Shown one piece after another: positions 1-32,960 of a DNA stretch of 32,960 nt; position 1 is the stretch's first letter; every line of letters begins with the position of its first letter. This DNA is from Syntrophomonadaceae bacterium (GTDB lineage Bacteria; Bacillota; Dethiobacteria; DTU022; PWGO01). The position numbers were made by a program, and so were the translations under genes. The DNA lies in the NCBI GenBank assembly GCA_003554525.1, contig PWGO01000028.1, forward strand, positions 1 through 32,960. The letters run 5' to 3'. The notes under the pieces were generated by a model that saw only the letters and a program-made list of their open reading frames with translations, did no database searches and was not told the DNA's origin.

Positions 1-2
1 AA

Positions 3-1238
3 GTGAAAATATATCCTGATAGTATAGCCCTAAACAAACTTTGGCATGTGTCCTATCTCTGTAAAGATATCTGGAATCACTTTAACGAAGATAGGCGCAA
101 TAACAGAACCAACTTTTATGAGCAAAAAAGAGAGCTTCCCAAGCTCAAGAAAGCTAACCCCGAGTATAAAATACCTTCTTCTCAGGTATTACAGGAAGTA
201 GTTAAATTACTGGATTCCGGCTGGCGGATGTTCTTTACTAAGCACAAAAACGGCAATACCAACGTTAAACCACCCAGGTTTAAGTCCTACAAATATTTCT
301 TTACTCAGAAATATAATCAGCGTGGGACTTCATTTGAAATTAAAGACCATGTTTTGCGCCTGGCTTACGGTAAAAACCTAAATGACTGGATCGAAATTGA
401 CCTGCCTGAATTAAACTACAACGCTGATAATATTAAAAATGTAACTATCTTTTATGATGAAGTGCAAAATAACTGGTACGTATCACTTATCCGACAAGTT
501 GAGCTTCCCCATCAAAAGAACGCTTCACATACAATTTACTTCGATCCCGGTTGCAAGATGACTTTAACCGGCATTAAAACTGATCACTCTGTATGGGAAT
601 ACGATATTAACCCGCTGCGGGAATTGAATCTTAAACACTATCAATTGATAGACTATCTCAAATCCAAACGTGACAAAAAGAAGAAAGGTTCTAAGCGTTG
701 GCGTAAGCTGAATAAGTCTATCAAGAATGTTTATCGCAAGATCAGCACTCAGACCAAGCAATATCTGCATAAAATAGCCAACCAGATACTAGAAGATCAT
801 CCCGATTGCAACTTCCAGATCGGTAATTGGCACAAACAGAAGACGCTTGCCGATACCGGCATTAAGTTTGTTGATAAGCGCATCAATCGACAGGTGCTGA
901 ATAACAACCCTGTTAAGCGGCTCGTTGGATACCTGCAGTATAAAGCCCTACTTAAAGGACAGCAGGTAGACGAATTCAACGAGAGGGGTACTACTTCTAC
1001 CTGCTCGTGCTGCGGTGAAAAACAAAAAATGCCACCCGGTAAGCGTGTTTTTAATTGCATGGTTTGCAGTTTTAAGACAGAACGAGATATTAATTCTACG
1101 TTGAATTTCTTGAAAAAGTTTTCTTATGCTTCGTGGCAGAGCCTGAGCAGTAAGCTCAGTATCGCCAGATGCGGATTTAACCCTACATCTGGCGAAAACC
1201 GAAGGTTCGAGAATCGAACTGTCATCCTAAACTACTAG
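3..1238 (+). CDS. tnpB: TnpB-like IS200/IS605-family RNA-guided nuclease/transposase accessory protein (5' end probably cut by window edge)
   Basis: 411 codons open from a GTG at the first bases of the window; the first residues (VKIYPD) match the usual position a few residues inside a TnpB N-terminus, so the true start may lie upstream. The RuvC-I aspartate is visible in IYFDPGCKMTLTG, a four-cysteine zinc ribbon in STCSCCGEKQ and FNCMVCSF, and the RuvC-III aspartate in ERDINSTLNF. At the usual RuvC-II glutamate (IVIEDL-type) the sequence reads FQIGNW, so the glutamate is not where expected; the protein may be inactive, or use a glutamate placed elsewhere as reported for some TnpB lineages. 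Family knowledge: TnpB cleaves DNA guided by an RNA from its own 3' end and helps retain the element. No TnpA is visible. The family assignment is strong; activity is uncertain. Confidence 0.88.
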   Translation: MKIYPDSIALNKLWHVSYLCKDIWNHFNEDRRNNRTNFYEQKRELPKLKKANPEYKIPSSQVLQEVVKLLDSGWRMFFTKHKNGNTNVKPPRFKSYKYFFTQKYNQRGTSFEIKDHVLRLAYGKNLNDWIEIDLPELNYNADNIKNVTIFYDEVQNNWYVSLIRQVELPHQKNASHTIYFDPGCKMTLTGIKTDHSVWEYDINPLRELNLKHYQLIDYLKSKRDKKKKGSKRWRKLNKSIKNVYRKISTQTKQYLHKIANQILEDHPDCNFQIGNWHKQKTLADTGIKFVDKRINRQVLNNNPVKRLVGYLQYKALLKGQQVDEFNERGTTSTCSCCGEKQKMPPGKRVFNCMVCSFKTERDINSTLNFLKKFSYASWQSLSSKLSIARCGFNPTSGENRRFENRTVILNY

Positions 1239-1263
1239 GATGCACGGGGTCTACGACCCCGTG
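1143..1263 (+). ncRNA. Five tandem hairpins at the tnpB 3' end, candidate omegaRNA scaffold
   Basis: Five perfect stems follow one another across the end of tnpB and just beyond. They are CTGAGC/GCTCAG (1143-1159), TCGCCAGATG/CATCTGGCGA (1162-1195), GTTCGA/TCGAAC (1205-1219), CATCCTA/TAGGATG (1223-1242) and CACGGGGTC/GACCCCGTG (1243-1263, 9 bp with a 3-nt loop). The hexamer AGGATG recurs at 1264-1269, so the fourth stem has an alternative partner. TnpB guide RNAs come from exactly this position, with the guide lying just past the element end. The exact element end and guide cannot be fixed from this sequence. The last stem could instead be a transposition end hairpin. Confidence 0.45.
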
Positions 1264-1280
1264 AGGATGTCACCGTTATA

Positions 1281-1502
1281 ATGGCGGTTGCTGTAGCCTA
1301 CCTGCTTGGCCCTGCTGTGGGCCGCATAATACAGTTTGTTTTTACCACCTCGCCTTCCGTGGATGATCTGGAGATCACAGGGGTACAGGTAGCAAGTTCT
1401 CAAGGTGTTATGGGAGGACTTCTGGGAGGCCACGGGGGCAGCTATTTGGTAAGGACTGCACCGGTGAGAAGTAGAAGAGAAATGAAACAGTTAAAAAGCT
1501 GA
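1281..1502 (+). CDS. Unrecognised 73-residue reading frame, possible 3' remnant of a gene interrupted by the tnpB element
   Basis: The frame begins with a hydrophobic stretch (AVAVAYLLGPAVGRIIQFVF) and continues with a glycine-rich segment (GVMGGLLGGHGG) and a basic tail. There is no convincing ribosome-binding site: GAGG lies 15 nt from the ATG. The same frame is open back to the tnpB stop, through the hairpin region of the element. This pattern suggests the C-terminal end of an older membrane-associated gene rather than a complete small gene. It sits 26 bases before rsmB, in the place where Clostridia often have conserved genes of the fmt-rsmB region. I do not recognise the family and assign no function. 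Confidence 0.35.
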   Translation: MAVAVAYLLGPAVGRIIQFVFTTSPSVDDLEITGVQVASSQGVMGGLLGGHGGSYLVRTAPVRSRREMKQLKS

Positions 1503-1528
1503 TCAGGGGAGGGTAAGAATTTACCTTT

Positions 1529-2887
1529 ATGCGGGATGAAGAAAAAAAAGGGTCATATAAAGTAAGGGAAACCGTTCTAAAGATACTGGTGAAAGCGGAA
1601 AAAAATAATTCTTATGTCAACCTGGTGGTTAATGCCTACCTTCCCGGGCTGGCTTCTCCGCGGGACAGGGCTGTGGCAGCAGCCATAGCTTACGGGACAG
1701 TGCAGCGTTTAAATACACTGGACTGGGCCCTGTCTTGCTATCTCAAGAAACCCCTGCAAGGGCTTACCCCCTGGATAAGAAACCTTCTGAGAAGTGCTGC
1801 TTACCAGCTTCTTTATATGCAAAATATGCCTTCCGCACTGGCGGTGGATGTTGCGGTTCGACTGTCTTACCGTTACGGGCACAGGGGCGTGGCCTCCCTG
1901 GTTAATGCCGTGTTACGCAAGGTTTCCGCGGGGATAGATGCACTTCCCTGGCCGGACCAAGAAAATGCTCCCGCATCTTTTATTTCCCTTTACCACAGTC
2001 ATCCTTCCTGGCTGGTGGAAAGATGGATAGGTCGTATGGGTAAAGAAGAAGCCGCCCGCTTGTGCGAAGCCAATAACCACAGCCTGCCTGTTTCGCTCCG
2101 GGTAAACCCGCTAAAAGCAGGTGTGTTGGAAACCAAGGAAAGGCTGGAGCGGGAAGGGGTAGAAGTAGAACGCGGTTCTTTGCCCGTTTCGCTGAAAGTG
2201 CGTTCCCGCGCTTCCCCGGGAGAACTGGAAAGCTTTAAGCAGGGTTTGTATACTGTTCAAGGGGAATCTTCTATGCACTGCGCATATATATTGAGCCCGG
2301 CCCCGGGAGAAGAGGTAATTGACCTGTGTAGCGCCCCGGGGGGGAAAGCTACTCACCTGGCCGAGCTAATGAAAGACCGTGGGGTAGTGTACGCAGGGGA
2401 TATTAATGCCAGCCGGGCCGGGCTGGTAGAGAAATCTTCTTCCCGCCTGGGGATTAATATAATCCGGACCCGGGTTTGGGATGGCAGGGAGGTAAGCCGT
2501 TACGTGAGCTCTTCGGATGCGGTGTTGTGTGACGCCCCCTGCACGGGGCTGGGGGTGATTCCATTAAAACCCGATTTGAAATGGTATAAGCAAGAAGAAG
2601 ACCTGGTAAATTTACCTGCCCTGCAGGGTGAATTACTCCAGGCTGCAGGTGGAGTGGTCAAACCCGGGGGAAAGCTGCTTTATGCAGTCTGCAGCCTTGA
2701 GCCGGAAGAAACTACCGGGGTAGTGGAAAATTTTTTGAAAAACAACCCGGGGTTTTCGCCCCTGGAAGCACCCTCCCTTCCCTTTTATCTCCGCGGTGAC
2801 ACTTCTCAACCCGGCACAGTAATTTTTTATCCGCACCTTCACCGGAAAGAAGGTTTTTTTATGGCGCTTTTCCGGAGGGACATTTGA
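1529..2887 (+). CDS. rsmB: 16S rRNA (cytosine-967-C5)-methyltransferase RsmB
   Basis: 452 residues, the usual length for RsmB/Sun. Residues about 1-145 form the NusB-like RNA-binding domain (ILVKAEKNNSYVNLVV; VNAVLRKVS). The rest is the Rossmann methyltransferase: SAM-binding motif I VIDLCSAPGGKATHLAE, motif IV CDAPCTGLGV and motif VI YAVCSLEPEE, which carry the two cysteines used by m5C methylases. It transfers a methyl group from SAM to C967 of 16S rRNA. A GGGGAGGG ribosome-binding sequence lies 17 nt upstream of the chosen ATG, rather far, so the start may differ by a few codons. In many Firmicutes rlmN follows; here the next gene is prpC, so rlmN must be elsewhere or absent. Confidence 0.95.
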   Translation: MRDEEKKGSYKVRETVLKILVKAEKNNSYVNLVVNAYLPGLASPRDRAVAAAIAYGTVQRLNTLDWALSCYLKKPLQGLTPWIRNLLRSAAYQLLYMQNMPSALAVDVAVRLSYRYGHRGVASLVNAVLRKVSAGIDALPWPDQENAPASFISLYHSHPSWLVERWIGRMGKEEAARLCEANNHSLPVSLRVNPLKAGVLETKERLEREGVEVERGSLPVSLKVRSRASPGELESFKQGLYTVQGESSMHCAYILSPAPGEEVIDLCSAPGGKATHLAELMKDRGVVYAGDINASRAGLVEKSSSRLGINIIRTRVWDGREVSRYVSSSDAVLCDAPCTGLGVIPLKPDLKWYKQEEDLVNLPALQGELLQAAGGVVKPGGKLLYAVCSLEPEETTGVVENFLKNNPGFSPLEAPSLPFYLRGDTSQPGTVIFYPHLHRKEGFFMALFRRDI

Positions 2888-2888
2888 G

Positions 2889-2930
2889 AGTAAGAAGTGG
2901 GAGGCTAGAGGTGGGAGGTTGGAAGAAAAG
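2889..2930 (+). repeat. Purine-rich tract with strict 7-bp phasing
   Basis: Six consecutive degenerate heptamers: AGTAAGA, AGTGGGA, GGCTAGA, GGTGGGA, GGTTGGA, AGAAAAG. They begin right after the rsmB stop codon. Related tracts occur at 15807-15834, 23407-23427 and 30224-30293. No open frame or hairpin explains the tract. Confidence 0.7.
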
Positions 2931-2965
2931 ACGCTCCCCTGTTTTTTGGGAGTTTTGGCGTTTCG

Positions 2966-2994
2966 TTGCTATTTATATGCTTTTTTGCTATACT
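2966..2994 (+). promoter_or_regulatory. Sigma-A-type promoter for prpC-prkC-rsgA-rpe
   Basis: TTGCTA (2966-2971) and TATACT (2989-2994) are separated by 17 bp, and TGC directly before the -10 makes an extended -10. The predicted transcript starts about 70 nt before prpC, in the only sizeable gap between rsmB and the operon. Confidence 0.6.
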
Positions 2995-3069
2995 AAACAT
3001 GGAATTTAAGGCTGGTAATGCGCTTGAACTGCTTGAACTTATGTTTGGTTTCAGGGAGGAGGCCGTATT

Positions 3070-3816
3070 TTGAATATAGCGGTGCGCTCTGATGCGGGTA
3101 AAGAGCGCTTGCGAAATGAGGACAACTATTACTGCAAAAAAACCGGGGAGATGACCGTTTTTGCTGTTGCGGACGGGATGGGCGGCCATGCCGCCGGTGA
3201 TGTGGCCAGCCTGCAGGCTGTGGAAACTATAGGTGAACTTGTAGAGACTGCAGGTATTGATTTTTCTTCTTCTGCGGAACTTTTTAAATTTGTAGAAAAT
3301 ATAATAAAGCAGGCCAACAGTAATATATATTTTACAGCTTCACAGGAGTCCGGAAAAGTGGGGATGGGAACCACGCTTACCGCGGGTATATTATTTAAAC
3401 AAACCCTTTACCTTGGACACGTGGGAGACAGCCGTGCTTACCGGGTAACAGAAAATTCCCTGGAAAGGCTGACCCGGGATCATTCTATGGTGGAGGAAAT
3501 GATGGAGGAAGGCAGGTTGAGCCCGGAAGAAGCCAGGCTCCATCCCCAACGAAATATATTAACCAGGGCCCTGGGGACTTTTCCGGAAATAGAAGTGGAT
3601 ATAAAAAGAGTGAACCTGGAGCCTGGAGACGGGTTGCTTTTTTGTACCGACGGCCTTACCTCGCTGGTTGAAGATGAAGAGATACTGCGTATAATAAAAG
3701 AAGAACAGGACCCCGAAGGGGCGGCAGCCCGCCTGGTGGAAAATGCAAACGCCAGGGGCGGCTACGACAATATAACCCTGATACTGTCACTTGATATAGG
3801 GAGGCAGGAAAATTAA
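3070..3816 (+). CDS. prpC: PP2C-family serine/threonine protein phosphatase (Stp/PrpC)
   Basis: 248 residues, typical of bacterial PrpC/Stp. Metal-binding motifs of PP2C are present: RNEDNYY near residue 15, VADGMGGH near 35, GHVGDSRAY, LLFCTDGLTSLV and the closing GGYDNITLI. It is a soluble Mn/Mg-dependent phosphatase that reverses phosphorylation by the partner kinase PrkC. It starts with TTG, chosen because an AGGGAGGAGG ribosome-binding site ends 8 nt before it and the first residues (MNIAVRSDAGKERLRNED) match the family N-terminus. Its stop codon abuts the kinase start, so the pair is translationally coupled. Confidence 0.96.
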   Translation: MNIAVRSDAGKERLRNEDNYYCKKTGEMTVFAVADGMGGHAAGDVASLQAVETIGELVETAGIDFSSSAELFKFVENIIKQANSNIYFTASQESGKVGMGTTLTAGILFKQTLYLGHVGDSRAYRVTENSLERLTRDHSMVEEMMEEGRLSPEEARLHPQRNILTRALGTFPEIEVDIKRVNLEPGDGLLFCTDGLTSLVEDEEILRIIKEEQDPEGAAARLVENANARGGYDNITLILSLDIGRQEN

Positions 3817-5643
3817 ATGATAGGAAAAAAACTGGGCAACAGGTACGAAATTTTAAGCCAGATAGGAACAGGTGGCATGGCGGTGGTGTACCGCGCCAGG
3901 GACAATATATTAAACCGGATGGTTGCCATTAAAATATTGAAGAATCACCTTGCCGGTGATGAAGATTTTGTGCGCCGCTTTAAAAGGGAAGCACAGGCTG
4001 CAGCGGGCCTGTCTCATCCTAATATAGTAAGCATATATGATGTGGGAAAAGAAGAAGAAACCCATTTTATCGTTATGGAATACGTGGAAGGGGTAACGCT
4101 TAAGGAGGAAATAAAAAGCAGAGAAAAATTTGAACCACGTAAAGCTGTAGAAATTGTGCTTCAGGTTGCCAATGCCCTTCAGAATGCTCATTCTTCCGGG
4201 GTTATACACCGGGATATAAAGCCCCAGAATATTCTTATTTCCCGCGATGGCCAGGTTAAAGTGACCGATTTCGGGATTGCCGTAGCGGCCAATGCTGCAG
4301 GAACCTTAACCTACAGCCATACAGTGGTGGGTTCGGTACATTATTTTTCCCCGGAACAGGCCAGCGGGGAAGGAGTGGGAGAGCAGTCGGACGTTTATTC
4401 ACTGGGTATAGTGCTTTACGAGATGCTTACGGGCAAGCTACCCTACAGCGGGGATAGCCCCATTTCCGTGGCTTTAAAGCATATAAACGAAGACGTGCTT
4501 CCACCGCGGGAGCTAAACCCGGAGGTCCCCGAGTCCCTGGAAAATATAGTACTCAAGCTGGTCCAGAAAGATCCCGGGCGCCGCTACCAGAATGTAGATG
4601 AACTAAAAAGGGATCTGTCAATGTGGCAGGAAGGCAAAGAGGTAAAAGTTGATAATTCATATCAGGAACAGGTGCAGCAGGAGGAAGAAGAATGGGAGGG
4701 GGAAACCATGGTTTCCTCTTCGCCGGGTTCAACTAAAAACGGCAGCAAAAAAGGTGGTAAGAAAAAAGAAAAAGAAAAAGAAGCTGCTGCTGCGGTTAAG
4801 AACGGAAATCATAAAAAGAGCAGGCAGCCTTTCTGGAAAAAGAAGTGGTTTATTGCCCTGGTAGTACTTTTTATAGGCACTATAACCGGCCTGGTTTGGG
4901 CCGGTATCAGCTATCTCCGCGTCCCGGAGGTGACAACTCCTGCACTGGAGGAAAAAAACAGGGAAGAAGCAAAAGAATTATTAAGGGAAGCCGGTTTTGT
5001 GGGGGATATAGAGATTGAGGAAGGTTACCACGATGAAATACCGGAAGGATACGTTTTTGAGCAAGAGCCCCGTGAAGGAAGGACAGTTAAGGAACACCGG
5101 ACAGTAGAGCTGGTAATAAGCAAAGGACCCGGCCTGTTGGAAGTCCCGGACCTGGTGGGCATGAATGAGCTGGAAATTCAGCACAAGATGGAGCATTACG
5201 AGGATATACAAATAGAACGAAAAGACCTGTGGAACGAGGAGGTGCCCCAGGAGACGGTTATTCGCCAATCGCCGCAGTCGGGTGCTTCCGTGGAAAAAGA
5301 TATGGAGATTGTAATATACGTTAGCAAAGGACCTCCGCCTTTCCCCATGGATGACATGACGGGCAAGACCCTGGAAGAAGCTGAAGAATATTTGGAAGAA
5401 AAGGACCTGGTATGGAGAACTCAATACGAATCATCTGAAGAACCGGAGGATGAAGTTATTGATCAAGAACCGGCGCCGGGTTTTGCCGTTGAAGCGGGGG
5501 AAAGGGTCACCCTGGTTTTAAGCAGGGGAGAAGAAGATGAAGAGGAAGAAGATGAAGATAAAGATGAAGATCAAGAGGATGGAGAAGATGAGGAAGACAA
5601 TAGCGAGAAGGATAATAATGGCGAGGACGGTGAAGAATCTTAA
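3817..5643 (+). CDS. prkC: Membrane serine/threonine kinase with three PASTA repeats (PrkC/StkP)
   Basis: 608 residues. The N-terminal Hanks-type kinase has the glycine loop IGTGGMAVVY (16-25), Lys39 in VAIKIL, HRDIKPQN with catalytic Asp133, DFG at 151-153 and an activation loop with several Thr/Ser. A lysine-rich linker leads to one transmembrane helix at about 344-366, then three extracellular PASTA repeats (about 368-435, 436-503, 504-572) that in this family bind muropeptides or lipid II. The last 35 or so residues are almost wholly Asp/Glu with Asn/Gly, an unusual highly acidic outer tail. It begins immediately after the prpC stop. Role by family: couples cell-wall state to growth, and to germination in spore formers. 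Confidence 0.97.
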   Translation: MIGKKLGNRYEILSQIGTGGMAVVYRARDNILNRMVAIKILKNHLAGDEDFVRRFKREAQAAAGLSHPNIVSIYDVGKEEETHFIVMEYVEGVTLKEEIKSREKFEPRKAVEIVLQVANALQNAHSSGVIHRDIKPQNILISRDGQVKVTDFGIAVAANAAGTLTYSHTVVGSVHYFSPEQASGEGVGEQSDVYSLGIVLYEMLTGKLPYSGDSPISVALKHINEDVLPPRELNPEVPESLENIVLKLVQKDPGRRYQNVDELKRDLSMWQEGKEVKVDNSYQEQVQQEEEEWEGETMVSSSPGSTKNGSKKGGKKKEKEKEAAAAVKNGNHKKSRQPFWKKKWFIALVVLFIGTITGLVWAGISYLRVPEVTTPALEEKNREEAKELLREAGFVGDIEIEEGYHDEIPEGYVFEQEPREGRTVKEHRTVELVISKGPGLLEVPDLVGMNELEIQHKMEHYEDIQIERKDLWNEEVPQETVIRQSPQSGASVEKDMEIVIYVSKGPPPFPMDDMTGKTLEEAEEYLEEKDLVWRTQYESSEEPEDEVIDQEPAPGFAVEAGERVTLVLSRGEEDEEEEDEDKDEDQEDGEDEEDNSEKDNNGEDGEES

Positions 5644-5648
5644 CAAGA

Positions 5649-6557
5649 ATGTCTGGCAATCAGAAAGGCACCCTTATAAGAACCGTAGGAGGCTTCGGCG
5701 ATGTTTTACTGGAAAACGGTGAGGAATTAAGGTGTGCCCTTCGCGGCAGGCTTAAGAACAAAGAAAAGCCACTGGTAGGGGACCGCGTGGAAGTGTTTTT
5801 TAGCTCTTCCAGCGAAGGAGTTATAGAAAGGATATTTCCCCGCCGTAACCGGATGGTGAGGCCTCCCGTTGCTAATGTAGACCAGGTGCTGGCAATCGTT
5901 TCCGCCAACCACCCTCCCCCCGACTGGTTTTTATTAAATAGCCAGCTTCTTCAGGCGGAGAGATGTCGTGTTTCCCCTATTGTTTGCGTAAACAAACTGG
6001 ATTTGTCCAGCCCTGCAGAATTAAACCGGATTAAAAAAGAGCTCGAATTGTTGCCGTATGATATTATCTATACGGTTGCATTAACCGGTGAAGGAGTAGA
6101 AGAATTAAAGGACAGGTTTGCCGAAAATACCAGTGTCCTGGCGGGACCTTCAGGGGCGGGAAAATCCACAATATTAAACACTATACAGCCCGGGCTGGAA
6201 TTAAAGACAGGGGAAGTTAGCGAAAAGCTGGGTAAAGGAAAACATACTACCCGCCGGGTGGAGTTGTTTGTGCTGTGGAACGGGGGACTGGTAGTAGATA
6301 CCCCCGGTTTTAACAAGCTCAAACTCTTTTTTGAGATAGACGAACTTAAAGATGCTGACCTGAAGCTCAAGGAATGGTTTCCCGAGTTTAAAGATTATGA
6401 CTGTGGTTGTAAGTTTACTTCCTGCCTTCACGATACCGAACCCGAATGTGCGGTAAGAGATGCCGTGGAAAAAGGGGAAATAAGTTCCTTCAGGTATAAG
6501 CATTACCTTAAATTTTTGGAAGAAATACGCCTGGACCAGGAGAAAAGGATGAGGTAA
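5649..6557 (+). CDS. rsgA: Ribosome small-subunit-dependent GTPase RsgA
   Basis: 302 residues with an N-terminal OB fold (about 1-70) and a circularly permuted GTPase domain: G4 VNKLDL (about 113-118) precedes the G1 P-loop GPSGAGKST (166-174) and G3 DTPG (from 217). The C-terminal zinc knuckle is CKFTSCLHDTEPEC, with the expected Cys-Cys-His-Cys spacing. It acts late in 30S ribosome maturation and releases on GTP hydrolysis. It starts 5 nt after prkC with only a weak ribosome-binding site, so translational coupling is likely. The prkC-rsgA-rpe order is the standard Firmicutes arrangement. Confidence 0.96.
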   Translation: MSGNQKGTLIRTVGGFGDVLLENGEELRCALRGRLKNKEKPLVGDRVEVFFSSSSEGVIERIFPRRNRMVRPPVANVDQVLAIVSANHPPPDWFLLNSQLLQAERCRVSPIVCVNKLDLSSPAELNRIKKELELLPYDIIYTVALTGEGVEELKDRFAENTSVLAGPSGAGKSTILNTIQPGLELKTGEVSEKLGKGKHTTRRVELFVLWNGGLVVDTPGFNKLKLFFEIDELKDADLKLKEWFPEFKDYDCGCKFTSCLHDTEPECAVRDAVEKGEISSFRYKHYLKFLEEIRLDQEKRMR

Positions 6558-7226
6558 ATGGTAAAAATTGCTCCATCTATACTTTCGGCCGATTTTTCGC
6601 ACCTGGGCAGGGAAGTCCAGGAAGTGGAAGGATCTGGTGCGGACTGGCTTCACCTTGATGTTATGGACGGGAGGGTTGTGCCCAATATAACCATGGGTCC
6701 CCTGGTAGTAGAAGCTGTTAAGAAAGAAAGCTCCATCCTCCTTGATGCTCACCTGATGATAGAAGAGCCGGAAAAACACGTGGAAGCTTTTATTAAGGCG
6801 GGAGCGGACCTGGTTACGGTGCATGTTGAGGCCTGTATTCACCTGCACCGGGTGCTGGATAAAATAAAAGAATCCGGTGTAAAAGCGGGGGTAGCCCTGA
6901 ACCCGGCGACGCCCCTGGTGCAGCTGGAGTATGTATGGAATCAGGTCGACCTGGTGCTTTTGATGAGCGTAAATCCCGGTTTCGGGGGACAAAAATTTAT
7001 ACCGGAAGTGCTTTCCAAGATAGAAGAAGCCTCGCGCCGGGCCAAAAGCTTAAAACAACCGGTAGAGATCCAGGTGGACGGGGGTATAAATTCTTCCAGC
7101 GCCCCGGAGGCAATAAAAGCCGGCGCTACTGTGCTGGTGGCAGGGTCTTCGGTTTTTGGACAAAAAGACCGGCAGAAAGCCATACAGGCTCTAAAAATGT
7201 ATCCGGCTCCGCCGAAAAAAGTTTAA
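6558..7226 (+). CDS. rpe: Ribulose-phosphate 3-epimerase
   Basis: 222 residues, normal length. TIM-barrel motifs of Rpe are visible: APSILSADFSHL at the N-terminus, HLDVMDGRVVPNITMGP with the metal-binding His/Asp, DAHLMIEEPEKH, MSVNPGFGGQKFIPEVL and VDGGIN. It interconverts ribulose 5-phosphate and xylulose 5-phosphate in the pentose phosphate pathway; ribulose 5-phosphate is also a precursor for the adjoining riboflavin genes. The ATG follows directly on the rsgA stop. The next promoter overlaps its last codons, and no separate terminator is visible after it. Confidence 0.97.
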   Translation: MVKIAPSILSADFSHLGREVQEVEGSGADWLHLDVMDGRVVPNITMGPLVVEAVKKESSILLDAHLMIEEPEKHVEAFIKAGADLVTVHVEACIHLHRVLDKIKESGVKAGVALNPATPLVQLEYVWNQVDLVLLMSVNPGFGGQKFIPEVLSKIEEASRRAKSLKQPVEIQVDGGINSSSAPEAIKAGATVLVAGSSVFGQKDRQKAIQALKMYPAPPKKV

Positions 7227-7250
7227 AAAGAAAAATTAATGTGCTATAAT
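7222..7250 (+). promoter_or_regulatory. Promoter of the riboflavin operon
   Basis: TTTAAA (7222-7227), a 17-bp spacer and a perfect TATAAT (7245-7250) preceded by TGC (extended -10). It overlaps the end of rpe and lies about 42 bp before the FMN riboswitch. Confidence 0.65.
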
Positions 7251-7291
7251 AATGTTGCTGTTTAAAAATTAAATAGGTTATGGATTAATAT

Positions 7292-7433
7292 TTTCCTTCG
7301 GGGTCTGGTGAGAAAGCCTGTCAGCTTTCAATTCCGAACCGGCGGTAATCCCTGCCCGGGGTAGCCCGCGAGCCGCGAGGTTGATCCGGTGAGATTCCGG
7401 AGCCGACAGTATAGTCTGGAGGAGAGAAGGAAA
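7292..7433 (+). promoter_or_regulatory. FMN riboswitch (RFN element)
   Basis: The conserved RFN core is readable: closing stem P1 pairs TTTCCTTC (7292-7299) with GAAGGAAA (7426-7433). Inside it come GGGTCTGGTGAGAAAGCC, CCGAACCGGCGGTAAT, GCCCGCGAGC, GATCCGGTGAGATTCCGG and GCCGACAGTATAGTCTGG. It is followed at once by a terminator and ribD. FMN binding should favour the terminator and lower expression of the rib genes. Confidence 0.97.
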
Positions 7434-7468
7434 CGAAAGCCTTTGTTTTCTTATGTAGGTTTGCAGTA

Positions 7469-7500
7469 CGACCCCTGAAAAATACAGGGGTTGTTTTTAT
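7469..7500 (+). terminator. Riboswitch-controlled intrinsic terminator
   Basis: ACCCCTG (7471-7477) pairs with CAGGGGT (7485-7491), followed by TGTTTTTATT. It sits between the RFN element and ribD, the standard expression platform of a transcription-attenuating FMN riboswitch. Confidence 0.85.
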
Positions 7501-7519
7501 TAGGACGAGGTGAAACGGT

Positions 7520-8617
7520 TTGAACAGCGGCGAAGGCTACATGAAGAAAGCGCTGGAACTGGCTCGAAAGGGCGAAGGCTTGACCAGCCCCAATCCCCTG
7601 GTGGGTGCGGTTTTGGTTAACGGTGGAGAAATAGTGGGAAAAGGCTATCATTCCCGGGCCGGGGCTCCACATGCGGAAATAGAAGCCCTGCATGACGCCG
7701 GGGAAAAAGCCAGGGGCTCAGAGCTTTATGTTAACCTGGAACCGTGCTGCCACTACGGCCGTACCCCCCCCTGTACGGAAGCTATTACCAGGGCGGGGGT
7801 GAAAAAAGTAGTGGTGGCCATGAAAGATCCTAACCCGCAAGTTGCGGGGCAGGGGGTGCAGAAGCTTGAAGAAGCGGGACTGGAAGTTATATGTGGAACC
7901 CTGGAAAAAGAAGCCCGGAAGTTGAACGAGGCTTTTATAAAGCATATTCAGCGGGGAGTACCTTTTGTGATCCTGAAAACAGCTTCTACCCTGGATGGTA
8001 AGATAGCTACCCGGCGTGGTGATACCCGCTGGATAACCGGCGAAGCATCCAGGCTCATGGTGCACCGGCTTCGTAACCGGGTCGACGGGATACTGGTAGG
8101 AATACAAACTGTATTGCAGGACGATCCCCGGCTCACCACCCGCCTTGAAGGCGGCAGGGATGCAGCCCGGGTAATTGTAGACAGTATGGCACGCCTGCCC
8201 CCCGAAGCCAGGGTGGTAACGGTTTCTTCGGATACACCGACCTTGCTTGCGGTGCGGGAGGACGCCCCTGGAGAAAGGCTGGAGCTTCTGCGGCAGCGGG
8301 GGGTGGAAGTTATTCCCCTCCCGGCGGAAAATGGGAAGGTTTCTTTGAGCTCGCTTGTTGAGGTCCTGGGCCGCAAGAATATGAACAGTTTGCTGGTGGA
8401 AGGCGGGGGAACTATAAATTATAGTTTCCTGGAAAAAGGGCTGGCGGATAAAATTTACGCTTTCATTGCCCCGCTCATCTGCGGTGGAATAGATGCCCCG
8501 ACTTCTTTTGAAGGAGGGGGAGCTGCATTTCTTAAAGATGCATGGAGATTAAGTGAAACAGAGGTAGAGCGTTGTGGCGAAGATCTGCTGCTAAAGGGGT
8601 ATTTCTCCTGTGGATAA
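7520..8617 (+). CDS. ribD: Bifunctional diaminohydroxyphosphoribosylaminopyrimidine deaminase / 5-amino-6-(5-phosphoribosylamino)uracil reductase
   Basis: 365 residues. The N-terminal zinc deaminase domain has HAE (His51-Ala-Glu53, with the catalytic Glu) and the PCCHYGRTPPC zinc/cofactor motif. The C-terminal reductase domain carries STLDGKIATRRGDTRWITG and the NADPH-pocket LLVEGGGTINYSFLE. It catalyses the second and third steps from GTP to riboflavin. The TTG start follows GAGGTG by 8 nt; an ATG seven codons later (7541) is an alternative but lacks as good a site. First gene after the FMN riboswitch. Confidence 0.97.
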   Translation: MNSGEGYMKKALELARKGEGLTSPNPLVGAVLVNGGEIVGKGYHSRAGAPHAEIEALHDAGEKARGSELYVNLEPCCHYGRTPPCTEAITRAGVKKVVVAMKDPNPQVAGQGVQKLEEAGLEVICGTLEKEARKLNEAFIKHIQRGVPFVILKTASTLDGKIATRRGDTRWITGEASRLMVHRLRNRVDGILVGIQTVLQDDPRLTTRLEGGRDAARVIVDSMARLPPEARVVTVSSDTPTLLAVREDAPGERLELLRQRGVEVIPLPAENGKVSLSSLVEVLGRKNMNSLLVEGGGTINYSFLEKGLADKIYAFIAPLICGGIDAPTSFEGGGAAFLKDAWRLSETEVERCGEDLLLKGYFSCG

Positions 8618-8700
8618 AAAAATATTAGCAATAACTGCTTGCCCCGATCAAGATAAGAGGTCAGGCAGGTAGTTAATTTCGGTAAAAGGTTGTGAAGAGC

Positions 8701-9378
8701 ATGTTTACCGGTATAGTGGAAGAAACAGGGAGAGTTATTGCCTGCAGGGAAAAAAGAGGTGGGTTTGTGTTGTCCCTGGAAGCCAGTAAAGTTTTAGAAG
8801 ATTTGAAGATTGGAGACAGCCTTTCGGTGAACGGGGTTTGTTTAACTGTTACTTCGCTAAAGGGGATCAGGCAGGTTGATGCGGATGTTATGCCGGAGAC
8901 CCTGCGGAATACCAACCTTACTGACTTGCGTCCTGGTGACCCTGTCAACCTGGAAAGAGCTTTAACCCCATCTACTCGTATGGGAGGCCACTTTGTTACC
9001 GGCCACGTTGATGGTACCGGTGTGTTGCTCCAAAAAAGGGAGGAAGGTAACGCAGTGGTTATGAGCTTTTCCATCTCCCCGGGGGTTGGCTATTACCTGG
9101 TGAAAAAAGGTTCGGTGGCCGTGGACGGTATAAGCCTTACCGTGGCTGAAGAGGGGGAGGGATATTTTGAAGTTTCGCTGGTCCCGCACACGCTGGCCCA
9201 AACTACCCTGGGAAAGATGAATTCAGGCGACAGGGTTAATCTGGAAGGAGACCTTCTGGGTAAATACGTGGCCAAATATATGGGGCAGTTGAAGGAAGAG
9301 TCCCCTGAGGAAACGGGAAAAGAAAATCCCCGTGGGGGTATTTCCATGCAGTGGCTGCAGGAAAAGGGTTTTTACTAA
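8701..9378 (+). CDS. ribE: Riboflavin synthase, alpha subunit
   Basis: 225 residues from the ATG at 8701, chosen because the protein then begins [10 protein letters not shown], the conserved family N-terminus; an in-frame GTG three codons upstream is less likely. Two lumazine-binding barrels are visible: the first has [12 protein letters not shown] and [10 protein letters not shown], the second [17 protein letters not shown] and [11 protein letters not shown]. It dismutates two molecules of 6,7-dimethyl-8-ribityllumazine to riboflavin plus the pyrimidine. It lies 83 bp after ribD and slightly before ribBA in the same operon. Often called ribC in other naming schemes. Confidence 0.96.
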
Positions 9379-9394
9379 AAGGGGGGAGGAAAAG

Positions 9395-10642
9395 GTGTTT
9401 AACACTATAGAAGAAGCTATTGCAGATTTAAAAGAAGGTAACATGGTAGTGGTAGTAGATGACGAAGATCGTGAAAACGAAGGAGACCTGGTGCTGGCCG
9501 CGGAAAAAGTCACTCCCGAAGCCATCAACTTTATGGTGCGGTTTGGAAGGGGGCTGGTATGCACGCCTCTTACGGCCAAAAGGGTGGAAGAGCTGGAATT
9601 GCCCTTGATGGTTTCCAACAATACAGAAAAGCAGGGCACGGCTTTTACGGTTTCTGTGGACCACCACAAGACTACTACGGGTATATCCGCCCATGAAAGA
9701 GCCATGACGGTGAAAGCTTTGATTGATCCGGAAGCTTCTCCGCGGGACTTGATGCGCCCCGGTCATATTTTCCCGTTGCGTGCCATGGAAGGAGGAGTAT
9801 TGAGGAGGGCAGGGCATACCGAAGCGGCAGTAGACCTGGCCCGGCTGGCGGGCCATTATCCTGCCGGGGTTATTTGCGAGATCATGAACGAAGACGGGAG
9901 TATGGCCAGGATCCCTCAGCTCATGGAATTTTGCAGGGAGCATGGGCTGAAAATAATAACCATAGCCGACCTGATTAATTACCGTATTAAGAAGGAGAAA
10001 CTGGTATGGAGAGCAGCCGAAGCCGAGCTACCCACCCGCTACGGCGAATTTAGAGTTTGCGCCTACGAGAATTCCATGGACGGGCATACCCACCTGGCTC
10101 TGGTAAAAGGGGATATCCGCCCGGGTGAGCCCTGCCTGGTCAGGGTACATTCGGAGTGTTTGACCGGTGATGTTTTTGATTCGGTAAGGTGTGACTGTGG
10201 GAACCAGCTGAAACAGGCCCTGCATCAAATTTCCCAGGCCAAAAGCGGCGTTCTATTGTATATGCGCCAGGAAGGCCGGGGAATCGGGCTGATAAACAAG
10301 TTGAAGGCTTATGCCTTACAGGATGAAGGTAAAGATACCGTGGAAGCCAATGAGCTTTTGGGCTTTCCCCCGGACTTGAGGGACTACGGTATAGGTGCCC
10401 AGATACTGGTAGATTTGGGCGTGGGTAAAATAAACCTGTTAACCAATAATCCCCGTAAAATAAAAGGACTGGAAGGTTATGGCCTGGCTATAGAAGAAAG
10501 GATAGCGCTGGAGGCAGAACCCAATTCCCACAACTGCAATTACCTGGCGGCAAAGAAAGATAAACTGGGCCACTTGCTGCAGCTGGTGGACACCAGCCCT
10601 AAGGAGGGCATGAGTGAAAATAGCGAAGTGGAAGAAAAGTAG
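9395..10642 (+). CDS. ribBA: Bifunctional 3,4-dihydroxy-2-butanone-4-phosphate synthase / GTP cyclohydrolase II
   Basis: 415 residues from a GTG at 9395, chosen for the GGGGGGAGGA site ending 4 nt before it and because the product then begins [14 protein letters not shown] as in the family. A longer frame reaches 9332, inside ribE, but has no support. The RibB half has [11 protein letters not shown] (metal/substrate acidic loop) and [17 protein letters not shown]. The RibA half has the zinc cysteines in [18 protein letters not shown], and RQEGRGIGL. It makes both starting intermediates, from ribulose 5-phosphate and GTP. Confidence 0.97.
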
Positions 10643-10673
10643 CCATACTTGCCGGAAGTTAAGTATTTATAAA

Positions 10674-10709
10674 GAATATAAGGAATATAAGGAATATAAG
10701 GAATATAAG
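10674..10709 (+). repeat. Four perfect tandem copies of GAATATAAG
   Basis: A 9-bp unit repeated four times without error between ribBA and ribH. The last copy runs into GAGG, so the repeat end forms the AAGGAGG ribosome-binding site (10706-10712) of ribH, 10 nt before its ATG. Tandem arrays of this kind can change copy number by slippage. Confidence 0.9.
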
Positions 10710-10722
10710 GAGGCTGCAGGAA

Positions 10723-11205
10723 ATGTATAGACAATACGAAGGGAAGCTATTAGCGCAGAAATACCGTTTTGGGGTGGTAGTAAGCCGTTTTAACGAGTTT
10801 GTTTCTTCCAAGCTGCTCTCCGGAGCCCTGGATGCCCTGAAGAGGCATGACGCCCCGGAAGAAAATGTGGAAATTATTTGGGTCCCGGGCTCCATGGAGA
10901 TACCCCTGGTAGCCCAAAAAGTAGCCCGCGGGGGACGTTTTGATGCGGTTATTTGCCTGGGAGCGGTAATAAGGGGTTCTACGCCTCATTTTGAGTACGT
11001 TTCTTCAGAAGTAACCAAAGGTGTGGCCAATGTTGCACTGGACACGGAAGTCCCGGTTATTTTTGGTGTTATTACCTGCGATACCCTGGAGCAGGCTATA
11101 GAAAGAGCCGGCAGCAAGGCAGGCAACAAGGGATGGGATGCAGCATTAGGCGCAATTGAAATGGCTGATTTGAGCTCCCGCCTTAAAGATGATATAGCAC
11201 CTTAG
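10723..11205 (+). CDS. ribH: 6,7-dimethyl-8-ribityllumazine synthase
   Basis: 160 residues, the standard length. Lumazine synthase motifs: [18 protein letters not shown] near the N-terminus, [22 protein letters not shown] with the catalytic His, and [19 protein letters not shown]. It condenses the products of RibA/RibD and RibB, and forms icosahedral shells in many bacteria. Last gene of the riboflavin operon; its ribosome-binding site is built by the upstream tandem repeat. No clear terminator follows in the next 190 bp. Confidence 0.97.
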
Positions 11206-11285
11206 TAGTAATTTGCATGATGGCGGAAGACACGGTAGCAGGCCTGTCAAAGTTTTACTACAAGCGTTAATTTTGTTACCGTCCC

Positions 11286-11295
11286 GGGTAGTTAC
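11286..11295 (+). repeat. GGGTAGTTAC dispersed repeat half-site
   Basis: One of several copies of the same decamer in gaps of this window (others near 12887, 18682-18705, 30203 and 30357). Here it lies between ribH and the small Cys-rich gene, with GTTACC a few bases upstream. No other feature was recognised in the 200-bp gap 11206-11405. Confidence 0.45.
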
Positions 11296-11405
11296 ACCTT
11301 GCAATTTGTAAATGGGGTTAAAAAGTTTAAATGCCGCTTATATTTTAGCCAAAAAATGAAAAAAATAGTTTTAATACCAGGTTAAAATAATCGGAGGTGT
11401 TTTTA

Positions 11406-11585
11406 ATGTCCATTCCCTGTAATGCAAGGTGTATGAATCAAAAAGAAGGAGTATGCCAGCTTAAAGACGAGCGTATTAAAAACAGCCAGGTAGAATTTGG
11501 CTCGGAGTGGGACCCCGAGGAGTCGTGCGTGGCTTTTGTTCCCAGCAGTAAAAAGAGCGAATCTGACAACATGAATAAAAGCTGA
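11406..11585 (+). CDS. Small cysteine-rich protein, DUF1540-like
   Basis: 59 residues from the ATG at 11406, supported by GGAGG ending 8 nt upstream. Four cysteines are spaced as in DUF1540-type small proteins of Clostridia: IPCNARCMNQKEGVC near the N-terminus and ESCVAF near the C-terminus, with a short charged tail. Probably a small metal- or disulfide-binding cytoplasmic protein; function unknown. It stands alone between ribH and a convergent Rpn gene. Its coding potential is supported by the ribosome-binding site and the cysteine pattern only. Confidence 0.65.
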   Translation: MSIPCNARCMNQKEGVCQLKDERIKNSQVEFGSEWDPEESCVAFVPSSKKSESDNMNKS

Positions 11586-11910
11586 TGGTTAAAAAATAAC
11601 CGGGTAATATAAAAGTAAATAGATGCCCAAGTTACAGAGTTCTGACTTTTGCTCCGGCGGGACTGTCTTACGCTGTATGTACCTGCCTTGGCTGGGCATA
11701 CGAGTAATTACGTTTATAATAGTAAAAAGCGGGTGGTGGCCCGCTTTTTACTATTATTTTTTGCTACATATTTTCCTTTGTTTACTTTTACCATATAAAC
11801 TGCTTAGTTTGTTATTGGGCGTGCCCTTAGAGATTTTTGTTAATGGCGAGCTGTTCGGCGGCACTTGCTACAGCGCTGCCAATTGGGTCCATGTCGGCTA
11901 TTCTTAGTAA
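11586..11910. other. 325-bp gap without a supported gene
   Basis: Contains a weak GGTTA/TAACC hairpin (11587-11601), an imperfect long-range pairing of ATGCCCAAG near 11622 with CTTGGCTGGGCAT near 11686-11698, and the strong terminator at 11718. A 94-codon frame here has no ribosome-binding site and runs through the terminator, so I do not call it. A structured RNA between 11620 and 11700 is possible but unproven. Confidence 0.4.
11718..11760. terminator. Strong bidirectional terminator between convergent genes
   Basis: A perfect 16-bp stem (11718-11733 with 11740-11755) around a 6-nt TGGTGG loop. The stem includes an A5 run on the left arm and a T5 run on the right arm, with further Ts after it. 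It separates plus-strand genes from the minus-strand Rpn gene. Confidence 0.85.
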
Positions 11911-12765
11911 CTATTTCAGTTCTTCTATTTCTTCTTTTGATAAACCAGTATATTTCATTATTTCTTCAATATCTTTACCATCAGCTAACATCAGTTTTGC
12001 TATTTCCTTATCCCTTTCCTTTTTACCCTCTTCTTTACCCTCTTCTTTACCACGTTTTTCCCATGAAGTAACTAATTTTTCCAACTTACTCACCTCCCCT
12101 GGTGGAAGTTCTTCTAAAAGTTCTTCCTTAACTTCCTCTTCCTCTTCAGGTTCTAAGTTAATATAAGCATCCATGAAAGTAGTTAGTATTTCTATTTTTG
12201 CTTCATCAATCTCTAGCTTAAGCATCATCCGAAAGAACTCTTTTTTAACCTGCTTCTTTTCTTCTTCAGAATAATCCATCTTACTCATCAGTGCTGCTAC
12301 TACAGGATTTTCTCTTCTCAAATATTCTTTCCAATCCATCTTTTTAAGATGAAGCTGCATGAATTTAAAATCTAAAACATCACAGAAAGGAAAATTAATA
12401 TTAAATTTATCTGGCTCATCTCTTTTAATATCATGGGCTAAAACTGCCACAGGTAAAATTTTAAGCCTGTGCTTTAGATAAAGATTGCAGTAATACCTAA
12501 ACATTCTTTCGTTAAAATCCCCCTGCTTTTGTGACTGGGGTTCTACATGAACTAATACATAGCCCTCTTCACCATAAACTTTAGTATTTGCTAAAATATC
12601 TATTCTACGCTTTTCTTCTGTTTTTACATCATAGGTTTCCTGTTCTAAAAAATCCAGATAATTGTAATCAATATATTCACTTACTTCTGGAAAGAAACCT
12701 TCCATGAACTCTTTGAAAAAATTCGTTATTAGCTCTTTATAAAGACTATCATGATCTATCGCCAA
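11911..12765 (-). CDS. Rpn-family PD-(D/E)XK nuclease/putative transposase-like protein
   Basis: 284 residues. The N-terminal half has the nuclease core of the Rpn/YhgA-like family: RRIDILA with the metal-binding Asp, then VHVEPQSQ (ExQ) about 25 residues later, and a conserved RMFRYYCNLY helix. The C-terminus has a repetitive charged segment (RGKEEGKEEGKKERDKE) and the helical GLSKEEIEEL ending typical of these proteins. Starts at TTG with AAGGATGG upstream on the minus strand. The gene is visibly more AT-rich than its neighbours and in opposite orientation, suggesting transfer. Known Rpn proteins promote recombination and some act in phage defence; the role here is unknown. Confidence 0.85.
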   Translation of the reverse strand: MAIDHDSLYKELITNFFKEFMEGFFPEVSEYIDYNYLDFLEQETYDVKTEEKRRIDILANTKVYGEEGYVLVHVEPQSQKQGDFNERMFRYYCNLYLKHRLKILPVAVLAHDIKRDEPDKFNINFPFCDVLDFKFMQLHLKKMDWKEYLRRENPVVAALMSKMDYSEEEKKQVKKEFFRMMLKLEIDEAKIEILTTFMDAYINLEPEEEEEVKEELLEELPPGEVSKLEKLVTSWEKRGKEEGKEEGKKERDKEIAKLMLADGKDIEEIMKYTGLSKEEIEELK

Positions 12766-12886
12766 AGTGCACCATCCTTTTGTTTCTTCAGTTTAATTTT
12801 ATCATACAAATACAGCTAATAAAAACAAAATATAAGATTTAATTGCTTCAGATGGAATTTTTGAAGGCGACACCCTTACTTGGCTT

Positions 12887-12896
12887 GAGTAGTTAC
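12887..12896 (+). repeat. GAGTAGTTAC dispersed repeat half-site
   Basis: TTGAGTAGTTAC here is the reverse complement of the GTAACTACTCA arm seen at 18682 and 30203. It lies in the 275-bp gap between the Rpn gene and polA. Confidence 0.4.
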
Positions 12897-12960
12897 TTAT
12901 AAACAAATTATTTTAATTCCCTGTGGCCCATAATTAAAGTAATTTTTACTGTTATTGGCT

Positions 12961-12999
12961 TTGGCGGCTGCAAATATGTTATTATGTTATTATGTTATT
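12961..12999 (+). promoter_or_regulatory. Possible polA promoter region containing three tandem ATGTTATT octamers
   Basis: ATGTTATT is repeated three times exactly (12976-12999), about 40 bp before polA. A plausible promoter is TTGGCG (12961-12966), a 16-bp spacer and TATGTT (12983-12988), which places the -10 inside the array. Neither hexamer is strong, so the promoter call is tentative; the repeat itself is certain. Confidence 0.4.
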
Positions 13000-13040
13000 A
13001 TCAGGTTATAGAGCCACCTGTTGCGGAGGTAAAATGTTAA

Positions 13041-15683
13041 ATGACTGAACGGGAAAAGATGCTTGTTATTGACGGTAGCAGCCTGGCATACCGGGCATTT
13101 TATGCACTTCCCCTGTTACAAAACCGCCGCGGCGAGCATACCAATGCGGTCTACGGTTTTACCAACATGCTGTTAAGGTTTTTAAACCGGGAATCGCCCC
13201 AGTATATTGCCGCTGTTTTTGATGTTTCGGCACCTACGTTCCGGCACGAAATGTACGCCGAATACAAGGCGCACCGGGAAGAAACCCCACAAGAGTTGGG
13301 GGAGCAGATAAGCCGGATAAAAGAAATACTGCAGTTACTTGGTGCTTCTGTTTACGAAAAAGAAGGTTACGAGGCCGACGATATTATCGGGGCGTTGGCC
13401 CGGCTTTCAGAAGGTTTTGGCCTGGAAACTCTTTTATTGACGGGAGATGCGGATCTCCTGCAGCTTGTTACGGAAAACACGCGGGCCATCATGGTGCGCC
13501 GGGGCATTACCGATATAAATGAGTACCGGCTGGAGAATGTAAACGAAGAATACGGCTTGACGCCCCGCCAGATGGTGGATTACCGTGCTCTTAAAGGCGA
13601 TCCTTCTGACAACATCCCTGGGGTCCCCGGGGTAGGCGACAAAACTGCCAAAAAACTGCTGCAGGAATACAGTTCCCTGGAGAAAGTGCTGGATGCGGCG
13701 GAAGAGATGAGCGGTAAACTAAAGAAAAACCTTACCCTTTACCGGGAGCAAGCCCTTCTCAGCCGGGATCTGGCGGCCATTTACTCTGACTTGGAAGTGG
13801 AATTAAATTTCTCCGGGTGCCGGTACGAGCCGGATTATTCCAGTCTCCGCCAGTTGTTTGAAGAGCTTGATTTTAAGAGCCTGCTGGAGGAGATCCCCTC
13901 ATTTTTAGAGGAAAACCAGGAGATAACCGGGGTTTTCCCCCTGGAAAATGTGGAAGATATACGGGAAATAAAAAAGCAGGGTAATTTAAGCAGGATATCT
14001 GCCCGGCTGGAGCTGGAACCTGCTTATCCCTTGTGGAAAGGCACGCCCCTGGTGCTGGCTTTCGCGGTTGATGAAGAAACGGCTTATTATTTTCATCCGC
14101 GCGTATTTTCCGGCGGCCCCTGGAAAGAGATGCTTAAAGAAATTTTCGCGGGGGAAGAGGTGCAGCTGTTGGGGCACGATGTTAAGGTACTGCTTAATTT
14201 TGTGTGTGACAGGGGTTATCCTGTCCCCGAGCTGGAATTTGATTCCCTGCTTGCTTCTTATCTGCTGGACCCGGGTCGCTCAGACTTCCGGTTGTCACGG
14301 CTTATCAGCGAATTTATCGGTGAAAAGATACCGGATGAGGATACGGGAGAGAAGAAAAAAGAAAGGGATTATAATAAGTTGTCGGAAGTTCTTGCCCTGC
14401 AGGCCCGCCACCTGTTTGCTTTGAGGGAAGAAATGGAAAAAGAGCTAAATAGCCGGGAGCTACTGGGGCTTTATGAAGAAGTTGAGCTGCCTTTAACTTC
14501 TGTCCTTTCCGGGATGGAAAGACAAGGGATGCGGGTATGCCGGAAGAGACTGGAAGAGCTTTCCCGCGAGATAAAAGAGAAAATTGAAAAACTGAAAAGG
14601 GAAATTATTGAACTGGCGGGAGAAGAATTTAACCTTAATTCGCCGCGCCAGCTCTCGTATATACTGTTCGAGAAGTTGCAGCTTCCAGTAATCAAGAAAA
14701 CCAAAACGGGGTATTCTACCGACGCTCGTGTTTTAGAAGAGCTTGCCCCCCGGCATGCAATAGTAGAAAAAATCCTTTATCACCGCCACCTGGTAAAGCT
14801 TGAAGGAACGTATTTAAACGGGTTGCTTCAGCTAATAGAGCGCCGCAACGAAAAAATATATACTACTTTCAACCAGACGGTAACCTCTACGGGGCGGCTC
14901 AGCAGCAGCGACCCCAACCTGCAAAATATTCCGGTTCGGCTGGAGGAAGGACGCCGCATACGGGAAGCTTTTATCCCCTCTTCAGAAGAGTGTATCCTTT
15001 TGGCTGCCGATTATTCCCAGATCGAGCTAAGGGTGTTGGCCCACCTTTCCCGCGATCCCATACTGGTTGAAGCTTTTCACCAGGGAGAAGATGTCCATAC
15101 CCGTACTGCTTCCGAAATATTTGGAGTTCCCACTCCGGAAGTAACCCCGGAAATGCGGGGAAGAGCCAAGGCGGTAAACTTTGGGATTGTTTATGGTATT
15201 AGCGATTACGGTTTATCCCAGGATTTAAAAATACCACGCAAAGAAGCAGGCCAGTATATAAAGAATTATTTCAGCCGTTACGAGGGGGTAAAAAACTACA
15301 TGGAGGAAATAATGGAGCAGGCACGCCGCAGCGGTTATGTAACTACTCTTTTTAACCGCAGGCGTTACCTCCCCGAGATCAATTCATCCCGCTTTAACTT
15401 GCGCAGTTTTGCGGAAAGAACCGCCCGCAATACTCCTATCCAGGGTACAGCCGCGGATATTATAAAACTGGCCATGTTGAGGGTGCACAACCGCCTTCAG
15501 GAAGAAGGATGCGGGGCTCAACTGCTTCTCCAGGTGCACGACGAACTGATCCTGGAGGTGCCCCGTGAAGAAAAGGCAGACACGGCAAGCCTGGTACGGG
15601 AGGAGATGGAACAAGCGGTAACCCTGGAAGTTCCTGTCCGGGTAGAAGTAACCTGGGGTGAAAACTGGTACCAGTTGAAGTAA
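13041..15683 (+). CDS. polA: DNA polymerase I
   Basis: 880 residues. The N-terminal 5' nuclease (about 1-290) has LVIDGSSLAYRAFYALP, EADDIIGALA, LLTGDADLLQLV and DPSDNIPGVPGVGDKTA. The middle 3'-5' exonuclease-like domain lacks the catalytic DxE motif (the matching stretch reads RLELEP), as in Bacillus-type Pol I, so proofreading is probably absent. The polymerase domain has motif A AADYSQIELRVLAHLSRD (Asp about 657), motif B RGRAKAVNFGIVYG (about 705-718) and motif C VHDE (832-835). It starts at ATG with GGAGGT 10 nt upstream. Role: gap filling and RNA primer removal. Followed by mutM, as in Bacillus. Confidence 0.98.
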   Translation: MTEREKMLVIDGSSLAYRAFYALPLLQNRRGEHTNAVYGFTNMLLRFLNRESPQYIAAVFDVSAPTFRHEMYAEYKAHREETPQELGEQISRIKEILQLLGASVYEKEGYEADDIIGALARLSEGFGLETLLLTGDADLLQLVTENTRAIMVRRGITDINEYRLENVNEEYGLTPRQMVDYRALKGDPSDNIPGVPGVGDKTAKKLLQEYSSLEKVLDAAEEMSGKLKKNLTLYREQALLSRDLAAIYSDLEVELNFSGCRYEPDYSSLRQLFEELDFKSLLEEIPSFLEENQEITGVFPLENVEDIREIKKQGNLSRISARLELEPAYPLWKGTPLVLAFAVDEETAYYFHPRVFSGGPWKEMLKEIFAGEEVQLLGHDVKVLLNFVCDRGYPVPELEFDSLLASYLLDPGRSDFRLSRLISEFIGEKIPDEDTGEKKKERDYNKLSEVLALQARHLFALREEMEKELNSRELLGLYEEVELPLTSVLSGMERQGMRVCRKRLEELSREIKEKIEKLKREIIELAGEEFNLNSPRQLSYILFEKLQLPVIKKTKTGYSTDARVLEELAPRHAIVEKILYHRHLVKLEGTYLNGLLQLIERRNEKIYTTFNQTVTSTGRLSSSDPNLQNIPVRLEEGRRIREAFIPSSEECILLAADYSQIELRVLAHLSRDPILVEAFHQGEDVHTRTASEIFGVPTPEVTPEMRGRAKAVNFGIVYGISDYGLSQDLKIPRKEAGQYIKNYFSRYEGVKNYMEEIMEQARRSGYVTTLFNRRRYLPEINSSRFNLRSFAERTARNTPIQGTAADIIKLAMLRVHNRLQEEGCGAQLLLQVHDELILEVPREEKADTASLVREEMEQAVTLEVPVRVEVTWGENWYQLK

Positions 15684-15806
15684 ACTAATTTCTCCCCGAG
15701 GGCAGTTGACAGGTGATATTTGAGAGGTAAAATAAGAAGTAACTCTTCTACTCTACACACCTTCCTCCTCAGGAGACTTCAAACAATTTCAAGCAAGTTG
15801 TAGATG

Positions 15807-15834
15807 TCTTGTTTCTGGCTTCTTGCTTCTTGAA
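15807..15834 (-). repeat. 7-bp-phased tract, purine-rich on the minus strand
   Basis: Four units read on the plus strand: TCTTGTT, TCTGGCT, TCTTGCT, TCTTGAA. They are reverse complements of the AGCAAGA/AGCCAGA units found at 30224-30293. The tract ends just before the mutM ribosome-binding site in the 165-bp polA-mutM gap. Confidence 0.65.
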
Positions 15835-15848
15835 AGGAACTGAATTTA

Positions 15849-16667
15849 ATGCCCGAATTACCAGAAGTAGAAACTATCCGGCGGGGGCTGGAACCCCTGA
15901 TTTCTGGTCGGGTGGTTGCCGGCGTCGGGGTTCATTTCGAAGGTTCGGTAAAACATCCTTCCCCGGCGGAGTTTTCTTGCGGCTTGCAGGATAGAAAAAT
16001 AGAAGGCATGGCCCGCAGGGGGAAGTACCTGCTTATATTACTTTCCGGGGAAGGCAGGCTGGTAATACACTTGGGCATGACCGGAGCCCTGTTATGGGTC
16101 CGCCCCCCGACCAGGAATACAGTTCACCTGAGGGCGGTGTTTTATTTCTCCGGCAGTAATGACCTGTATTTTTACGATCCCCGCAAATTCGGTAAAATGT
16201 GGCTACTCAAGAAAGGTGAATCTCTGGCTTGCCTGGAACGCCTGGGTCCGGACTGGTGGGAAGAAGTTAACTGGCCTGTATTTATAGAGGGGCTGGAGCG
16301 CAGAAAAAAATCCCGGATAAAACCTCTTTTACTGGATCAGTGTTTATTTTCTGGATTGGGCAATATATACGTTGACGAAGCTCTTTACCGGGCCCGTATT
16401 CACCCCGGGAAGCGGGCAGGGGAGTTGACTGAGGGGAAGAAGGGAGAGCTGTACCGGGCTGTAAAAGAAACCCTGAGCCAGGGCATCAGTGCGGGTGGAA
16501 CCAGCACCCGCGACTATTTAAACGCCGGCGGGGAACGGGGTCGCTACCAGCAGAAGCTAAAGGTATACGGTAAAAAAGGACAGCCCTGCGGTTGCTGCGG
16601 TGCTGTTATTGAAAGAATAGTCCTGGCCGGCCGGGGCACCTGCTACTGCCCTGGCTGCCAGCTTTAG
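15849..16667 (+). CDS. mutM: Formamidopyrimidine-DNA glycosylase (Fpg)
   Basis: 272 residues. It begins MPELPEVETIRRGL; the Pro after Met is the catalytic nucleophile and Glu3 the general acid. Other marks are RRGKYLLI with the conserved Lys, HLGMTGAL, the helix-two-turn-helix (LFSGLGNIYVDEALYRA) and the C-terminal zinc finger (CGCCGAV and CYCPGCQ). It removes oxidised purines such as 8-oxoguanine and cuts the abasic site. Start fixed by the obligatory MPELPE N-terminus, with AAAGGAAC upstream. It lies between polA and ytaF as in other Firmicutes. Confidence 0.97.
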   Translation: MPELPEVETIRRGLEPLISGRVVAGVGVHFEGSVKHPSPAEFSCGLQDRKIEGMARRGKYLLILLSGEGRLVIHLGMTGALLWVRPPTRNTVHLRAVFYFSGSNDLYFYDPRKFGKMWLLKKGESLACLERLGPDWWEEVNWPVFIEGLERRKKSRIKPLLLDQCLFSGLGNIYVDEALYRARIHPGKRAGELTEGKKGELYRAVKETLSQGISAGGTSTRDYLNAGGERGRYQQKLKVYGKKGQPCGCCGAVIERIVLAGRGTCYCPGCQL

Positions 16668-16799
16668 TGCTGGGGTAAACACCCCTGTCCCGGCAATCAT
16701 AAACAAATCATTAAGTGTAGTTATACAAGACAAGTATTCTTCTGGCTTTTGCCGGTGAAGTTTATCCGGAAACAAGTGTGAAAAAAGGAGGATCTAAAA

Positions 16800-16997
16800 A
16801 TGAGCTTTATTTATTTAACACTCTTTTTAGCGTGGGCTTGTTGTACCGTATGGGCTGTCCGTGATGCATATTTTAATGACAGGTCCCCCTTACTGGTATT
16901 TTTATTAATGATTTTTACCGGGTTTGGCGGTCTCATAATATGGTTGTTATTAAAAGAGGAAATAGAAATTATTGAATCAACAAATAAAAAATTATGA
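16800..16997 (+). CDS. Small membrane protein with two predicted helices
   Basis: 65 residues starting at an ATG preceded by AAAGGAGG at good spacing. There are two hydrophobic segments, about 3-20 (IYLTLFLAWACCTVWAV) and 31-51 (LLVFLLMIFTGFGGLIIWLL), then a short acidic-basic tail. A charged loop (RDAYFNDRS) joins them. It resembles the loose group of short phospholipase D-nuclease N-terminal/PLDc_N-like membrane proteins, but no catalytic residue is present; function unknown. It interrupts the usual mutM-ytaF adjacency and is followed by a terminator. Confidence 0.65.
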   Translation: MSFIYLTLFLAWACCTVWAVRDAYFNDRSPLLVFLLMIFTGFGGLIIWLLLKEEIEIIESTNKKL

Positions 16998-17042
16998 ACA
17001 CTACAGCGGAACACTGAGGGGAGGAAGATATTTTCGCTTCCA

Positions 17043-17096
17043 ATGTGGGTGCTGCTTAACCCCGGAGTTAAAGCTACTAACTTCGGGGTTTTTTTA
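17043..17096 (+). terminator. Terminator with conserved upstream ATGTGGGTGCT (copy 1)
   Basis: AACCCCGGAGTT (17058-17069) pairs with AACTTCGGGGTT (17079-17090), with one G-T pair, followed by a T7 run. Upstream ATGTGGGTGCT (17043-17053) and the loop AAAGCT match a second terminator at 23348-23398, which suggests a conserved element rather than a chance terminator. Confidence 0.8.
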
Positions 17097-17178
17097 ATAC
17101 TTTACTGCTGCGGGCATTACTTCTGAGCTCCAGATAGACAGGCACACCTGTATATGTGTCTCCATAAGATGAGGAGAA

Positions 17179-17209
17179 CCCACCACAAGCCGTTGATTTC
17201 AAGGGTGGG
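17179..17209. repeat. Hairpin resembling an IS200/IS605-type element end
   Basis: CCCACC (17179-17184) pairs with GGTGGG (17204-17209) around a 19-nt loop; on the minus strand the loop reads CTTGAAATCAACGGCTTGT. From memory this resembles end sequences of IS1341/IS605-type elements, but no transposase gene is present here. It lies just before the ytaF ribosome-binding site and may be a relic. Confidence 0.3.
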
Positions 17210-17234
17210 AAACTTCAACAAGGAGGCGATAGGG

Positions 17235-17891
17235 GTGCCTGAAGCTAGTGTTGTATTTTTGGCGCTGGCTGTAAGCCTGGATGGATTTGGAGTAGGCATG
17301 GCCTGTGGTATAAGGCGCCTTGAAATATTATTTTCTTCTCTGATGGTTATATGTTTGATGTCGGTAGGAGCGGTAGTTGTTTCCATGGTCCTGGGGCAGG
17401 TTCTGGGAATATTTATTTCCCCGGAAATTGCACCCCGCGGCGGAGGGGTAATTCTTTTAATACTGGGGTCTTACTTTACTTACCAGGCCCTGAAGGATTT
17501 AACCGGGGAGAAAGATGCTCCGGGGAAAAAACCTGAAAATCGTAAAGGAGAAGTTTATTCCGCCCCCCGGCAAGGAAACCTTAAAAGGCTTTCTCTAATG
17601 ACCCGCGAGCCCGGGGCGGCTGATGTGGACCAGTCGGGCACCTTAAGTGCCAGGGAAGCTTTCTGGCTGGGTGTGGCCCTGGCCGCGGATGCTTTTGGAG
17701 CAGGTTTTGGAGCGGTTCTGGTGGGCTTCAACCCGGTATTAACTGCTGCAGCGGTTGGTATAACCAAGCTTCTTTTGGTACCGGCCGGTGTCCTGGTAGG
17801 ACGTTCTTTTTCTGCAAGATATTTAAGTAATTTTGCGCCTTTGCTTTCCGGGTTGATGTTGTTCTTGCTGGGCGTTATGGCTCTGGTATAA
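17235..17891 (+). CDS. ytaF: Sporulation membrane protein YtaF (MntP/DUF204-related)
   Basis: 218 residues from a GTG at 17235, supported by AAGGAGG 8 nt upstream; a longer frame to 17154 would run through the hairpin region and is less likely. About six hydrophobic helices fall in two homologous halves, each with the characteristic Asp motif: LAVSLDGFGVGMACGIR in the first and VALAADAFGAGFGAVL in the second. A central hydrophilic loop lies at about 95-145. Related to manganese exporter MntP, but its place between mutM and coaE is that of B. subtilis ytaF. Transport substrate not shown; sporulation role is from family knowledge. Confidence 0.88.
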   Translation: MPEASVVFLALAVSLDGFGVGMACGIRRLEILFSSLMVICLMSVGAVVVSMVLGQVLGIFISPEIAPRGGGVILLILGSYFTYQALKDLTGEKDAPGKKPENRKGEVYSAPRQGNLKRLSLMTREPGAADVDQSGTLSAREAFWLGVALAADAFGAGFGAVLVGFNPVLTAAAVGITKLLLVPAGVLVGRSFSARYLSNFAPLLSGLMLFLLGVMALV

Positions 17892-17920
17892 TTTAATAAA
17901 AAAGCGGGAGGCAAAGAACT

Positions 17921-17949
17921 TGGATATTACCTTGGTTTTATTGTATAAT
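17921..17949 (+). promoter_or_regulatory. Possible promoter for coaE
   Basis: TGGATA (17921-17926), a 17-bp spacer and a perfect TATAAT (17944-17949). About 110 bp before coaE; the intervening leader contains three TTCATG units near 17957-17975. The -35 match is modest. Confidence 0.4.
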
Positions 17950-18068
17950 TGTAACTGTTCATGTTCATGTTCATTGTCAATACCCGAGCAGGTATACAAT
18001 TTTTACTGTTAAATTGAATTAATAAGAACCGCTCAGGTTTAATTTTTTTGGAAAGCGAGCTGTGCTGG

Positions 18069-18701
18069 ATGTTTATAGTAGGCCTTACCGGGGGAATAGC
18101 TACGGGGAAAAGTACTGTAGCGGAGATGCTGAAGAACAAAGGCGCAGTGGTTTTGGACGCAGATGCAATAGCCCGGGAAGTAGTGGAGCCGGGTAGACCT
18201 GCCTGGAAAGATATAGTAAAATGGCAGGGCAGGAAGATTTTAAATGAAGATAACAGTATTGACCGGGTGAAACTGGGCCGGGTAGTTTTTACCGACGAAG
18301 AAGCAAGGCGTAGATTAAACTCCATTGTTCACCCCCGGGTAGACGAGGAACTAAGTGAAAGAACCAGGCAAATAAGAAGCGGTAGCACTTCTACGGTGAT
18401 TGTTTACGATGTTCCTTTATTGATTGAAGCGGGTATGCACCATAAAGTAGATGTGGTTGTTTTGGTTTGTGCCTCCAGGGAAACGCAGGTAAAAAGAATG
18501 GTGCAAAGAGAGGGTTTGCAGGAAGAAGAGGTTAAGCAGCGAATAGAAGCCCAGATGCCGCTGGAACAAAAGATAAAATATGCGCATTTTGTAATAAAAA
18601 ATGACGGAGAACTGGAGCAAACCCGCGGGCAGGTAGATGAATTCTGGCGTTATCTTACGAATAAAATGAAAAAAAACAGTAGTAACTACTCACCTGGGTA
18701 G
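18069..18701 (+). CDS. coaE: Dephospho-CoA kinase
   Basis: 210 residues from the ATG at 18069, giving the family N-terminus MFIVGLTGGIATGKSTV with the Walker A motif; a TTG seven codons upstream is in frame but poorer. Other marks are DADAIAREVVEPG with the catalytic Asp, HPRV, and YDVPLLIEAGMH. It phosphorylates dephospho-CoA at the 3' hydroxyl, the last step of coenzyme A synthesis. Usual neighbours here: ytaF before and a lytic transglycosylase after. Confidence 0.95.
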   Translation: MFIVGLTGGIATGKSTVAEMLKNKGAVVLDADAIAREVVEPGRPAWKDIVKWQGRKILNEDNSIDRVKLGRVVFTDEEARRRLNSIVHPRVDEELSERTRQIRSGSTSTVIVYDVPLLIEAGMHHKVDVVVLVCASRETQVKRMVQREGLQEEEVKQRIEAQMPLEQKIKYAHFVIKNDGELEQTRGQVDEFWRYLTNKMKKNSSNYSPG

Positions 18702-18705
18702 TTAC
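18682..18705. repeat. GTAACTAC-N8-GTAGTTAC palindrome
   Basis: A perfect 8-bp inverted repeat with spacer TCACCTGG. It begins 20 bases inside the coaE end and runs just past its stop. No T-run follows, so it is not a standard terminator. Single arms of the same palindrome occur at 11286, 12887, 30203 and 30357. Confidence 0.7.
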
Positions 18706-18751
18706 AAGAAAAACACCCGGAACCGATTGCTTCCAGCAAAGGGGAGTATAT

Positions 18752-19336
18752 ATGTCCGTATTAAATTCTAAGTGGTTTTTCCGGCTTTTGTTCCTGGTTA
18801 TTCTGGCGCTGGTAATTTATTTGTTGTATACACCTTTTATCTCTTATTTTTTTTATCCGTTTGACTACCGGGAAGAAGTGTATTATTACTCAGAAAAGCA
18901 CGAGATGGACCCTTACCTTATTGCTGCGGTTATTAATGTGGAAAGCGGGTTTGACCCGGAGGCGGTTTCACCAAAAGGGGCCTGTGGTTTAATGCAGATT
19001 ATGCCCGACACGGGAGAAGAAGTAGCAGCAGAGCTGGGGATCAATGATTTTAAAGAAGAGATGCTCTTTAAACCCGGTTATAACCTTGAGCTGGGAACAT
19101 ATTACCTCTCCCGCTTAAAAGATTATTACCAGGGCAACCTTACCCTGGCCCTGGCTGCTTACAATGGCGGCCAGGGTAAGGTAAACAGGTGGCTGAGGGA
19201 GGGGATTTGGGACGGAGACAAGAAAAATATTGGGGATATACCGTACCGGGAAACCCGCGAATATATTCGCAAGGTAAAAAAAGCCCGCCAGAGGTACGAG
19301 CAGATTTATAATTCCGACGAAAATTGCGGGATTTAA
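18752..19336 (+). CDS. Membrane-anchored lytic transglycosylase, SLT family
   Basis: 194 residues. One N-terminal hydrophobic helix (about 8-32) serves as signal anchor, followed by a Slt-type domain. The catalytic Glu is in VINVESGFDPEAVSPKGACG, then GLMQIMPDTGEEVA and LALAAYNGGQGKVNRW, all classical SLT motifs. It cleaves peptidoglycan glycan strands with formation of 1,6-anhydromuramic acid, acting on the outer face of the membrane. GGGGAG precedes the ATG. It follows coaE, a common arrangement in Clostridia. Confidence 0.94.
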   Translation: MSVLNSKWFFRLLFLVILALVIYLLYTPFISYFFYPFDYREEVYYYSEKHEMDPYLIAAVINVESGFDPEAVSPKGACGLMQIMPDTGEEVAAELGINDFKEEMLFKPGYNLELGTYYLSRLKDYYQGNLTLALAAYNGGQGKVNRWLREGIWDGDKKNIGDIPYRETREYIRKVKKARQRYEQIYNSDENCGI

Positions 19337-19413
19337 TTGCTCAAGCGACCTTTATTGCCTGGTATTGGGCGTCGGCGGGACATTTTTAAATACAGTTAAA
19401 AGGAGTGACGGCC

Positions 19414-20412
19414 ATGTATAATATTACCCTGATAAGAGGTGACGGCGTTGGCCCTGATATTACCGGTGCAACTTTAAAGGTGCTTGACAGCCTGGGACTT
19501 TCCATAGCGTGGGAAGAAATGCCGGCGGGAGAAGAGGCGGTAAAGGAGTACGGGACACCTTTACCGGAACAGACAGTAGAATCTATCCGGCGTAATAAGA
19601 TTGCACTTAAAGGACCTTTAACTACCCCGGTAGGGACCGGTTTTCGCAGCGTAAACGTTGCTTTAAGGCAAACCCTAAACCTTTACGCTAACCTGAGGCC
19701 CTCGAAGAGTTTTGAGGGTTTAGAATCGGTTTTTAAAGATATTGACCTGGTGGTAGTGCGTGAAAACACGGAAGACCTTTATTCCGGCGTAGAGCATATG
19801 GTGGGTGAGGATGCAGCGGAGAGTATTAAAATAATCACCCGGAAAGCTTCCGAAAAAATAGTAAGGTTTGCTTTTAATTACGCGGTTAACCAGGGGCGAA
19901 AAAAGGTGACCGCGGTACATAAAGCCAACATTTTAAAATTTAGTGACGGCCTTTTTTTGGAGGTAGCCAGGAAGGTAGCGGAAGAATACCCCGGGGTAGA
20001 ATTCGAGGATCGGATAGTTGACAACATGTGTATGCAGCTGGTTCAAAAACCGCAGCAGTACGATGTAATGGTTATGCCCAACCTGTACGGAGATATCGTT
20101 TCCGACCTCTGTGCTGGCCTGGTAGGGGGGCTGGGAGTTACTCCTGCTGCAAATATAGGGGAGGAGGGTGCTGTTTTTGAACCGGTACACGGCAGTGCGC
20201 CCAAGTATGCCGGTAAGAACAGGGTGAACCCTACCGCCATGTTGCTCTCCTCAGTATTAATGCTGGAGCACCTGGGGGAACACCGGGAAGCGCAGAGGCT
20301 GGAGCAGGCCCTGCGTGAAGTTATATCAGAAGGCAAGAATACAACTTATGACCTGGGAGGAAACGCTTCTACTACGCATATGGCGGATGCAGTGGTGGAA
20401 AAGTTAAAATAA
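19414..20412 (+). CDS. NAD-type isocitrate dehydrogenase (isocitrate/isopropylmalate dehydrogenase family)
   Basis: 332 residues from the ATG at 19414, chosen for AAAGGAG 8 nt upstream and the N-terminus [14 protein letters not shown]; an in-frame GTG at 19405 overlaps the ribosome-binding site. Substrate-binding motif [31 protein letters not shown], metal/substrate motif [14 protein letters not shown] and cofactor-site [19 protein letters not shown] support the family. The sequence [12 protein letters not shown] favours isocitrate rather than isopropylmalate, and no leu genes are nearby. It oxidatively decarboxylates isocitrate to 2-oxoglutarate. Homoisocitrate or tartrate dehydrogenase activity cannot be excluded. 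Confidence 0.85.
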
Positions 20413-20460
20413 GGTCAACAACCTGCAAATCTATATATTGCCACAACCTGCAAACACAGA

Positions 20461-20497
20461 AATACCCAAATATAATAAATATTTGGGTATTTTTTTG
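20461..20497 (+). terminator. Intrinsic terminator after isocitrate dehydrogenase
   Basis: A perfect 13-bp stem (AATACCCAAATAT at 20461-20473 with its complement at 20479-20491) with a 5-nt loop and a T7 run. Just upstream ACAACCTGCAAA occurs twice, at 20418 and 20443. Confidence 0.88.
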
Positions 20498-20507
20498 AGC
20501 ATGCTTT

Positions 20508-20675
20508 TTAATTATAATTGCTTTTCTTTTGTGGTTTTTGTTTTTTTCCTTCTTCTCCAGCCAGATTTTTTACGGAAATACCCATTTCTCTTGCTATTTC
20601 TTCTCTGAACTTTTTCAGTCTGTACTTATCCAGGTTCCGTTTTTGCCTTTTTCCCTTGTTGTATTTTTTAGCCAC
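20508..20675 (-). CDS. Small basic protein resembling alpha/beta-type small acid-soluble spore proteins
   Basis: 55 residues starting at GTG (20675), placed by AAAGGAGG 7 nt upstream on the minus strand. A longer frame reaches 20786 but has no such site. The segment LDKYRLKKFREEIAREMGI resembles the LDxFKYEIAxELGI signature of spore DNA-protecting SASPs. The flanks are very lysine-rich and the second conserved SASP half is absent, so this is a divergent or minor type. If correct it coats DNA in the forespore. A DNA/RNA-binding basic peptide is the alternative. Confidence 0.55.
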   Translation of the reverse strand: MAKKYNKGKRQKRNLDKYRLKKFREEIAREMGISVKNLAGEEGKKQKPQKKSNYN

Positions 20676-20894
20676 GGGTAGGCCTCCTTTCATTATCTGC
20701 TTGTTTACTTCCTTAACTTTATTTTTTTCCTTACCAGATTTCCTTATCCAGGTTTTAGACGGCTTTTTAATGGTAAATATTAACACTCAAAAACAGGTTT
20801 TTTAATGCGTATGAAAATTATATTTGGGGCTGTAATCACGCAAAATAAGTTTAAGATGGTTTTTAAATAAATTTAAAGGGGGAAAAGAGTAAGA

Positions 20895-21032
20895 ATGAAA
20901 GACGGTGAGGAAAACAACGCGGTTACTGTAGCCAATCATGTAATAAAATACGGGGCTTGGTTGTTGGGGCTAATAATTGTGCTCTATTTTTTATCCCGCC
21001 ACCTTTTTCCTTTTATTCAGTCTTTGTTTTAA
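20895..21032 (+). CDS. Tiny single-helix membrane protein
   Basis: 45 residues: a hydrophilic start (MKDGEENNAVTVANHVIKYG), one hydrophobic helix (AWLLGLIIVLYFL) and a short hydrophobic end with SRHLFPF. An AAAGGGGG sequence lies about 12 nt before the ATG. No known family is recognised. The amphipathic-to-hydrophobic layout and clean start make it a plausible small gene. Confidence 0.45.
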   Translation: MKDGEENNAVTVANHVIKYGAWLLGLIIVLYFLSRHLFPFIQSLF

Positions 21033-21168
21033 TTTTTGTTCCCCCCGGGAACAGCAGCAGTAAATGCCTGATTACTTACCAATATATTTTCCTGCGGGTA
21101 GGGGCATAATAAATAAAGGTACGGTTAAGTTAAGCGGTTAAGTTTAAATGGAAAGGAGGGAGATAGCG

Positions 21169-21348
21169 ATGACGGTTTTTCATGTCATTCACATTGTAGT
21201 GGGCCTTTGGTTGGCCCTGGTAAACCTGACTGATATTCTTACACCAATGGCCCTGGTGTGGAATAATTTTATTCTTGGGCTGGTAGTGGCTGGTTATAAC
21301 GCATATTATATTTTTATTCAGGGAAATGTAGATGTTCAGTCTAACTGA
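21169..21348 (+). CDS. Small SPW-repeat-like membrane protein
   Basis: 59 residues from the ATG at 21169, chosen for AAGGAGGG ending 8 nt before it; an upstream in-frame ATG at 21148 lacks a site. There are two hydrophobic helices: IVVGLWLALVNLTDILTP and LVWNNFILGLVVAGYNAYYIF. The GLWL...P / WNN..LGL pattern matches half of an SPW repeat. Function unknown. Upstream, CGGTTAAGTT is directly repeated at 21122 and 21135. It is followed by a strong terminator. Confidence 0.65.
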   Translation: MTVFHVIHIVVGLWLALVNLTDILTPMALVWNNFILGLVVAGYNAYYIFIQGNVDVQSN

Positions 21349-21388
21349 AAATAGAATAATCCCCCTTAAATTAGTTAGCCTGATGCTT

Positions 21389-21427
21389 AAAAAGCTCTTG
21401 ACTGTGGTCAGCAGTCAAGAGCTTTTT
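21389..21427. terminator. Strong terminator after the SPW-like gene
   Basis: A perfect 16-bp stem (21389-21404 with 21412-21427) whose left arm starts with A5 and whose right arm ends with T5, so it could act in both directions. Confidence 0.88.
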
Positions 21428-21640
21428 ACATTTAAGAAATATGAGTTTGTTTATAGAGCCAGGAAACGCGTTTAACCGGGATTAAAATCTAAATAAATTG
21501 TTTGCCGCAAATAAACCCCTCTTTTTCGCAGTTATTTGAAAATAAATACCATGGTATCCTAAATTCACGAGATTAATTACTTTACATAATATTTATCTGT
21601 TACTAAAAGAATTATAGCACATAAAAGCATATAATATGGT

Positions 21641-21669
21641 TTGCGTCAATAAGTTAATGTGCATATAAT
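21641..21669 (+). promoter_or_regulatory. Promoter upstream of the amidase leader
   Basis: TTGCGT (21641-21646), 17 bp, then a perfect TATAAT (21664-21669). A second TATAAT at 21701-21706 has no matching -35. The implied leader is about 300 nt. Confidence 0.5.
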
Positions 21670-21770
21670 TAACATAAAATACGATATGCTTTTTCTGTTT
21701 TATAATAACTAAAAAGGAGGAAAGAACACTGGTTATTGCAGCGAGGACCGGGAAAAAAAAGGGTAAATGC

Positions 21771-21802
21771 TCAGGGTGTGGTACATTCAGGGTGTGGTAC
21801 AT
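21771..21802 (+). repeat. Perfect 16-bp tandem duplication
   Basis: TCAGGGTGTGGTACAT occurs twice back to back. The unit is not a multiple of three, so it shifts any frame that crosses it. Confidence 0.95.
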
Positions 21803-21866
21803 ATTGATGCCTTGAGAGAATTATGGCCAGACAAACTGCTTCTTGTTCCAGGGGAGGGACAAGCTA

Positions 21867-21892
21867 TATTCAAGAGCATTATTCAAGAGCAT
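21867..21892 (+). repeat. Perfect 13-bp tandem duplication
   Basis: TATTCAAGAGCAT occurs twice back to back, 64 bp after the previous duplication. It also shifts the reading frame. Confidence 0.95.
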
Positions 21893-21978
21893 AAGGAGGG
21901 AAGGCAGTGGAGCTGTCTGCCTGGGACAACAAGATAAAAACCTGGCAGGAAAAAAAGTAAAGGTGGGGATATTTGTCT

Positions 21979-23286
21979 ATGCTTAAACGTAATACTACAT
22001 ACCTGGCAGTTGTGCTGGTATTTGTGTGCGTGTTTGTGTTTCTATTTTATGCAGGTGACGCTGAAGCAAAAGAAGAAGAAACTGTAACGGTGACGGCAGA
22101 GCAGTTGAATTTCCGCCTGGGTCCCGGCACCCGGTATTATGCTATGGATGCCCTGGAAAGCGGCACCAGTGTGGAAGTTTTAGCAAAGCAGGACAGCTGG
22201 TTTTTGGTGAGTTTATCTGACGGAAGAACGGGGTGGATACACGGTTATTATACTACCGGTAGTTCCCCCGAAACTAAACTTTCCCTGCAGGGTATAGCCA
22301 AAGTGGAAATTACAGCTTCAAGTTTAAATATTCGAATGGGGCCCGGCCAGGAGTATACGGCCTTTGATCAGCTGCAGGGTGGTACTGAAGCTACCATACT
22401 GGCGGAAGAAAACGGCTGGCTCCTGGTAAAAACCAGGTACGGTTCTACTGGATGGGTTTATTCGGAATATACCAGGACCCTCAGCCAGGAGGTTACGGTA
22501 ACTGCATCAACTTTAAACGTAAGAAGGGGACCGGGTACTTCTTACGAGGTAGTGGAGCAGTTTGAACAGGGGACTGCAGTTAAGGTTTTGCAGGAAAGCA
22601 ACGATTGGATGAGGTTGTTCCTGGATGATGGAAGTACTGCCTGGATATACGGTTATTATACTTCAGATGCAGGAGATTCCGGCAGCGGCAGAGATGATGA
22701 TGCTTCACAAGCGCCTTCACGGGGAGGGAGACAGTACCTACAAGGCCGAACCATAGCCATAGACCCTGGCCACGGCGGTAGAGATCCGGGAGCAGTTGGA
22801 GTAACCGGGCTGCAGGAAAAAGTTGTGGCCATGACTACAGCCAATAAAGTGGCCGGTTACTTGAGGGCTCAGGGTGCTGAGGTAGTGTTAACGCGTAGCG
22901 GTGATTATTTTGTTTCCCTGGCCCGAAGAGTGAATATTGCTCACAATGCTGGAGCGGATATTTTTGTAAGCATACACGCCAATTCTCATCCCAATCCCGG
23001 AATTTCTGGTACTGAGACTTACTACTACAATTATGGGGGTAATGCTTATTCTAGCCGTAAACTGGCCCGGTTGGTGCAGAATCAAATGGTAAGCGAATCC
23101 GGCCTTAGAAATATCGGGGTTAAGCATGGCAGCTTTTATGTAATTCGGGCACCCTGGATTCCCTCAGTTCTGGTGGAGCTAGGATTTCTTTCCAACTGGA
23201 ACGACGAGAATTTACTAAAGCAGGACTGGTTTCTGGACGGACAGGCCCAAGCTATAACCAGGGGGATAATCAACTACTTTAACTAA
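21979..23286 (+). CDS. Secreted N-acetylmuramoyl-L-alanine amidase with three SH3b domains
   Basis: 435 residues from ATG 21979; an in-frame TTG two codons upstream sits very close to the GGTGGGG site. A signal peptide or anchor lies at about 8-28. Three bacterial SH3 domains follow (about 34-92, 104-162, 170-226), each with the LN(I/F/V)R.GPG..Y motif and ending in W(I/V)(H/Y). After a Gly/Ser/Asp linker comes an Amidase_3 domain with zinc ligands in IDPGHGGRDPGA, GLQEK and IHAN, and catalytic Glu in SVLVELGFLSN. It cuts the bond between MurNAc and L-Ala in peptidoglycan outside the cell. Likely role: wall turnover, cell separation or spore wall lysis. Confidence 0.96.
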   Translation: MLKRNTTYLAVVLVFVCVFVFLFYAGDAEAKEEETVTVTAEQLNFRLGPGTRYYAMDALESGTSVEVLAKQDSWFLVSLSDGRTGWIHGYYTTGSSPETKLSLQGIAKVEITASSLNIRMGPGQEYTAFDQLQGGTEATILAEENGWLLVKTRYGSTGWVYSEYTRTLSQEVTVTASTLNVRRGPGTSYEVVEQFEQGTAVKVLQESNDWMRLFLDDGSTAWIYGYYTSDAGDSGSGRDDDASQAPSRGGRQYLQGRTIAIDPGHGGRDPGAVGVTGLQEKVVAMTTANKVAGYLRAQGAEVVLTRSGDYFVSLARRVNIAHNAGADIFVSIHANSHPNPGISGTETYYYNYGGNAYSSRKLARLVQNQMVSESGLRNIGVKHGSFYVIRAPWIPSVLVELGFLSNWNDENLLKQDWFLDGQAQAITRGIINYFN

Positions 23287-23307
23287 AATATCTCCTCCCC
23301 GTTTTAA

Positions 23308-23331
23308 ATCCTCCCCCGCCAGGGGGAGGAT
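23308..23331 (+). terminator. Hairpin after the amidase gene
   Basis: A perfect 10-bp stem ATCCTCCCCC/GGGGGAGGAT with a GCCA loop, 22 bp past the stop. What follows is AATATTTTA rather than a T-run, so termination here may be weak, with the next hairpin completing it. Confidence 0.5.
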
Positions 23332-23347
23332 AATATTTTAGTAACCA

Positions 23348-23398
23348 TGTGGGTGCTAATTGATCCCGGGGGTAGAGCTTTTGCCCCCGGGTTTTTTT
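23348..23398 (+). terminator. Terminator with conserved upstream ATGTGGGTGCT (copy 2)
   Basis: CCCGGGGG (23365-23372) pairs with CCCCCGGG (23384-23391), followed by T7. The upstream ATGTGGGTGCT (from 23348) and loop TAGAGCT match copy 1 at 17043. Confidence 0.82.
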
Positions 23399-23406
23399 AC
23401 TTCCCT

Positions 23407-23427
23407 ACCTCCAACCTCTAACTTCCA
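23407..23427 (-). repeat. 7-bp-phased tract, purine-rich on the minus strand
   Basis: Three units on the plus strand: ACCTCCA, ACCTCTA, ACTTCCA. Their complements (TGGAGGT and so on) match the GGTGGGA/GGTTGGA flavour of the tract at 2889. Confidence 0.55.
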
Positions 23428-23518
23428 ATAAGCCCGTCCTGAGCGATTATACTAAATTAATATCTCCCAGGGATCTAAGATTTTATTTAATAAAATTGTG
23501 GACAAAAGGCAGGAATAT

Positions 23519-23525
23519 GTCGAAG
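23519..23525 (+). promoter_or_regulatory. Possible Spo0A box
   Basis: TGTCGAA is an exact match to the 7-bp 0A-box consensus, following GGCAGGAATA. It lies about 170 bp before the PAP2 gene. A 7-bp match is common by chance, so this is suggestive only. Confidence 0.25.
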
Positions 23526-23697
23526 TAAACAGAATTTCAAAATAGCAGGTGTATCCAGCCTAAAAATTTTGGCCCGGTCGCGTCTGTTCACTAAATTAGA
23601 TTCACGTCTTAACGATGTATGGTTTTATATTTGATTTTATATTACTTTGCCGCTTTTTAAACCGTATAAAACTATAAAGACTTGCGGGTAGGGTATT

Positions 23698-24354
23698 ATG
23701 GAAATAAACTTGATGCACGAGATATTTAAATTTCACGGGCATAACACGGCAGTGGATATGTTTTTCTTTTGCCTGGCCGAATATTCCTCTTATGCATTTG
23801 CGGTTCTTTTTTTAATTGCTCTGTGTTGTTATTTTTATATTAATTTTAAGAGAAACAGTGTAGAAAGGATATATTATTCTTATATCTATTTTTTACCTGC
23901 CGCGCTGCTGCTTAATAAAATAATCCGGGAGTTGATAAGCCGGGAAAGGCCTTACAACGTTATAAAAGAATTTGAATCCATGACCGAACCCATATTCCAT
24001 TATTATGGGGATTCTTTTCCCAGCAATCATGCTGCAGCTTGTTTTGCTATAGCCGGGGCTGTTTACATGATGTCGCCGCGGGCGGGGTGGGGCTTTTTTG
24101 TGCTGTCGGTACTGGTTTCAGTCTCCAGGGTGTATGTAGGAGTACATTATCCTTCTGATGTGATCGCCGGTGCGATGGTAGCCTTTGTAGTGATGTTTAT
24201 AATATTACGGAAATTTAGTGCGGTGGAAGGAGTTACAAGGAAATTGATCGACAGGTGTTTCCAGTTTGTTTCCCAGGCCCCGGTTTCTTTTGGCTTGAAT
24301 ATTAACTCAGGCAAAAATTCTAACAGCCGGTCCAGGCAGGAGGGACGGAACTGA
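23698..24354 (+). CDS. PAP2-family membrane phosphatase (undecaprenyl-pyrophosphatase/lipid phosphatase type)
   Basis: 218 residues with about five hydrophobic helices. The three PAP2 catalytic signatures are seen: RELISRERP (Arg in place of the usual leading Lys), DSFPSNHAA with the general-acid His, and SRVYVGVHYPSDVIAG with the nucleophile His. These act on the outer membrane face on diphosphate or phosphate lipids, often undecaprenyl diphosphate. The C-terminal 40 residues are hydrophilic. The ribosome-binding site is weak (GGGTAGGG). The PilZ gene starts 3 nt after its stop, so the two are probably co-transcribed. Confidence 0.9.
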   Translation: MEINLMHEIFKFHGHNTAVDMFFFCLAEYSSYAFAVLFLIALCCYFYINFKRNSVERIYYSYIYFLPAALLLNKIIRELISRERPYNVIKEFESMTEPIFHYYGDSFPSNHAAACFAIAGAVYMMSPRAGWGFFVLSVLVSVSRVYVGVHYPSDVIAGAMVAFVVMFIILRKFSAVEGVTRKLIDRCFQFVSQAPVSFGLNINSGKNSNSRSRQEGRN

Positions 24355-24357
24355 TTT

Positions 24358-24975
24358 ATGGTCGAAAATATTGAAAAAGGGATGGAAGTTAAAATTCATA
24401 CCGGCTATCATTTCCCCCCCATAAGGGGAGAGATCTCCAATATCATAGGGGGAAAGCTTTATGTTAAAATCCAGGACTCTTTTGATTTGAATATTGAAGT
24501 AAGCAAAAAAACTACCCTGGAGTTTGCCCTGGAGAAGAATGCTGCTCACCTGTGTTCCGGGTATATTGAATCCCTTATCCAGATAGACAGTTCCGTTATT
24601 GTAATAAGTAATTTGTCACCGCTTGAACGGTATCAGAGAAGGGGATTTGTTCGGGTGCCTGCTTCTTTGCGGGCCAGGTGCTCGGTCCGCAACAAGAGAA
24701 TTGAAGCCATGATTCTTAATATCTCTGGAAGTGGTGCTTTGCTGTGCACCAAAGAGGAGCTTTTGAGTGATGATATTATCAGGTTAAAATTTGACCTGCC
24801 CCTGCAGCAGAAAACGAAAATAAATGTAGAAGCCCGTATTGCCAGGGAAGCAATGGAAAAAATTGAGGGCGCACCCTGGGATTACAAGTACGGAGTTGAA
24901 TTTTTAAACATTCCCCAATCGCTGCAGGATAGAATAGTTAGTTATACCTTCAAGAAACTTACCAACAATTTATAA
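24358..24975 (+). CDS. PilZ-domain c-di-GMP-binding protein (YcgR/YpfA type)
   Basis: 205 residues. The N-terminal YcgR-like beta domain (about 1-90; IEKGMEVKIHTG, GEISNIIGGKLYVKI) is followed by a PilZ domain with the RRGFVRVP motif (RxxxR-type) near 94-101 and ILNISGSGALL (the D/NxSxxG motif, here Asn) near 120. Both parts are needed for c-di-GMP binding, so binding is likely. Proteins of this form act as flagellar brakes or exopolysaccharide regulators; no flagellar genes are in view. After its stop there are GCCCC/GGGGC and GGCCGCGGCC hairpins (24981-25011) without a clear T-run. Confidence 0.92.
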   Translation: MVENIEKGMEVKIHTGYHFPPIRGEISNIIGGKLYVKIQDSFDLNIEVSKKTTLEFALEKNAAHLCSGYIESLIQIDSSVIVISNLSPLERYQRRGFVRVPASLRARCSVRNKRIEAMILNISGSGALLCTKEELLSDDIIRLKFDLPLQQKTKINVEARIAREAMEKIEGAPWDYKYGVEFLNIPQSLQDRIVSYTFKKLTNNL

Positions 24976-25054
24976 AAGCTGCCCCAGAACAGGGGGCGTT
25001 AGGCCGCGGCCAGGCATTTTAAAGCTTCACCGGGTACAATTACTACTTTTTTAT

Positions 25055-25083
25055 TTGACGAAAGTTAAATAAAAAGATATAAT
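25055..25083 (+). promoter_or_regulatory. Near-consensus sigma-A promoter of the Glp-like operon
   Basis: TTGACG (25055-25060), exactly 17 bp, TATAAT (25078-25083). Eleven of twelve consensus bases match, the best promoter in the window. Confidence 0.85.
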
Positions 25084-25096
25084 TAAAGTAAACCTA

Positions 25097-25110
25097 AATG
25101 TCCGGACATT
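25097..25110. promoter_or_regulatory. 14-bp perfect dyad, probable operator
   Basis: AATGTCCGGACATT reads the same on both strands and starts about 8 bp after the expected transcription start, where a bound repressor would block initiation or clearance. The GntR/HutC-type regulator at the end of the cluster is the natural candidate to bind it, but this is inference. Confidence 0.6.
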
Positions 25111-25147
25111 CGGATAAATATATTACCTGAAGGTGGTTGCTTTAAGT

Positions 25148-26923
25148 ATGAAAAGGCTGGCTGGAGTAAATAAAGCCCTGCATCGGAACCGTCTGGGTGA
25201 GATAGGGGTAGAAGAGAGGAAAAACGCGGTTCGCCTGACCGGGAAAGTAGATTCCCGCGAACAGTACTTGAAAGCTGGCTATATTGCCGCGGGCAGGGGG
25301 TACCGGGGTGTAATTAATGATATAGAAGTAAATGCTGGCGGCGAAGGAGAGATGAATTTGCCTTCTTTCCAAGATAATGCCCTGGAGGGAAAGCATTTTA
25401 ACGTGGCTGTAGTAGGGGGCGGAGTAATTGGGGCGGCTATAGCACGCGAGCTGACGCGGTGGAATCTCGATATTGTGCTGTTGGAGAAAGAAGAGGATCT
25501 GGCCCGCCACGCTTCCAGCCGGAACAACGGGGTAATTCATCCTGCTTTTGCTCCTTCTCCAGGCACAAATAAAGCCTATTACAACTGCTTCGGAAACCGT
25601 CTTTTTAACCGGGAGGCTGCGGAGCTGGGCATTAAAATAGAGTGGCCCGGATCGATGGGGCTGTTTACCCGCAGGTGGATGCGATTGTTAATGCCTTTTA
25701 TACGCCACAGGGCACGTCAAAACGGGGTTCGCGGGGTAGAATACATAAGCCCGGAAAAATTAAAAAATTTGGAGCCTCACGTTAATCGCCGGTTTTGGGG
25801 AGCTGTTTTTTTCCCGGAAACCGGGAATGTTTCCCCCTACAAGTTAACTATCGCCTATGGGGAAAACGCAGCCGCAAACGGGGCCAGGGTGTTTTTGCAA
25901 ACCGGGGTAGAAGGTTTTACCCGGGAGCAGGGGCGAATTACCGGGGTGCAAACCAACCGGGGAACTTTCGGAGCCGACGTGGTGATAAACGCCGCCGGCT
26001 TGTGGGCGGACCGCGTGGCGGAAATGGCGGGAGACCGGTATTATACCATCCATGCCCGCCGGGGAACTATTGCAGTGCTGGACAAAAAAGCCGGGCCCCT
26101 GGTTAACTATAACCTGGGCGTGCTTCCCCTGGCCGATACTAATACCAAGGGGGGCGGGGTAACCCTGTCCGTGGATGGCAATGTCCTGGCAGGGCCAACG
26201 GCCGAAGAAGTGCCCCGGCGCGAGGACTATTCCACCAGCCGCCTGGATATTGACTTTCTTTTTCAGCAACAGATGACTTTAAACGAGCTCCTGCGGCCCG
26301 ACCACGCCATAACGTATTTTGCCGGAAATCGGGCTTGCACTTTTGAAGAAGATTTTATAGTTGAACCTTCACCCCATGTGGAAAACCTGATACATGTAGC
26401 GGGAATGCAATCGCCAGGTTTGACTGCGGTCCCGGCTGTTTCCCGGGAGGTAAGCCGGAAGGCGGTAGATATTTTGTCCAGCTATAGAAATGTAGACCCG
26501 GATCCCGGATTTTCTCCTTACCGGAAACCACCGATAGAGCTTTCACGCCTTTCCCTGGAGGAGCGCTCCCGTGTGATCAAAGAAAACCCCTCCTATGGCA
26601 GGATCGTCTGTCGCTGTGAAGTGGTAAGCGAGGGTGAAATAATCCATAGTTTGCAGTCTCCGCTGGGTGTGTTTACCCTGGATGGAATCAAGCGCCGGGT
26701 TCGTGCCGGGATGGGAAGGTGCCAGGGCGGTTTTTGCACTCCCCGCCTGGTGGATATACTGGCCCGGGAAGCCGGGGCAGATGTACGGCAGGTGCGCAAG
26801 TCGGGTCCGGGGTCGGAGCTTGTGTTAAAAAAGACCAAAGGTGAGGTGGACTACACAGGCTTCAAGTTAAAAGGCGTCCCGGGAAAAAAAGAGGAGGAGA
26901 ACAGTGCAGCGGACAGATTTTAA
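25148..26923 (+). CDS. GlpA-like FAD-dependent glycerol-3-phosphate dehydrogenase homologue with N-terminal BON-like and C-terminal BFD [2Fe-2S] domains
   Basis: 591 residues from ATG 25148, with AGGTGG 11 nt upstream; a GTG at 25133 lies inside that site. Residues about 19-62 (VRLTGKVDSREQYLKAGYIA, VINDIEV) look like a BON domain, unusual for this family. Then a DAO-type flavoprotein: VVGGGVIGAAIARELTR (FAD-binding), HASSRNNGVIHPAF, VINAAGLWAD, GPTAEE and VAGMQSPGLTA. The C-terminal bacterioferritin-associated-ferredoxin-like domain has VCRCEVV and GMGRCQGGFC (four Cys). Family role: oxidise glycerol 3-phosphate to dihydroxyacetone phosphate, passing electrons through the next two proteins. 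FAGNRACT replaces the usual FAGLRP, so the substrate may differ. Confidence 0.85.
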   Translation: MKRLAGVNKALHRNRLGEIGVEERKNAVRLTGKVDSREQYLKAGYIAAGRGYRGVINDIEVNAGGEGEMNLPSFQDNALEGKHFNVAVVGGGVIGAAIARELTRWNLDIVLLEKEEDLARHASSRNNGVIHPAFAPSPGTNKAYYNCFGNRLFNREAAELGIKIEWPGSMGLFTRRWMRLLMPFIRHRARQNGVRGVEYISPEKLKNLEPHVNRRFWGAVFFPETGNVSPYKLTIAYGENAAANGARVFLQTGVEGFTREQGRITGVQTNRGTFGADVVINAAGLWADRVAEMAGDRYYTIHARRGTIAVLDKKAGPLVNYNLGVLPLADTNTKGGGVTLSVDGNVLAGPTAEEVPRREDYSTSRLDIDFLFQQQMTLNELLRPDHAITYFAGNRACTFEEDFIVEPSPHVENLIHVAGMQSPGLTAVPAVSREVSRKAVDILSSYRNVDPDPGFSPYRKPPIELSRLSLEERSRVIKENPSYGRIVCRCEVVSEGEIIHSLQSPLGVFTLDGIKRRVRAGMGRCQGGFCTPRLVDILAREAGADVRQVRKSGPGSELVLKKTKGEVDYTGFKLKGVPGKKEEENSAADRF

Positions 26924-28178
26924 AGTGGACACAGTAGTAATCGGATCCGGTCCTGCAGGCATGGCGGCGGCGGTTGCCGCGGCGGAAGAAGGGGCCGGGG
27001 TATGTGTAATTGAGCGGGAAGAACGCCCGGGTGGAATCCTCAAGCAGTGCATACACGACGGTTTTGGCCTCTTGCAATTCCAGGAAAAGTTAACCGGGCC
27101 GGAATACTCTTACCGCTACCTTCAGATGGTGGAAAACTTGCAAATACCGGTTTTGACGAAAACCTTTCTGCTAGAGATACAGCATAAAGAAAACGGTTTT
27201 CGTCTTATTTTGCAGAATGAAAGCGGGGTGTTTTCGCTTAACCCCCGGGCGGTAATATATGCGGCAGGCTGCCGGGAGAAGACTTCCCGCCAGGTATTTT
27301 TACAGGGTACCAGGCCTGCCGGGGTAATTACTGCGGGCACCCTGCAGTACATGATTAACATACAGGGGTATTTGCCCGCGGGGAAATGCGTTATCCTGGG
27401 TTCCGGGGATATCGGGTTAATTATGGCGCGGCGCTTGACGCTGGAAGGTGCAGAGGTAGAAGGAGTTTACGAAATAAAAAGTGAACCTTCCGGGTTAACC
27501 CGGAACGTGGCACAGTGCCTGGAAGACTATCGTATACCGCTGCATCTTTCCCATACGGTAACCGAAATCCACGGAACGGAACGGCTTACCGGGGTTACGG
27601 TGGCCCGGGTAGACGAAAATTTTAAGCCCTTGTCCGGAACCGAAAAGTTTGTGCCTGTTGATACCCTGGTTCTTTCCGTGGGTTTGATACCGGAAAATGA
27701 TATAATTGAAAGCCTGGGAGTGGAACTGGATTCCCGTACATCAGGGCCGGTAGTAGACCAGTATAACATGACCTCCCTGGAAGGCCTTTTTGTATGTGGA
27801 AATGCTTTGCACGTAAATGACCTGGTGGATTACGTTTCGGAAAGCGGTGAAACAGCCGGCAGGGCCGCGGCGGAGTACGCGGCCCGGGGACTTAATCATG
27901 GCGATAGCAACGGAAAAAGGGTTAACCTTACTCCAGGAAATGGTATAATGTACGTAGTGCCGCAGCAGTGGAAAATACCGATGGAGGAAGAAACAGTTTT
28001 TTATTTTCGCTCCAGGGAAACGGTATTCCGGGCGGAACTGGAAGTGGCAGCCGGGAATCAGGTGATTTGTCGCGAAAAATACCCGGTGTTGCGCCCGCCA
28101 GAAATGGAAAGGCTGGTAATTGAGCCCTACCTGATTCCGCCGGGCACGAAAGAAATACAGTTCCGGCTCCGCTGTTAG
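26904..28178 (+). CDS. GlpB-like FAD/NAD-type oxidoreductase subunit
   Basis: 424 residues starting at GTG with AGGAGGAG a few nt upstream, overlapping the previous gene by 20 bp. The N-terminus has VVIGSGPAGMAAAVAAAEEG (FAD dinucleotide fold), then RPGGILKQCIHDGFGL, typical of the partner of GlpA-like dehydrogenases in the anaerobic glycerol-3-phosphate operon (Thermotoga/Clostridia type). A second Rossmann motif ILGSGDIGLIMARRL suits NAD(P), and GLFVCGNALHVNDLVDYVSESG is the C-terminal FAD motif. It probably passes electrons from the GlpA-like flavin and Fe-S centre to an acceptor. Confidence 0.88.
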   Translation: MQRTDFKVDTVVIGSGPAGMAAAVAAAEEGAGVCVIEREERPGGILKQCIHDGFGLLQFQEKLTGPEYSYRYLQMVENLQIPVLTKTFLLEIQHKENGFRLILQNESGVFSLNPRAVIYAAGCREKTSRQVFLQGTRPAGVITAGTLQYMINIQGYLPAGKCVILGSGDIGLIMARRLTLEGAEVEGVYEIKSEPSGLTRNVAQCLEDYRIPLHLSHTVTEIHGTERLTGVTVARVDENFKPLSGTEKFVPVDTLVLSVGLIPENDIIESLGVELDSRTSGPVVDQYNMTSLEGLFVCGNALHVNDLVDYVSESGETAGRAAAEYAARGLNHGDSNGKRVNLTPGNGIMYVVPQQWKIPMEEETVFYFRSRETVFRAELEVAAGNQVICREKYPVLRPPEMERLVIEPYLIPPGTKEIQFRLRC

Positions 28179-28192
28179 GCACACTGTGTGCC
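28178..28192. repeat. 15-bp palindrome at a gene end inside the operon
   Basis: GGCACAC-T-GTGTGCC, starting in the stop codon of the GlpB-like gene. The loop would be too tight for a perfect hairpin unless inner pairs open. It may be an mRNA-stability hairpin or a second protein-binding site. Confidence 0.5.
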
Positions 28193-28243
28193 ATGGATAC
28201 GGCTGCGGTTTGAAGAGTTGGAGAACGGGAGGTGTAAGGCAGA

Positions 28244-28660
28244 ATGCAGGAGAACAGGGCGAGTTTTACCTGTATAGTATGCCCCCTGGGGTGCTCCCTG
28301 GTGGTGTTCGAAGACCCGGGTGGTGAGGATAATTTGTTGGTAGAAGGAAACCGGTGCCGGCGCGGTGAAGAATATGCCGTGGAGGAATACCGTAATCCCT
28401 GCCGGTCTTTGACTACCACGGTAGCTACTGTTTTTAAAGACTGTCCCCGGCTTCCGGTTCGTACCAGGGGCGAAATTCTATTAAAAGATATATTCAGGGC
28501 CATGCAACAGATTAATTCTCTGAAGGTGGAACAGCACATGAAGCCCGGGGAGGTAGTAATACAGGACCTGGTGGGCACGGGAGTGCCAGTAATAGCTACC
28601 GGTTCTACCAGGCCCGTTTTAGAGGGGTGCTCAAATGTCCGAGCTGGTTTTAAGTATTGA
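28244..28660 (+). CDS. DUF1667 protein, third component of the GlpA/GlpB-like system
   Basis: 138 residues with CIVCPLGCSLVV at the N-terminus, then GNRCRRGEEYA and NPCRSLTTTVA. These are the signature cysteines and basic motif of DUF1667, which always accompanies this type of glycerol-3-phosphate dehydrogenase cluster. The cysteines may hold an Fe-S centre. The C-terminal half (IFRAMQQINSLKV, GEVVIQDLVGTGVPVIAT) matches the family. GGGAGG precedes the ATG. It overlaps the kinase start by 26 bp, indicating tight co-expression. Confidence 0.9.
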   Translation: MQENRASFTCIVCPLGCSLVVFEDPGGEDNLLVEGNRCRRGEEYAVEEYRNPCRSLTTTVATVFKDCPRLPVRTRGEILLKDIFRAMQQINSLKVEQHMKPGEVVIQDLVGTGVPVIATGSTRPVLEGCSNVRAGFKY

Positions 28661-30188
28661 CTGCGGGACGCAGAGCCTGCGTACCCTGATATTTGATCGA
28701 AACGGCAGCATCCGGGCTTCGGCTAAAAGAGAATACGAGCCTTACTTCAGCCGCAACCCCGGCTGGGCTGAACAAGACCCGGAACTGTTGTGGAATTCCC
28801 TGGTTGGCACCTGCCGGGAACTAAAGGAAAATTACCCGGGGGAAGTTGCCCAAATATGTGGGGTTGCAGTTACTTCGCAGCGGGCCACTTTTATTATTGC
28901 GGATGAAAAAGGAATCCCTTTAAGACCGGCCATTACCTGGATGGATCAGCGCAAGGCAAAAAACAAGGCGCGTTTTGGGCCGGGGCAGCGTATGGCCCTT
29001 AAAACGGCCGGGATGTATGAGCCAGTTCGGGTGCTGGAGAGGGAAGGCAAGTTGAACTGGATACGGCAGAACGAGCTGCACTTGTGGGAAAAAGCGCACA
29101 AGGTGCTGCAGGTTTCCGGTTTTTTAAATTTTCGCCTTACCGGCAATTTTGCCGATTCTGTAGCCTCCCAGATAGGGCACCTGCCTTTCGACTACCGCCG
29201 GCTTGAATGGGCCAGGCCGCGGGACATAAAAAGCATGATATACCCGGTAGAGAAAGAAAAGCTGTGCACCCTGGCGGCACCGGGAACGGTTTTGGGGCAT
29301 ATAACAGGGGAAGCCGCCCGGGAAACCGGGCTTTCCGCCGGTGTGCCCGTATTTGCTGCCGGTTCCGACAAGGGGTGCGAAACTATTGGAACGGGGTGCA
29401 CTTCCCCGCGGCAGGCCAGTCTCAGCCTGGGAACTACCGCTACTGTTCAGACTACTTCCGGCTTTTACTGTGAACCCATTCGTTTCCTGCCGGCCTATCC
29501 CGCGCCCGTACCGGGAATGTTCAACCCTGAAGTCCAGGTGTTCCGTGGCTTTTGGATGCTCCGCTGGTTCCGGCAGGAGTTCGGGATGCGGGAAATGGAA
29601 GAAGCAAAGAAGATGGAGGTGGCCCCGGAGGTCCTCTTGAACCGCCTGCTCCGCGAAGTGCCTCCCGGTTCCATGGGGCTGGTCCTCCAGCCTTTTTGGG
29701 GGCCCGACCCCAAGAACCCGGAAGCCAAAGGAGCGGTTATTGGTTTCAGCGACGTCCATACCCGGGCCCATATTTACCGGGCCATTATAGAAGGGTTGGG
29801 GTACGCTCTCCTGGACGGCCTTAACCAGATACAGAAGGCTACTAAAACCCGGGTGGAGAAACTGATGCTGGCCGGCGGGGCTTCCACCAGCGATGACATC
29901 TGCCGCATTATAGCCAGTATTTTCAACCTGCCGGCGGCGCGGGGCACTTCCAGCGAGGCTTCCGCCCTGGGTGCTGCCATGGTGGCCTACGTGGGGATGG
30001 GGGTATACAGCGATTTTGATGAAGCTATAAAGGCCATGGTCCGCCACGAAAAAGAATTTCTCCCCGACCCGGACCACGCTTACATATACAGCCAGCTTTA
30101 CCGGCGCGTTTACTGCAAAATGTACGGCAGCCTCCGTCCCGTTTACCGGGAAATCCGTTCTATCACCGGTTACCCGGAAAAGATATAA
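28635..30188 (+). CDS. FGGY-family carbohydrate/polyol kinase, not a canonical glycerol kinase
   Basis: 517 residues with actin-like ATPase folds: phosphate-1 motif LSIDCGTQSLRTLIFD, catalytic-Asp region AAGSDKGCETIGTG, and adenosine motif KLMLAGGASTSDDI. It sits where glpK normally lies, after DUF1667. Compared from memory with E. coli GlpK, Arg83 is kept (TSQRAT) but Glu84 is Ala, the Tyr135 segment (DPYFSGTKVKWIL) reads EPVRVLEREGKLNWI, and the TVDTWL motif reads QVSGFL. So another polyol or substituted glycerol is likelier than glycerol. The ATG has GAGGGG upstream and lies inside the DUF1667 gene. Confidence 0.82.
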   Translation: MSELVLSIDCGTQSLRTLIFDRNGSIRASAKREYEPYFSRNPGWAEQDPELLWNSLVGTCRELKENYPGEVAQICGVAVTSQRATFIIADEKGIPLRPAITWMDQRKAKNKARFGPGQRMALKTAGMYEPVRVLEREGKLNWIRQNELHLWEKAHKVLQVSGFLNFRLTGNFADSVASQIGHLPFDYRRLEWARPRDIKSMIYPVEKEKLCTLAAPGTVLGHITGEAARETGLSAGVPVFAAGSDKGCETIGTGCTSPRQASLSLGTTATVQTTSGFYCEPIRFLPAYPAPVPGMFNPEVQVFRGFWMLRWFRQEFGMREMEEAKKMEVAPEVLLNRLLREVPPGSMGLVLQPFWGPDPKNPEAKGAVIGFSDVHTRAHIYRAIIEGLGYALLDGLNQIQKATKTRVEKLMLAGGASTSDDICRIIASIFNLPAARGTSSEASALGAAMVAYVGMGVYSDFDEAIKAMVRHEKEFLPDPDHAYIYSQLYRRVYCKMYGSLRPVYREIRSITGYPEKI

Positions 30189-30202
30189 ACAAAATAAATA
30201 TG

Positions 30203-30366
30203 ATAACTACTCACGGTGTGAAAGCTTAGAAGCCAGAAGTCAGAGGCCAGAAACAGGAGGCAAGAGACAAGAGGCAAGAAGCAAGAGACAAGATAAAAGC
30301 CCTTCCACATGGAGAGTAGGGCCTGGTGTCAAGTTACCATTAACCACATAGAGCCTGGGTAGTTAC
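30203..30366 (+). repeat. Composite repeat: GTAACTAC-type arms flanking ten 7-bp purine units
   Basis: ATAACTACTCAC (30203-30214) at the left and CCTGGGTAGTTAC (30354-30366) at the right are the two arms of the palindrome at 18682. Between them, 30224-30293 is a run of ten heptamers (GCTTAGA, AGCCAGA, AGTCAGA, GGCCAGA, AACAGGA, GGCAAGA, GACAAGA, GGCAAGA, AGCAAGA, GACAAGA), then a GCCCT/AGGGC hairpin (30299-30322). The layout suggests one element with an expanded interior. It occupies the gap between the kinase and the ADPS-like gene. Confidence 0.65.
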
Positions 30367-30394
30367 TAAATAAGATAATCAAGGAGGCTATTAT

Positions 30395-32122
30395 ATGTTT
30401 AAAAAGGAAGAATTTGTACCAGATTGGTACCACCGTGTTCCTCCTCCTGGTTCGTACCGCTCCATATTTAAGTGGGGGTACCCGGACTCTTTTAAACATC
30501 CCAATCCCCGCCTTTATAAACTCATGAAAGAAGTCTTTGACTTGACCGATGACCATTTTAAAGAAAAACAGGAAGTGGGAGAAGAAGAAGTCAGCATCGA
30601 GGCCACGGTTAATTTATCCGAAAAGCAGCTGGAGAAACTAAAGTCCATTGTAGGAGAGGAAAACGTGCTCACCGACGATTATTCCCGCCTGCGGGTGTCG
30701 TACGGGAAGATGATGTACGACCTTATGCGGCTGCGCAAAAAAATTGCCGAGAATGTCCCCGATGCGGTGGCTTCACCGCGGAACAAAGATGAGGTGCAGC
30801 TTCTGGTGAATTACTGCCATGAAGAAAAAATACCGCTAATACCATTTGGAGGCGGTTCCGGGGTTATGAGAGGTAATGAATGCCCCTTGGGCGGTATTAC
30901 GCTGGATATGTCGCAGCATATGAACCACATAAGGGAAGTCAATCCCCTGGACCAGACGGTTACCGTGGAAGCCGGGATCATGGGACCCGACCTGGAAGAA
31001 GCCTTGAACCGGGCTCCAGAGCGTTTTGGCACCAAGCACAGTTATACCTGCGGGCACCTGCCTCAGTCTTTTCATTCCGCCACGGTTGGCGGATGGGTAG
31101 TAACCCGGGGTGCGGGTCAGAACTCTACCTATTATGGGAAAATAGAGCACTTGGTAGTAAGCCAGGAATACGTGACACCCCGGGGTAAGTTTGTCACCAA
31201 AGATTTTCCGGCCTCAGCAACCGGACCCATGCTGGATTATATTTTTATTGGTTCCGAAGGCTCCTACGGCGTACTGGTAGAAACAACCTTGAAGATATTC
31301 CGCAACCGCCCGGAAAACACCCGCCGCTTCAGCTACGTTTTCCGCAGCTGGCAGGAGGCGCTGCAGGCGGTGCGCGAGGTATCGCAGGGGGAATTCGGCC
31401 TGCCTTCGGTGTTTCGCCTCTCCGACCCGGAAGAGACGGAAATTGGTATGCGCCTTTACGGGGTGCAGGGAACCGTATTGGACCGCTATCTTCAGCTTCG
31501 CGGTTATAAGCCGGGAGAAAGGTGTATGCTTTTGGGCACTGCGGATGGGGAAAAAGGCTTTGCCCGCCGCGTGGCGAAAATGGTTCACCGGGCCGCCAAA
31601 AAGCATGGGGGTATGTCTACCACCGGTTATGTGGCCAGGCGGTGGGAGCACGGAAGGTTTATGGACCCATACATGCGTGAAGACTTGCAGGATTACGGTA
31701 TTATTATTGACACCCTGGAATGCACCGTTAACTGGAGCAATATAGAAAAAGTGTGGCACCAGGTTCGCTCCTACTGTAAATCCCGGCCCCGCACTATTTG
31801 TATGTCTCACGCTTCGCATTTTTACCCGCAGGGCACCAACCTTTATTTTATCTTTATTGCCCGGATGGAGATGGAAGAATACATGGAGTACCAGGGCGGC
31901 ATTGTGGATCGTATATACTCTGCCGGGGGGGCGTTAAGCCACCACCACGGCATTGGCCGTATGTTGGCCCCGTGGTACGAAGATTACCTGGGCTCTAACC
32001 AGCTTCATTTGTTGCGTGCCGTAAAGAACCATCTGGACCCGGGAAATATTTTAAACCCCGGCGGCAACCTGGCCCTGGACTACCGTGGCCCCGGGCGAAC
32101 CTTTTTCACCAGCCCCGATTGA
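30395..32122 (+). CDS. Alkyldihydroxyacetonephosphate-synthase-like FAD enzyme
   Basis: 575 residues. The N-terminus carries FKWGYPDSFKHPNP, like the RWGYG start of ADPS. The PCMH-type FAD domain has PFGGGSGVMRGNE and GHLPQSFHSATVGGWVVTR, GKIEHLVV and TPRGKF, close to the ADPS stretch GHEPDSLEFSTVGGW..TR. The C-terminus has GGALSHHHGIGRML; the triple His is typical of ADPS, whereas glycolate oxidases have a single His. ADPS swaps the acyl chain of acyl-DHAP for a fatty alcohol, forming the ether bond. Its place beside a glycerol-phosphate-type operon suggests work on ether lipids or a related substrate. AAGGAGG lies 7 nt before the ATG. Confidence 0.82.
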   Translation: MFKKEEFVPDWYHRVPPPGSYRSIFKWGYPDSFKHPNPRLYKLMKEVFDLTDDHFKEKQEVGEEEVSIEATVNLSEKQLEKLKSIVGEENVLTDDYSRLRVSYGKMMYDLMRLRKKIAENVPDAVASPRNKDEVQLLVNYCHEEKIPLIPFGGGSGVMRGNECPLGGITLDMSQHMNHIREVNPLDQTVTVEAGIMGPDLEEALNRAPERFGTKHSYTCGHLPQSFHSATVGGWVVTRGAGQNSTYYGKIEHLVVSQEYVTPRGKFVTKDFPASATGPMLDYIFIGSEGSYGVLVETTLKIFRNRPENTRRFSYVFRSWQEALQAVREVSQGEFGLPSVFRLSDPEETEIGMRLYGVQGTVLDRYLQLRGYKPGERCMLLGTADGEKGFARRVAKMVHRAAKKHGGMSTTGYVARRWEHGRFMDPYMREDLQDYGIIIDTLECTVNWSNIEKVWHQVRSYCKSRPRTICMSHASHFYPQGTNLYFIFIARMEMEEYMEYQGGIVDRIYSAGGALSHHHGIGRMLAPWYEDYLGSNQLHLLRAVKNHLDPGNILNPGGNLALDYRGPGRTFFTSPD

Positions 32123-32177
32123 TCACTAACTGTCAGGGATGGGGCTGAAAATGAAGAAAAACAGTTAAAAAAGCTTC

Positions 32178-32906
32178 TCAGGTGAAGTTAAGGTCGGACT
32201 TGATGGAATAGAGGTCACCGCGGAAGTGAAATACCAGGTAGAAAAAAGGCTGTTCGTTGGTAGAATGGATGGTTCTGGTTAGCCGAAGTAGCGGGGCCCC
32301 GGTTTCAATATTTAAAAAGGAGGCCATCTCCTGGCCGGCGGAAACCGAGCGTATTTCTACCTGTATACGTCCCAGGGGTATTTGTTTTTCGTATACCAGG
32401 TAATCATAGAATGAGCCGGAGAGTTTTTCCGGCTCTATTTCTTCTACAACTGTAGATTTCAAGTAGGAATCTTCTACTGCTACCGGCACGCGGTCTGCCA
32501 GCCTCAAACGTCTGAAATAGAATATTTTTTCCTCCGGTGGAATGTTTAAGGCCTCAGAAGCTTCATGAGGAGGATATATTTCCTCTAAATCTATTAGTTT
32601 TGCACCGGGTTGGACTCCGCGTTTTATCATTTCCGCAGAAAATGAAACCAGGCTTTCCAGGCTGTCTTCGGGCCTTTTGCGGCATACCACCGTTCCGATG
32701 CCCCGACGGCGGTACAGGTAGCCTTCGTTTACCAGCTGCAGGATTGCTCTCCGTACGGTTTCCCTCCCTACTCCGTATTCTTTCATGAGGGCTGTTTCAG
32801 AAGGTATCATATTGTTTTCCGGCCATTCTTCCCGGTTAATTTTCTTTTTTAACTCTTCGTATAGCTGGCGGTAAAGCGGGATCCCTTTTTGTGTATTAAA
32901 TATCAC
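32178..32906 (-). CDS. GntR-family transcriptional regulator, HutC subfamily (UTRA domain)
   Basis: 242 residues starting at GTG with AAGGTGA upstream on the minus strand. The N-terminal winged helix (about 1-70) has PLYRQLYEELKKKI, MIPSETALMKEYGVGRETVRRA and GYLYRRRGIGTVV. The C-terminal UTRA ligand domain (about 85-240) has FYFRRLRLADRVPVAVEDSYL and LRLTRTIHSTNEQPFFYLVFHFRGD. UTRA domains bind small ligands, often sugars or sugar phosphates. It converges on the ADPS-like gene and is the probable local regulator, perhaps at the dyad at 25097. A weak CTTC/GAAG stem with a T-run follows on its own strand. Confidence 0.93.
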   Translation of the reverse strand: MIFNTQKGIPLYRQLYEELKKKINREEWPENNMIPSETALMKEYGVGRETVRRAILQLVNEGYLYRRRGIGTVVCRKRPEDSLESLVSFSAEMIKRGVQPGAKLIDLEEIYPPHEASEALNIPPEEKIFYFRRLRLADRVPVAVEDSYLKSTVVEEIEPEKLSGSFYDYLVYEKQIPLGRIQVEIRSVSAGQEMASFLNIETGAPLLRLTRTIHSTNEQPFFYLVFHFRGDLYSIKSDLNFT

Positions 32907-32928
32907 CTGTAATCACCTTATAAAATTA

Positions 32929-32955
32929 TCTTCAATAATCTTCAATGTCTTCAAT
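32929..32955 (-). repeat. Three TCTTCAAT direct repeats upstream of the GntR gene
   Basis: TCTTCAAT at 32929, 32939 and 32948 (ATTGAAGA on the minus strand), spaced 10 and 9 bp, about one helical turn. They begin 23 bp upstream of the regulator start; the window ends 5 bases later, so further copies cannot be seen. Confidence 0.6.
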
Positions 32956-32960
32956 GATGT

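Follow-up and report, generated by a model that had tools for sequence, protein, structure and literature searches.

A putative guide-RNA scaffold overlapping the 3′ end of tnpB and the right end of an IS200/IS605-type transposon

Why should a tnpB gene run, through its last codons and a short distance beyond them, into five consecutive perfect hairpins? The question arises at the very start of the window, by which we mean the whole stretch of DNA analysed here, namely, bases 1-32,960 of contig C179 in genome G000 (190 contigs), with the left end of the element and its tnpA lying off the contig. In our view, the five hairpins belong to an IS200/IS605-type transposon and build up the scaffold of its guide RNA (omega-RNA, or reRNA), which coincides in part with the 3′ end of tnpB and with the element's right end; we assign this reading a probability of about 0.9. 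The RNA would be of a known kind, but its sequence, and the Fanzor-like active site of the accompanying TnpB, are unusual. The features discussed below are collected in Table 1.

Table 1. Features at the right end of the element and in its flank (positions in the window).
Feature	Position	Strand	Remarks
tnpB	3-1238	+	411 aa as read, 5′ end cut by contig start; D181 (DPG), relocated E327, D362
Proposed omega-RNA (reRNA) scaffold	1134-1273	+	Last 140 nt of the element; covariation, codon-level constraint, covariance-model match to L117
H1	1143-1148/1154-1159	+	6 bp; 98.0% of cells paired; no two-sided change counted; absent from RNAalifold prediction
H2	1162-1171/1186-1195	+	10 bp in window; 4 pairs with two-sided changes
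H3	1205-1210/1214-1219	+	6 bp; 3 pairs with two-sided changes
H4	1223-1229/1236-1242	+	7 bp; holds tnpB stop codon of window copy; 1 pair with two-sided change
GATG, proposed G_R for Y1 transposase	1239-1242	+	Immediately 5′ of H5; by analogy with IS608 (PMC5934647)
H5	1243-1251/1255-1263	+	9 bp; 2 pairs with two-sided changes; proposed RNA 3′ hairpin and subterminal right-end DNA hairpin
Second AGGATG	1264-1269	+	Can replace H4 by pairing with CATCCT 1223-1228; no two-sided change
TCAC, proposed C_R	1270-1273	+	Last four bases of element; homology stop in 11 of 12 copies
Predicted guide	1274-1289	+	CGTTATAATGGCGGTT; first 16 nt of right flank; by analogy with ISDra2 reRNA (PMC8612924)
3′ remnant of DUF6391-like gene	1275-1502	+	Pfam 22.9 bits, below cut-off of 33; upstream of rsmB-like gene

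The array occupies positions 1143-1263, with stems of 6, 10, 6, 7 and 9 bp. An earlier note on this DNA had described five perfect hairpins across the tnpB stop codon, continuing 25 bases past the gene; its positions and lengths proved exact, the stop being TAG at 1236-1238 and the array ending at 1263. Following 1000 dinucleotide shuffles of these 121 nt, the maximum was two hairpins and 15 bp, compared with five hairpins and 38 bp in the real sequence. When 121-base windows were moved in steps of 10 over all 32,960 bases, the top ones fell here, with 32 bp versus 23 in the next region. The folding z-score is −8.81 for 1143-1263 as DNA and −5.54 for 1100-1300 as RNA, and in both cases none of 200 shuffles was equally stable. 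A search of Rfam gave no family match at the gathering score, nor any up to an E-value of 5 for 1000-1400, and a known RNA family was rejected on these grounds.

Relatives of the element show where it ends. Among fifteen stretches from relatives compared with window 1-1300, 12 reach the right end, two match inside tnpB only, and one does not match at all. The match stops at window position 1273 in 11 of these 12 copies, and 5 nt later, at 1278, in the remaining one (L041); past 1273 the flanks differ between copies, and the last bases of the element are TGAGGATGTCAC. The idea that copies of the element would define the right end and the guide had been put forward before. A DNA search found no other copy in the own genome, and it was copies elsewhere that delivered the end at 1273 and a guide start at 1274. 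As expected of an omega-RNA, the proposed scaffold spans the end of the tnpB coding sequence and the right end of the element and finishes at the boundary, the distance from H1 to this point being 131 nt.

The left end is supplied by genome G073, which harbours four full copies with 98-99.7% identity to one another. In all four, the left end consists of TTTAG, then AAAATACCGGCGGGAATC and CTTGGGGTCTATTGACCCCGAG, and the inner stem-loop GGGGTCTATTGACCCC is common to the left end and to H5. Their first 150 nt contain one perfect hairpin of at least 6 bp, which is H5-like, so that H1-H4 are confined to the right end. None of their four right flanks begins with TTTAG, and these relatives are inserted 3′ to this fixed short target without target duplication. 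Subterminal hairpins are thus present at both ends in the four full G073 copies, the window holding the right end only.

The ends also suggest a function for H5 at the DNA level. In IS608 from Helicobacter pylori, as described in PMC5934647, the tetranucleotides G_L (AAAG) and G_R (GAAT), located 5′ of the hairpin feet, pair with C_L (TTAC) and C_R (TCAA). From these letters we derived our own pairing rule (position 1 with 2, 2 with 1, and 4 with 4), and the same three pairs form at both ends here, between AATC and TTAG on the left, and between GATG (1239-1242) and TCAC (1270-1273) on the right. Given this pairing logic at both ends, and GATG lying directly 5′ of H5, H5 in all likelihood acts as the DNA hairpin of the right end. 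The element therefore resembles IS608, as far as the latter is described, in the subterminal hairpin at each end, the tetranucleotide 5′ of its foot and the C_L/C_R pairing logic, whereas the letters differ (TTAG/AATC and TCAC/GATG here, TTAC/AAAG and TCAA/GAAT in IS608).

Short derivatives of these ends were noticed in other genomes. Twenty solo elements, 49-50 nt long in the 18 that were measured, each comprising the left-end start, one hairpin and the right-end tail, were found as L080, L086, L089 and L100-L116 in genomes G018, G023, G033, G040, G047, G048, G073, G080 and G082, i.e., in 9 of 97 genomes of the class when up to 3 mismatches are allowed. TTAG precedes 18 of the 20 and TTTAG 14 of them, and the matches of 25-34 bits that were examined are mostly remnants of this type. 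In appearance they are crossover products of the hairpins that the left and right ends share, resembling solo LTRs in this respect, and, carrying AATC rather than GATG before the hairpin, they should not be excised according to the guide rule. The PATE-like IS605 derivative described in PMC7290912 is likewise short and made of ends only, but it measures about 271 nt and has parts of both ends, whereas the solo remnants have 49-50 nt with one shared hairpin.

If the array acts as RNA, its pairs should be kept while its letters change, and the covariation check set by the earlier note was run over 12 distinct right ends. In this alignment, 93.6% of the cells are paired in the structure, and 10 of its 38 pairs carry two-sided changes, a count that none of 500 shuffles reached (shuffled mean 3.4 pairs; 2 to 5 pairs when the structure was slid along the alignment). 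H2, H3, H4 and H5 all contain such pairs (Table 1), which supports the previous reading of a functional RNA at the end of tnpB, and a conserved, covarying secondary structure is what characterises an omega-RNA. As H5 is also a DNA signal, the constraint is partly not one on RNA. The count was made without L034 and L036, which are identical to L035 over the right-end stretch, and without L076, L091 and the G073 site 1660685 (88.0, 86.8 and 58.1 bits, respectively), judged to be decayed, whereas L045 and L046 were retained in spite of their short length. It leans heavily on the distant row L117, without which 6 pairs are counted and one of 500 shuffles is as high; a covariance model built without L117 detects the right end of L117 at 112 bits.

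The individual stems deserve some comments. The inner pair of H1 is masked by an alignment gap, being A-U in the Candidatus Aerophobetes copy versus C-G in the others. Only 2 of the 11 rows scored retain the outermost T-A pair of H2, leaving a stem of 9 bp in most rows. RNAalifold, run on the same alignment with no structure given, predicts H2-H5 but not H1, whose region it places in a pairing with the tail. With regard to H4, its two-sided change opposes an A-T pair in the window to G-C in the other 11 rows (CTA..TAG versus CTG..CAG), which keeps the pair and shifts the stop codon into H4; the tnpB frame of L033, one of the G073 copies, continues to VILNYQDARGLLTP.

A second line of evidence comes from the codons that the array overlaps. 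In the last 34 codons, the window shares 53-56% amino acid identity and 72-75% nucleotide identity with L117 and G073, whereas the other 375-377 codons share 63-66% and 61-66%, respectively. Synonymous codons are kept in 13 of 18 cases against L117 and 15 of 17 against G073 in the last 34 codons, compared with 90 of 227 (Fisher p 0.011) and 100 of 237 (p 0.0002), respectively, in the upstream codons. The comparison of L117 with G073 gives a similar picture (13 of 18 versus 81 of 232, p 0.004). The protein being less conserved, and the bases and synonymous codons more conserved, than upstream, these comparisons indicate that the last 34 codons of tnpB are under selection at the level of the nucleic acid.

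Which pairing the tail adopts is a more delicate question. AGGATG occurs twice within 1100-1300, at 1237 and 1264, and both occurrences are able to pair with CATCCT 1223-1228, from which the earlier note had deduced two competing structures. This deduction stands in part: the repeat and both pairings are kept, but a two-sided change occurs in H4 and none in the alternative helix. A rival scheme would have the RNA function in the CATCCT 1223-1228/AGGATG 1264-1269 fold and the DNA in the H4 fold, with a switch between guide-RNA and transposition states. H5 aside, no other well-kept partner of the tail is longer than this helix, which has 71 of 72 cells paired over its six-pair core, and in the G082 copy its six pairs all form while H4 carries a mismatch. 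Over the same 12 rows, however, H4 has 98.8% of its cells paired, against 94.8% for the alternative including its two outer pairs, each of which fails in 2 of the 12 rows. Moreover, the tail sequence is also constrained by the cleavage site, and the ISDra2 tail pairs instead with a far upstream stretch, forming a pseudoknot, according to PMC10097598. We consider the switch rather unlikely. For a guide-adjacent pseudoknot of the ISDra2 type, the element here offers candidate tail partners only, located in nearly invariant tail sequence. TGGC 1134-1137 can pair with GTCA 1269-1272 in 10 of the 10 rows having letters there, its TGG also encoding a Trp that the three proteins (window, G073 and L117) have in common. 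Since the tail hardly varies, covariation is silent on which tail pairing or pseudoknot works.

The hairpins might also be DNA structures serving the Y1 transposase only, with no functional RNA involved. H5 and its flanking tetranucleotides would suit an IS608-type end, the inner stem-loop recurs at the left end, and the relatives are transposon ends. However, covariation is seen in H2, H3 and one pair of H4, although the first 150 nt of the left end contain nothing equivalent to H1-H4; IS608, in the description given by PMC5934647, has one hairpin per end. An explanation by DNA structure only thus appears very improbable. As for an intrinsic terminator or a chance run of hairpins in coding sequence, the GC-rich hairpins close to the stop codon would fit, but a terminator scan of 900-1600 gave three sites, all on the minus strand, so that a terminator was rejected for want of a plus-strand site, and with none of 1000 shuffles close to the array and with covarying stems, this origin can practically be dismissed.

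For the guide-RNA scaffold, we propose the following sequence of events. Transcription would yield an RNA scaffold carrying the flank from 1274 as guide, probably its first 16 to 20 nt, and this RNA would be bound by TnpB. Once the donor site has been re-sealed, with TTTAG (the TAM) preceding the guide sequence, it would be cleaved by TnpB, and repair from the sister copy would restore the transposon, as proposed for ISDra2. H5 would fulfil a second function as a single-stranded DNA hairpin for the Y1 transposase, with GATG pairing with TCAC.

The right flank has been analysed with regard to the predicted guide and to the interrupted locus. Elsewhere in the own genome, the guide matches one site with 3 mismatches, and a reversed control gave 3 matches, i.e., the result is not above chance. 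Concerning the DUF6391-like remnant, the gene downstream of it also follows DUF6391 in the relative L053. In a tblastn comparison, 11 of 11 matching relatives align from the first query residue, and their frame extends upstream where the window shows none; the query having been cut at 1275, this comparison alone does not place the junction. Joined to TTTAG, the flank would encode F-S-V in frame, a place occupied in relatives by F-Y-I or L-N-V, for example. On contig C85 of the same genome, a tnpA-like start (L061, positions 1-170) overlaps the stop of an fmt-like gene, with no left-end hairpin visible by eye between them. L061 may be the left half of the window locus after a deletion, as rsmB is preceded by a peptidase-like gene and DUF6391 in the relative L053. 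Further along the window, an FMN riboswitch (7290-7435, 98.9 bits) lies upstream of riboflavin-type genes.

Among the closest known systems is ISDra2 of Deinococcus radiodurans, also of the IS200/IS605 family. As described in PMC10097598 and PMC8612924, its RNA, like the scaffold proposed here, overlaps the tnpB 3′ end and the right end and stops at the boundary, its guide is taken from the flank, and a 5-nt motif sits at the left junction; the scaffold size is similar (116 nt in PMC10097598, 131 nt here). The element described here differs from ISDra2 in its five serial hairpins, in TTTAG replacing TTGAT, and in a W at the place of the canonical RuvC glutamate.

The protein itself is a recognisable TnpB. 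It matches NF040570 guided_TnpB at 162.7 bits (cut-off 100) and the Pfam families Cas12f1-like_TNB and OrfB_IS605, and PADLOC returned Cas12-like models and one Csx1, as expected for TnpB. The AlphaFold model has a mean pLDDT of 83.5, falling below 50 for residues 280-300, near the canonical glutamate place, and its best solved fold match is the ISDra2 TnpB-omegaRNA complex 8h1j (Z 22.7, rmsd 4.2, 338 residues). In the phmmer alignment with ISDra2 TnpB, the W faces the canonical RuvC glutamate, and nuclease activity would instead rest on the relocated glutamate E327. This residue is found six positions before the zinc finger and is combined with DPG in RuvC1, a feature shared with Fanzor2 and the pro-Fanzor TnpBs. 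The proteins of the window, G073 and L117 all satisfy the published expression for DPG and relocated glutamate. Eleven of the loci compared match the DPG expression and are copies of these three proteins, 23 have DP followed by another residue together with the relocated glutamate, and L124 and L138 match the D-not-P-G form; the motif table comprises only ORFs caught by the zinc-finger pattern.

According to PMC10711439, DPG with relocated glutamate is the Fanzor fingerprint, restricted to a narrow clade and found in less than 1% of homologs, and the TnpBs carrying it are mostly cyanobacterial and associated with an IS607 TnpA. Unlike these pro-Fanzor TnpBs and Fanzor2, the protein described here is not cyanobacterial, and the IS607 transposase context that defines pro-Fanzors is replaced by IS200/IS605 ends and, in relatives, a Y1 transposase. 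With the RuvC half as query, the best solved sequence match is the mimivirus Fanzor2 9b0l (E 5.3e-9), followed by 9j09 (Cas12n, 1.2e-7) and ISDra2 TnpB (3.2e-4). With the whole protein, ISDra2 TnpB comes first and Fanzor2 is unlisted even up to an E-value of 10; by fold, ISDra2 TnpB is also nearer than Fanzor2. In a 26-row tree without Fanzor or pro-Fanzor rows, 14 relocated-glutamate proteins group together (100/99), with a long-branch warning that includes the window lineage. A large TnpB census of 2023 may contain such proteins. It is conceivable, if doubtful, that the lineage formed by the window, G073 and Candidatus Aerophobetes proteins belongs to the Fanzor-type TnpB clade as a bacterial branch that travels with a Y1 single-strand transposase.

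The Y1 (HUH) transposase is found outside the window. The Candidatus Aerophobetes contig JAGHCO010000154.1 (L117, positions 34-1779) codes for a TnpB that is 62% identical to that of the window, with an open Y1 tnpA directly upstream (Y1_Tnp, 1.2e-40). None of the four full G073 copies (L033-L036) has an unbroken tnpA, its pieces lying in different frames, but their ends are intact; the own genome has the tnpA-like start on contig C85. The presence of L117 on an Aerophobetes contig would reflect either transfer between phyla or misbinning. The only other TnpB found in the own genome (G000:C66:4125-5207, L003) is 31% identical and has DPN and the relocated glutamate.

Scanning genome contigs with the single protein gave no match; scanning them with an alignment gave 60 loci, among which L117 alone is close (62%), the next being at 26%. 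Of 398 genomes sampled from the phylum, G000 and G073 only have a match at E 1e-25, and in 17 genomes of L117's phylum, a close copy is present in L117's own genome only, the next reaching 32%. The 935 plasmid records all fall below 60% identity, and 25 loci on viral contigs, with best segments at 22-27%, served as outgroup rows only.

Taken as a guide RNA, the array would add a family without match in Rfam 15 that has clear covariation, a defined boundary, a target motif and a predicted guide. It would also place one stretch of DNA under three demands together, as it would have to encode a protein, a guide RNA and a DNA hairpin for the transposase. With regard to the protein, DPG and a relocated glutamate in an element with IS200/IS605 ends bear on the narrow-clade view presented in PMC10711439. 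If the doubtful placement within a Fanzor-type clade were true, the Fanzor catalytic fingerprint would have existed in IS200/IS605 elements having their own, differently built guide RNA.
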